From a virus: a stretch of 37,815 nt of DNA. The notes under the pieces are model-generated. The model did not search any database. It saw nothing but the letters and a program-made list of their open reading frames with translations, and was not told where the DNA came from. Numbering within the stretch: position 1 is the stretch's first letter; each line of letters starts with the position of its first letter. The stretch spans positions 1 to 37,815 of IMG/VR virus record IMGVR_UViG_3300034355_000250; one strand, given 5' to 3'. The position numbers and the translations under genes are program-made. Below, in pieces: positions 1 to 37,815 of this stretch.

Positions 1-151
1 AGACAGCAGGGCAGACAGCAGGGCAGACAGCAGGGCAGACAGCAGGGCAGACAGCAGGGCAGACAGCAGGGCAGACAGCAGGGCAGACAGCAGGGCAGAC
101 AGCAGGGCAGACAGCAGGGCAGACAGCAGGGCAGACAGCAGGGCAGACAGC
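1..151. repeat. 12-bp tandem repeat array, left contig end
   Basis: Twelve complete perfect copies of AGACAGCAGGGC and a 7-base partial copy. The same array, in the same orientation, fills the last 207 bases of the window. The copies here are identical, so the true copy number cannot be known from a short-read assembly. The unit length is a multiple of three, so copy-number change keeps the GRQQ frame open. Confidence 0.97.
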
Positions 152-270
152 TTGAAAGCCTTATAAATCAAGGGTTTAGCGTCTATCATATCATTGATGA
201 ATTGTACTGGAAACCCTTGCAACCCGCGTATTTCGCGGCTTCCAGTGATAAGGGGGGGGTGCTAAAATAA
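1..270 (+). CDS. C-terminal part of a (Gly-Arg-Gln-Gln)n repeat protein, open at the left contig end
   Basis: The frame starting at base 1 has no stop until TAA at 268-270. It reads as twelve Arg-Gln-Gln-Gly units from the 12-bp repeat and then, from base 151, about 39 ordinary residues containing motifs such as FSVYHIIDELYWKP and QPAYFAAS. That segment has a normal mix of Trp, Tyr, Phe and acidic residues and does not look like random translation. The start must lie off the left end. The right end of the contig carries the same repeat in an open frame (37563 onward), so the two pieces are probably one gene across the junction of a circular genome. I recognise no family. The repeat part is basic and probably disordered. 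A chance open frame through a repeat with no stop codons is possible, but it would not explain the normal-looking tail. Confidence 0.5.
   Translation, partial: RQQGRQQGRQQGRQQGRQQGRQQGRQQGRQQGRQQGRQQGRQQGRQQGRQLESLINQGFSVYHIIDELYWKPLQPAYFAASSDKGGVLK
206..246 (+). other. Two-tier inverted repeat inside the repeat-protein tail
   Basis: The outer arms ACTGGAA (206-212) and TTCCAGT (240-246) enclose the inner arms CCGCG (224-228) and CGCGG (234-238) around a TATTT loop. It falls in the coding tail of the repeat protein just before its stop. It could be an mRNA hairpin at the gene end or a protein-binding site near the packaging genes. No T-run follows, so it is not a simple terminator. Confidence 0.4.
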
Positions 271-475
271 AAAATAAAGCGCAGGCGGGGAGGACTTGAC
301 AAGACGACTGGCAGGCATACCATGTCTAGTAGAAGCATTTTCATATATACCGTCAAATAATTGACGCATAGGGGGGGGCGTTCATTTCCGAAGGTGATGC
401 AAAAGATTCACAGACAAAAAAGTCATTTCCATATATATTATAAATATTTTTTACAAGCTAAGGATTCATGCGACC
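271..475 (+). promoter_or_regulatory. Leader region before the terminase genes with a candidate late promoter
   Basis: This gap holds TTGACA at 296-301, a 16-base spacer and TACCAT at 318-323, a fair sigma-70-type pair upstream of the late genes. Two runs of exactly eight G lie at 252-259 and 371-378. An AT-rich stretch (431-452) precedes the ribosome site of terS. The octamer TCATTTCC occurs here at 382 and 423 and again at 482 inside terS. Because the region abuts the small terminase gene, a packaging (pac or cos) recognition site could be here, but nothing proves it. Confidence 0.4.
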
Positions 476-489
476 ATGCAATCATTTCC
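382..489 (+). repeat. Three direct TCATTTCC repeats at the terS start
   Basis: TCATTTCC at 382-389, 423-430 and 482-489. The last two continue as TCATTTCCATAT. The third copy lies inside the first codons of terS. Small terminase proteins commonly bind repeated sites in or next to their own gene, so these are candidate terminase-binding sites. The spacing is uneven (41 and 59 bases) and an octamer can recur by chance. Confidence 0.3.
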
Positions 490-853
490 ATATTCACCAA
501 GAGAGATAAAAGTTACAGAGGCGCGTCTGAGCGCAATTTACGAAGCGTCTGCGCTAGGGCTAAAAGGGGACAAGCTCGCGCTTGCGGCAGGGCTACTTCC
601 AAGCGAATATCGGCAATTGTGTCAACTTGACCCAAACGTTGAGTTGATGACGATGAAGGGCGCTGCCGACGCAGAGGCGCAAATGGCACAGGTGCTAAAA
701 GACGCGGCGCTAGGGGGCGATACAAAGGCGGCGTTAGCTATCCTTCAAAACGTACACGGGTGGGCAAGCGCTAAGGAGCAGAATAAGGTGGCGTTTGGTA
801 TCACTAACGCGGACGGCACAGCGGCAAGTCTTGTTATAGGGTGGGAGTCATGA
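476..853 (+). CDS. terS: Terminase small subunit
   Basis: A 125-residue protein directly before the large terminase. The N-terminal half (residues 12-50) reads as a helix-turn-helix of the small terminase type, with KGDKLALAAGL followed by LPSEYRQLC. The middle (about 60-95) is Ala-rich and helical, as expected for the oligomerisation core. The ATG at 476 has AAGGA eleven bases upstream. The stop overlaps the ATG of the large subunit (ATGA), so the two are translationally coupled. The protein would recognise the packaging site in phage DNA and hand it to the large subunit. The identification rests on position, length and the HTH; sequence in this family is poorly conserved. Confidence 0.8.
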   Translation: MQSFPYSPREIKVTEARLSAIYEASALGLKGDKLALAAGLLPSEYRQLCQLDPNVELMTMKGAADAEAQMAQVLKDAALGGDTKAALAILQNVHGWASAKEQNKVAFGITNADGTAASLVIGWES

Positions 854-2154
854 AGGTTGTCATTCCCTACAAGCCAAGAGATGTGTTTAAGCCGCTACAC
901 TCAAGAAAAGAAAGATGGGCCGTTGTGGTCGCTCACAGAAGGGCGGGCAAGTCGGTAGCGTGTATTAACGAATTGATAAAGTGTGCTTGTACAGACTCTA
1001 GTGGGGATGGTAGGTATGCCTACATCTGCCCATACTACTCACAGGCAAAACAAGTAATCTGGGATTATTGTAAGACGTTTACAAAACCCATACCCAACAT
1101 AAAGGTGAACGAAAGTGAATTACGACTCGATTTTCCAAACGGGGCGCGTATTCAGTTATTTGGTGCTGACAATCCTGACAGGTTGCGCGGTCTTTACTTT
1201 GACGGGATTATTGCTGACGAGTATGGCGATTGGAAGTCAACTGTATGGCCGTATGTTATCCGTCCTGCGCTGGCTGACCGCAAAGGGTGGGCGATAATTA
1301 TTGGAACGCCAAAGGGTAAGAATAGCTTTTACGAACGCTTTGAAGCGGGCAAGCAAGACAAGGACTGCTTTACCTTGCTGCTGACCGCATCTAATTCGGG
1401 CATCCTCGACCAAGAAGAAATTGACGCGCTGAGAAAAGAGTTGTCGGAGGACGCATGGCTACAGGAGATGGAGTGCAACTTCGACGCGGCGATACCGGGG
1501 GCTATTTACGGCAGAGAAATGTACGAAGTGGGGCAATCGGGTAGGGTAAGGCCTTGCTATGACCGCAAACTCAAGACGTATGCGGCTATCGATTTGGGGT
1601 GGAGCGACGACACGGCGATTTGGTGGTTTCAGGTGGCCGGCAAAGAGCTTAGGTTTATTGACTGTTACAGCAACAGTGGGATGCCCATCGCGCATTATCA
1701 TGACATTTTGCAGAGTAAAGGCTATGATTATGGCGAATGGCTGTATCTGCCGCACGACGCGAAGGCTAAATCATTGCAAACGGGCAGAAGTATTGAAGAA
1801 CAGTTTAGGTCACTTGGTTGGTCACCTAGAATTGTCCCAAATATATCACTTATGGACGGGATACAAGCCGCTAGGTTATCATTAGCAAACTGTTGGTTTG
1901 ACCCAAGCTGTAAAGAGGGGATGGAAGCGCTCACACAGTACCAAAGAGAGTATAATGTGGAGAAAAAGGTGTTTAATGAACGACCCAAACACGATTGGAC
2001 ATCTCACTTTGCTGACGCTTTCCGGTACGCGTGTCTTGCATGGCGTGAACAACGACCAGACGCAGCACCAAAGCCCAAAGCGAAATACTGGGAAGACCAG
2101 TCCTTAGAGGAGTTGTGGGAACACAGCTCGAAACGTAGAGGTAGACGAATATAA
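850..2154 (+). CDS. terL: Terminase large subunit (packaging ATPase and nuclease)
   Basis: A 434-residue two-domain terminase. The ATPase part shows a Walker A-like loop HRRAGKS near residue 30, Walker B IIADE at about 120-124 and the coupling motif GTPKGKN near 152. The nuclease part shows the RNase H-fold acidic positions AIDLGWSDD (Asp about 248), the Asp in LPHDAKAK, and the C-terminal HFADAFRYA. It cuts replicated DNA and pumps it into the prohead through the portal. The ATG at 850 overlaps the terS stop. A GTG nine bases upstream (841) is in frame but has no better ribosome site. The TAATG junction couples it to the portal gene. Confidence 0.95.
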   Translation: MKVVIPYKPRDVFKPLHSRKERWAVVVAHRRAGKSVACINELIKCACTDSSGDGRYAYICPYYSQAKQVIWDYCKTFTKPIPNIKVNESELRLDFPNGARIQLFGADNPDRLRGLYFDGIIADEYGDWKSTVWPYVIRPALADRKGWAIIIGTPKGKNSFYERFEAGKQDKDCFTLLLTASNSGILDQEEIDALRKELSEDAWLQEMECNFDAAIPGAIYGREMYEVGQSGRVRPCYDRKLKTYAAIDLGWSDDTAIWWFQVAGKELRFIDCYSNSGMPIAHYHDILQSKGYDYGEWLYLPHDAKAKSLQTGRSIEEQFRSLGWSPRIVPNISLMDGIQAARLSLANCWFDPSCKEGMEALTQYQREYNVEKKVFNERPKHDWTSHFADAFRYACLAWREQRPDAAPKPKAKYWEDQSLEELWEHSSKRRGRRI

Positions 2155-4373
2155 TGAGTGACAAACTATCAGCACAGCCTTGGCACGACGAAATATCGCG
2201 CTACCAAGAAGAATATAAGAAGTGGACGGAGCGTGGCGAGAAGATTGTCAAGCGCTACCGTGACGAGCGCAAAGACGCAGAGCAAGCGGACGCACGATTT
2301 AATATTCTTTGGTCTAACGTACAGACACTAAAGCCTGCCATTTACGCAAAACCGCCCAACCCTGAGATTTCAAGACGCTTTGACGACAGAAATGACGCCG
2401 GCAGAGTAGCGAGCATAATTTTAGAGCGCGTTCTTGATTTTGAAATTAAAGAATACCCTGATTTTCACGACACACTGTCTTGCGTGGTGGACGACAGACT
2501 GCTTCCGGGCAGAGGCGTGGCATGGTTGCGCTACGAGCCTAAGATTGAAGAATTTGAGCCTCAAATTACCAATTATACGGAAGTGGGTGATAGTGAATAT
2601 ACCGCAGAGCGCACACCGGATGAAGAAAACGGGTTAGCACAGACTGAAGTTTATGAACGTGTCGTGTCGGAAACAACACCGGTGGATTATGTCTACTGGC
2701 AAGACTTTGCACATCTACCTGCTCGAACATGGGACGAGGTGACATGGGTTGCTCGCCGCGTCTATATGACGTTAGATGAAGGGATTGAGCGTTTTGGCGA
2801 CATTTTTGAGAAAGTTCCGTTAACTAACACGTCAAACCGTAAAGACGGCGACAAAGAAACCACTAAAGCCGATAAAAAAGCGGAAATTTGGGAAATTTGG
2901 TGCAAAGCTGAAAAATGCGTCTATTGGATTGCGGATAATTACGATGTCATCCTAGACCACAGAGATGACCCTCTAGGCTTGACTAGCTTTTACCCCTGCC
3001 CTAAGCCTTACTTTGCAACTACATCGACAGGGACGCTGATTCCTGTAGCTGATTTTTTACTTTATCAAGACCAAGCAGACGAAATTGACGAGTTAACAGG
3101 TCGAATCAAGCATTTGACCAAAGCGCTCAAAGTGATGGGTATTTACGCGGCGGACGAGCCTGCGATTGAACGCTTGATGAAAGAAGGTAATGATGGGGTG
3201 CTTGTTCCTGTCAAAAACTGGGCGGCGTTTGTTGAAAAAGGCGGATTGCAAGGCGCGGTTCAGTTTATGCCACTTGGCGACGTTGCGTCAGCACTGCAAC
3301 AGCTTTATCAAGCGCGTGAATCATGTAAACAAATTATTTACGAAACAACTGGGCTTTCCGACATTATGCGTGGCGCGTCGGTAGCGAGTGAAACAGCGAC
3401 AGCGCAACAAATTAAAAGTCAATTTGCGTCGCTTCGTCTTGGCAACATGAAAGACGGGCTTTACCGCTTTGCGCGTGAAATTCTACGCATGAAGTCAGAG
3501 ATTATCTGCTCAAAATACCAACCACAGACATTAATTGAAGTGTCAGGTATTATGAACACGCCTGACGCTCAATTTGCGCAGCAGGCAATTGAGTTACTTA
3601 AAAATGAGCCTGCTAGAGTCTTTAACGTTGACATACAGACAGACACGTTAGTTGAGCTTGATAAACAGACTGAAAAAGCAAACCGCATGGAGTTTTTGCA
3701 AGCGGTGAGTAGCTTTATTAAAGACGGTATTGGCGCGGTTAAAGAAGACCCTGCTATAGCGCCGTTAGTTGGAGAGCTATTGCTTTATGGTGTTCGAGGA
3801 TTTAAAGCAGGGCGTGAACTTGAAGGCGTACTTGAACAGTTTGTTGACCAAGCGGCTAAAAAAGCACAAGGGCCTCAACCACCAAGCAAAGACGAGCAAC
3901 GCACACAAGCCGAGGCGCAAATTGCCCAAATGAAGATGCAAGCACAACAACAGTCAGAGCAGGCGACAATGCAGCTTGAACAAGTGAAACTTCAAGCAAG
4001 CAATCAGCTTGAACAAGCCAAACTTGAGTTTGATAAATGGAAAACACAACTTGATAATGACACTAGAATTGCTATTGCACAGATTCAAGCTCAAAATAGC
4101 ATGAAACAACACGTCTTAACGCTTAACGCAGGAAAAGACGCGGATGCAATGACAGAGCTTGACGAAACGGGAACACCTCAAGTCAGTCAATTATTATCAA
4201 GCTCACTAGGCAATGTTATCGACAGCGTTAACATGAACATGACTCAAATGATGACAATGGCAAATCAACAAAACCAAGCATTGCTCGACAGAATGTCTGA
4301 AATGCACAACCAAGTAACTCGTCCAAAACAAGTTGTTCGGGACGCTAACGGCAAAATTATAGGAGTCAAATAA
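2154..4373 (+). CDS. Portal protein, P22 family
   Basis: A 739-residue portal, about the size of the P22 portal. The N-terminal region with helical RYQEEYKKWTERGEKIVKRY and the segment NILWSNVQTLKPAIYAKPP are typical of P22-type portals. From about residue 580 the protein becomes a Gln-rich, Ala-rich helix (KMQAQQQSEQATMQ and LEQVKLQASNQLEQAK), matching the long C-terminal barrel of P22 portals. It forms the dodecameric ring at one capsid vertex through which DNA is packaged and ejected. The start codon overlaps the terL stop as TAATG. Confidence 0.93.
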   Translation: MSDKLSAQPWHDEISRYQEEYKKWTERGEKIVKRYRDERKDAEQADARFNILWSNVQTLKPAIYAKPPNPEISRRFDDRNDAGRVASIILERVLDFEIKEYPDFHDTLSCVVDDRLLPGRGVAWLRYEPKIEEFEPQITNYTEVGDSEYTAERTPDEENGLAQTEVYERVVSETTPVDYVYWQDFAHLPARTWDEVTWVARRVYMTLDEGIERFGDIFEKVPLTNTSNRKDGDKETTKADKKAEIWEIWCKAEKCVYWIADNYDVILDHRDDPLGLTSFYPCPKPYFATTSTGTLIPVADFLLYQDQADEIDELTGRIKHLTKALKVMGIYAADEPAIERLMKEGNDGVLVPVKNWAAFVEKGGLQGAVQFMPLGDVASALQQLYQARESCKQIIYETTGLSDIMRGASVASETATAQQIKSQFASLRLGNMKDGLYRFAREILRMKSEIICSKYQPQTLIEVSGIMNTPDAQFAQQAIELLKNEPARVFNVDIQTDTLVELDKQTEKANRMEFLQAVSSFIKDGIGAVKEDPAIAPLVGELLLYGVRGFKAGRELEGVLEQFVDQAAKKAQGPQPPSKDEQRTQAEAQIAQMKMQAQQQSEQATMQLEQVKLQASNQLEQAKLEFDKWKTQLDNDTRIAIAQIQAQNSMKQHVLTLNAGKDADAMTELDETGTPQVSQLLSSSLGNVIDSVNMNMTQMMTMANQQNQALLDRMSEMHNQVTRPKQVVRDANGKIIGVK

Positions 4374-4745
4374 ATGGCAGTCACACTTAACACTACCTTG
4401 CGCAATTCACGCGCGGATGCAATTACCACTTTTGCTGGTAACGGCGCTAAACTTAGAATTTATACTTCTGGCGCAGTTCAGCTAGTGGAATGCGTTTGCG
4501 GAACACCGTTTGCTGGCGCGGCTTCTAGCGGAGTGCTTACCTTAAGCGCAATTACAGCAGGTACAGCAGGCGCAACAGGGACAGCAGCTAACGCAAGTAT
4601 CTATAAATCAGACGGTACGACATTGGTCGTATCAGGATTAACCGTTGGCACGTCAGCTAGCAATATTAACTTATCAAGTACGTCTGTTACGACGGGTGAT
4701 AGTGTGGCTATTTCTTCTGCAACCATTACGGAAGGTAACGCATAA
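4374..4745 (+). CDS. Small structural protein of unknown function
   Basis: A 123-residue protein between portal and scaffold, rich in Ala, Thr, Ser and Gly with alternating beta-prone stretches (GVLTLSAITAGT, GLTVGTSASNINL). The ribosome site AGGAG lies ten bases before the ATG. Its stop overlaps the ATG of the next gene. The composition resembles phage head decoration or head-fibre proteins, and the context supports a virion role, but I see no defining motif. Confidence 0.75.
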   Translation: MAVTLNTTLRNSRADAITTFAGNGAKLRIYTSGAVQLVECVCGTPFAGAASSGVLTLSAITAGTAGATGTAANASIYKSDGTTLVVSGLTVGTSASNINLSSTSVTTGDSVAISSATITEGNA

Positions 4746-5527
4746 TGGCTTTATGGGACGCTGGAATATGGGACACCGCTAAATGGTCTACCATTGAAGC
4801 GACGGCGTCCATAACGCTTGATGACGTTACGTTTGCTAGTACAGGAAAGCTAACGCACAACGGCACATTAGCCGTTACGCTTGATGACGTTACGTTTGCT
4901 AGTACAGGAAAGCTAACGCACAACGGCACATTAGCCGTTACGCTTGATGACGTTACGTTTGCTGGCGCGGGGAAGCTAACGCACAACGGCACGTTAGCCG
5001 TTACGTTAGCGGACATTATCTTTACTGCTACAGGCAATGAAGTTCAAACGGGAATATTAGCAATTACGTTAGAAGATATTGCGTTTGCAGCCACAGGCGG
5101 CAAAGTTAACAGCGGTACTTTAGCGGTTACGTTAGACGATATTACATTTGTAGCTGCAGGGAATGAGGTTCAAACGGGCGTATTAGCGGTTACGTTAGAC
5201 GATATTACATTTGTAGCTACAGGCTCAGAAACACCACCGTTTTTAATTGACAATAGACGCGGCGGCTTAAAAGCCAAGAAAAAAGAATACAAAAACAACA
5301 GCGCCGACGTTAAAAAAGCGATTGAAGACGCCGTTGAAGCAGTTACTGGAGAGCCTAAACCAAAGGCTAAGGTTGCACCTAAAGTTGAAGAAAAGCCTGT
5401 TACTTTTGTTGAGGATTATGAAGCAATCCTCCGCATGGAAACTGAAAAAGCTGCACTAGAGCTTGCTATCGCGCAAATGCTTGAAGACGAGCGTGACGAT
5501 GAAGAAGCCATACTTTTACTATTATGA
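4745..5527 (+). CDS. Beta-repeat virion protein with seven 21-residue repeats
   Basis: A 260-residue protein. Residues about 24-170 are seven tandem 21-residue repeats of the pattern TLDDVTFASTGKLTHNGTLAV. The first two copies are identical in DNA and the later copies have diverged. The repeats look like short beta-strands joined by Gly/Asn turns, as in fibre shafts. After the repeats come a Lys-rich linker (GGLKAKKKEYKNN), a Pro/Lys stretch and an acidic helical tail ending in four Leu. It probably forms a fibre or spike on the head, or is a weakly conserved virion adhesin. No family is named with confidence. The start overlaps the preceding stop (TAATG). Confidence 0.75.
   Translation: MALWDAGIWDTAKWSTIEATASITLDDVTFASTGKLTHNGTLAVTLDDVTFASTGKLTHNGTLAVTLDDVTFAGAGKLTHNGTLAVTLADIIFTATGNEVQTGILAITLEDIAFAATGGKVNSGTLAVTLDDITFVAAGNEVQTGVLAVTLDDITFVATGSETPPFLIDNRRGGLKAKKKEYKNNSADVKKAIEDAVEAVTGEPKPKAKVAPKVEEKPVTFVEDYEAILRMETEKAALELAIAQMLEDERDDEEAILLLL
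4814..5254 (+). repeat. Seven 63-bp in-frame tandem repeats
   Basis: Units start at 4814, 4877, 4940, 5003, 5066, 5129 and 5192, each 63 bp. Units 1 and 2 are identical over all 63 bases and unit 3 differs at a few positions. Units 4 to 7 have diverged but keep the period. This is the signature of recent duplication at the 5' side of the array, so the shaft length is likely to vary between relatives. Confidence 0.95.
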
Positions 5528-5539
5528 TTGGAGATTAAA

Positions 5540-6136
5540 ATGGGGTACGAAATTATATCCGCTGTCAGTAGCACTGGTGTTCCAGTCGCTGCAAGAGCCG
5601 ACGGCAACGTTGTAGGCATAAGCACCAACGGTACACGCGCCACTTTTCGATATGTTGCGCAGGACATTACACCTGTGGCAACCGCTACAGACGTGCTTGT
5701 AATATCTGGTTCTGCAACAAAAATTATTCGCGTGACAAAAGTGGAGATTGTGGGTACGGCTACGACAGCATCCATATATGACCATTACATTATTAAGCGC
5801 ACCGTTGCTAACACCGCAGGTACATCAACTAACGTGACCGCTGCACAGGCAGATTCAGCCGATGACGCGCAAACAGCAACATTAAAACTCTATACTGCAA
5901 ACCCTTCAGCCTTAGGCACTGGCATTGCAATAGAAGCCCATAAAACGTACTTATCCGCTAGCGCAACGCCGGGCGCGGCAGCACTGCCGTCATCTTACGA
6001 GTTTGGCGTTCGTAATGACAAAGCTATCGTTCTTAGAGGCACTTCAGAGTCTTTAGCAATTAATTTTAACGGGCAAGCCGTACCAACTGGCGCTAGTTTG
6101 TATCTAGGAATTGAGTGGACAGAGGATGTTGCGTAA
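5540..6136 (+). CDS. Structural protein of unknown function
   Basis: A 198-residue beta-rich protein with many Thr, Ala, Val and Ser residues, placed in the head module. The ATG at 5540 is preceded by GGAG with a six-base gap. A TTG twelve bases earlier is in frame but lies before the ribosome site and is unlikely. Segments such as YVAQDITPVATATDVLVISGS and the final GIEWTED suggest a compact beta fold. It may be a head decoration or completion protein. Its stop overlaps the next start (TAATG). Confidence 0.72.
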   Translation: MGYEIISAVSSTGVPVAARADGNVVGISTNGTRATFRYVAQDITPVATATDVLVISGSATKIIRVTKVEIVGTATTASIYDHYIIKRTVANTAGTSTNVTAAQADSADDAQTATLKLYTANPSALGTGIAIEAHKTYLSASATPGAAALPSSYEFGVRNDKAIVLRGTSESLAINFNGQAVPTGASLYLGIEWTEDVA

Positions 6137-6462
6137 TGCCGCTGTACGAAGTCAAATGTAGAGAATGCGGAGCAACGCAAGACATCTTTAGAAAGCTGGC
6201 AGACTATGACAATTTGCCGGAGTGTTGCGACACGATAATGACGCGAGTTATTTCAGCGTCTTTTGTACACGCCGAGTTTGCACCTTATAGGTCACAAATT
6301 GATGGCAGTATGATTTCTGATAGAGGTCAGCATCGTAGGCATTTAAAGAACAATGGGTGCAGTGAAGTCGGTAACGAGGACATGACGCCCAAAGTAGACC
6401 ATTTTGCGCAAAAGCGTAAAAAAGAAACGTTGCGACAAGAAATTGCCGCAAGAATAAACTAA
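6136..6462 (+). CDS. FmdB-like zinc ribbon protein
   Basis: A 108-residue protein with an N-terminal zinc ribbon: YEVKCRECGATQ supplies a CxxC pair near residues 8-11, and LPECCD supplies a second Cys pair near 32-33, the shape of FmdB-type regulatory zinc ribbons. The rest (APYRSQIDGSMISDRGQHRRHLKNNGC) matches the general pattern of phage proteins that carry this ribbon between portal and scaffold genes. The role is unknown; a structural zinc site or nucleic-acid contact during head assembly is plausible. The ATG at 6136 is chosen because it overlaps the previous stop; an upstream in-frame GTG has no ribosome site. Confidence 0.8.
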   Translation: MPLYEVKCRECGATQDIFRKLADYDNLPECCDTIMTRVISASFVHAEFAPYRSQIDGSMISDRGQHRRHLKNNGCSEVGNEDMTPKVDHFAQKRKKETLRQEIAARIN

Positions 6463-6475
6463 CTAAGGACTCCAA

Positions 6476-7417
6476 ATGAGCGAAGAAACGACGACTGAAG
6501 ACTCAGTTGAAGAAGTTGCAGTAGAAGAAGAAAGTCAATCTACCCATGATATTATTGGGCGTGAGCTGGATAAACTTGAAGAATCAACATCTACAAGCGA
6601 ACCTGAAGAAACCGTAAAAGAAGAAGTAAAAGCACCGCCTCCTGAACGTTCTCCTTGGAAATCATGGAAAGCCGAAGCGGCAGCCGAGTTAGAAAAGTTG
6701 CCAGAAACTGTACAGAAGCATATCATAGAGCGTGAAGAACAGTTCCACAGAGGGATAGAGCAGTATAAATCAGCGGCTAACTTTGCTAAAACCATTGATA
6801 AGTCGATTGCCCCATATAAAAATTATTTAGAGGAAATGCAAGTCGCGCCAGACGTCGCGTTTTTCAATCTTCTAAAAACAGAACACACGCTTCGTCGAGG
6901 GTCATACCAAGAAAAAGCGGAAATGCTAATGAAATTAGCGCATGATTATCAAATCGATATGACTCAGCTAGCCGGCTTGCCATACGACCCGACCATGCAC
7001 AATCTTAAGGCGCAGTTAGACGAAAAAGAACGACAATTGCGAGAGGCTTCGGAATTTAAACAAAGTCACGAAGACGCTCAAATTCAGTCTAAAATTTCGG
7101 ATTTTGCGCAACGTCATGAGTATTTTACTGAGGTGCAGTCAACGATGGCAGACCTGCTAGAACGTGGACTTGCAAATGACTTAGATGATGCTTATGAAAA
7201 AGCATTGCGGTTAAACGATAATACGTTTCAAAAAGTCTATGCTCAACAGCAAGGCGGCGGGAATCGTCAAAATTTAACGCAGGCAGACCAAGCTGCAAAG
7301 GCAGCAAAGGCAGCAGCGGTATCGGTTAAAGGTTCACCTGCGGGCGCGAACCGAACCGTTATCCCTGCAACTACTGAAGAAGCCGTTAGACAGGCAATGC
7401 GCCTTCACGGATTTTAA
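6476..7417 (+). CDS. Putative scaffolding protein
   Basis: A 313-residue, highly charged, almost entirely helical protein directly before the coat gene. The first 60 residues are very acidic (TEDSVEEVAVEEE), followed by Lys/Glu-rich helices, a long helix near 195-215 (DEKERQLREASEFKQ) and a C-terminal Ala/Lys-rich tail. Position, charge and helix content fit an internal scaffold that guides coat assembly and leaves before packaging. No protease gene is nearby, which agrees with a P22-like scaffold that is released intact. It has a good ribosome site (AAGGA) and a 19-base gap to the coat gene. Confidence 0.8.
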   Translation: MSEETTTEDSVEEVAVEEESQSTHDIIGRELDKLEESTSTSEPEETVKEEVKAPPPERSPWKSWKAEAAAELEKLPETVQKHIIEREEQFHRGIEQYKSAANFAKTIDKSIAPYKNYLEEMQVAPDVAFFNLLKTEHTLRRGSYQEKAEMLMKLAHDYQIDMTQLAGLPYDPTMHNLKAQLDEKERQLREASEFKQSHEDAQIQSKISDFAQRHEYFTEVQSTMADLLERGLANDLDDAYEKALRLNDNTFQKVYAQQQGGGNRQNLTQADQAAKAAKAAAVSVKGSPAGANRTVIPATTEEAVRQAMRLHGF

Positions 7418-7436
7418 ATTTTACGAGGATTAAGCA

Positions 7437-8435
7437 ATGGCATTTGCAAACAGCGCGATTAGTGACATTATCGCAACCACCATCGAAAGCCGTACCAAAT
7501 CGGCTCAAGATAACTTAACAAACAACAACGCGTTATTACTTCGTTTGAAAGAACGCGGTAACGTAAAAACAATCAGCGGTGGTTCAACCATCTTGCAAGA
7601 ATTGTTTTATAACGACCCTTCAACCAATTATGCGTCAAGCTATAGCGGTTATGAAACTATCAACATTTCGCCTGATTCTCCAATCAGTGCTGCACAGTTC
7701 AATTTAAAGCACTATGCAGACGCGGTAACGATTTCTGGCCCTGAAATGCTTGCTAACAGCGGCAAAGAAGCAATGATTGAATTGCTTGCTACCCGTGTTG
7801 AAATTGCTGAAGCAAGACTTAACAACAAAATCGACATTGATTTACATGGCGACGGTACAGGCAACGCAGGTAAAAACTTAGTTGGTTTAGCGGCTATGAT
7901 TAGCACTTCACCAAGTACAGGTACTTACGGCGGTATTGACCGTGCTACATGGACTTTTTGGCGTAATGGCGCGTACACTTCAACTGGTTTGACTGGCGCA
8001 GCGGCAACAGCGGCTAACATTCAAAACAGCATGAACACTGTCGCGTTATCAGTTGTTCGTGGCACAGACCATGTTGATTTAATTTATGCAGGCTCAACCG
8101 CCTATTCGCTTTACTTAGCGTCTTTGCAGGCAATCCAACGTATCACTGACGATAAATTAGGCGCGGCAGGTTTCTCTGCGTTGAAATTCTACGGCGGCGC
8201 TGGCTCTGCTGACGTTGTACTTGGTGGCGGTATCGGCGGCAACCAAACTGCAACTCGTATGGACTTTATTAACACAAAATATGTGTACTTCCGTCCTCAC
8301 AAAGACCGTAATTTCGTGCCAATCGGCGGCGACCGTCAAGCAGTTAACCAAGACGCGATTGTTCGCTTAATGGGCTTCTCTGGCGCGTTAACCTGTTCTG
8401 GTGCGCAATTCAACGCAACATTCAGCACAACCTAG
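7437..8435 (+). CDS. Major capsid protein
   Basis: A 332-residue coat protein with the hallmarks of a HK97-fold phage coat: an N-terminal helix, LLLRLKERGNVKTISGG, then the aromatic stretch QELFYNDPSTNYASSYSGYETI and a long central helix around KEAMIELLATRVEIAEARLNN. The C-terminal half has the DHVDLIYAGSTAYSLYLASLQ core. It follows the scaffold and precedes a decoration-type protein. The ATG at 7437 has GAGGA at 7423-7427, nine bases upstream. It builds the icosahedral shell. Confidence 0.9.
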   Translation: MAFANSAISDIIATTIESRTKSAQDNLTNNNALLLRLKERGNVKTISGGSTILQELFYNDPSTNYASSYSGYETINISPDSPISAAQFNLKHYADAVTISGPEMLANSGKEAMIELLATRVEIAEARLNNKIDIDLHGDGTGNAGKNLVGLAAMISTSPSTGTYGGIDRATWTFWRNGAYTSTGLTGAAATAANIQNSMNTVALSVVRGTDHVDLIYAGSTAYSLYLASLQAIQRITDDKLGAAGFSALKFYGGAGSADVVLGGGIGGNQTATRMDFINTKYVYFRPHKDRNFVPIGGDRQAVNQDAIVRLMGFSGALTCSGAQFNATFSTT

Positions 8436-8444
8436 GAGGCATTC

Positions 8445-8939
8445 ATGGCTTATAACATTACGACCCCTTTAGCGGGTTTTCAAGGTATCGCGCTTACTGA
8501 TACCACACAGAACCACGCATTAGGCACTATCGTTACTGCGGTAGACCCAACTTACGGCGCTGGCGAATTCATTTATTTGAAAGGCGTTGCATCAACTGTT
8601 GTTGGCTCATTAGTTGATTATGACTCTTACTTAGCCACAACTGCATTAGCACCTGCTACTGGCGGTGTTGGCCCAGTTGCTGTAGCAATGTCAGCTAACG
8701 TGGCATCACAATACGGCTGGTATCAAATTTCTGGTATCGCGGCTGTTAAAGCACCTAACGCGATGACTGTTGGCGCTGATGTATTTGCCTTAGCAGCAAC
8801 GCCGGGCAGTGTTGATGATGCTCAAGTAAACGGTGAGCAAATCTTAAATGCTAAAGTATCTACCACAACAGGTACACCTAGCTCTGGCTTGGCGTTGATT
8901 CAAATCAACCGTCCATTCCACCAAGGTCAAGTAGTATAA
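8445..8939 (+). CDS. Probable capsid decoration protein
   Basis: A 164-residue, Ala/Val/Gly/Thr-rich beta protein nine bases after the coat gene, with a strong AGGAGG ribosome site. Phrases such as GEFIYLKGVASTVVGSLVDYD and GWYQISGIAAVKA are typical of small phage proteins that sit on the outside of the coat lattice. Position directly after the coat gene and equal translation strength suggest a stoichiometric virion component. A perfect 10-bp hairpin follows the gene. Confidence 0.75.
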   Translation: MAYNITTPLAGFQGIALTDTTQNHALGTIVTAVDPTYGAGEFIYLKGVASTVVGSLVDYDSYLATTALAPATGGVGPVAVAMSANVASQYGWYQISGIAAVKAPNAMTVGADVFALAATPGSVDDAQVNGEQILNAKVSTTTGTPSSGLALIQINRPFHQGQVV

Positions 8940-8946
8940 TTTTTAA

Positions 8947-8972
8947 GGCGGTAAGCTAGACGGCTTACCGCC
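8947..8972 (+). terminator. Perfect 10-bp hairpin after the capsid genes
   Basis: The arms GGCGGTAAGC (8947-8956) and GCTTACCGCC (8963-8972) flank a TAGACG loop. Only short A/C-rich sequence follows, with no T-run, so it may stabilise the 3' end of the coat and decoration message or act as a partial terminator rather than a full stop. It sits exactly between highly expressed head genes and the connector genes. Confidence 0.7.
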
Positions 8973-8990
8973 AACTAACTAGGATTAAAT

Positions 8991-9503
8991 ATGAGCGAAC
9001 AACTTTCTTATGTCGGCGATACCGGCGGCGATGCTTACTTAGACGTTTCATTCTACATTGGAACGCACGATGGGCAAGAATACGACTTTATCCGAATCAA
9101 TGTTCCCGGCGATAAATCACTGTCAATTGACACGATTGCCGACGATAACCACAAAGCCCGTTTTGCACGGCAATGGCAAGCCTATAAAGGCTTAAAAGAT
9201 ATTAAAGGTACGCCAATGGAGGAATGGCCAGAAATTGCCGAAACACTCCGCATTGAGCTAGCCTACCAAGGGTTTAGATATATTGAACAAGTTGCAGGCG
9301 CACCTGACGCGGCGTTTATCCGTATTATGGGCGGCACACAACTTCGCAATAAAGCACAAGCCTTTTTAAATCGTGGTAAAATAGACGCTGATGAACTAAT
9401 TAAAGCTCAATCTGACCAAATTGCAGAGCTTCAAGCGCAAATGAAAATTTTGATGGATGCACAACCACCTGAAGTCAAAAGAGTTAGAACCGTTAAGGAA
9501 TAA
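8991..9503 (+). CDS. Conserved-type head module protein of unknown function
   Basis: A 170-residue acidic protein. The N-terminal half is mixed alpha/beta with DGQEYDFIRINVPGD. The middle is helical (KARFARQWQAYKGLKDIKG, a pattern with spaced aromatic and basic residues). The C-terminal third is a coiled coil (KAQSDQIAELQAQMKILMDAQ). It lies between the decoration and adaptor genes, so it may take part in head completion or scaffold-like assembly. No recognised family motif. AGGATT precedes the ATG. Confidence 0.72.
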   Translation: MSEQLSYVGDTGGDAYLDVSFYIGTHDGQEYDFIRINVPGDKSLSIDTIADDNHKARFARQWQAYKGLKDIKGTPMEEWPEIAETLRIELAYQGFRYIEQVAGAPDAAFIRIMGGTQLRNKAQAFLNRGKIDADELIKAQSDQIAELQAQMKILMDAQPPEVKRVRTVKE

Positions 9504-9508
9504 AACGC

Positions 9509-10417
9509 ATGGCAAACCTACTTACGAATGTTCAAGATGTCTGTTTAGAAATAGGTTTGCCTGTCCCCACGCAAGTGGCGACATCAACAGACCCTCAAGT
9601 GCTTCAAATTCAAGCGCTGATGAACCGTACAGGCGACACGCTATCAACTGAGCGTGACTGGCAAGCCTTAGCGGCAGAATACCGTTTTGAAACGGTTTAC
9701 TATCAATATACGGGTGACGTTACTGAAGGTTCAACCACCATCACCAATTTGTCGTCAGTAACAGGGTTATCGACTGATTTTATGGCCATTGGCGAAGGGT
9801 TGTCACAAGACACTTTTGTCACTTTTGTTGGTACAACAACGGCTACAACTTCTATTCCTGCTACTGCCACTGCAACAGGCATTACCATTACGTTTAGTCA
9901 AGCTAAGTATGCAATGCCTAGCGACTTCGCGCGGATGGTAGACAAAACCCAATACAATAAATCAAATCGTTGGTCAATTATCGGGCCTAAAGACGCTCAA
10001 GAATGGCAATGGCTTAAAGCAAGCTATGTCACGACAGGCCCTCGTATGCGCTTTAGAATGATGGGCAACAAGTTTACTATCTGGCCTGCGCCTACCGCAG
10101 TGCTAGTAATGGGCTTTGAGTACGTTTCTAACGCATGGGTTGTAGCGGCTGATGGAACACCTAAAACACGCTTAACGGTTGATACTGACACAACGCTGTT
10201 TCCAGACCGCGTGATGGTGCTTGGCACAAAACTCAAATTGTTTGAAATTAAAGGCTTTGACACTACAGCAGTGCTTCAAGATTACACTCGTGAGCTGGAG
10301 AAATGGAAAGCAGCAGAGAGCGGCGCAGATACGCTATCCCTCGCACCACGCTATCCAAATATACTACTCACTCAGAACAATATACCGGATACGGGTTATG
10401 GGAACACTACATCGTAA
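9509..10417 (+). CDS. Head-to-tail adaptor (tail accessory factor) candidate
   Basis: A 302-residue protein starting with a helical bundle pattern (LLTNVQDVCLEIGLPVPTQV and LMNRTGDTLSTERDWQAL), then a Thr-rich beta insert (about 65-130) and a mixed C-terminal part with RMRFRMMGNKFTIWPAP and helical KLKLFEIKGFDTTAVLQDY. This layout matches proteins that close the portal ring in short-tailed phages (P22 gp4 or tubular protein A type). It comes just before the beta-propeller hub gene. AAGGA precedes the ATG. The exact family is uncertain. Confidence 0.7.
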   Translation: MANLLTNVQDVCLEIGLPVPTQVATSTDPQVLQIQALMNRTGDTLSTERDWQALAAEYRFETVYYQYTGDVTEGSTTITNLSSVTGLSTDFMAIGEGLSQDTFVTFVGTTTATTSIPATATATGITITFSQAKYAMPSDFARMVDKTQYNKSNRWSIIGPKDAQEWQWLKASYVTTGPRMRFRMMGNKFTIWPAPTAVLVMGFEYVSNAWVVAADGTPKTRLTVDTDTTLFPDRVMVLGTKLKLFEIKGFDTTAVLQDYTRELEKWKAAESGADTLSLAPRYPNILLTQNNIPDTGYGNTTS

Positions 10418-10482
10418 AGATATAGCTTTTCATATCCTTTCATGTATAATACAATCTCTTTTAACAAAACGGGAGTATTATC
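10418..10482 (+). promoter_or_regulatory. Promoter-like leader of the HNH gene
   Basis: A perfect TATAAT at 10445-10450, preceded directly by TG, lies 33 bases before the HNH start codon, followed by a GGGAG ribosome site at 10471-10475. No good -35 box is present at 16-18 bases upstream, so it would work as a TG-assisted -10 element. Free-standing endonuclease genes in phages often carry their own promoter, which fits. Confidence 0.5.
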
Positions 10483-10959
10483 ATGGCAAGACCAAAACTA
10501 GGCGTCACTTTTTGGGATAGAGTTAACGAAAACACTGTTATAGAAGCTAACGGATGTCATTTGTTTAACGGGCATAGAAACGATGACGGGTACGCAAGAA
10601 TTTCAAAAGATGGTAAGCTAGTCTTTGTACATCGAGAAATTTTTAAAAAACACAATCCTGAAGTCGAAATAACTGGCGTGGTAATGCACACTTGCGACAC
10701 GCCAAACTGTATAAATCCTAAGCATCTACGGCACGGGACACAAGCTGACAATGTTAAAGATATGAAAGTTAAAGGTAGAGGCAACTATTTAACGGGAAGT
10801 GCGCAATCACAAGCTAAGCTAACCGAAGCAGATGTTGTCATCATTAAGCAAAAATTGGAGATAGGTGTGACTAGCGCAAGATTAGCAAGAGATTTTAATG
10901 TTAGTGAAGCAGCAATTCAAAACATTAAAAAGGGGCGCCGCTGGACACACGTTAAATAG
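10483..10959 (+). CDS. HNH endonuclease with C-terminal HTH (probable free-standing homing endonuclease)
   Basis: A 158-residue HNH nuclease. The catalytic core runs from VFVHREIFKKHNPEVEITGVVMHTCDTPNCINPKHLRHGTQADN: the His of VMHTCD, the CxxxxC pair and the final NPKHL are the HNH signature, and NVKDM follows as usual. Residues about 105-155 form a helix-turn-helix (TSARLARDFNVSEAAIQNIKKGRRW) for target binding. It interrupts the tail module between adaptor and hub and has its own -10 element. These traits fit a mobile homing endonuclease that cuts relatives lacking it. Confidence 0.9.
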   Translation: MARPKLGVTFWDRVNENTVIEANGCHLFNGHRNDDGYARISKDGKLVFVHREIFKKHNPEVEITGVVMHTCDTPNCINPKHLRHGTQADNVKDMKVKGRGNYLTGSAQSQAKLTEADVVIIKQKLEIGVTSARLARDFNVSEAAIQNIKKGRRWTHVK

Positions 10960-10967
10960 GTAACTAA

Positions 10968-12527
10968 ATGCTACGACCTAAACGCCAAACTTCAGGTACC
11001 GTCACTGTCACCGCGCCAATCGGCGGGTGGAATGCGGTCAATCAATTAGCCGCAATGTCGCCTAATGAGGCGGTCATCATCGATAACTGGTTTTGTTTGC
11101 CTACTGAATTGCAGTCACGCAAAGGCTACACATTGTGGTCAAGTGGCATAGCGGGCGATATTGAATCGTTTATCACCTATGATGGGCAAGACGGCGTTTC
11201 GCGCGTCTTTGCGGTAGCTGACGACGCTGGCGATTGCAGTGTGTGGAACGTAACGGCGCAAACACCTACCGCGCCAACTGAAGTTGTTACAGGGCTTTCT
11301 AACGCTAGATGGTATTTTGGTCAAGTATCAACGTCAGGCGGCACATTTACGCTTGCTGTGAATGGCGAAGATTATATGCTTCTCTATAACGGCACAACAT
11401 GGCAACAAGTGACGGGCGTATCTACGCCTTACGCTATCACAGGCGTTGACACAAGCCTACTTGTTGGCGTTTTAGTGCATCATCGCAGAGCGTGGTTTGT
11501 CCAAAAAGACAGCATGAAATGCTGGTATTTAGCGACTGATTCGATTGCTGGCACAGCAACTTCTTTTGACTTTGCACCTTTGTTTATCAATGGCGGCAGT
11601 ATTGCTAAGATTGAAACATGGACGCTTGACGCCGGTAACGGTATGGATGACTATTTTGTCGTCATCACTACGGTAGGTGAGATTGCCGTCTATAGCGGAA
11701 CAAACCCTGCGTCAGCCGATACATGGTCGCTTAATGGCGTGTATTATGGTGGTTCACCCGTAGGGCGCAGTTGCACAATTAAGTTCGGGGGCGACATATT
11801 ACTGCTAAACAAAGATGGCCTAGTTCCTTTGTCACAGTGGTTAATGTCTAGCCGTGTTAACGTCAAAACGTCAATCACAAACAAAATACAAAAACGTATT
11901 ACTGATGCAACCGTAGCGTATGCAGGAAATTACGGTTGGCAAGTCGTGTTAAGCCCACCTAATAATATGCTGTTTATTAACGTACCAATCAGTTCAACGC
12001 AGTTTGACCAATACGTTATGAACACCATTAGCGGGGCATGGTCACGTTTTACAGGCGTTAATGCTACCTGTTGGGCGTTTGTTAACAACGTAATGTATTT
12101 CGGACAAGGCGGCAAAGTTTTTAAATTTTGGGATGGGCCAACTGACGATGGCGAAGTCATCAATACCGACCTTTTACCTGCTTTTTCTGCCTTTGGCAGT
12201 CAAAGTCAGATTAAGCGTTGGACGATGGCTAAAGTGTCAATGGGCTACGATTATGCGTTTGCGTTTTCCGGTCAGATTAACCTTAACTTTGATTTAGATT
12301 CTCAACCACCACAACCCTATAACCTTCTTGCTACCAACGCAGGCATTTGGGATTCTGGCACTTGGGACAATGTACAATGGGGTGGAAACATCATGCCGTT
12401 TTCACGTTGGCAAATGGCGTCGGGCATGGGCTATTACGGCACGTTTAGAATCAGAACATCAAGTAAAACGTCTGATATTCGCTACTATGCAACAGACTAT
12501 GTATTTGAAGGCGGAGGCGTACTATAA
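10968..12527 (+). CDS. Tail hub / DNA-stabilisation beta-propeller protein (P22 gp10-like)
   Basis: A 519-residue protein with repeated beta-blade segments (FAVADDAGDCSVWNVTAQ, YFGQVSTSGGTFTLAVNGEDYMLLYNGTTW, WAFVNNVMYFGQGGKVFKFWDG). The opening IGGWNAVNQLAAMSPNEAVIIDNWFCLPTELQSRKGY is characteristic of packaged-DNA stabilisation proteins of P22-like phages. It would plug the adaptor ring after packaging and form the tail nozzle. It ends with a TAATG overlap onto the next gene. Eight bases separate it from the HNH gene, so its ribosome site is weak. Confidence 0.82.
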   Translation: MLRPKRQTSGTVTVTAPIGGWNAVNQLAAMSPNEAVIIDNWFCLPTELQSRKGYTLWSSGIAGDIESFITYDGQDGVSRVFAVADDAGDCSVWNVTAQTPTAPTEVVTGLSNARWYFGQVSTSGGTFTLAVNGEDYMLLYNGTTWQQVTGVSTPYAITGVDTSLLVGVLVHHRRAWFVQKDSMKCWYLATDSIAGTATSFDFAPLFINGGSIAKIETWTLDAGNGMDDYFVVITTVGEIAVYSGTNPASADTWSLNGVYYGGSPVGRSCTIKFGGDILLLNKDGLVPLSQWLMSSRVNVKTSITNKIQKRITDATVAYAGNYGWQVVLSPPNNMLFINVPISSTQFDQYVMNTISGAWSRFTGVNATCWAFVNNVMYFGQGGKVFKFWDGPTDDGEVINTDLLPAFSAFGSQSQIKRWTMAKVSMGYDYAFAFSGQINLNFDLDSQPPQPYNLLATNAGIWDSGTWDNVQWGGNIMPFSRWQMASGMGYYGTFRIRTSSKTSDIRYYATDYVFEGGGVL

Positions 12528-12934
12528 TGAAAATTATAGTTGACCAGTCAGAAAGATGCGGTCAATGGATAGCTGAAAAACAAGGTAAAAAATACTGCAA
12601 CGATGAAAGCGCAGTCTACATAGCGCTTGAGCATAAAGATAAGCTAAACGTTGTTTTTATGTATAATAACTTAATAGAGGAAGGGTCGATACACCTTCAT
12701 ATTGCAGTAGAAGGTAGAGGAAATAAAGAAATACGATGGTATGCTTTTCACTATCCTTTTATAGAGCTAAAAGTTAAAAAGATAATAGCGCCTATTCAAG
12801 CGGATAATGAAAAGTGTATTCGGTTTGCAATAAACGCAGGGTTTGTATGTGAGCATATAATTAAAGACGCAGGGTATAATGGCGACTTATGGCTCTTTTC
12901 CATGACCAAAGAGCAATGCCGATTTTTAAGATAA
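12527..12934 (+). CDS. GNAT-like acetyltransferase-fold phage protein
   Basis: A 135-residue protein. The motif IIAPIQADNEKCIRFAINAGFVCE followed by GDLWLFSMTKEQCRFL matches the last part of the GNAT fold (beta-4, the NxxxxRxxxxxGF helix, and the closing strand), a pattern seen in small phage GNAT proteins. The pyrophosphate-binding loop (Q/RxxGxG/A) is not clear: EGRGNKEIRWYAF is the nearest candidate. It may modify a host or virion protein or may have lost activity. It is coupled to the hub gene (TAATG, with GGAGG upstream). Confidence 0.65.
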   Translation: MKIIVDQSERCGQWIAEKQGKKYCNDESAVYIALEHKDKLNVVFMYNNLIEEGSIHLHIAVEGRGNKEIRWYAFHYPFIELKVKKIIAPIQADNEKCIRFAINAGFVCEHIIKDAGYNGDLWLFSMTKEQCRFLR

Positions 12935-12948
12935 TTTAGGAGTTTATC

Positions 12949-14952
12949 ATGAGCAGTCCATCTATGCCTGCGGCGCCAGATTACGCGCTCGCAGCGCAAC
13001 AAACCTCGGCAGGAAACCAAAACGCGGCCATTGCCAATCAAATTGGAAATATGACCAATCAAAAGGGTGTGCCTCAATATAAGCTAGACCCCACTACAGG
13101 TGCGCAAGAATTAGACGCTAATGGGCGGCCTATAGAGTTAGGTAGTACGGGCGTTAGCTATGAAAACCCTTACGCAATAAAAGATTCTCAAGGAAGCATA
13201 CCTTTTGATATGACTTCGTTAACTCAAAAGCAAAGAGATGCGTACAACGCAGGAAAAGGGCTCCCTAAAGATTTTGTCAAAACGTATGACCCTCAGCAAT
13301 GGACGCAACAGTCTACTTTAGGGGGTAATGACCGGACGCTTTATGACCAAAGTCAAGCGGCGCAATTAGGGCTGTCCGGTATAGCTTTGAAAGGCTTAGA
13401 CGCTGTACGAGCAGCTACCGACCCTACTGACCCTAGATATAAAGCCGTAACCCCTGACATTGCAGTTCAAGGCGGGCCTGCAAATACTGCTGACCGCATG
13501 ACGACAAACGTTACCGCACCGCAGTTTGTTGGCGGTGGATTAGACACCTCCGGTTTGCAGGGCAGCGTAGGTAATGCCGGTCAAATGAGAACGTCTATTG
13601 GCCCCGTAAACGGGGTAGAGCAATATGTTGTAGATAATAACGGGGATAGAATTTTAACGCAATCTGGCGCTAATCAGCAGGCGGGCGCACTGGGAGCGGG
13701 GCTAAACAACTCAGCTACAATTAAAACTAACTTAGGGCTAGACCCAACATTACTTAACCAGCAAGCCGTTGATGCGCTTTACAAAGCAAATACGCAATAC
13801 CTAGACCCACAGTTTGCGCAAAGCCAAGCAAAGATGGAAAGCCAATTGGCTAACCAAGGCATTACGCGAGGAAGTGAAGCGTATAACAACGCAATGCTTA
13901 ACTTTAACAATCAAAAACAACAAGCGTACACGGACGCTCGAAATCAAGCGATTGGGCAAGGTACGGCGGCGGCGCAAGGGTTGTTTGGTATGGGGCTTCA
14001 AGGCGCTCAATTTGGCAATACAGCACTAGGTCAACAGTTTGGTCAAAACGTTACCGCGCAACAATTAGCTAACGCTTCAGCAGGGCAAAACAACGCCAAC
14101 GCACAAACTAATATGCAGCTTACTAACGCCGCATTAGGGCAACAATTTGGTCAAAATGTCACCTCAGCTAACTTTGCTAACGCGGCGCAACAACAAGCGT
14201 ACAACCAAGCACAAGGTAATGCACAATTTCAAAATACCGCGCAAGCACAACAATACGGACAAAATTTGTCTGATATGCAGGCGCAAAACACAGCCGTTGG
14301 TCAACGCTTTGGTATGGACACAACCAACCAAGCGTCAACAAATAACGCGCAAACACAGCAATATAACGCTGCTATGGCTAACGCTAACTTAAATAACCAG
14401 CAGCTTTCACAATTATATAATCAGCAATTGCAAAGCGGACAAATGAGTAACGCGGCAAGTAATCAGCAACTTGCACAGAATCAAGCAATTCAACAGAACG
14501 ACCTTAATATCTTGCAAGCGCTAAGAACAGGCGCTCAACTTAATACGGCTAATTTACCTGCGGTTGGCGTATCTCAGCCCGCACAGCTAGCTAACTGGCA
14601 GGGTGCAGATTTTCTTGGCGCGGCTACTGCTAAAGGTCAATATGACCAGAGCATGTATAACGCTCAATTAGCGGCTCAATCACAAATGGTGAGCGCAGGG
14701 ATTGGTGCAGCGGGAGCGCTTGGCGGCGCGGGCATTGGCGCGGCGGTTAAGTCTGACAGAAGGCTTAAAAAGAACATTAAACGCATTGGCACGCACGTTC
14801 TTGGCATTGGGCTTTACACATGGGATTACTTGTGGGGTGAGCCGTTCTCAGGCGTTATGGCAGACGAAGTGGAACAAGTCATGCCAGAAGCTATCGTTAT
14901 GCACCCAAGTGGGTTTAAAATGGTTAATTATTCAATGCTGGGGTTAGTGTAA
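12949..14952 (+). CDS. Gln/Asn-rich virion protein with minimal C-terminal S74 chaperone domain
   Basis: A 667-residue protein. Residues about 330-570 are extremely rich in Gln, Asn and Ala, with near-repeats such as ALGQQFGQNVT, NAAQQQAYNQAQGNA and NLNNQQLSQLYNQQ. A Gly/Ala hydrophobic stretch (about 580-600) precedes SDRRLKKNI at about 602, the conserved start of the peptidase S74 intramolecular chaperone, where Ser and Lys form the self-cleaving pair. Only 66 residues remain after that Ser, so the long C-terminal helices of full S74 domains are missing. Position before the ejection-type genes suggests an injected or tail-tip protein rather than a classic long fibre. Confidence 0.78.
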   Translation: MSSPSMPAAPDYALAAQQTSAGNQNAAIANQIGNMTNQKGVPQYKLDPTTGAQELDANGRPIELGSTGVSYENPYAIKDSQGSIPFDMTSLTQKQRDAYNAGKGLPKDFVKTYDPQQWTQQSTLGGNDRTLYDQSQAAQLGLSGIALKGLDAVRAATDPTDPRYKAVTPDIAVQGGPANTADRMTTNVTAPQFVGGGLDTSGLQGSVGNAGQMRTSIGPVNGVEQYVVDNNGDRILTQSGANQQAGALGAGLNNSATIKTNLGLDPTLLNQQAVDALYKANTQYLDPQFAQSQAKMESQLANQGITRGSEAYNNAMLNFNNQKQQAYTDARNQAIGQGTAAAQGLFGMGLQGAQFGNTALGQQFGQNVTAQQLANASAGQNNANAQTNMQLTNAALGQQFGQNVTSANFANAAQQQAYNQAQGNAQFQNTAQAQQYGQNLSDMQAQNTAVGQRFGMDTTNQASTNNAQTQQYNAAMANANLNNQQLSQLYNQQLQSGQMSNAASNQQLAQNQAIQQNDLNILQALRTGAQLNTANLPAVGVSQPAQLANWQGADFLGAATAKGQYDQSMYNAQLAAQSQMVSAGIGAAGALGGAGIGAAVKSDRRLKKNIKRIGTHVLGIGLYTWDYLWGEPFSGVMADEVEQVMPEAIVMHPSGFKMVNYSMLGLV

Positions 14953-15251
14953 TGATGTTAGGTGAAGACCAACACGCAGCGCTGGTGGCTGCACTTAGAA
15001 ACCAACCGCAATACCCGCGAGGTAATGCCGCGCCGTCAGCGCAATCCATAATGGAGAACGCGGAAGCGCTTGGTAAAGGTTATCAGGCTATTAAAGAAGC
15101 TGGCAAAAGCGATGCACAGCAGTACGCTGATGAATTTGGCAAGTATGACCCTCAATTTGCGGCGATGCAAGCTAAAACACCTGACGAGGGTAGCTTTATG
15201 AACGGTTTGCAAAACAAATGGAATGGGCTATTTGGAGGTGCGAGTGGCTAG
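14952..15251 (+). CDS. Small protein of the ejection module
   Basis: A 99-residue helical protein that starts on the stop of the S74 gene (TAATG; a second ATG follows at 14955) and overlaps the next gene. Ala, Gln and Gly are abundant, with AEALGKGYQAIKEAGKSDAQQYADEFGK in the middle and a Gly-rich end. It could be a small internal virion protein co-delivered with the two large ejection-type proteins. No family recognised. Confidence 0.7.
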   Translation: MMLGEDQHAALVAALRNQPQYPRGNAAPSAQSIMENAEALGKGYQAIKEAGKSDAQQYADEFGKYDPQFAAMQAKTPDEGSFMNGLQNKWNGLFGGASG

Positions 15252-16677
15252 TTTATACGATGAAAAAGTGCTTGGTGCTAAAGATAGAATTGCTTTAGCT
15301 CGTAAGTTGCAAGAAAAAGGCGATAATATTGCGGCTGGTCAAATGGTTAGCGGATGGTACGTTCCTAATACTGGTGGAGCCGCGCTTGGCGCGTTGCAAA
15401 ATATCATTGGCGCATATCAAGAAAGCGGCGCTAGAGAAGATTTAGATAAAGCAGAAATGACCAAAAACAAAGCCTTGGCTAATGGACTTCTGCAAGCAGG
15501 GCTTCCAATCCCTCAAGAAATGCGCGACAGCCTTGCGACACCTGAGCAAACGCCTTCTTGGGGAAGTAGACTGTGGGCGGGCGTTACCGGAGGTGAACAG
15601 CCACAAACTGTCCCCCGCCAAGAATTCACGCAACAGCCTGCAAAAGATTTAACGCCTGACCAACGAATGAGCGCTATTAGCAACTTAGTTACGGTCGCGC
15701 CAGAGTACGCCGCGCCATTGCAAGCGCATGAACAGTTCATGTACAGTAAGCAACAAGATAAAGAAAATAAACAAGAAGCGTTGCAAACGAAAAAAGAAAT
15801 TGCTGCCGCAAACGCTGAAGAAAGAGCTGCTCGCGAGAAAGAACACCAATCTTTTTTAGAGCAGATGCAAAAAGACAGGTTTGTTCAACAGGATGCGAAT
15901 GCTCGTTTAGTAGCCAGTTTTCGGCAAAATCAAGGGAGTGAATCATCTTACACCCCGGTGACTTTTGAAAATGGTGAAAGAGGTAGGTTTAACAGAAGAA
16001 CAGGTGAATACGAACCAGTCACTAATTTGCCCGGAGATTTGACTTATAAAGCGCCTAAAGGGTTAAGCCAAGCAGCATCTAATTCTTTAGAATATGGTAC
16101 TCGTATGCAAGATGCTGACGCTATTATTGAGAAAGTTGGCACTAATTATACACCGTGGAAACTTAAAGCTAGTGAAAGCGCCACAAATATACCCATTATT
16201 GGCGCGGCAGCAACAGGAATGCTACCTGTAAATGAACAGCTATTAAAACAAGCAAAAGAATCATTTATTCATGCTAAGCTGCGTAAAGAGTCAGGTGCTA
16301 AAATTGACCCTAATGAATTTGAAGCTGCGGACAGAATTTATTTTCCCCAGCCAAACGATACACCAGAAGTTTTAGCGCAAAAAGCGGCTTCAAGAAAGTC
16401 AGCTATTGAGGGGGTTTTGTCAGCAGTTCCTAAAGACCAACGCCCTGCTATTGGAGGGGCGTTAGGCGGGGAGTCACCTGTTCCTGTTGCAACTACACGC
16501 CCGCCAGTACAACAACAGATGACTATGCAACCGCCAGTACAGCAACAAATGCCTATGCAACCGCCAGTACAACAAGCACCGGCGAAGCCTCAATCGCTTC
16601 AGCCGGGGGAAGTGTACAAAGGACATGTTTATCTTGGAGGTGATTTATCTAATCCAGCTAGTTGGAGAGCGCAATAA
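15244..16677 (+). CDS. Putative ejection (internal virion) protein
   Basis: A 477-residue protein. The start is taken as GTG at 15244, which has GGAGG five bases upstream and overlaps the preceding stop; the in-frame ATG at 15223 has no ribosome site. The middle (about 165-225) is a long charged coiled coil (KQQDKENKQEALQTKKEIAAANAEERAAREKEH). The C-terminus carries three copies of PPVQQQMxMQ (from 16500) and ends in KGHVYLGGDLSNPASW. Long helical, Gln-rich proteins at this place in short-tailed phages are ejected ahead of the DNA to form a trans-envelope channel. The assignment is by context. Confidence 0.68.
   Translation: MASLYDEKVLGAKDRIALARKLQEKGDNIAAGQMVSGWYVPNTGGAALGALQNIIGAYQESGAREDLDKAEMTKNKALANGLLQAGLPIPQEMRDSLATPEQTPSWGSRLWAGVTGGEQPQTVPRQEFTQQPAKDLTPDQRMSAISNLVTVAPEYAAPLQAHEQFMYSKQQDKENKQEALQTKKEIAAANAEERAAREKEHQSFLEQMQKDRFVQQDANARLVASFRQNQGSESSYTPVTFENGERGRFNRRTGEYEPVTNLPGDLTYKAPKGLSQAASNSLEYGTRMQDADAIIEKVGTNYTPWKLKASESATNIPIIGAAATGMLPVNEQLLKQAKESFIHAKLRKESGAKIDPNEFEAADRIYFPQPNDTPEVLAQKAASRKSAIEGVLSAVPKDQRPAIGGALGGESPVPVATTRPPVQQQMTMQPPVQQQMPMQPPVQQAPAKPQSLQPGEVYKGHVYLGGDLSNPASWRAQ
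16500..16577 (+). repeat. Three 30-bp in-frame repeats (PPVQQQMxMQ)
   Basis: CCGCCAGTACAACAACAG and near-identical copies start at about 16501, 16531 and 16561; the last is partial. They encode a Pro/Gln linker near the C-terminus of the ejection-type protein. A short in-frame repeat here suggests a flexible tether of variable length. Confidence 0.8.
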
Positions 16678-19565
16678 TGTCTATGCCGTGGGAAGATTTT
16701 GCGCCGCAAGCGCCAGCTAATAAAAATATGCCTTGGGAAGACTTTACTCAAGAATTGCCGGCGGTACCTAAACGGTTTGCCGAAGAAACGCCGCCAACAC
16801 TTACGCAAGACGCCATAGAATATCTTAAATCTACTGGGCAAAACATCGGTAATATTTATGCTGGAGCGGCGCAAGGCGCGGCTGATACGGCTATTAATTT
16901 AGCTGATATTGTTCATGCGCTCCCCAAAAAAGAACAAAACTTAAGCTCTTTAATTGCCCCTAATCAAACTTCAACTGCGCAAGACTACAAAGCGGCTATT
17001 GAAGCTAAACTAAGCGGTCTTGGCGCAGATACTAAAAGTGACCCTTTTGGTGTTGGGCAAGTAGTCGGCGAATCAATTGCCACCCTTCCTGTTGGAGGCG
17101 TTCTTGGAAAAGCCGTTGGCGAAGGAGCTAAGGTTTTAGGGCTCGCCGGTAAATCTGGCATACCTGAAAAGTTAGCTACCGCGCTTAAATACGGCGGTAC
17201 TAAAAACGTCGTTGAAGGTGATTTCGCTAAAGATTTAGGCTACAGAACACTAGGCGGCGCAACTACGCAAGGCGTTACAGGCCAAGTTATTGCGCCAGAG
17301 AATAACATGGGGGTATTAGATACTGGACTTGGCGCTGGAATTGGGGGCGCGTCGGCCACTCTTGCGCCTGTTGGACGGTTTTTAGGTAAGGTTGCAGAAC
17401 CTGTGACTAAAGCAGGGCGTGAAGCAATACTAAACAGAAAACTGGAGTCTTTAGCAGGGGGTAAAGATACAATGGGCGGGTTAATTGACCGCTTGCGTAA
17501 CAAAGGACTGACTCCAGAGCAGCTTGCAGTAACTATGGATTCTCCTGAAATAGCTGCGTCTATTAGAGCATCAGAAGAAAAAGTTGACCCTAGCTCTTGG
17601 ATACTTAAACGCGACGCCGAAGCAGAAGCATTAGCGTCAAGAGTTAATCAAGCACAAAGTTCACTTAGCGCTATCCATCAAGGTGAAATGCCCGTCAGCA
17701 ATGTAAGCGCTAACGCGCCATATCAAAACGTGCGTGATGCGCAAATTGCGCAGAAAGGAGCGCTTGAAGATACTAAAGCGGCGCGTACAGCAGAGCTATT
17801 ACGGCAAGCAGAAACTCAACAAGCAGGGCTTAATGATGCCAAGCAGCAGGTGGCTAGTACAGTTGCGCAACCTGCTCAACGTGAAATTGGACAGTCAATC
17901 GCTGCGCGTAAAGTAGCGTTAGAAGATGAAGCTAAAGCCTTAGTAAGCCCTATATACAAACAAGCCTACGAGCTTGCGCCTGAACCTTTTAGCGTTCAAC
18001 CGTTAATTGATAAAGCATCTCAAATAGCAGATAAAATTTCTACCGCTATCAATAAAGATACCGCTCCTTTGACAGATAAAGCGCTTACCGTATTTAAACA
18101 AAAAGCAGAAGAAGGCCCTGCAATTCTTGACGCCAGAGGCAATCCAATGAAAAAGACGTCTGAGGGCATACCCCATGCGGCTAAATTGGAAGACCTTAAA
18201 GAGCTTCGCAGTGTCGTATTAAAAGAAGCAAGAAATCTTAAAGGCGACCCTAAAGCAGGGCTTACCATAGCTAATTTAGATTTATTAAGACAGGGTATTG
18301 AAGAATCTATTGCTAAACACGCACCAACTGAAGCACGAACCGTTTTTAATCAAGCCAATGAGCTTTACAGAACAACTGTTGCAGAACCGTTTAAAGAAGG
18401 CGCAGTGTCTAATTTGACGCGTCAAACAAGTAACGCTCGGCCTAAGATAAGCCCTTCGGATGTAACGGAGCGAATGCTTCAGCCAGATAGAGCGGCAGAC
18501 TTTATTCGTGCGTTTGGTAATGACCCAGAAGCGCTACAAGCTATTGCAACTGGCGTTGAAGGTAAATTTAATGCCGAAGTTGTGCAAGGTGGAAAGTCTG
18601 CGGAAAAATTCTTAAAAGATAATCGGGAAGCATTAAAAACGCTTGATTCTACTGGAGCGGGAATTGAAAACCGATTAAGTGAAATTGTGCGTAACTTTGA
18701 ACCTATTGAAGCAAATCAAACCGCGCTTGGCGAGCAAGTTAAAGCAATCCCTAAAGTGGTTGATGAATCGGTTGCTAATCAACAGCGTATTATTAGCAAA
18801 TCAGCTAAAGACCTAAGCGGCGCAACTGACGCAGAGAATTTAGCTAAAGTAGCTGTTAACGCTGACGCTCGCGTAATGGGGCGCATACTGCACAAGATGT
18901 CACCTGAAGCTAAACCTGAATTGGCAAAGCAAGTCATTAGCAATGCGTTTGAGCCTATTACAGCAGGCGCAGATAAAGCAGGTGCTAAAGTAAATGCAGC
19001 TTTAGAGAACCCGCGCATTGCGACGCTATTAAAAGCGACTTATGGTAAAGAAGAAGGCGCGGTTAAGCTAGCTGATTTTAAAGATACTGCGCATATTCAA
19101 ACTATGATTGAAGGTATTAAAAAAGACACGCCTAAGCACCCTTACGACACCGCGCAAGCGCTGGACAATTTGACTGAAGGTAAACCGCAAGTTAAACGCG
19201 TCGTAGAAGATATAATGGCAACTATTAACGACAATAAGAAATTTAATTTATTAGCGGAACGTGGGCTTAAAGCCGGTGAAGGGACTGCTAAATTAGCTAC
19301 TCAATCAACGCCCGCTACGCCGTTTTCATTAACTACTTGGGCGTCAGTAGCTAAATGGGTTCATTCATCATTAATAAAAGTTGCTGATAAGTCTATTGCA
19401 GACCGCTTGTCTAAAGAGTTGATGTCGTCTGAAGCGTTTGCTAATGCGTTAGAACGGGCGCAACAAGGCCCATCTCAAACTAATTCGGCTTGGGCATTGC
19501 AATATGGTAGAATTCTGCCACGCACTGCTGCTGGCGCAGTCACCTCAATAACAGGAGAAAAATAA
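16677..19565 (+). CDS. Large putative ejection protein / DNA transfer protein
   Basis: A 962-residue, mostly helical protein. The ATG at 16677 overlaps the previous stop (TAATG) and has GGAG upstream. The N-terminus repeats MPWEDF at residues 3-8 and 18-23. An Ala/Gly-rich hydrophobic section (about 120-240, for example GVGQVVGESIATLPVGGVLGKA and GLGAGIGGASATLAPVG) could enter membranes. The remainder is long charged helices (EALASRVNQAQSSLSAIHQ, LLRQAETQQAGLNDAKQQVA). Size, position and composition match the largest ejection protein of short-tailed phages. There is no sign of a lytic transglycosylase motif. Confidence 0.7.
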   Translation: MSMPWEDFAPQAPANKNMPWEDFTQELPAVPKRFAEETPPTLTQDAIEYLKSTGQNIGNIYAGAAQGAADTAINLADIVHALPKKEQNLSSLIAPNQTSTAQDYKAAIEAKLSGLGADTKSDPFGVGQVVGESIATLPVGGVLGKAVGEGAKVLGLAGKSGIPEKLATALKYGGTKNVVEGDFAKDLGYRTLGGATTQGVTGQVIAPENNMGVLDTGLGAGIGGASATLAPVGRFLGKVAEPVTKAGREAILNRKLESLAGGKDTMGGLIDRLRNKGLTPEQLAVTMDSPEIAASIRASEEKVDPSSWILKRDAEAEALASRVNQAQSSLSAIHQGEMPVSNVSANAPYQNVRDAQIAQKGALEDTKAARTAELLRQAETQQAGLNDAKQQVASTVAQPAQREIGQSIAARKVALEDEAKALVSPIYKQAYELAPEPFSVQPLIDKASQIADKISTAINKDTAPLTDKALTVFKQKAEEGPAILDARGNPMKKTSEGIPHAAKLEDLKELRSVVLKEARNLKGDPKAGLTIANLDLLRQGIEESIAKHAPTEARTVFNQANELYRTTVAEPFKEGAVSNLTRQTSNARPKISPSDVTERMLQPDRAADFIRAFGNDPEALQAIATGVEGKFNAEVVQGGKSAEKFLKDNREALKTLDSTGAGIENRLSEIVRNFEPIEANQTALGEQVKAIPKVVDESVANQQRIISKSAKDLSGATDAENLAKVAVNADARVMGRILHKMSPEAKPELAKQVISNAFEPITAGADKAGAKVNAALENPRIATLLKATYGKEEGAVKLADFKDTAHIQTMIEGIKKDTPKHPYDTAQALDNLTEGKPQVKRVVEDIMATINDNKKFNLLAERGLKAGEGTAKLATQSTPATPFSLTTWASVAKWVHSSLIKVADKSIADRLSKELMSSEAFANALERAQQGPSQTNSAWALQYGRILPRTAAGAVTSITGEK

Positions 19566-20359
19566 TGGCTTTTAATGGCTCTGGGACATATAACCTGCCT
19601 GCTGGCAACCCCGTTGTTACCGGCACAACGATTTCATCATCAACAACTAACACAACCAACAGTGACATTGCAACGGCGTTGACAAACTGTATCACGCGTG
19701 ACGGTCAGTCTACGCCGTCAGCTAACTTGCCAATGAACGCTAAGAAACTCACAGGTCTTGCCGCTGGCACGTCTGCTGGGGATAGTGTGCGCTATGAGCA
19801 AGTGCTATTGCTTACTGGTGGCACGATGACGGGGGCAATTACGTTTGCGGCTGGGCAATTTGGAACAAATGTTAATACGTTTTTATCTACGCCATCTAGT
19901 GCTAATTTAAAGGCAGCATTAACTGACGAAACAGGTAGTGGCGCGGCAGTGTTTGCTACCTCCCCCACTCTTGTAACTCCCGTGCTTGGCACACCTTCTA
20001 GCGGTACGCTGTCATCTTGTACGGTTGATGGAACAAACGCAGTTGGATACAAAAATATTCCTCAAACAGGCTCAGATAAAACAACTGCATATACTTTAGT
20101 TACTGGAGATGTGGGTAAATATGTGGGTGTTGGAACAAGTGGCTCTATTGTCGTCCCGACTTCTACCTTTGCAAATGGCGATGCTATTTCTGTTTTTAAT
20201 AATACGACAGGTAATATCACTATTACAACTAGTGCGCCTACAGCGTACATTGGCGGAACAAACACAGTAAAAACCTCTATCACATTAGCTACTCGCGGCA
20301 TTGCTACGATTTTATTTGTCAGTGCAACGGTATGTGTTGTGTCGGGAAATGTGTCATGA
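19565..20359 (+). CDS. Tail fibre / tailspike N-terminal-type protein
   Basis: A 264-residue protein opening with FNGSGTYNLPAGNPVVTGTTISSSTTNTTNSDIATALTNCITRDGQ, a pattern found at the base of many phage tail fibres and spikes, followed by KKLTGLAAGTSAGDSVRYEQV. The rest is Thr/Gly/Ser-rich beta structure. It probably attaches to the tail hub and carries the receptor-binding part. Coupled to the ejection gene by TAATG with AGGAG upstream. Confidence 0.82.
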   Translation: MAFNGSGTYNLPAGNPVVTGTTISSSTTNTTNSDIATALTNCITRDGQSTPSANLPMNAKKLTGLAAGTSAGDSVRYEQVLLLTGGTMTGAITFAAGQFGTNVNTFLSTPSSANLKAALTDETGSGAAVFATSPTLVTPVLGTPSSGTLSSCTVDGTNAVGYKNIPQTGSDKTTAYTLVTGDVGKYVGVGTSGSIVVPTSTFANGDAISVFNNTTGNITITTSAPTAYIGGTNTVKTSITLATRGIATILFVSATVCVVSGNVS

Positions 20360-20399
20360 CGAGCATCATGCGGGTTATTTTCACAGGGGTTGATATAAT

Positions 20400-21683
20400 A
20401 TGAGTGGAATTCAACAGATGTTTTTATCTATGTTAAGTTCTACCGGTAAATATTTTATCGGTACTTTAGGTGGTGCTAGTACAGATGTTGCTACTGCTGT
20501 AACAAATGATGCTAGTGGAAATTGCTTTGTGTGTGGATGGTCGCAAATTGGAGCAAGCGCATACTTAGAAATAGCAAAATATAATTCTTCGGGTAATATA
20601 CAGTGGCAAACGAAAATAGGCAGTGTTATTGGCGCTTATGGAACGTCAATAAAAGTAGATTCATCTGGTAACATATATGTTACGGGTGTTAGTTCGTCAG
20701 TAGGCACAAATGACTTCTATATTGCAAAATTAAATTCATTAGGTGTTATACAGTGGCAAAATAGACTTGGAAACGCAGGGGCTGACGACCAAGCATTTAG
20801 TGTGGCAATAGATAGTTCGTTAAATGTGTATGTTTGCGGTTCTGTTGTAATAGACACTCAACCGGAATTGTTATTAGTAAAATATGATTCATCAGGAACA
20901 CTTCAATGGCAAACAAGACTTCGGTCTGCTTCTTTAACTGTACAAGGAAGAGAAGTTGTTATTGACGCTTCTAACTACATCTATGTTGCCGGTTTCTCTG
21001 ACGACCCTTTTAGACAAGTTTATGTCATAGCAAAATATGATTCTTCAGGTGCTATTCAATGGCAACAATATTATTATGATATTTCTACCGCTATGGCGTA
21101 TAGCTTAACACTCGATTCATCGGGTAACATATATGTAGTTGGCAAATACAATTACACTTATCAATACTTTCAAATAACTAAATTAGATTCGTCAGGTGTT
21201 ATACAGTGGCAGAAAAAGTTAGGTAGCTCAATAGGTGCAGGAAGCTCATATTCTATAGCGATTGATTCATTAAATAATTTATATGTGGTTGGGACTTGGA
21301 CATACAATAGTTCAATACAAATTATAAAATATAATTCTTCTGGGGTTATACAATGGCAACGTCAGCTTTCATCTTCTGGACAAGAGGAAGGAAATTCTAT
21401 ATCTGTAAACGATTCTGACATTTTTATATGCGGAACAACGGATGTTAGCGGTAATATAAACTTTTTATTCGCAAAATTAAAAACAGATGGGTCTTTAACA
21501 GGAACGTACACTGTTGGCGCATATAATTTTACTTATTCAACAAGTAGTTTAACAGATTCTAACAGCACATTAACCGCATCAACAGGAAGCTATACGTCTC
21601 AAAGTGGGTCATTTACAAATTCATCAGATTCTCAAGTGGCTAGCTCAAGTTCTTTAACCTCATCAGTAACTATAATCTCATGA
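20400..21683 (+). CDS. Seven-bladed beta-propeller protein, probable receptor-binding fibre tip
   Basis: A 427-residue protein made of about seven repeats of some 48 residues. Each contains a strand like DSSGNIYVTG and then KYDSSGxIQWQ; I count seven of each, fitting a seven-bladed propeller of the SBBP/delta-60 kind. After the blades comes a Ser/Thr-rich tail (TASTGSYTSQSGSFTNSSDSQ). Base composition is visibly more AT-rich than in the flanking structural genes, suggesting acquisition from another source. It lies between the fibre gene and a fibre chaperone-like gene, so receptor recognition is the likely job. The ribosome site is weak (AGGGG, eleven bases away). Confidence 0.75.
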   Translation: MSGIQQMFLSMLSSTGKYFIGTLGGASTDVATAVTNDASGNCFVCGWSQIGASAYLEIAKYNSSGNIQWQTKIGSVIGAYGTSIKVDSSGNIYVTGVSSSVGTNDFYIAKLNSLGVIQWQNRLGNAGADDQAFSVAIDSSLNVYVCGSVVIDTQPELLLVKYDSSGTLQWQTRLRSASLTVQGREVVIDASNYIYVAGFSDDPFRQVYVIAKYDSSGAIQWQQYYYDISTAMAYSLTLDSSGNIYVVGKYNYTYQYFQITKLDSSGVIQWQKKLGSSIGAGSSYSIAIDSLNNLYVVGTWTYNSSIQIIKYNSSGVIQWQRQLSSSGQEEGNSISVNDSDIFICGTTDVSGNINFLFAKLKTDGSLTGTYTVGAYNFTYSTSSLTDSNSTLTASTGSYTSQSGSFTNSSDSQVASSSSLTSSVTIIS

Positions 21684-21943
21684 CAAACGCTTATATTAAA
21701 TTATCGACACAAGAATACCCGCGTCACGTTGGTGATATTGAAATTGACCCGGCAGGTATCGAAGATTATGCTCAAGTTATTTGGTATGACCCACCGTATT
21801 ATGACACGGCTAAACAATTGTGCTATGAAACTACACCAATCAACGTAAATGAAATTTGGATAATGAAATGGATAACTCGTGATAAAACACAAGAAGAAAT
21901 TGATTTAGATAATAAAACAGCTGATAAAAAGGTTTTTAAATGA
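21680..21943 (+). CDS. Tail fibre assembly chaperone-like protein
   Basis: An 87-residue acidic protein overlapping the propeller gene stop (ATGA). It begins MTNAYIKLSTQEYPRHVGDIEIDP and ends in a charged stretch TRDKTQEEIDLDNKTADKK. Small acidic proteins directly after a fibre-tip gene are commonly fibre assembly chaperones. The assignment is from size, charge and place. It overlaps the next small gene as ATGA. Confidence 0.6.
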   Translation: MTNAYIKLSTQEYPRHVGDIEIDPAGIEDYAQVIWYDPPYYDTAKQLCYETTPINVNEIWIMKWITRDKTQEEIDLDNKTADKKVFK

Positions 21944-22041
21944 ACAAAATACTTAAAGCATGGAACTATTTAATGGCTCGCTTAAAAGAGCCTTCTACCT
22001 ACGCGAGTGTGGCAGCACTTGCTACGATGGCAGGGATGTAA
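21940..22041 (+). CDS. Very small holin-like remnant peptide (33 aa)
   Basis: ATG at 21940 overlaps the preceding stop and TAA at 22039-22041 overlaps the next ATG, so this frame is coupled on both sides. The peptide contains LMARLKEPSTYASVAALATMAGM. The phrase LKEPSTYA followed by an Ala-rich hydrophobic run is the usual N-terminus of a phage holin-like protein, which normally continues for another 40-60 residues. Here it stops inside the first hydrophobic segment. It is either a truncated holin remnant or a shortened membrane peptide that is still used. Confidence 0.6.
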   Translation: MNKILKAWNYLMARLKEPSTYASVAALATMAGM

Positions 22042-22397
22042 TGGAGCATTTCATTTCTTTATTATTCCTTGCACGAGATGTTGCGCACCGTGAGCATTTG
22101 CGGACGCGTAGTTTCGCCGCGCACATAGCGCTTAACGACTTTTATCATGAGATTATCGAGCAAGCGGACGGCATTACAGAGGCGTATCAGGGCAGCTATC
22201 AGCTCCTTAAAGACCTTGAGATTATCGGCAGTAAAAATGTCGATAATATTGAAGACTTCTTAAAGAAACAAGTGACGTGGATTGATGAAAACCGCTATAA
22301 AGTCTGCGGTAAAGATGACACGCCAATTCAAAACTTGATTGATGGTATTATGGAAACCTATTTTACCGTTCTTTATAAACTTAGATTCTTGAAGTGA
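22041..22397 (+). CDS. Helical phage protein, DUF5856/ferritin-like
   Basis: A 118-residue all-helical protein. The ATG at 22041 overlaps the stop of the 33-residue gene; a longer frame from 21960 would read through that gene out of frame and is not used. The segment HREHLRTRSFAAHIALNDFYHEIIEQADGITEAYQG has the Ala/His-rich helix pattern of small ferritin-like phage proteins (DUF5856 type). The function is unknown. Its place between fibre and lysis genes gives no clear clue. Confidence 0.65.
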   Translation: MEHFISLLFLARDVAHREHLRTRSFAAHIALNDFYHEIIEQADGITEAYQGSYQLLKDLEIIGSKNVDNIEDFLKKQVTWIDENRYKVCGKDDTPIQNLIDGIMETYFTVLYKLRFLK

Positions 22398-22404
22398 GGT
22401 CGAG

Positions 22405-22617
22405 ATGCCCGACGAAGCCTGCCGCCTTGCTAAAGTAGAACAGCGCATTGATGCACTAGAAGAAGTGTTTGAAGACAGAGGGAAAAAGCTAGACGCTATC
22501 ATAGCCGCGCTTGACGAAATGAAAACCGAGCAAACGCGTTACAAAGGCTTTATTGGAGGCATCGTATTTACCGTTGGAGCGATATTTTCTTTTATTGCTT
22601 GGTGGACGAGTAAATAA
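22405..22617 (+). CDS. XhlA-like small membrane protein (lysis)
   Basis: A 70-residue protein with a coiled coil (LAKVEQRIDALEEVFEDRGKKLDAIIAALDEMKTEQ) and then one membrane segment GFIGGIVFTVGAIFSFIAWW near the C-terminus. This layout is that of XhlA-type holin accessory proteins. GAGGT lies upstream and its stop overlaps the next ATG. It precedes two further membrane proteins and the lysozyme. Confidence 0.75.
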   Translation: MPDEACRLAKVEQRIDALEEVFEDRGKKLDAIIAALDEMKTEQTRYKGFIGGIVFTVGAIFSFIAWWTSK

Positions 22618-22886
22618 TGGAATTCCTACAGTTTGCTTCGGACGTAGGATTCCCTATCGCGGCGGCGACTGGCGGAATGTATTTTGTCTACCTGACGCAG
22701 AAATTCTTGCTCGATAGTGTGCTTGAAAAGATTAAAAGCCTAATTGGCATCATCAAGCAACTTGATAAGCGCGTTACCGCTATGTCATGTGACATCACTA
22801 AAATTGATGATTTGGCGTCAACGGCGCTTAACATACCGCAAGAAAAAGACAGACCAAGACCACCTCCTGTTGAGAGGAAAGATTAA
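22617..22886 (+). CDS. Small membrane protein, holin candidate 1
   Basis: An 89-residue protein with a short N-terminal helix, one membrane segment (FPIAAATGGMYFVYLTQKFLL) and a helical tail ending in a Pro/Arg-rich patch. The pattern FPIaaa-GGM-Y-VY is repeated in the following gene, so the two are tandem paralogues. It resembles BhlA/UviB-type holin-like proteins in general shape. Coupled on both sides by TAATG overlaps. Confidence 0.7.
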   Translation: MEFLQFASDVGFPIAAATGGMYFVYLTQKFLLDSVLEKIKSLIGIIKQLDKRVTAMSCDITKIDDLASTALNIPQEKDRPRPPPVERKD

Positions 22887-23128
22887 TGGACGCCGATGCA
22901 ATCGCTAAATATATTAACCAGTATGGATTCCCAATTATCGCTGCTGGCGGTATGGGTTATATTGTCTATTTTGTATGGCTTTGGGCAACCACCGTCGTAA
23001 AACCTATCCTGCAAGAAGCCACAGACGCGCTAATTGAGCTAATCGACCAAGTACGGGTGCTAGATAATGACATGATAAGACTGACGCAAAAACTGACCAC
23101 TATTCTATTGCTACGGGAAAAGAAATGA
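22886..23128 (+). CDS. Small membrane protein, holin candidate 2 (paralogue)
   Basis: An 80-residue paralogue of the previous protein: QYGFPIIAAGGMGYIVYFVWLWATT parallels its membrane segment and the helical tail (LIELIDQVRVLDNDMIRLTQKL) parallels its IIKQLDKRVTAMSCDITKID. It overlaps the lysozyme gene as ATGA. Two such proteins could form one hetero-oligomeric holin or a holin and antiholin pair. Confidence 0.72.
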   Translation: MDADAIAKYINQYGFPIIAAGGMGYIVYFVWLWATTVVKPILQEATDALIELIDQVRVLDNDMIRLTQKLTTILLLREKK

Positions 23129-23580
23129 AGATAGGTGAAAAAGGGTTAGCCCTAATTAAAGAATTTGAAGGTTGTAAGCTGCAAAGCTATAAATGCCCAG
23201 CAGGTGTTTGGACGATTGGCATAGGCTCAACGCGCTACGCTGATGGCAGTCCAGTGAAAGCAAATCAAGCGCTGCCAGCAGAAGCGGCGGCTATGCAGCT
23301 ATTAGCGCATACGGTAGGCGCGTATGAACATACGGTTAACGCTATTGGTGTGCCGCTTACGCAAAACCAGTTTGACGCGCTTGTTAGCCTCTGCTATAAC
23401 ATTGGCAGCGGGAATTTAATTTCGTCAACGCTTGTTAAGATGTTAAAAGCAGGCAATGATAAAGCAGAAGTAGCAAAGCAGTTTTTAAGATGGAACAAGG
23501 CCGCCGGTAAAGAATTAGCCGGCTTAACGCGACGCAGAAATGCCGAAGCAGAATTATTTTTAGGACACGATGATGAATAA
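23125..23580 (+). CDS. Endolysin, GH24 lysozyme
   Basis: A 151-residue T4-lysozyme-type muramidase. The catalytic signature is Glu (in KEFEGCK), eight residues, Cys (in YKCP), five residues, Thr (in WTIG), the E-C-T variant of this family. Later motifs NQFDALVSLCYNIGSG and GLTRRRNAEAELFL are also standard. No signal peptide or signal-anchor segment is present, so it depends on a holin to reach the wall. It cleaves the MurNAc-GlcNAc bond of peptidoglycan. Confidence 0.95.
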   Translation: MKIGEKGLALIKEFEGCKLQSYKCPAGVWTIGIGSTRYADGSPVKANQALPAEAAAMQLLAHTVGAYEHTVNAIGVPLTQNQFDALVSLCYNIGSGNLISSTLVKMLKAGNDKAEVAKQFLRWNKAAGKELAGLTRRRNAEAELFLGHDDE

Positions 23581-23701
23581 CCCATTTAAAGACTTAGTAG
23601 ACCACGTCAGCCACGTTGTAGACAGTGTGGCTGAGGTTGCAGAGGAAGTGGTAGAACATCCAGTTGAAGCTGTTATTGATATTATTGATGTAGTCTCTTA
23701 A
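23573..23701 (+). CDS. Short acidic amphipathic protein at the end of the lysis operon
   Basis: A 42-residue open frame starting inside the lysozyme gene end, with AGGA seven bases before ATG 23573 (another ATG at 23570). The sequence is rich in Val and Glu (VSHVVDSVAEVAEEVVEHPVEAV) and would form an amphipathic helix. No Cys lipobox or membrane segment is seen, so it is not a standard spanin. Its TAA shares bases with the TAA of the convergent gene. Confidence 0.6.
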   Translation: MNNPFKDLVDHVSHVVDSVAEVAEEVVEHPVEAVIDIIDVVS

Positions 23702-23877
23702 GCAAGTATTTCTTCACGCTCACGGTTAGCGCGAAGGATGCAGTAGCGCTGATGCAATCGCACTAAGATAGAGCGTCTACGTTTACCGTGACGCTCTGAC
23801 TCAATCATCACCTGTAATTCACCTTCTGTGTAAGTATTCAAATTAAAGAAGATGTCGCGCCATGTTAAGTTGTTCAT
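23698..23877 (-). CDS. Small basic protein, last gene of the leftward early operon
   Basis: A 59-residue basic protein (TEGELQVMIESERHGKRRRSILVRLHQRYCILRANREREE). Its ATG overlaps the stop of the helicase gene (ATGA) and its TAA overlaps the TAA of the convergent lysis-end gene within the four bases TTAA. The Arg-rich helix suggests nucleic-acid binding. No family recognised. Confidence 0.75.
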   Translation of the reverse strand: MNNLTWRDIFFNLNTYTEGELQVMIESERHGKRRRSILVRLHQRYCILRANREREEILA

Positions 23878-25160
23878 TTTAATTCCTCTAAGGCAATATC
23901 TGAAATTGCGCGTTTGTCATGCAGACTTGCAAATATGCGCTCGTCTACGGTTTTGTCTGTTAGCAGTACATAGCAATATACCGCATTCTTTTGTCCACTA
24001 CGGTGCAATCGTCCAATGGTCTGCTCATATCTATCAAGTGACCAAGGAAGCGACAGGAACACCATTTTACTGCCGCCAAATTGAAGGTTTAGCCCATGCC
24101 CTGCTGATTTAGGGTGAACCAGTAGCAATTCCACTCGCCCTGCGTTCCACGACGAGATGACGCCTTGCTGGTCGATTGTTCGCGCGTTTGGGTATCGGCG
24201 TTTAAGTTCTTCAAGCTCTGCCTGAAAGTTGTACACGATAATCGTATTGGCGTGTTGGTTCTCCTCAAGTATTTCGTCTAGTCGGTCAAACTTGTGGCGC
24301 GAAAACCATGCGGCGGGTTGCCCTTCAATATACGAAAACCCGCTGGCCATTTGTTGCAGTTTGTTCACCACCACAGCGGCGTTAACTGCTATAATCTCTT
24401 TTTCTTCGTAATACACCACAAAGTCTTTTTTCATCTCTTTGTACTGCTTCATGTCCATCGCGCATTTGACTGGCACAACGTTAAGCGGGGGTAAAGTATC
24501 CATATACTCTTGCGTGTCGATAAGGTACGTTGCAGGCTTAATTACCGCCATCACGTCACGCAGTGAAGTGGACTTGGCTACCCATTCACCAAAATCTTTA
24601 TTGAGTAGCACAAAATACTTTTGAAGAAAGGCGGTTTTGGATTTTCCGAGTAGCGCTGCGTCCACTATCTTGCACTGCCCAAACACGTCCTCAAGTCCGT
24701 TACTGGTAAACGAACCGGTAAGCCCCCATTTAATCTTGAAGTCTTTGATACGCGCAAACAGCGCTTTGAAGCGCTTGCCTGACGGATTCTTCAGAACAGT
24801 TAACTCGTCAAACACCACGCCATCAAAGTCAGGCAATGGCGGTAGCGTTTGAAGGGTATCGTAATTAGTCACAACCACCTGAGATGGCGCGTCAAATGCC
24901 GCTAGACGTTGATTTAGCGAGCCAACGGCGATAGATACTGTCAGACTTGGCGCCCACTTCGCTGGCTCTATCGTCCACACGTCCGTGCAAACACGCTTTG
25001 GCGCTATCACTAAGAACCGGCGTATTCTGCCCGTGTCGAGCGCTTGCTGCATGGCGGTTAGCGTTATCGCTGTTTTGCCTGCCCCCACTGGGGCGAGAAT
25101 CATGCCCTTGTCTATTTGGCTCAAAAAGGCAACAGCTTCTATCTGATTGGGTCTTAGCAT
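23874..25160 (-). CDS. SNF2-type (superfamily 2) helicase/ATPase
   Basis: A 428-residue helicase. Motif I is APVGAGKTA (about 23-31), motif II VVFDELTVLKN (DELT in place of DEAH), motif III LTGSFTSNG, motif V HPKSAGHGLNLQFGG and motif VI QTIGRLHRSGQ. The order and the PWSLDRYEQTIGRLHRSGQ phrase are typical of SNF2-related phage helicases. It probably remodels replication or recombination intermediates; family members lie near the replication genes of many phages. Its start overlaps the end of a small upstream frame. Confidence 0.92.
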   Translation of the reverse strand: MLRPNQIEAVAFLSQIDKGMILAPVGAGKTAITLTAMQQALDTGRIRRFLVIAPKRVCTDVWTIEPAKWAPSLTVSIAVGSLNQRLAAFDAPSQVVVTNYDTLQTLPPLPDFDGVVFDELTVLKNPSGKRFKALFARIKDFKIKWGLTGSFTSNGLEDVFGQCKIVDAALLGKSKTAFLQKYFVLLNKDFGEWVAKSTSLRDVMAVIKPATYLIDTQEYMDTLPPLNVVPVKCAMDMKQYKEMKKDFVVYYEEKEIIAVNAAVVVNKLQQMASGFSYIEGQPAAWFSRHKFDRLDEILEENQHANTIIVYNFQAELEELKRRYPNARTIDQQGVISSWNAGRVELLLVHPKSAGHGLNLQFGGSKMVFLSLPWSLDRYEQTIGRLHRSGQKNAVYCYVLLTDKTVDERIFASLHDKRAISDIALEELK

Positions 25161-25237
25161 TGATAAATTTCCATCTTAAGTACGCCGTTTTGGGGTGGTC
25201 TGCCATCATTGGTATGGAGCAACACGGGGTGTAGCAT
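25154..25237 (-). CDS. Small open frame before the helicase (27-47 aa, start uncertain)
   Basis: The frame ends at TAA 25154-25156, overlapping the helicase ATG by seven bases. From ATG 25237 it encodes 27 residues with HTNDGRPPQNGVLKMEIYQC, with GGGGGTG upstream. It stays open back to TTG 25297 (47 residues, adding CYLGGIDEAKAQNDEGG), where AAAGG precedes. Overlap at both ends matches the style of this operon, and the composition looks like protein. The competing longer frame in this stretch mirrors the helicase and is discarded. Confidence 0.45.
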   Translation of the reverse strand: MLHPVLLHTNDGRPPQNGVLKMEIYQC

Positions 25238-25271
25238 ATCCACACCCCCTTCATCGTTTTGAGCTTTGGCT

Positions 25272-25433
25272 TCATCTATCCCGCCAAGGTAGCACAAAGT
25301 CGCTAACCTTTAGGGGGATAAACGGCACAAAATCTAGCCATTTAAGCAAATTCATGTAGTTTTCCATATCTTCGCCACGAAGGCCTTTAATGGTTGGGTC
25401 TTGGTCAACAGGGCCACTTTTAAACGCATACAT
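25272..25433 (-). CDS. Small protein of unknown function (53 aa)
   Basis: A 53-residue protein starting at ATG 25433, which overlaps the previous stop (TAATG) and has GGAGAA upstream. It contains KSGPVDQDPTIKGLRGEDMENYMNLLKWLDFVPFIP. An in-frame ATG 39 bases upstream lies inside the preceding gene and is not preferred. Unknown function; conserved aromatic and Pro residues suggest a folded small protein. Confidence 0.7.
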   Translation of the reverse strand: MYAFKSGPVDQDPTIKGLRGEDMENYMNLLKWLDFVPFIPLKVSDFVLPWRDR

Positions 25434-25672
25434 TAGAAATTCTCCAATTTGATTAGTCTGTCTAAATACCATCTTGCTTTGCGTAAATCTTCAACGCCGC
25501 CTTTATCTCTAAAGCGCCATTGATACTTAAAAACATTACCGCGCAGATACCCACGAAACTCATCTTGCGTAAGCATTGCTTCCATCGCGTCGATGCACTG
25601 CATCTTGTCGCCTTGATAATGTGCTGGCGCGTTTACGCTATCGCTTTCATGTACACTGTCACCTTTTAACAT
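25433..25672 (-). CDS. DUF3310 protein (T7 gp1.7-related)
   Basis: A 79-residue protein with the clear DUF3310 pattern: VNAPAHYQ, then MQCIDAMEAMLTQDEFRGYLRGNVFKYQWRFRDKGGVEDLRKARWYLDRLI. The domain is that of T7 gene 1.7, a nucleotide kinase, though most single-domain members are of unproven activity. ATG 25672 has GGGAG upstream and overlaps the previous stop; a TTG 15 bases earlier is in frame but lies before the ribosome site. Confidence 0.88.
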   Translation of the reverse strand: MLKGDSVHESDSVNAPAHYQGDKMQCIDAMEAMLTQDEFRGYLRGNVFKYQWRFRDKGGVEDLRKARWYLDRLIKLENF

Positions 25673-26250
25673 AGCGTCATCTCCCAACGTTTAGGCACTA
25701 AATAGTGCGTTCTTAGAAATTCCATAAAGTGCTGATTACGTCGTCTGCCCATTGGGCGTTTAGGTTTGCTTCTGGTTTCTTCGTCACGTTGTTTTTTAGC
25801 CATCAATTTAGCGCAGTTTGCTTCCAGTAAACTTTTACGAAAATACGCGCGAGAGTATCCATTTTCTATTCGACGAATAAACGGTTCTCCGCGCATGAGC
25901 GCTGACACGCTAGGGTAGCGCAAATCGTTTTCATCACAGAAGTCAATCATGGTCATCTCATCTTCGCCTGCTTTAATAACCTTGATGTTACTAATGCTTA
26001 AGTTGCACGGGTTGCCGTCTAAATACTCTACCGCGTCAGTATGCTTCGGATACCATCCATAAGCTAAAAACACGGCAATTTTCCACGCTAGAAAGTAGGA
26101 GTGCATACCGCTTTTCTTGACGTTAATGGTGGCGTTTTTGTTTTTCCAGTTAAGCGCGGCAGGCGTATTTGCGCCGCCTTTGAAGAAGTGTCCGGTGTTA
26201 CTGTTGTATCGTATCGCGCTTCTTATAATTTCTAACTCGTTATCTTTCAT
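25666..26250 (-). CDS. Degenerate HNH-type endonuclease-like protein
   Basis: A 194-residue protein. The middle (SYFLAWKIAVFLAYGWYPKHTDAVEYLDGNPCNLSISNIKVI) follows the phage HNH_3 layout, where AxRLAWxLxxG is followed by IDHxNGxxxDNRxxNLR. Here the expected IDH His is replaced (VEYLDGN) and the Asn-Arg pair is changed, so catalysis is doubtful. The basic C-terminus (KPKRPMGRRRNQH) may bind DNA. It is either an inactivated homing endonuclease or one reused as a regulator. The start may also be GTG six bases upstream; both overlap the preceding gene. Confidence 0.65.
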   Translation of the reverse strand: MKDNELEIIRSAIRYNSNTGHFFKGGANTPAALNWKNKNATINVKKSGMHSYFLAWKIAVFLAYGWYPKHTDAVEYLDGNPCNLSISNIKVIKAGEDEMTMIDFCDENDLRYPSVSALMRGEPFIRRIENGYSRAYFRKSLLEANCAKLMAKKQRDEETRSKPKRPMGRRRNQHFMEFLRTHYLVPKRWEMTLC

Positions 26251-26476
26251 TTCCACTTACCACGTCAAAAAATCGTAATCTGTCGTCCATCGTCAAGTTG
26301 TTTAGCGCTTTGTATAGCTTGCGCGTTTCGCCGTTGTGCTGACGTACCAAGCGCCGGCATCTAGCACGAAAGCGTTGCTCGTTAAGCTCGTTAATTAAGC
26401 CAAGCGTAAACACTTCGCTAGTAAATCTGTCTTTTAAGAAAGGACTAAGCCCTATAAAAATCTGTGAAATGTTCAT
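26240..26476 (-). CDS. Small basic protein of unknown function (78 aa)
   Basis: A 78-residue helical, basic protein (LINELNEQRFRARCRRLVRQHNGETRKLYKALNNLTMDDRLRFFDVV). The ATG at 26476 overlaps the stop of the zinc-binding protein (ATGA). The ribosome site is weak, so translation is probably coupled. It resembles no family I can name; Arg-rich helices suggest binding to nucleic acid or the host polymerase. Confidence 0.7.
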   Translation of the reverse strand: MNISQIFIGLSPFLKDRFTSEVFTLGLINELNEQRFRARCRRLVRQHNGETRKLYKALNNLTMDDRLRFFDVVSGNER

Positions 26477-26631
26477 CTTTGGTGCCGTATATCGTTAAAA
26501 ATGGGTCTTCGTTCTTTGCAGCGGTCACACTCGCGGTAACCAAGGCTATTATATATGCGCCAATGGTCATGTTTACAGTCAACCGTTGTTGGCGCAGGCG
26601 TCACTGGTGATACGGGTTTTACTAATGACAT
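26473..26631 (-). CDS. Small Cys/His zinc-binding protein (52 aa)
   Basis: A 52-residue frame with AGGAA before ATG 26631 and an ATGA overlap at its end. The sequence contains DCKHDHWRIYNSLGYRECDRCKERR, giving Cys-Lys-His-x-His and Cys-x-x-Cys, a good zinc-ribbon set of ligands. Short zinc-binding proteins of this form occur among early phage genes, sometimes as inhibitors or adaptors of host enzymes. The start overlaps the 25-residue membrane peptide by ten bases. Confidence 0.75.
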   Translation of the reverse strand: MSLVKPVSPVTPAPTTVDCKHDHWRIYNSLGYRECDRCKERRPIFNDIRHQR

Positions 26632-26699
26632 AGCCAAATTCCTGTTAGAAATAAAACCCCGATATAAAACATGAGCGCCGCAATGTCATCGATTTGCAT
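26622..26699 (-). CDS. 25-residue membrane peptide
   Basis: The ATG at 26699 overlaps the stop of the previous gene (TAATG with GGAGG upstream) and the frame ends ten bases inside the zinc-protein gene. Its core IAALMFYIGVLFLTGIWL is a single membrane helix. Strong ribosome site, coupling on both sides and hydrophobic pattern all argue that it is a real gene. The role is unknown. Confidence 0.6.
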   Translation of the reverse strand: MQIDDIAALMFYIGVLFLTGIWLCH

Positions 26700-26833
26700 T
26701 ACCCTTCCTCCAGTGCGCGAAGCATTAACTTCAGTTGTTCGATTTCTTTGAGGAGTTGAAGTTTAATTTTCTTCAACTCTTTTTTGTTTTTCTGCGCCAT
26801 TTCTAATCTTTTAAAGCATTCGTCTTTGGTCAT
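26699..26833 (-). CDS. Small coiled-coil protein (44 aa)
   Basis: A 44-residue, strongly charged helix (KKELKKIKLQLLKEIEQLKLMLRALEEG) with heptad-spaced Leu residues, so a coiled coil is likely. ATG 26833 overlaps the previous stop (ATGA) and TAA overlaps the next ATG. Function unknown; it could dimerise or bind the neighbouring small proteins. Confidence 0.65.
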   Translation of the reverse strand: MTKDECFKRLEMAQKNKKELKKIKLQLLKEIEQLKLMLRALEEG

Positions 26834-27030
26834 TTTGACACCATATTACCTTGCACATCGCGCGTCATTTCATAAACACCGTACACTTTGCCGTCTCGTA
26901 ACATAAACTCTCCAATATTTGTTTTGATGATTTCATGGTAGTGTCTGTGTGTTGCGTAAATTGTTAACGTTGACGCAATAGCGCCAATTAAGAACGCGCC
27001 GACTGCAATCCAAAGTAGTTCATCTTTCAT
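26830..27030 (-). CDS. Small membrane protein (66 aa)
   Basis: A 66-residue protein with one N-terminal membrane segment (LLWIAVGAFLIGAIASTLTIYA) and a short periplasmic or cytoplasmic tail (GEFMLRDGKVYGVYEMTRDVQGNMVSK). ATG 27030 is chosen because it has AAAGGAAAG upstream and overlaps the previous stop; a longer frame from 27084 lies inside the upstream gene. Early phage membrane proteins of this size often act in superinfection exclusion or host inhibition, but nothing here shows that. Confidence 0.72.
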   Translation of the reverse strand: MKDELLWIAVGAFLIGAIASTLTIYATHRHYHEIIKTNIGEFMLRDGKVYGVYEMTRDVQGNMVSK

Positions 27031-27221
27031 TTTTTCTTTCCTTTGATTAGCGCTTTGATTTCGTCTAAATCGGTGACGCGCCACAAAAATGAGGGTGCGC
27101 CTGCTTCGGAGAATCGTTTACTGCCGATTGGAAATACACCTGACCGGCGGATATGGTAATCCATGCCGCTGCGGCTAATTCTATTCTGCTCACAGTATTT
27201 TTTTATTGTTGTTTCAGTCAT
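27027..27221 (-). CDS. Small DNA-binding protein with helix-turn-helix
   Basis: A 64-residue basic protein. Residues 4-30 (TTIKKYCEQNRISRSGMDYHIRRSGVFP) read as an HTH similar to those of small excisionase/AlpA-like regulators, and LDEIKALIKGKKK ends in a basic tail. With no integrase present, a transcription regulator of the early region is more likely than an excisionase. It overlaps both neighbours. Confidence 0.65.
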   Translation of the reverse strand: MTETTIKKYCEQNRISRSGMDYHIRRSGVFPIGSKRFSEAGAPSFLWRVTDLDEIKALIKGKKK

Positions 27222-27466
27222 TCTACTACTCCCATAGCGCTGTCGTTACAGACAGCCATAATGACCCGTGTGGGGCGTTTACTCATTTGATACGCGCCAA
27301 TGACAAGACCCCATTCTTCACGCGCGTTTGTACACGCTTTCATCGAATCATACGGTATGGTGTTGGTCGTGTACGCAATCGTTTCGTGAGATGTTGTTCT
27401 GCCGCGTTTGTCGATATTAGTATCGACCGTTAAAAACGACAGTGTTAAAACTAACGATGCGCTCAT
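27218..27466 (-). CDS. Hypothetical protein with hydrophobic N-terminus (82 aa)
   Basis: An 82-residue protein with a short hydrophobic start (MSASLVLTLSFLTVDT) and then ETIAYTTNTIPYDSMKACTNAREEWGLVIGAYQMSKRP. The N-terminus may be a signal sequence, though it lacks positive charge at the front. ATG 27466 overlaps the previous stop. No known family. Confidence 0.65.
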   Translation of the reverse strand: MSASLVLTLSFLTVDTNIDKRGRTTSHETIAYTTNTIPYDSMKACTNAREEWGLVIGAYQMSKRPTRVIMAVCNDSAMGVVE

Positions 27467-27609
27467 CTCATCACCTGTTTCATGATTTTACGAAGACGTG
27501 TAATTTCAGTTAGCGCTGACAAATGTAAACGCGCCATTATTAAGAAGCAAAACAGCATAATAAGGTATGCCAAATTGCTTTCATCAAGGTATTGTAAAAA
27601 TTCAATCAT
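27463..27609 (-). CDS. Small membrane protein (48 aa)
   Basis: A 48-residue protein with one membrane helix (YLIMLFCFLIMARLHLSAL) and a basic C-terminus (RLRKIMKQVMR), predicted inside. ATG 27609 has GGAGAGAG upstream and overlaps the end of the VRR-NUC gene by eight bases. A longer frame from 27771 overlaps that nuclease gene and is not used. Function unknown. Confidence 0.65.
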   Translation of the reverse strand: MIEFLQYLDESNLAYLIMLFCFLIMARLHLSALTEITRLRKIMKQVMR

Positions 27610-27877
27610 TGTTCTCTCTCCAGTTGTTAATATCTTCTTTGCTCCAAAGACAAGCGTACTTTTGATTAAGTTTGCCCATGTCTGATGCAAAAACTTTTTG
27701 CAGTGCTGACAGCTTGCCACCTGCGGTTTTAAGCTCAATAAACCATGTACTGCCATTAGGTAAACACACAATTCTATCTGCCACTCCCCGACAAGCAGGG
27801 GAGGTGAACTTATACGATTTGCCGTCCATTTCTTTGACGACTTTTATTAAGTATTTTTCGATGTCTTTTTCTAACAT
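27602..27877 (-). CDS. VRR-NUC domain nuclease
   Basis: A 91-residue single-domain VRR-NUC protein: LEKDIEKYLIKVVKEMDGKSYKF, then CRGVADRIVCLPNGSTWFIELKTAGGKLSALQKVF. The catalytic acid Asp (VADRI), the ExK pair (IELK) and the Gln (ALQK) of the PD-(D/E)XK fold are all present. Stand-alone VRR-NUC proteins are common phage nucleases, probably resolving or cutting structured DNA. It is the first gene of the leftward operon. Its ATG has no ribosome site and lies at the predicted transcription start, so the message may be leaderless. Confidence 0.93.
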   Translation of the reverse strand: MLEKDIEKYLIKVVKEMDGKSYKFTSPACRGVADRIVCLPNGSTWFIELKTAGGKLSALQKVFASDMGKLNQKYACLWSKEDINNWRENND

Positions 27878-27883
27878 GGCTAA

Positions 27884-27912
27884 AGTTTATCATTGCAAAC
27901 TTTTCTTTGCAA
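27884..27912 (-). promoter_or_regulatory. Promoter of the leftward early operon
   Basis: Reading leftward: TTGCAA (27907-27912), exactly 17 bases, then TAAACT (27884-27889) with an upstream TG giving an extended -10. The expected start of transcription falls at or next to base 27877, the A of the VRR-NUC ATG. The -35 hexamer is a palindrome and is one of two TTGCAA copies here. Confidence 0.7.
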
Positions 27913-27918
27913 ACTTTT
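27894..27918. repeat. Direct repeat TTGCAAACTTTT, operator candidate
   Basis: TTGCAAACTTTT occurs at 27894-27905 and 27907-27918, 13 bases apart, exactly between the two divergent promoters. One copy overlaps the -35 box of the leftward promoter and the other its spacer. It could bind a regulator that switches between the two arms. TTTGCAAA recurs at 35085-35092. Confidence 0.5.
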
Positions 27919-27920
27919 TT

Positions 27921-27929
27921 TGATATACT
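27921..27929 (+). promoter_or_regulatory. Promoter of the rightward replication operon (extended -10)
   Basis: TGATATACT is an extended -10 element (TG, one base, TATACT). The -35 position (27901-27906) is T-rich without a good hexamer, which is usual for extended -10 promoters. Transcription would start near 27936, giving a leader of about 24 bases with AGAGGTG before the ATG at 27960. Confidence 0.6.
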
Positions 27930-27959
27930 GCAACCTCACTAAACAATTAGAGGTGAATT

Positions 27960-28121
27960 ATGAGAGTAAGACAAAGAGGATTCAATCGAAGCGATGTGAA
28001 ATGGCGCAGTTTTCCATACTCAATGTTTATTGTAGACATGAATATGATGCACATATTTAAAAAAGAACGCTCTCATAAAGTCCATGCGGTACTAAAAAGA
28101 ATAGGAGCAATAAGATGGTGA
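27960..28121 (+). CDS. Small basic early protein (53 aa)
   Basis: First gene of the rightward early operon, with AGAGGTG five bases before ATG 27960. The 53-residue product is very basic (RVRQRGFNRSDVKWRSF and IFKKERSHKVHAVLKRIGA), with a Met-rich middle. Such short cationic first-early proteins often bind host enzymes or DNA. It overlaps the next start. Confidence 0.65.
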   Translation: MRVRQRGFNRSDVKWRSFPYSMFIVDMNMMHIFKKERSHKVHAVLKRIGAIRW

Positions 28122-28189
28122 ATGATTTGTACGATATGAGCAAGTGCCTGTGGCGTGGATGTCAACAAAAGGAGGAGGTGAAGTTATGA
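28115..28189 (+). CDS. Tiny coupled early open frame (24 aa)
   Basis: ATG 28115 overlaps the end of the 53-residue gene and has AGGAG seven bases upstream (28103-28107). TGA 28187-28189 overlaps the next ATG. The peptide contains MSKCLWRGCQQKEEV. Ribosome site and coupling on both sides are as good as for its neighbours. It may serve only to carry ribosomes to the next start. Confidence 0.5.
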   Translation: MVNDLYDMSKCLWRGCQQKEEVKL

Positions 28190-28524
28190 GTAAAGAAAGA
28201 GAGTTGTTAAAAAGAGTGCGAGATACACTGCGCGGATTAGAAGAAACCCACTATGACCTTTATTGGGACATACAAGCTGAACTAGACCTAGCGCCACAAA
28301 AACGTGAGCCAGCACAAACGGCACGTGAGATGTATCAGCGTGGCTATGCAAAAGCCAAGGATGATTTAAAGCGTGAACAAGATGTCGTTATTCAAAAACT
28401 AACTGAACACCTTGAAAGAGTTTTATTTGCATGGGGAATGGGTAGACCGCTATCAGAAGAAAATGATTTGTATATGGATGCTTATTATTATTTAAAAGGA
28501 TTGAAAGATGATGCCAATGACTAA
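28186..28524 (+). CDS. Hypothetical helical early protein (112 aa)
   Basis: A 112-residue charged helical protein (LLKRVRDTLRGLEETHYDLYWDIQAELD, then AREMYQRGYAKAKDDLKREQDVV). ATG 28186 is chosen because GGAGGAGGTG sits just before it; an earlier in-frame start at 28144 lies before this site. The opening resembles short phage proteins of the LLxxxxxxLE...YDLxxxIxAxL kind, all of unknown function. Confidence 0.75.
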   Translation: MSKERELLKRVRDTLRGLEETHYDLYWDIQAELDLAPQKREPAQTAREMYQRGYAKAKDDLKREQDVVIQKLTEHLERVLFAWGMGRPLSEENDLYMDAYYYLKGLKDDAND

Positions 28525-28678
28525 ATGTGGAAAGTTTTATTACTACGGCAGGAAGTCACGAGTGAAGATGATGGACGAATTAAACCTGCGGTACGACATA
28601 GATAAAGACCATGTAAGAAATTATTTAAAACACTTTTGGAGAACAGTAAATGAGCCATTCAAGTATTGCTGGCGGTAG
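28508..28678 (+). CDS. Small basic protein (56 aa) overlapping the nuclease gene
   Basis: A frame from ATG 28508 (also ATG 28511 and 28517) to TAG 28676-28678. AAAGG precedes it, and it overlaps the 3' end of one gene and the first 29 bases of the DUF2800 gene. It contains CGKFYYYGRKSRVKMMDELNLRYDIDKDHVRNYLKHFWR. Aromatic and basic content suggests a folded or nucleic-acid-binding peptide. It fills what would otherwise be a gap of about 125 bases. Confidence 0.55.
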   Translation: MMPMTKCGKFYYYGRKSRVKMMDELNLRYDIDKDHVRNYLKHFWRTVNEPFKYCWR

Positions 28679-29768
28679 CACCGCCAAACGAGTTATCGCC
28701 TGTCCTGCCAGTGTTAAGCTGGTGCAACAAATGCCACCTAAGCCGTCGTCATCGTATGCCGATGAAGGGACGCTTTGCCACCTTGCGATGGAGAAGTTAC
28801 TTACTGAGGATAACTTCAACATTTACAGTTTGTCGTATGCGGGCATTGATATGACGACTGAGCTGGCAAAAGAAAAGATTGAACCGGCGCTGGCGGCGCT
28901 TGATGAAATTGACCCTTCTAAATCGATGGAGTTTATCGTTGAAGCTAACGTAAGCTACGGTGATTTCTTGCCTGACGTGTTTGGTAGCGTTGACCTTATT
29001 GGCAGATTAGGTGACCGCGCTGTCATATTAGATTGGAAATTTGGCAGTGGCGTTAGCGTGGAAGTGGAAGAAAACGAGCAGCTCATGTTTTACGCCGCCG
29101 CCGCTATGCGTACAAAAGGGCTAGAATGGGTGTTTGATGGCGCGGCGTCTATTGAACTTGTGATTGTTCAGCCTCCGTCTGTTAAGCGCTGGAAAACCAC
29201 CGCCAAGCGCATTCGTGAGTTTGAGAAAACGCTTAAGAAAGCTATCGATTTGTCTGAAACACCTGATGCACCGTTAGCCAGTGGCAAACACTGCAAGTGG
29301 TGCGCAGCTAAACCAACTTGTCCTTTAATGACAGGTGAGGTAGATAGAGCGCTGAAAGCAACGCTAGATAATATTGATGCAGAATCTATTGCAAACTATT
29401 TACAACAAGCTGAAATTCTGGAACAATGGATTACCGATTTGAGAGCATTAGCGTTTCAAATGCTCGAAGCGGGCAAACCAGTCCCTAACTACAAACTTGT
29501 TGCAAAGCGGGGGACAAGAAAATGGACTAATGAGGCGCAAGCAGTCGAATCGCTTTTGGCTCTTGGTCTGACAAATGATGACATCTACGATTCCAAATTG
29601 GTTTCGCCGGCGCAAGCAGAGAAGAAATTAAAGGCTCTGAAACTGCCCATGCCGGATGATGTTGTCGCAGTGGTATCTTCTGGCAGTACAATGGCGCACG
29701 AATCTGACCCGCGTCCTACTGTCTTATTAATCGGGCAACAATTAACAAACGCCCTCAATAAACTTTAA
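28650..29768 (+). CDS. DUF2800 nuclease (Cas4/RecB-like PD-(D/E)XK)
   Basis: A 372-residue protein with the DUF2800 layout: RVIACPASVKL near the start, SSYADEGTLCHLAMEKLL, then the nuclease core VFGSVDLIGRLGDRAVILDWKFGSG (Asp and the DxK pair), ENEQLMFYAAAA with the QxxxY motif, and the Cys cluster HCKWCAAKPTCPL, which suggests an iron-sulphur cluster with the N-terminal Cys. It is probably a DNA exonuclease for recombination or end processing. In related phages it is followed by an annealing or SSB-like protein, as here. Confidence 0.9.
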   Translation: MSHSSIAGGSTAKRVIACPASVKLVQQMPPKPSSSYADEGTLCHLAMEKLLTEDNFNIYSLSYAGIDMTTELAKEKIEPALAALDEIDPSKSMEFIVEANVSYGDFLPDVFGSVDLIGRLGDRAVILDWKFGSGVSVEVEENEQLMFYAAAAMRTKGLEWVFDGAASIELVIVQPPSVKRWKTTAKRIREFEKTLKKAIDLSETPDAPLASGKHCKWCAAKPTCPLMTGEVDRALKATLDNIDAESIANYLQQAEILEQWITDLRALAFQMLEAGKPVPNYKLVAKRGTRKWTNEAQAVESLLALGLTNDDIYDSKLVSPAQAEKKLKALKLPMPDDVVAVVSSGSTMAHESDPRPTVLLIGQQLTNALNKL

Positions 29769-29780
29769 AGGTAATCTAAA

Positions 29781-30425
29781 ATGAACAACGTATCTGTATT
29801 TGGCAACGCCAACCTTCCAGCAGTTAACAGCATCTCTAATGCACTTCGTAATATCCAAACTGACACCAGCAGCGCAGGTGGCGTGACTATCCTTAAAATG
29901 GACAGAACAGGTCACTGGGTATATGGCGCGTCTGAAACTGAAGTGGATAATGATTCTGTTTGGGCAGTTAATCCGTTCAGCTTTACGCACGGTTTTATTG
30001 CGTGGGGTGAAGGTGAAGTATTAGGTGAGAAAATGGTCAGCGTAACTGAGCCATTGCCACAAGTTGAGCCTGCGCCTGCCGCTGCTAAACGCGGTTGGGA
30101 AACGCAAGTAGGATTCTCCCTCAAATGTATTGACGGTGAAGACAAAGGTGAAGAAGTACGCTACACAGTCACCAGCGTGGGCGGTAAACGCGCCGTGCAA
30201 ACGTTAGCAGTCAATATCGCTAATCAGGTAGAAACAGACCAAACTAAACCTGTTGCGGTTGTATCTCTTGGTAAAGAACACTATCAACACAAAGCCTACG
30301 GGCGTATCTACACGCCGATGTTTGACATTGTGCAGTGGATTAGCCTTGACGGCGAACCTTCAGAAGATACACCTCAAGAAGTCATCGAAGATGACGCGCC
30401 TGCCACCCGCCGCAGACGCGCATAA
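29781..30425 (+). CDS. Probable ssDNA-binding or annealing protein
   Basis: A 214-residue protein between the DUF2800 nuclease and the polymerase. The place and size fit the SSB/annealing component of the module (DUF2815-like position). The middle is beta-rich with GFSLKCIDGEDKGEEVRYTVTSVGG, and the C-terminus is acidic (EPSEDTPQEVIEDD) before a short RRRRA end, like SSB tails with an added basic cap. No family hallmark is visible, so this is inference from context. Confidence 0.6.
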   Translation: MNNVSVFGNANLPAVNSISNALRNIQTDTSSAGGVTILKMDRTGHWVYGASETEVDNDSVWAVNPFSFTHGFIAWGEGEVLGEKMVSVTEPLPQVEPAPAAAKRGWETQVGFSLKCIDGEDKGEEVRYTVTSVGGKRAVQTLAVNIANQVETDQTKPVAVVSLGKEHYQHKAYGRIYTPMFDIVQWISLDGEPSEDTPQEVIEDDAPATRRRRA

Positions 30426-30430
30426 CCGAT

Positions 30431-30463
30431 AAGGAGAGGGCGGCTGAAAGGCCGCCTTTTTTT
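30431..30463 (+). promoter_or_regulatory. Hairpin and T-run between the ribosome site and the start of the polymerase
   Basis: AAGGAG at 30431-30436, then GGCGGC (30439-30444), loop TGAAAG, GCCGCC (30451-30456), seven T (30457-30463) and ATG directly at 30464. As DNA it is a textbook intrinsic terminator. As mRNA the hairpin would bring AAGGAG to an effective nine bases from the ATG. It could therefore attenuate transcription into the polymerase and also bridge ribosome binding for the transcripts that pass. Confidence 0.8.
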
Positions 30464-32383
30464 ATGCCTATACTTTACATTGATTTTGAAACAAGAAGCG
30501 AATGTGACTTGCCTAAGCACGGCGTTTACAATTACGCGCAAGACTTGACCACTGACGTGCTGTGTATGTGCTACGCCTTTGATGATGGCAACGTGCAGAC
30601 ATGGACGCCTGATATGCCGTTTCCTGACAACGTTCGCAATCACGTTGGTGAAATACGGGCGCATAACGCCGCGTTTGAGCGTTTGATATTCTGGTACGTT
30701 CTACAAATAGATTTCAAGTTGGAGCAGTTTTACTGCACCGCTGTGCAAGCACGGGCAAATTGCCTTCCGGGCAGTCTTGAGGACGTTGGTCGCGCTATCT
30801 CTAGTGAGATGCGCAAAGACCACCGTGGCAAGATGTTAGTTAAGCAGTGCTGCACTCCTCCTTTTAACACCAAGCTGTTGCCTGAGCTTATCGAGTATTG
30901 CCGTCAAGACGTAAGAACCATGCGAGCAGTGTCGCAGTCGCTACGTCAGTTGACAAATGACGAGCTTGCAGACTATCACGTCAACGAGCGCATTAACGAC
31001 GCAGGTGTTCTCGTGGACGTTGACTTGTGCCGTGCCGCCATGCGCTACGCCGGTGTTGAGCTTGAGGAAATCCAATCTCGCGTCGTGGAGCTTACGGACG
31101 GTGCAATTAAGTCTGTTCGTTCACCGAAGATGCGCGAGTGGGTGCTTGAGCGCGTTGGTGAGTCTGCACGAGCGCTGATGTGGAATGGTGAGAAGTATTC
31201 TATCGACAAAAGCGTTCGCGCTAATTTGCTATTGATGGACGACCCTGAGGAAATTCCACCGCACGTTGCGGAGGTTATTCAGTGCGCGGATGACCTGTGG
31301 GCGTCGTCTGTGGCGAAGTTTAGCCGTCTGCTTTCTCTTGCAGATTTTGAAGACCATCGTGTGCGTGGTGCGTTTGTGTTCAACGGCGGGTCGGCAACTG
31401 GTCGAGCGTCGTCGTATGGTGCGCAGGTGCATAACTTCACGCGTAAATGCGCTAAAGAGCCACAGCGAGTGCGTGATGATATGGTCATAGGGCGTGACAT
31501 TGTTCCGGTGCATGGTAAGCGTGTGACGGACGTTTTAAAGGGTATGCTTCGCCCTGCGTTGATGCCTGCCGTCGGTAATGTTTTTGTGGTAGCAGATTGG
31601 GCGGGTATTGAAGCGCGTGTGACGCCGTGGGCGAGTTTGCAGCATGGCAGTGAGGATGTGCTTGATGTGTTTCGCAGTGGTGAGGACATTTACGTTCGCG
31701 CCGCTGCTGGTATCTTTAATCGTCCAATGGATATGATAACGCCTGACCAACGTCAGATTGGTAAGGTGGCTATTTTGTCGTGCGGCTATATGGGTGGCGC
31801 GGGCGCGTTTGGCGCGATGGGTAAAGCGTATGGTATCTCACTGCCTGAAGCTGAGGCTAAACGTACCGTTGACGCGTGGCGTCGCAGTAACTCATGGGCG
31901 GTGCAGTATTGGGGTGAGCTTGAGCGAGCGTATATGTGCGCCATGCGCCATAAAGGTCGTGAGTTTACCGCTGGTCGCGTGACGTATCTGTTTGATGGTG
32001 CGAATTTGTGGTACGCCCTGCCGTCTGGTCGGGTGCTATGCTATCCGTCAGCATATATTGAAGACGGGTCAGTATCTTACGCTAAGGCGGCGTGGAAACC
32101 CGCTGCTGATGCAGTCGAATGGCCGCGAGCTAGGCTATGGGCTGGACTCGCTTGTGAGAATATTACACAGGCGATTGCAAATGATTTACTTCGTGACGCT
32201 TTGCGTCGAATCGGGCATACTGTCGTGCTTCACGTTCACGACGAAATTGTGCTGGAAGTGAAAAAAGAAGACGCGGAAAGCGCCGCGCAAGACTTGGAAA
32301 CCGTGATGTGTAGCGCCCCTGCGTGGGCAGAAGGTCTACCCTTAGCGGTTGGTGTATCAACATTAGAGAGATATGGAAAATGA
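30464..32383 (+). CDS. DNA polymerase, family A, with 3'-5' exonuclease
   Basis: A 639-residue phage Pol A. Exonuclease motifs: YIDFETRSE (Asp7, Glu9), AHNAAFERL (about 66-74) and YCRQDVRTM (about 145-153). Polymerase motif A is VVADWAGIEARV (Asp about 378), motif B RQIGKVAILSCGYMGGAGAF (about 430-449) and motif C VLHVHDEIVLEV (near 590). It replicates the phage genome. ATG 30464 is the only start that keeps Exo I whole, so its odd upstream hairpin must be part of the leader. Its stop overlaps the ATG of the primase-helicase (ATGA). Confidence 0.96.
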   Translation: MPILYIDFETRSECDLPKHGVYNYAQDLTTDVLCMCYAFDDGNVQTWTPDMPFPDNVRNHVGEIRAHNAAFERLIFWYVLQIDFKLEQFYCTAVQARANCLPGSLEDVGRAISSEMRKDHRGKMLVKQCCTPPFNTKLLPELIEYCRQDVRTMRAVSQSLRQLTNDELADYHVNERINDAGVLVDVDLCRAAMRYAGVELEEIQSRVVELTDGAIKSVRSPKMREWVLERVGESARALMWNGEKYSIDKSVRANLLLMDDPEEIPPHVAEVIQCADDLWASSVAKFSRLLSLADFEDHRVRGAFVFNGGSATGRASSYGAQVHNFTRKCAKEPQRVRDDMVIGRDIVPVHGKRVTDVLKGMLRPALMPAVGNVFVVADWAGIEARVTPWASLQHGSEDVLDVFRSGEDIYVRAAAGIFNRPMDMITPDQRQIGKVAILSCGYMGGAGAFGAMGKAYGISLPEAEAKRTVDAWRRSNSWAVQYWGELERAYMCAMRHKGREFTAGRVTYLFDGANLWYALPSGRVLCYPSAYIEDGSVSYAKAAWKPAADAVEWPRARLWAGLACENITQAIANDLLRDALRRIGHTVVLHVHDEIVLEVKKEDAESAAQDLETVMCSAPAWAEGLPLAVGVSTLERYGK

Positions 32384-34656
32384 ATTTTATTACTTACTTG
32401 GAGCGTATCGCGCCTGAAGGCGAAAGTATCCTTTTGGTCAAACAAATTGCTAAAGATAACGGTCAGTTTGCATGGCCTGCTTATCTTCCTTCTCGATACG
32501 ACGGCAAAGGCGCGTGGTATGGCAATACCGCGTCGTTTATCACGTCACGTTTTAAAGATGGTAAACCGTCTGCGAGTGCGGGCAACTGCGAGTACGTTGC
32601 TTTCCTCGTGCTTGATGACATTGGCACCAAGAGTTTGCGTCCTCCTATCGAGCCGACATGGATAATGGAAACCTCACCGCAGAATTACCAGTGGGGCTAC
32701 ACGTTTGCTTTAGATGATATGCCAACTAAAGGTGAGTTTAGCGCCGCTATTAAAGCAATCGCTGACGCGGGCTATACTGACAGTGGCGCGATTAATCCCG
32801 TGCGTAATTTTCGCCTTCCTGCGTCAGTGAATTTGAAGCCTGACCGTGCGGCGTTTAAGTCTATCCTTGTTGAGTTTCACCCTGAGCGTGAATTTACGCT
32901 CGACCAAATTTGCTCGGCGCTTAACGTTCACCCGTCGGCGGCTGACACGGCGACAGTGCGCCCGATTGCTATCATCGACACAGGTAACGATGACGTGCTG
33001 GAGTGGCTATCTTCGCGTGGTGACGTGATGGAGTCCGCTAACGCTGAGGGGTGGGTTGGCGTTGTTTGCCCTAACCACGCTGAGCATACTGATGGTCAGT
33101 TGATGGGCAGATACCATCCGCTCAACCGCGCTTACTGTTGCTTTCATGGTCATTGCTCGTCGTGGGATAGCCGTGCTTACCTCGCGTGGGTAGCTGAGAT
33201 GGGCGGCCCTAAACATTCACATGGTCTTCGTGAAGAAATACTCGCGGAGGTGATGCACACCGCCATTAACAAACTCGAGCCCACTGATATGTTCAGCACT
33301 GACGCGGCGGCGGCTATCATTGCAGAAGTCGAGCAGAAGGAAATCGCACGGCTTGAAAAGGCGGAGTGGTATCAACGCTTTGCTTACGTCATGTCAGACG
33401 ATTCCTACTTTGATTTGCAAAACCGTCGTGAATTTTCACGTCAGACGTTCAACGCCGTGTTTCGTCATGTGCCGTGCAAAAGTATTCACTCTGACCGTAA
33501 GATAGAAGCCGCCATGAGCTTTGACGAGAACCGTCAGGTGATGGGCGCTAGAGTGCTGGCAGGTATCACCTTTGCCGCTGGTGACTCGGTAATTGCTATG
33601 CGTGATGGTGAATTGTATGGCAACCGCTGGCGTGATGCCCGCCCAGATTCATCTCGTGGCGGAAATTTGGGTGGCAATATATCCTTGTGGCTTGACCACT
33701 GTAAATCGCTTGTTCCAGACGAGCGTGAGCTGGAACACATTTGGGATTACATGGCGTTTAAGGTGCAGAATCCACGCGTTAAGATTAACCACGCAATTCT
33801 TCACGCCGGCGGTCAAGGTATTGGTAAGGATACGATGTATGCGCCGTTTATTTACGCCGTGTGCGGACCTCACTTGCGCAATTATTCGCTCATGTCTACT
33901 GACACCATTCAATCTGCGTGGGGTTATCATTTAGAAGCAGAGGTTATTGTTATTAATGAGCTTAAAGAAGCCGACAGCGCCGCGCGTAGAATGCTAGCCA
34001 ACAAACTCAAGCCTGTTATCGCCGCGCCACCTGAGATGCTATCCGTTAACCGTAAAGGCCTTGCCCCGTATAACCTTGTAAACCGTCTTGCCGTGCTTGC
34101 GTTCTCTAATGACCGTGTACCGTTGTCGCTTGAATCGGGTGACCGTCGTTGGTTTGCTACTTGGAGTACGGCGGAGCGTCTTGCGCCGCAATCAGCTACC
34201 GCTATATGGAAATGGTTTAATGACGGCGGTGGCTATGACCTTATCGCCAACTGGTTGTTCTTGCGTGATGTGTCGGCGTTCAATCCTGCTGCGCCTGCGC
34301 CTATGACAGACTTTAAAATGTCACTTGTGCAGAATAGTCTGTCCGCTGTTGAGTCGTCGCTTCTTGACATGATTACGCTGCGTATGGGTGAGTTTGCATC
34401 CGGTGTGATTGCCTCTCCCTTTCAAGCCATTTGTGAACGCGCCGCTATGTCGTTTGGCAGTAAACAATTTCCACCTGCTGCTTTGTTTCATGCACTTGAA
34501 GAAGCTGGGTGGGCTGATAAGGGAATGTGCAATTCGCGCTCGTCTAAGACTAAAAAACACATTTTCTGCGCACCTGAGTTTGCGCACATGAGCAAGTCTG
34601 CGCTGCGTGATATGGCAGAGCAAAAACCTGTTGCAAAAGTTGTAGCGATTAAGTAG
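32380..34656 (+). CDS. Primase-helicase (AEP-like primase, zinc finger, SF3 helicase)
   Basis: A 758-residue replication protein. The N-terminal third looks like a RepB-type archaeo-eukaryotic primase: FLVLDDIG (about 75-82), WIMETSPQNYQWGY (about 94-107) and NPVRNFRLPASVNLKP (about 139-154). A Cys/His finger follows (CPNHAEHTDG at about 230 and CCFHGHC at about 253-259). The SF3 helicase has Walker A HAGGQGIGKDT (about 475-485), Walker B VIVINELKEAD (about 522-532) and a later Arg-rich SGDRRWFATWS. The ATG at 32380 overlaps the polymerase stop. With the polymerase and the iterons it forms a plasmid-like initiation set. Confidence 0.92.
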   Translation: MNFITYLERIAPEGESILLVKQIAKDNGQFAWPAYLPSRYDGKGAWYGNTASFITSRFKDGKPSASAGNCEYVAFLVLDDIGTKSLRPPIEPTWIMETSPQNYQWGYTFALDDMPTKGEFSAAIKAIADAGYTDSGAINPVRNFRLPASVNLKPDRAAFKSILVEFHPEREFTLDQICSALNVHPSAADTATVRPIAIIDTGNDDVLEWLSSRGDVMESANAEGWVGVVCPNHAEHTDGQLMGRYHPLNRAYCCFHGHCSSWDSRAYLAWVAEMGGPKHSHGLREEILAEVMHTAINKLEPTDMFSTDAAAAIIAEVEQKEIARLEKAEWYQRFAYVMSDDSYFDLQNRREFSRQTFNAVFRHVPCKSIHSDRKIEAAMSFDENRQVMGARVLAGITFAAGDSVIAMRDGELYGNRWRDARPDSSRGGNLGGNISLWLDHCKSLVPDERELEHIWDYMAFKVQNPRVKINHAILHAGGQGIGKDTMYAPFIYAVCGPHLRNYSLMSTDTIQSAWGYHLEAEVIVINELKEADSAARRMLANKLKPVIAAPPEMLSVNRKGLAPYNLVNRLAVLAFSNDRVPLSLESGDRRWFATWSTAERLAPQSATAIWKWFNDGGGYDLIANWLFLRDVSAFNPAAPAPMTDFKMSLVQNSLSAVESSLLDMITLRMGEFASGVIASPFQAICERAAMSFGSKQFPPAALFHALEEAGWADKGMCNSRSSKTKKHIFCAPEFAHMSKSALRDMAEQKPVAKVVAIK

Positions 34657-34664
34657 ACTATCGT

Positions 34665-34686
34665 TAACAATTCTCTCTAATTGTTA
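34665..34686. other. Inverted repeat after the primase-helicase gene
   Basis: TAACAATT (34665-34672), loop CTCTCT, AATTGTTA (34679-34686). It lies just after the stop and before the terminator. The motif AACAATTAGAG on its lower strand also occurs in the leader of the first rightward early gene (27943), and a similar AACAATAGAGAG is in the ArdA leader. This suggests a shared leader element or a decoy. Confidence 0.5.
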
Positions 34687-34695
34687 GTTCATGTG

Positions 34696-34733
34696 TTCCT
34701 CAATTATCGGCTCGGATGATTGGGGAATTTTTT
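34696..34733 (+). terminator. Intrinsic terminator of the replication operon
   Basis: A 13-bp stem with two G-T pairs: TTCCTCAATTATC (34696-34708), loop GGCTCG, GATGATTGGGGAA (34715-34727), then six T. It is strong and faces rightward, 40 bases after the primase-helicase stop. Confidence 0.9.
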
Positions 34734-34740
34734 AGCTATG

Positions 34741-35035
34741 AATAAAACGCCTTGAAAGATAGCAGAGTCCTTACTATAACTCTAAGCGCTTAGAGGTATA
34801 GTATAATGCGCGAAAGCGGGGAAACCTCGGTAAAGCCGGCAATTGCAAATCGATGTGTAATTGTTTGGAAGAAGTAACGGGCGTTTTATTGATAGTTAAT
34901 GCGTAGGCTGATATGCTATGGAACGGGGTAGAAGCCCAAAAGCCTAGTGGAGTGTTACTGTAGGAGTAACTATCTCGAAAGAGTAAGCGTGTGTTAAACA
35001 GCACCACAAGCCGGAGATTAGCACCGGCAACTATC
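34741..35035 (+). ncRNA. Candidate structured RNA, about 300 nt, unidentified
   Basis: No convincing gene lies here on either strand, yet many arms are complementary. Long-range: AATAAAACGCC (34741-34751) with GGCGTTTTATT (34880-34890), 11 perfect pairs; GATAGTTA (34891-34898) with TAACTATC (34967-34974), 8 pairs; TAGGCT (34904-34909) with AGCCTA (34941-34946). Local: a 15-pair hairpin at 34772-34803 with one mismatch; CGGGG-AAA-CCTCG at 34817-34829, or CGC-GAAA-GCG at 34809-34818; CAATTGC with GTAATTG (34840-34863); GGG/CCC around TAGAAG (34926-34937); CTC-GAAA-GAG (34974-34983); GTGTT/AGCAC (34991-35004); GCCGG/CCGGC (35010-35028). AACTATC at 35029 is a second partner for GATAGTT, so two states are possible. 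I could not assign it to group I or II introns, tmRNA or RNase P. Confidence 0.6.
34752..34780 (+). promoter_or_regulatory. Sigma-70-like promoter inside the RNA locus
   Basis: TTGAAA (34752-34757), 17 bases, TATAAC (34775-34780): five of six matches in each box. The -10 box lies in the left arm of the 32-base palindrome at 34772-34803, which would cover the start site, so the palindrome could be an operator. A perfect TATAAT is also present at 34802-34807 without a -35. If this promoter is used, the RNA would lose the 34741-34751 arm, so either a longer RNA starts upstream or the arm pairing is accidental. Confidence 0.5.
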
Positions 35036-35069
35036 ATTTTCAAGAATTCAGAAAAAATTTTGGCATTTG

Positions 35070-35107
35070 GTTTCGTGGCAAAAATTTGCAAATCGTTTCG
35101 TGGCAAA
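35070..35107 (+). repeat. Two 13-bp direct repeats GTTTCGTGGCAAA
   Basis: GTTTCGTGGCAAA at 35070-35082 and 35095-35107, 25 bases apart, each followed by an A/T run. TTGCAAATCG between them (35086-35095) also occurs in the hairpin loop region of the RNA locus (34843-34852). They are candidate protein-binding repeats. Confidence 0.75.
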
Positions 35108-35192
35108 TTTTTGACGTTCATTAGATTTGAAATCCTGTACATCCCCAAATTTGAAAATCCGACCTTATCAAATAACCATCAAATAAGATTTT

Positions 35193-35210
35193 GCGCGTGA
35201 TTTTACGCGC
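35193..35210. other. GC-rich inverted repeat
   Basis: GCGCGT (35193-35198), loop GATTTT, ACGCGC (35205-35210), followed by alternating GCGCGC. No T-run follows on the plus strand; on the minus strand AAAATCTTATT follows. It could be a weak hairpin or a binding site. Confidence 0.4.
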
Positions 35211-35346
35211 GCGCCTGGCATTGTATAGTGTGTTTTTATAGCCTTTATTGGCTTGCTGTAATCTGATTGAATGGTAGGTGATAGGCTAGTATTGCTTAAC
35301 TATTTATTGCAGTCTATAGGCCATTGTAGGCCGTTAAATGATAGGT

Positions 35347-35371
35347 AATAAAAAAGGCCCGTTAAGGCCTT
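35347..35371 (-). terminator. Second intrinsic terminator of the leftward operon
   Basis: Read leftward: AAGGCC, loop TTAACG, GGCCTT, then a run of T (the A-run at 35348-35353 on the plus strand). It backs up the terminator at 35389-35412. Confidence 0.75.
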
Positions 35372-35388
35372 GCTATTGTTTCAGGCAA

Positions 35389-35412
35389 TAAAAAAAGCGG
35401 ACTTTCGTCCGC
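35389..35412 (-). terminator. Intrinsic terminator of the anti-defence operon
   Basis: Read leftward: GCGGAC, GAAA tetraloop, GTCCGC and a run of seven to eight T. It lies nine bases after the stop of the 20-residue peptide gene. Strong stem, stable loop and T-run make the call firm. Confidence 0.9.
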
Positions 35413-35420
35413 CTTCTTGT

Positions 35421-35483
35421 TTAGTTTTCTAGTAGTATCGCCAGGACAGCGAATTTAACTAGAATTAGGAATATTATTATCAT
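35421..35483 (-). CDS. 20-residue hydrophobic membrane peptide
   Basis: ATG 35483 overlaps the stop of the 77-residue gene (ATGA) and the frame ends at TAA 35421-35423, just before a strong terminator. The peptide is almost all Ile, Leu, Phe and Val with one Lys (IIIFLILVKFAVLAILL), a single membrane helix. Place, coupling and terminator support a real gene. It resembles small toxic or regulatory membrane peptides only in form. Confidence 0.55.
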   Translation of the reverse strand: MIIIFLILVKFAVLAILLEN

Positions 35484-35713
35484 CTTTCAACCCCAAAAAA
35501 TTGAAGTATTGAAAATTGTATATCTCTAATGTCGTTTAAATCGTCGCTGTTTAAACCAAAATCCTCACAAAACAGCGTTTCGTTTAAATCGTCATAATAC
35601 CACTCACAAGTTAAACAATTTTCTAACTGTAAACGTAATTTTAAAGCAACGTTTACGCCGTAAAGATTTTCTATTTTATTAATGGCGTTTTTAATGTAGT
35701 CAATTGTAATCAT
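35480..35713 (-). CDS. Small acidic protein, anti-defence operon (77 aa)
   Basis: A 77-residue acidic protein (about a quarter Asp/Glu in the C-terminal half: WYYDDLNETLFCEDFGLNSDDLNDIRDI). ATG 35713 overlaps the preceding stop (TAATG) with AAGGTG upstream. High acidity beside ArdA raises the possibility of another DNA mimic, but this is inference. Confidence 0.7.
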   Translation of the reverse strand: MITIDYIKNAINKIENLYGVNVALKLRLQLENCLTCEWYYDDLNETLFCEDFGLNSDDLNDIRDIQFSILQFFGVER

Positions 35714-35949
35714 TATTGCACCTTTAGTATGTTTTGCTTATACGCGCGAATATAACCTTTAAGTCTATCCATGTTTTTACTATAAACAATTAAGCCACAC
35801 GGCAAAACGCTCGATAAGATAGTGACGCCGTTATAGTTTGCGCCGTTGATATATTCGCCCCTATAGAATACCGACCATGAACAACTAATAATATTGGTTG
35901 AGCTGCGCCGGTATGCTAAGGTGTTTTGATAGCGTTTTGATATTTTCAT
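35713..35949 (-). CDS. Small basic protein, anti-defence operon (78 aa)
   Basis: A 78-residue protein with a basic C-terminus (VYSKNMDRLKGYIRAYKQNILKVQ) and a Ser/Tyr-rich front (SSTNIISCSWSVFYRGEYINGANYNGVTIL). Pattern suggests a small alpha/beta fold. Function not recognised; it sits in a run of unknown genes behind ArdA. Confidence 0.68.
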   Translation of the reverse strand: MKISKRYQNTLAYRRSSTNIISCSWSVFYRGEYINGANYNGVTILSSVLPCGLIVYSKNMDRLKGYIRAYKQNILKVQ

Positions 35950-35953
35950 TTTA

Positions 35954-36172
35954 TTAATTCCAGGTATCGACGTAAATTTTTACGCCTTTAATAATGATAT
36001 AGCACAACGCTACATTAGAATAGCAAGTCGCGTAAACGCGATATTCTTTGTTACCTACCAGTGCTTTTCTACCAGTGTTTAGCTTTTTACCGTAACCGGT
36101 CGCCGTTTGCATTAACCCGCGCGTGTGATACCACATAGGGGCGTCAATAAATTCTAGGTATATAGTCGTCAT
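35954..36172 (-). CDS. Small protein, anti-defence operon (72 aa)
   Basis: A 72-residue protein (TIYLEFIDAPMWYHTRGLMQTATGYGKKLNTGRKALVGNKEYRVYATCYSN). The TGYGKKLNTGRK phrase followed by a YRVYATCYSN strand and an IIIKGVKIYV strand suggests a compact beta fold of unknown function. ATG overlaps the preceding stop (TAATG). Confidence 0.68.
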   Translation of the reverse strand: MTTIYLEFIDAPMWYHTRGLMQTATGYGKKLNTGRKALVGNKEYRVYATCYSNVALCYIIIKGVKIYVDTWN

Positions 36173-36438
36173 TAGTTGTCTACCCCATACTCAATAGCAA
36201 ACAAGGGCCGGCGCGTAGAACGTTCTATAATAACGATATTATATTGGTCGTCATCAATTGCGCATTTACCCGCGCTTTTATCAGTTAAAAAACCGTTATC
36301 ACGAAAATATTTTAGTAGTTTTCGCGCGTTCCAGTGTATTGCATCGGCGTCAATATCTCCCGCGTCATACCACGCGTTCCAAGTGTAACCGTCGCATTCG
36401 CGCCACGCGTCAATTGATAAAACTCTATATGTTTTCAT
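36172..36438 (-). CDS. Small protein after ArdA (88 aa)
   Basis: An 88-residue protein with many aromatic and acidic residues (SIDAWRECDGYTWNAWYDAGDID, then ARKLLKYFRDNGFLTDKSAGKCAIDDDQYNIVIIE). AAAGG precedes ATG 36438. The pattern is typical of small accessory proteins found with antirestriction genes on mobile elements, but I cannot name a family. Confidence 0.7.
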   Translation of the reverse strand: MKTYRVLSIDAWRECDGYTWNAWYDAGDIDADAIHWNARKLLKYFRDNGFLTDKSAGKCAIDDDQYNIVIIERSTRRPLFAIEYGVDN

Positions 36439-36519
36439 TGTTTAGCCTTTATTTTTATTAGGTGCAAAATTACACCGCATAACGCGCGACGTTAACCACG
36501 CGTTATACGTTAAAATCTT
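36439..36519. other. Gap after ArdA with inverted repeats
   Basis: ATAACGCG (36479-36486) and CGCGTTAT (36499-36506) form an 8-bp inverted repeat with a 12-base loop. GGTGCAAAATTACACC next to it is a second, imperfect one. They lie between ArdA and the following leftward gene and may be RNA hairpins that set relative expression, or a protein-binding site. Confidence 0.45.
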
Positions 36520-37002
36520 TTACCAGTTATTAGAAAAATAATGGCCTTTTGATTCTACATAGTCAAACATTAACGTTTTAGCGGCAACTTGCCAGTCAAC
36601 ATGGCAAAATGGCCATTGTTCACTAATGTCATTTAAGTATCCGCACTGGTCGGCCATATCGTAGGCAAAATCACTATCACTATCATATTGACCTTGATAC
36701 GCGTCGATAATTGAATCGAGTGGTATCTCACAATCAAGCCCCGCATCAATGACGTACTTGTTATCAGATAAACACGCGTTAACGTAATAATAGACTTCTT
36801 GCATATCGATACATTCATGGCAATAGTTTTTGTGTATGTCATCAAAATCCTGAAACATCAATTCAGGGTCAATTTCATCATTGTGCAATTCCTTGCACGC
36901 GTCGATAAATTGTTCCGCGTCGATATAATCGGTTAATGTTAGCCACGCGCCGGCGATTGACCCGTTGCTATATTTCGCATACGTTCCAACGTAAATTTTC
37001 AT
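36520..37002 (-). CDS. ardA: ArdA-family antirestriction protein
   Basis: A 160-residue, very acidic protein beginning KIYVGTYAKYSNGSIAGAWLTLTDY, then FIDACKELHNDEIDPELMFQDFDDI. This is the classic ArdA opening (IYVxTYxxYxxG, GxWxxL, and the ELHxDExDPELMFQD block). ArdA proteins are elongated DNA mimics that bind and block type I restriction enzymes when foreign DNA enters. Length matches the family. It is read leftward from a promoter near 37250 and leads a run of unknown small genes. Confidence 0.92.
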   Translation of the reverse strand: MKIYVGTYAKYSNGSIAGAWLTLTDYIDAEQFIDACKELHNDEIDPELMFQDFDDIHKNYCHECIDMQEVYYYVNACLSDNKYVIDAGLDCEIPLDSIIDAYQGQYDSDSDFAYDMADQCGYLNDISEQWPFCHVDWQVAAKTLMFDYVESKGHYFSNNW

Positions 37003-37033
37003 GTTATTGCTCTCTCTCTATTGTTAATTGGTA

Positions 37034-37056
37034 GCGCGGTCATCTCGCGACCGCGC
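37034..37056 (-). other. GC-rich hairpin between the membrane gene and ArdA
   Basis: GCGCGGTC (37034-37041), loop ATCTCGC, GACCGCGC (37049-37056), an 8-bp all-strong stem in an AT-rich region. No T-run follows leftward, so it may be an RNA processing or stability element that separates the membrane gene from ardA rather than a terminator. Confidence 0.6.
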
Positions 37057-37066
37057 GGGTTAAATG

Positions 37067-37195
37067 TTATTTGCTTAATGTAATACCTGATTGAGTGAAG
37101 TTAACGCGGTATTGCATCGCGTTGGATAAAACAATTGTAATTAACGCGACAATGGCAATTGACGCGAGTAAAGATAAAGATAATGTTTTAATCAT
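37067..37195 (-). CDS. Small membrane protein, first gene of the anti-defence operon (42 aa)
   Basis: A 42-residue protein with one long hydrophobic segment (LSLSLLASIAIVALITIVLS) and a short tail (NAMQYRVNFTQSGITLSK). AGGATTG lies nine bases before ATG 37195, and a strong promoter lies upstream, so it is the first gene read. It is either membrane-anchored or has a signal sequence. Confidence 0.7.
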   Translation of the reverse strand: MIKTLSLSLLASIAIVALITIVLSNAMQYRVNFTQSGITLSK

Positions 37196-37220
37196 GTAGG
37201 CAATCCTCAAAAGTGTAAAC

Positions 37221-37240
37221 AGTCGTCGGAATTGACGACT
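37221..37240. promoter_or_regulatory. Operator-like inverted repeat in the leader
   Basis: AGTCGTC (37221-37227), spacer GGAATT, GACGACT (37234-37240), a perfect 7-bp inverted repeat placed over the expected first transcribed bases of the leftward operon. It could be a repressor site or a 5'-end hairpin. Confidence 0.55.
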
Positions 37241-37248
37241 TGCTAAAC

Positions 37249-37276
37249 ATTATAAAGCAATAAAATTTAAATGCAA
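37249..37276 (-). promoter_or_regulatory. Promoter of the anti-defence operon
   Basis: Read leftward: TTGCAT (37271-37276), 16 bases, TATAAT (37249-37254), a consensus -10 and four-of-six -35. It is the strongest-looking promoter in the window and lies about 50 bases before the first gene, as expected for genes needed on entry. Confidence 0.8.
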
Positions 37277-37301
37277 TACTTTTTGTTACAAAGGGTGTTT
37301 T

Positions 37302-37602
37302 GTAGGTGGTGTGTAGGTGGTGTGTAGGCAGTTAAATGTTAGTTAGACTGACTACGCTTAAGCCCGCGCCGTGCTTGGATTGGCGAGGTGTGTGGGTAGT
37401 GTAGGCAGTCTAATTACTATACAGAAAAAGTTATAATATATACCATAATAATAATAAGGTATATAATAATATATATAAAAGAGCGGCAGAAAAAAGACTG
37501 CCTACACTGCCTACAATCGCGCTAAGTCACGCCAACACTGGGCGCAGGCGTAGGCAGTACCCTTGTTTTTAACTGCCTACGTATGCCTAAAAGACTGCCT
37601 AC
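37302..37602. repeat. GTAGGCAGT iteron cluster, candidate replication origin
   Basis: GTAGGCAGT on the plus strand at 37324, 37401 and 37550; its complement ACTGCCTAC at 37497, 37506, 37572 and 37594; two variants GTAGGTGGT at 37302 and 37313. The first three sites are spaced exactly 11 bases, one helical turn. The cluster flanks an AT-rich block and leads into the 12-bp array, whose first units share the AGGCAG core. Repeated initiator sites around an AT-rich segment are the usual form of a replication origin. Confidence 0.65.
37411..37490. other. AT-rich block with palindrome between the iteron groups
   Basis: About 80 bases of nearly pure A and T, with the palindrome TATATACC ... GGTATATA around an ATA/AAT run (37437-37465). 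It lies between oppositely oriented iterons and is the natural candidate for DNA unwinding at an origin. Confidence 0.6.
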
Positions 37603-37815
37603 ACTATCAGGGCAGGCAGCAGGGCAGGCAGCAGGGCAGGCAGCAGGGCAGACAGCAGGGCAGACAGCAGGGCAGACAGCAGGGCAGACAGCAGGGCAGA
37701 CAGCAGGGCAGACAGCAGGGCAGACAGCAGGGCAGACAGCAGGGCAGACAGCAGGGCAGACAGCAGGGCAGACAGCAGGGCAGACAGCAGGGCAGACAGC
37801 AGGGCAGACAGCAGG
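37563..37815 (+). CDS. N-terminal part of the (Gly-Arg-Gln-Gln)n repeat protein, open at the right contig end
   Basis: The frame after TAG at 37551-37553 is open to the end of the window. The only start codon before the array is TTG 37563, with no strong ribosome site. It would give about 16 residues ([15 protein letters not shown]) and then GRQQ units. It is in the same translation frame of the repeat as the left-end piece. The N-terminal codons coincide with two iterons, so the start is doubtful; the coding case is stronger for the left-end tail. Confidence 0.35.
37609..37815. repeat. 12-bp tandem repeat array, right contig end
   Basis: About 17 copies. The first three read AGGGCAGGCAGC and the rest AGGGCAGACAGC, a single-base change that then spread through the array. 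Directly joining the contig ends drops two bases from the 12-bp register, as expected when an assembler breaks inside a repeat. The AGGCAG of the first copies equals the core of the iterons next to it. Confidence 0.97.

Follow-up and report, generated by a model that had tools for sequence, protein, structure and literature searches.

A leftward cluster of seven genes at positions 37195-35421 of the IMG/VR virus record IMGVR_UViG_3300034355_000250, the whole 37,815 nt of which (the window) was analysed, is probably an early host-takeover and anti-restriction operon of a freshwater podovirus-like phage, built as a fixed frame that holds exchangeable cassettes and ends in a constant membrane micropeptide. 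Early expression is suggested by the type of promoter and, by analogy, by the position in T7-like phages of homologues of one of the small genes (C72, described below). As an early host-interaction operon that contains a single known anti-restriction gene it is of an ordinary kind, but its modular form is unusually clear and the invariant micropeptide at its end was unexpected.

A fixed frame around seven genes

The seven ORFs were confirmed on the minus strand and encode, in 5′ to 3′ order, proteins of 42, 160, 88, 72, 78, 77 and 20 residues, with several ORFs overlapping or nearly abutting. Every ORF named in the first-pass annotation of this DNA, which had described a leftward unit comprising ardA, small genes and a terminal 20-residue peptide gene, is present on this strand, and the placing of ardA within a single transcription unit is supported. 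The ORFs are real genes, since most differences between relatives from independent contigs are synonymous: pN/pS is 0.30 for ArdA, 0.105 for the 88-residue protein (B88), 0.17 for the 72-residue protein (C72) and 0.20 for the 77-residue protein (E77), with a value of 0.10 for the 78-residue protein (D78) that comes from one pair only. Purifying selection is seen in all of the operon genes that could be tested. The first gene (37067..37195, minus strand) encodes a 42-residue membrane peptide that corresponds to a protein of 96-98 residues in relatives (L010, L047 and L064) but lacks its N-terminal half, a shortening that the earlier account did not note.

The operon had been described as lying away from all other modules, which is only partly right, as it sits between the small-terminase end and a convergent primase/polymerase module. 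The same locus is found in about 50 IMG/VR contigs, between the small terminase gene and the gene for a convergent VapE-type primase, with a mosaic content that the first-pass annotation did not record.

A sigma-70-type promoter, TTGCAT-N16-TATAAT (37249..37276, minus strand), precedes the first gene, and near-identical sequence is found by blastn at the equivalent place in about 33 related contigs. The promoter had been called strong; its match to the consensus is modest and was missed by an automatic scan. Beginning 8-9 nt past the -10 box, close to where the mRNA is presumed to start, is a stem-loop (AGTCGTC/GACGACT; 37221..37240, minus strand) not mentioned previously, with a conserved helix of eight pairs in which 95% of cells are paired and three pairs show two-sided changes (fold z -2.85). 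We infer that this is an RNA element, a 5′ stabilising stem-loop. The double terminators proposed at the other end are borne out: both intrinsic terminators, GCGGAC GAAA GTCCGC (35397..35412, minus strand) and AAGGCCT TAAC GGGCCTT (35354..35371, minus strand), are followed by a T run, and the pair is conserved in about 38 relatives with compensatory changes in both stems. Host RNA polymerase would transcribe the operon from the conserved promoter, giving an mRNA that would begin with the hairpin and stop at the two terminators, ahead of the convergent replication module.

Imperfect 25-bp direct repeats occur just past the terminators, at 35055-35113. The ORF overlapping them falls into a cluster with ORFs of relatives (about 24 calls); the stretch may represent iterons or a regulatory site and not a gene. 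Repeats are also found elsewhere in the window. A single tandem array of a 12-bp unit (AGACAGCAGGGC) takes in both ends of the record, with 12.6 copies at 1-151 and 17.3 at 37608-37815, so the record is probably circular or was cut inside the array, and 63-bp (21-codon) tandem repeats, several of them diverged copies, occupy 4814-5224 inside the ORF at 4745-5527. A 158-residue ORF at 10483-10959, between two structural genes, appears by eye to resemble an HNH homing endonuclease.

ArdA and its neighbours

The second gene (36520..37002, minus strand) encodes a 160-residue protein that is, judged by its sequence, a full-length member of the ArdA family, as the first-pass annotation had it. The protein matches Pfam PF07275 over residues 3-147 (E 6.1e-19; 69.6 bits against a cut-off of 27) and phrog_2059 (E 7e-19), and its acidity is like that of a DNA mimic (net charge -24, pI 4.05; averaging -14 per 100 residues in 16 relatives). 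A PDB sequence search with ArdA at 0.01 gave no match, nor did an NCBIfam search at E 0.05 for any of the operon products, ArdA included. Like the ArdA proteins of conjugative plasmids and transposons, it is full-length and strongly acidic, and it is 38% identical, across 98% of its length, to ArdA proteins of plasmids, mostly conjugative ones; unlike them it is phage-borne and encoded in an exchangeable slot, which in about two thirds of relatives is occupied by an unrelated gene instead. An antirestriction role appears well founded by family, and during infection ArdA would, as a DNA mimic, occupy type I restriction enzymes. Two observations favour an anti-restriction gene at this locus: the distant relative MW202483.1 has an annotated 5-cytosine DNA methyltransferase in the equivalent position, flanked by terminase and VapE, and the C72 family provides Ghunavirus Psa17, a T7-like phage, with its first annotated early gene.

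It had been proposed that the genes grouped with ArdA are, as is often the case, other inhibitors of host defence. Taken furthest, this would make the operon a dedicated anti-defence island in which each small gene blocks a different host defence and E77 is a second DNA mimic, a reading that we consider unlikely. Beside the certain family membership of ArdA and the methyltransferase of MW202483.1, it draws on the rapid swapping of small genes that share one promoter, which is typical of counter-defence loci, and on the early position of C72 homologues, first among the annotated genes in Psa17 and second in Kompost-2 (where a separate 46-aa ORF at 86-226 lies ahead). In Pseudomonas phage PMBT23, moreover, the gene directly downstream of the C72 homologue is itself homologous to an accessory gene of this locus. 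Other observations argue the other way.

E77 (35480..35713, minus strand; 17 related loci) is acidic, with a net charge of -8 over 77 residues, all of it in the C-terminal half (the N-terminal half is +1), but 12% of a set of 263 small phage ORFs match it in acidity. Its charge density is less than half that of Ocr, as judged against what we take to be the Ocr sequence, and the extreme negative charge of an sArdA or DNA mimic is absent. A comparison of E77 with ArdA in hhalign returned a probability of 0.1%, the E77 profile being shallow (Neff 1.2). The idea was worth testing because half-size ArdA proteins exist (PMC12548430); as a shortened ArdA, E77 showed no profile relation. With ordinary acidity and no detectable relation to ArdA, the sequence of E77 does not support its identification as a second DNA mimic.

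Of the other small proteins, C72 (35954..36172, minus strand) and D78 (35713..35949, minus strand; +10; five related loci at 56-91% identity) are basic, which also speaks against a set of defence inhibitors of the kind proposed. C72 belongs to phrog_3436 (E 1.1e-15), a family found in 299 phage records, both by profile and by its invariant residues (TA[ST]GYGxK ... R.Y ... SN); this was the only PHROGs match among the products other than ArdA, none of which had a significant match in Pfam. B88 (36172..36438, minus strand) has relatives at 40 loci and carries an invariant LSIDAWR motif. The C72 and B88 families are both widespread in phages. In BFVD the only matches to B88 were members of its family from Xylella phage Salvo and Achromobacter phiAxp-2. 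A scan of genome contigs for C72 found one MAG contig. The distant homologues of C72 and B88 are accompanied mostly by unknown small phage genes, and among 216 such neighbours there was no ArdA and no other named anti-defence Pfam family.

Structure prediction, which had been put forward as a check on the anti-defence proposal, was run on C72 and B88 and gave confident AlphaFold2 models, all-beta with five strands for C72 (pLDDT 88) and strand-strand-helix-three strands for B88 (pLDDT 93), but no useful match to a solved fold. The best Foldseek hits in the PDB had E values of 3.5 (C72) and 0.18 (B88) and the best VIA-align Z scores were 2.1 and 3.1, respectively, none of them usable; this does not prove that either fold is new. 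By Pfam and PHROGs, ArdA is the only recognisable anti-defence member of the operon. As a cluster with anti-restriction genes that would enter the cell early, the operon resembles the anti-defence islands of plasmid leading regions (PMC11541004); it differs from them in having one recognisable family only, in including a clamp gene in some relatives and in carrying C72, of which the plasmid collection searched held no example.

Mutually exclusive cassettes

Comparison of the related loci resolves the mosaic into three slots. Slot 1 holds small variable genes, including a membrane protein and a 66-mer. Slot 2 is filled either by ArdA (15 operons) or by an unrelated 92-residue protein (31 operons), usually followed by a 52-residue partner, and never by both. 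Slot 3 contains either a DnaN-type sliding clamp (20 of 50 operons) or a set built on C72 (27 operons), again never both. The clamp (for example L052:1477-2439 and L002:1123-2085) was identified by its matches to phrog_947 (5e-21) and to the Pfam beta-clamp central domain (4e-11). In one contig the slots are filled instead by a 238-residue cysteine-containing protein (L191:2147-2860).

To guard against bias, exclusion was recounted on 48 contigs found only via the 20-residue peptide: ArdA and the 92-residue protein co-occur in none of the 48 (Fisher p ~1e-8), and neither do DnaN and C72 (Fisher p ~1e-10). ArdA and DnaN assort freely. Searches of whole records gave the same picture, with C72 present and DnaN nowhere in the window and in G001, and the reverse in G002 and G003. 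On a tree of the primase the labels change at least nine times for ArdA and the 92-residue protein and at least 11 times for DnaN and C72, the latter being about as many changes as for shuffled labels. Phylogenetically independent pairs with opposite contents number five of five for ArdA and the 92-residue protein and five to six of six for DnaN and C72. Well-supported branches yield few such pairs (five to six), and with the poor resolution of the primase tree the swap count can be taken only as approximate; the finding of zero co-occurrence holds whatever the tree. Simple replacement of one allele by another, with no function in common, could account for the mutual exclusion.

Where ArdA is replaced, the 92-residue protein, usually with its 52-residue partner, may do a comparable anti-restriction job. 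Phages T7 and T3 offer a precedent: their anti-restriction genes, ocr and the SAMase gene respectively, are different but occupy the same map position (PMC12707154). The likeness to the gene 0.3 region of these phages, and to the early regions of Autographiviridae more generally, lies in this use of one early locus for different anti-restriction genes and, for the latter, in the C72 homologue that comes first among the annotated early genes of Psa17. The present locus differs in having slots with ArdA or the 92/52 pair, a facultative clamp and a fixed 20-residue peptide, and no phage RNA polymerase gene was seen in this phage.

Slot 3 bears on the operon as a whole. Because a DnaN clamp fills it in relatives, the operon is not purely anti-defence, and because the clamp sits among the operon genes in so many of them, association with ArdA is not specific. 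Together with the basic character of C72 and D78 and the 216 neighbours free of known anti-defence families, this counts against the proposal that the neighbours of ArdA are defence inhibitors, which is founded on association. The clamp also raises a further alternative, which we regard as very unlikely, that the operon is linked to replication: DnaN, or the C72 set by recruiting the host clamp, would give processivity to the family-A polymerase, with ArdA a passenger. DnaN and C72 are indeed strictly exclusive even though adjacency would be possible, as shown by L052, where DnaN is followed by B88, and the operon abuts the primase/polymerase module. T7-like phages, however, use other processivity factors, and it is as early genes of T7-like phages that C72 homologues are found; the distant phage L129, moreover, has a DnaN-like gene near C72. 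We favour instead an early host-takeover operon in which slot 3 takes either the clamp or small proteins built on C72.

The constant 20-residue peptide

The last gene (35421..35483, minus strand) encodes the 20-residue peptide MIIIFLILVKFAVLAILLEN and is the only constant gene among the related operons, being the last gene in all 35 relatives that cover the 3′ end, whatever gene precedes it. The peptide has a single hydrophobic stretch with a central lysine (GRAVY 2.5) and is, from its composition, a membrane-type micropeptide. Lys10, Phe5, Phe11 and Glu19 do not vary in the 35 relatives. Scanning all viral contigs with a sequence pattern identified 48 that carry the peptide, at this locus in those examined; as the pattern itself fixes some residues, these contigs are no guide to residue invariance. 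In all relatives but one the start codon lies in an ATGA context, and the peptide is therefore probably translationally coupled.

Could the conserved element be the nucleotide sequence beside the terminators rather than a protein? The stretch lies directly 5′ of the terminators, and in an Rfam search for an antisense RNA, in which no family reached its gathering score, weak sub-threshold matches overlap it. Selection has nevertheless kept the protein: 27 DNA versions in a first set gave a pN/pS of 0.10, and a wider count found 40 DNA versions against 21 nearly identical proteins. With the ATGA start context also retained after different upstream genes, a purely nucleotide element is extremely improbable.

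As a protein, the peptide might be a toxic hydrophobic peptide of the Ibs or type I toxin kind that damages the host membrane. Its size and hydrophobicity are like those of such toxins, and no other gene separates it from the terminators, but the resemblance is one of character only, and the antisense RNA sought in Rfam was not found. A separate lysis set also seems to be present, read from a lysozyme-like ORF at 23125-23580 with small ORFs ahead of it, and we judge the toxin reading to be distinctly unlikely. A lysine in the middle of a hydrophobic stretch suggests a partner protein in the membrane, and the peptide, present in every case, probably acts on a host inner-membrane protein. Gp11 of phiNM1, a 53-aa protein that acts on the host (PMC11237401), is likewise a small membrane protein from an early gene set; the present peptide has only 20 residues, with one hydrophobic stretch and its central lysine, and no relation between the two is expected.

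It is conceivable, if somewhat doubtful, that both novelties hold together, the 92-residue protein (with its 52-residue partner) being a new, unrelated anti-restriction system and the 20-residue peptide representing a new class of phage micropeptide with a host inner-membrane target in every infection. What was a loose guess about the neighbours of ArdA has in any case become a set of sharp tests. A gene that substitutes for ArdA at least nine times on the primase tree and never co-occurs with it is a strong candidate for a new anti-restriction system, and the strict exclusion between DnaN and C72 provides a first clue to the role of the C72 family. Alone constant in a fast-changing operon, the 20-residue peptide, which would escape standard gene calling, is a candidate for a core factor in host takeover by these phages.

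Follow-up and report, generated by a model that had tools for sequence, protein, structure and literature searches.

What does a frame of only 20 codons encode when it closes a phage operon, immediately before a transcription terminator? The window analysed here is an IMG/VR virus record, 37,815 bases long, from a tailed phage that encodes a terminase, a family A DNA polymerase and a SNF2-type helicase. One of its operons runs leftward, toward a convergent primase gene, in the order 42-aa gene, ArdA, 88-, 72-, 78- and 77-aa genes, and the 20-aa gene last (Table 1). We asked whether this last frame is a gene, how widely it is kept, and what its product may do.

Gene layout in the window

Fourteen of the 20 residues of the peptide are Ile, Leu, Phe or Val (17 when Ala and Met are added), the polar residues are Lys10, Glu19 and Asn20, and mean Kyte-Doolittle hydropathy is 2.5. 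The initial annotation, which did not state the strand, had described a near-pure Ile/Leu/Phe/Val peptide with ATGA coupling and a terminator right after the gene. All three traits were confirmed, on the minus strand. The junction with the 77-aa ORF reads GAAAGATGATAA, in which the TGA of that ORF shares ATGA with the ATG of the peptide. Downstream, the TAA is followed by ACAAGAAG (8 nt), the terminator hairpin and TTTTTTTATT.

Two further elements were observed in the window. An optional element of about 300 nt (34740-35035) lies between the primase and the operon end; it is matched in 7-10 of 46 close loci, its flanks in 45, and it folds better than shuffled sequences on both strands (z -2.85 and -2.54), with no Rfam family matched. 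Beyond the operon start, tandem 12-base repeats (CCTGCTGTCTGC) occupy 37630-37815, to the contig end. Other short repeats are hinted at by the ORF listings of loci L075, L095 and L102.

Table 1. Features of the leftward operon, the facing primase gene and the holin-like gene of the window
Feature	Coordinates	Strand	Evidence or occurrence
Holin-like 70-aa protein gene	22405-22617	+	PHROGs profile search
Convergent primase gene, the anchor of the locus search	32380..34656	+	PHROG 1156 DNA primase, E 5.2e-15; PF19263
Second terminator-like hairpin	35354..35371	-	Sequence scan
Intrinsic terminator hairpin GCGGAC-GAAA-GTCCGC + TTTTTTT	35397..35412	-	Stem varies among relatives, hairpin and position kept
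20-aa hydrophobic micropeptide gene, MIIIFLILVKFAVLAILLEN	35421..35483	-	ORF list; ATG start, TAA stop
ATGA overlap of upstream stop and peptide start, predicted translational coupling	35480..35483	-	Sequence; same offset in 66/162 loci
77-aa gene, exchangeable	35480..35713	-	In 15/45 close relatives
78-aa gene, exchangeable	35713..35949	-	In 4/45 close relatives
72-aa gene, PHROG 3436 (unknown function)	35954..36172	-	In 23/45 close relatives
88-aa gene, exchangeable	36172..36438	-	In 17/45 close relatives
ArdA antirestriction protein	36520..37002	-	PF07275, E 6.1e-19; PHROG 2059, E 7.3e-19; in 13/45 close relatives
42-aa protein with one hydrophobic segment, first operon gene	37067..37195	-	In 4/45 close relatives
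Candidate promoter TTGCAT-16-TATAAT	37249..37276	-	By eye; -35 box too weak for promoter scan

Conservation and selection in close relatives

Related loci were collected by way of the primase, so that the choice of loci would not itself favour those with the peptide. Among the best 80 of 252 loci found with the primase, the enzyme is 90-99% identical in 47 and 56-61% identical in 33. A frame broken in close relatives had been named in the initial annotation as the observation that would speak against a gene; instead, when the window is counted in, 47 close contigs extend 600 nt or more beyond the primase, and 46 of them keep the 20-aa frame. The sole exception, L102, is uninformative, its contig ending after 796 nt of repeats, and L108, which ends at the primase, stands outside this count. 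The 46 sequences comprise 39 distinct DNA versions that encode 20 distinct peptides, with a mean pairwise dN/dS of 0.064 (NG86; in some groups synonymous changes approach saturation). In a wider set, partly chosen by pattern, 40 DNA versions encode 21 peptides, all of length 20. Residues 3, 5, 6, 8, 10, 11, 14, 15, 18 and 19 are invariant in this set, so that Lys10, Phe5, Phe11 and Glu19 are unchanged across 40 distinct DNA versions, and the exchanges (I/L/V/M, A/T or N/S/K) are confined to nine positions.

Selection acts on the protein. In the 40 of 46 loci whose primase end aligns without gaps, pS, the synonymous difference, is 0.54 for the peptide gene and 0.26 for the final 200 codons of the primase; synonymous sites are thus freer in the peptide than in the primase, which argues that a protein is kept and not an overlapping RNA. 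Mean identity is 84% in the peptide gene, compared with 40% in the 63 nt preceding it. A perfect stem begins 2-9 nt past the peptide stop in all 46 close loci, and the stems themselves differ among loci (GGGCGG, GCGGAC, GCGGCC, AACCCGC and others). The 20-aa ORF is a genuine, strongly conserved phage gene. A conserved helical face, with the variable residues gathered on one side, was considered and rejected, since with relaxed-pattern relatives included the periodicity was not significant (p 0.18 by entropy, 0.35 by number of alternatives and 0.39 without residue 20); the helical-wheel test thus gives no support to a specific partner surface on the peptide. Relaxed-pattern matches in L052, L053, L061, L063, L066, L067 and L070 were judged by eye to be due to chance.

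A constant gene in an exchangeable operon

The 20-aa gene is present in 45/45 close relatives, whereas the other operon genes of the window occur in 4-23/45. These counts come from tblastn against 45 close loci, 42 of them with at least 1,700 nt upstream; the remaining three, with less upstream DNA, can lower the counts of the other operon genes only slightly. The leftward operon is therefore exchangeable except for its last gene, the 20-aa one, which is constant. The protein encoded directly upstream has 77, 74, 65, 54, 31, 25 or about 321 aa, among others. The protein of about 321 aa (L027:2380-3342) contains a beta-clamp domain (PF02767, E 4.1e-12), and its gene is coupled to the 20-aa gene; a coupled beta-clamp-like protein was also seen by eye in L044 and L047. 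In seven loci (L025, L029, L035, L039, L042, L043 and L050) the gene directly before the 20-aa gene encodes a protein of 31 aa whose C-terminal part is hydrophobic (MKNFYDVVMGSIA...). ArdA is found in only 13/45 close relatives, so an anti-defence role for the peptide is not implied by its neighbours.

A Shine-Dalgarno core was detected in 5/46 close and 31/116 distant loci, and in 125/162 loci the peptide starts within -16 to +4 of the upstream stop, 66 of the 162 having the ATGA-type offset of the window. The combination of a rare Shine-Dalgarno core with frequent coupling suggests that the peptide is made by re-initiation and in a modest dose. Isoleucine is encoded by ATA in 79% of cases in the close-group peptide genes, compared with 17% in nine genes on the plus strand of the window and only 22% in the distant peptide groups. 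Neighbours among 119 ORFs of representative distant operons include a DnaA-type HTH protein, a beta clamp, RusA and nucleotide kinases, from which the operon looks early or middle; ArdA, in the window, is an early-type neighbour too.

The same slot in distant phages

A strict detector was set to find ATG ORFs of 17-24 aa with mean hydropathy of at least 2.0, a start at an offset of -16 to +4 from an upstream ORF's stop, and a terminator within 70 nt. When the window and the 80 loci were searched on both strands (1,783 strand-kb), matches were obtained in the window, in 44/47 close and in 15/33 distant loci; all lie past the primase 3' end on the strand opposite the primase, and none elsewhere. 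In L079 the peptide is present, starting outside the coupling range. With two distant primases as queries, 113 further loci were collected (1,607 strand-kb; two of them repeat contigs already used, and L251 and L264, whose contigs end inside the primase, were left out of the run), and full matches were found in 54/113, all in the slot. Over a total of about 3.4 Mb, strands summed, the arrangement was found only at the primase-facing slot.

A looser test, for a hydrophobic micro-ORF no more than 900 nt past the primase, was run on contigs of at least 600 nt with one entry per contig, loci repeating an already used contig being omitted. It was positive on the opposite strand in 137/183 contigs and on the same strand in 6/183, with a mean of 2.25/183 in dinucleotide shuffles. 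A chance ORF in conserved DNA, for which the short length is the only argument, is refuted by this excess (137/183 contigs vs 2.25 expected) and by the codon-level selection, and we assign it a negligible probability. Among the 46 negative contigs, 26 have, 84 nt beyond the primase, a GTG-started ORF of 21-22 aa, L216 and L220 have a slightly less hydrophobic ORF in the slot, and in L113 a hydrophobic micro-ORF lies 1,766 nt away. A fuller count, made post hoc and without a shuffle control, gives 165/183 contigs with a slot peptide, L102 having been removed from the 137; besides L102, no counterpart was found in 17/183 testable contigs.

Representative members have primases that share 50-62% identity with that of the window, and the slot peptides of these distant phages are other hydrophobic sequences of 16-24 aa, mostly 19-20 aa. 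The 162 loci yield 97 distinct peptides (L102, whose two matches lie in a repeat, was dropped), of which 66 have 20 aa and 15 have 19 aa; at the penultimate position 60 carry D and 25 carry E. Mean pairwise dN/dS in other peptide groups is 0.143, 0.187, 0.169, 0.216 and 0.116, with the near-saturation noted above applying to some groups, and is undefined for the W-[EK]-L group. Close and distant peptides, which may have a common ancestor, agree in the slot, the length class and the C-terminal acidic residue, in sequences that are very short and hydrophobic. As layout is shared more than sequence, interaction with lipid or with itself fits the distant peptides as well as a partner does. In MW202483, the nearest named phage (primase 49% identical), no hydrophobic micro-ORF adjoins the primase. 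A second type of hydrophobic ORF, of 21-23 aa and beginning M[LI]IFLLPI[GA]YA..., was seen in L114:8364-8429, L116:8245-8310 and L117:3468-3539, inside the operon and upstream of the terminal slot.

All viral contigs were also scanned for frames in which M is followed by 16 mostly hydrophobic codons, one more hydrophobic codon, and Asp and Leu before the stop. Of 41 stretches found, 28 lie in loci with the same primase type, convergent in all 28. The other 13 comprise ten with MT[IF]SL...VFDL peptides, two that were judged by eye to be chance matches (L275 and L311), and L278, which ends too soon. Among the MT[IF]SL...VFDL loci, the facing protein is a Prim-Pol primase in L277 (PF09250, E 3.9e-32) and a Toprim/AAA protein in L293 and L299; in L283, L289, L304 and L309 its start resembles, by eye, that of the L277 protein. 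Since the slot peptide is kept opposite other primase types, it belongs to the leftward operon and not to one primase. The operon ends that face unrelated primase modules (L277, L293 and L299) suggest module exchange near a shared terminator. The coupled, operon-end, membrane-type micropeptide gene with its terminator that the initial annotation had pictured is strongly supported, and is far more general than the single case described there.

Proposed function and alternatives

It was established computationally that the gene is real, that its position is constant, that selection acts on its protein, and that the product has a hydrophobic 20-aa design. The sequence does not discriminate among the three roles offered by the initial annotation, namely a membrane-active toxin, a regulator of a host membrane enzyme, and a trigger or blocker of abortive defence. 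As to what the product does, the sequences lead us to favour, tentatively, a trans-acting, low-dose, single-pass membrane micropeptide with a host membrane target over its rivals. Such a peptide would presumably insert into the inner membrane; it would be translated mainly by re-initiation from the upstream gene, with the terminator ending the transcript, and would be produced at a modest level each time the operon is switched on, probably early. Acting in trans, within the membrane, it might pack against a host inner-membrane protein through the invariant Lys10, Phe, Ala and Leu residues of this lineage, and the packing could adjust the host envelope in infection, for example by blocking entry of a second phage or by inhibiting a membrane enzyme. 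That the target is a host protein is a guess.

By analogy with IbsC, the peptide itself may perturb the inner membrane, through a pore or proton leak, and so shut down or re-tune the host, its low dose being ensured by the position at the operon end. The length class and hydrophobicity are those of IbsC, and the distant peptides keep the layout rather than the sequence; however, the dN/dS of 0.064 in the close lineage and the invariant Lys10, Phe5, Phe11 and Glu19 are tighter than bulk hydrophobicity needs, and the free synonymous sites give no sign of an antisense antitoxin. We regard such a depolariser as unlikely, though worth keeping in mind. It is improbable that the peptide times lysis by tuning the phage holin in the manner of a pinholin or antiholin. 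It does have a single hydrophobic segment, and the phage does have a holin-like protein beside an ORF (23125-23580) that is lysozyme-like by eye, but the peptide gene lies outside the lysis cassette, in a separate convergent operon with ArdA.

The nascent hydrophobic chain, translated just ahead of the terminator, might serve in cis, tethering the operon mRNA to the membrane or aiding termination, the released peptide being inert. The gene's place before the terminator and its usual coupling speak for such a role. Against it, many hydrophobic chains could do this, yet exact residues (Lys10 and the acidic penultimate one among them) are conserved, and the terminator stems vary freely; we think this quite improbable. 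A reading that we consider very improbable is that of a widespread, as yet unnamed class of phage micropeptides which serve to fix the early operon at the inner membrane, or else its mRNA or the neighbouring replication module. There the hydrophobic chain translated last would be inserted as the transcript ends beside the convergent primase gene, anchoring the infection centre at the membrane; the sequence would drift between lineages while the slot, length and terminal acidic residue stay fixed.

Whatever its action, nearly all members of a large group of environmental phages retain this gene of 20 codons, which usual annotation would miss because of its length. Most genes of the operon are swapped in and out, and so constant a gene probably matters in every infection. 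The small size eases synthesis, mutation and testing, and the 97 natural variants form a ready structure-function series. Should its target be a host membrane protein, the peptide would point to a weakness that the hosts share.

Comparison with known systems

The 20-aa peptide has no match among Pfam or PHROGs profiles; profile libraries rarely contain families as short as 20 aa. At the gathering score no Rfam match was found within the window, and permissive matches at the terminator region (STnc40, E 0.015, far below the gathering score) were read as generic terminators. The pattern of the close-family peptide gave 0 matches in the bacterial genome collection. Relatives of the primase occur there in only five records, all metagenome bins (two betaproteobacterial, one Mucilaginibacter, one Armatimonadetes and one uncultured bacterium), and host assignment is therefore weak. 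A literature search of partial coverage, extending to sources other than the 2022 survey of Fremin, Bhatt and Kyrpides, returned no paper on such a peptide. In that survey small phage genes were reportedly predicted in bulk; very short conserved phage ORFs are common to both studies, and the peptide family may be among those predicted.

Holins and pinholins are likewise small hydrophobic phage membrane proteins. The 20-aa peptide differs from them in being shorter and in belonging to another operon, in a phage with a separate holin-like gene. We know of no holin as short as about 20 aa.

The closest likeness of design is to the Ibs-type toxins. Short type I toxins of E. coli, including IbsC, are described as very hydrophobic peptides of 18-51 aa with a predicted single membrane helix, easily missed in annotation (PMC7667032, PMC8309996). 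According to one of these accounts, membranes are depolarised by IbsC, a peptide of 19 aa, and a core of 15 aa is enough if 10 or more of its residues are hydrophobic (PMC8309996). The phage peptide, a putative helix, fits this size and hydrophobicity class, and the likeness is one of design only. Unlike the toxin genes, its gene stands last in a polycistronic operon and is coupled upstream; the peptide has a penultimate acidic residue and a constant genomic slot. The strand opposite the peptide gene has only weak promoter-like matches. If the lipid bilayer is the target, the phage peptide would extend IbsC-like peptides to phages.
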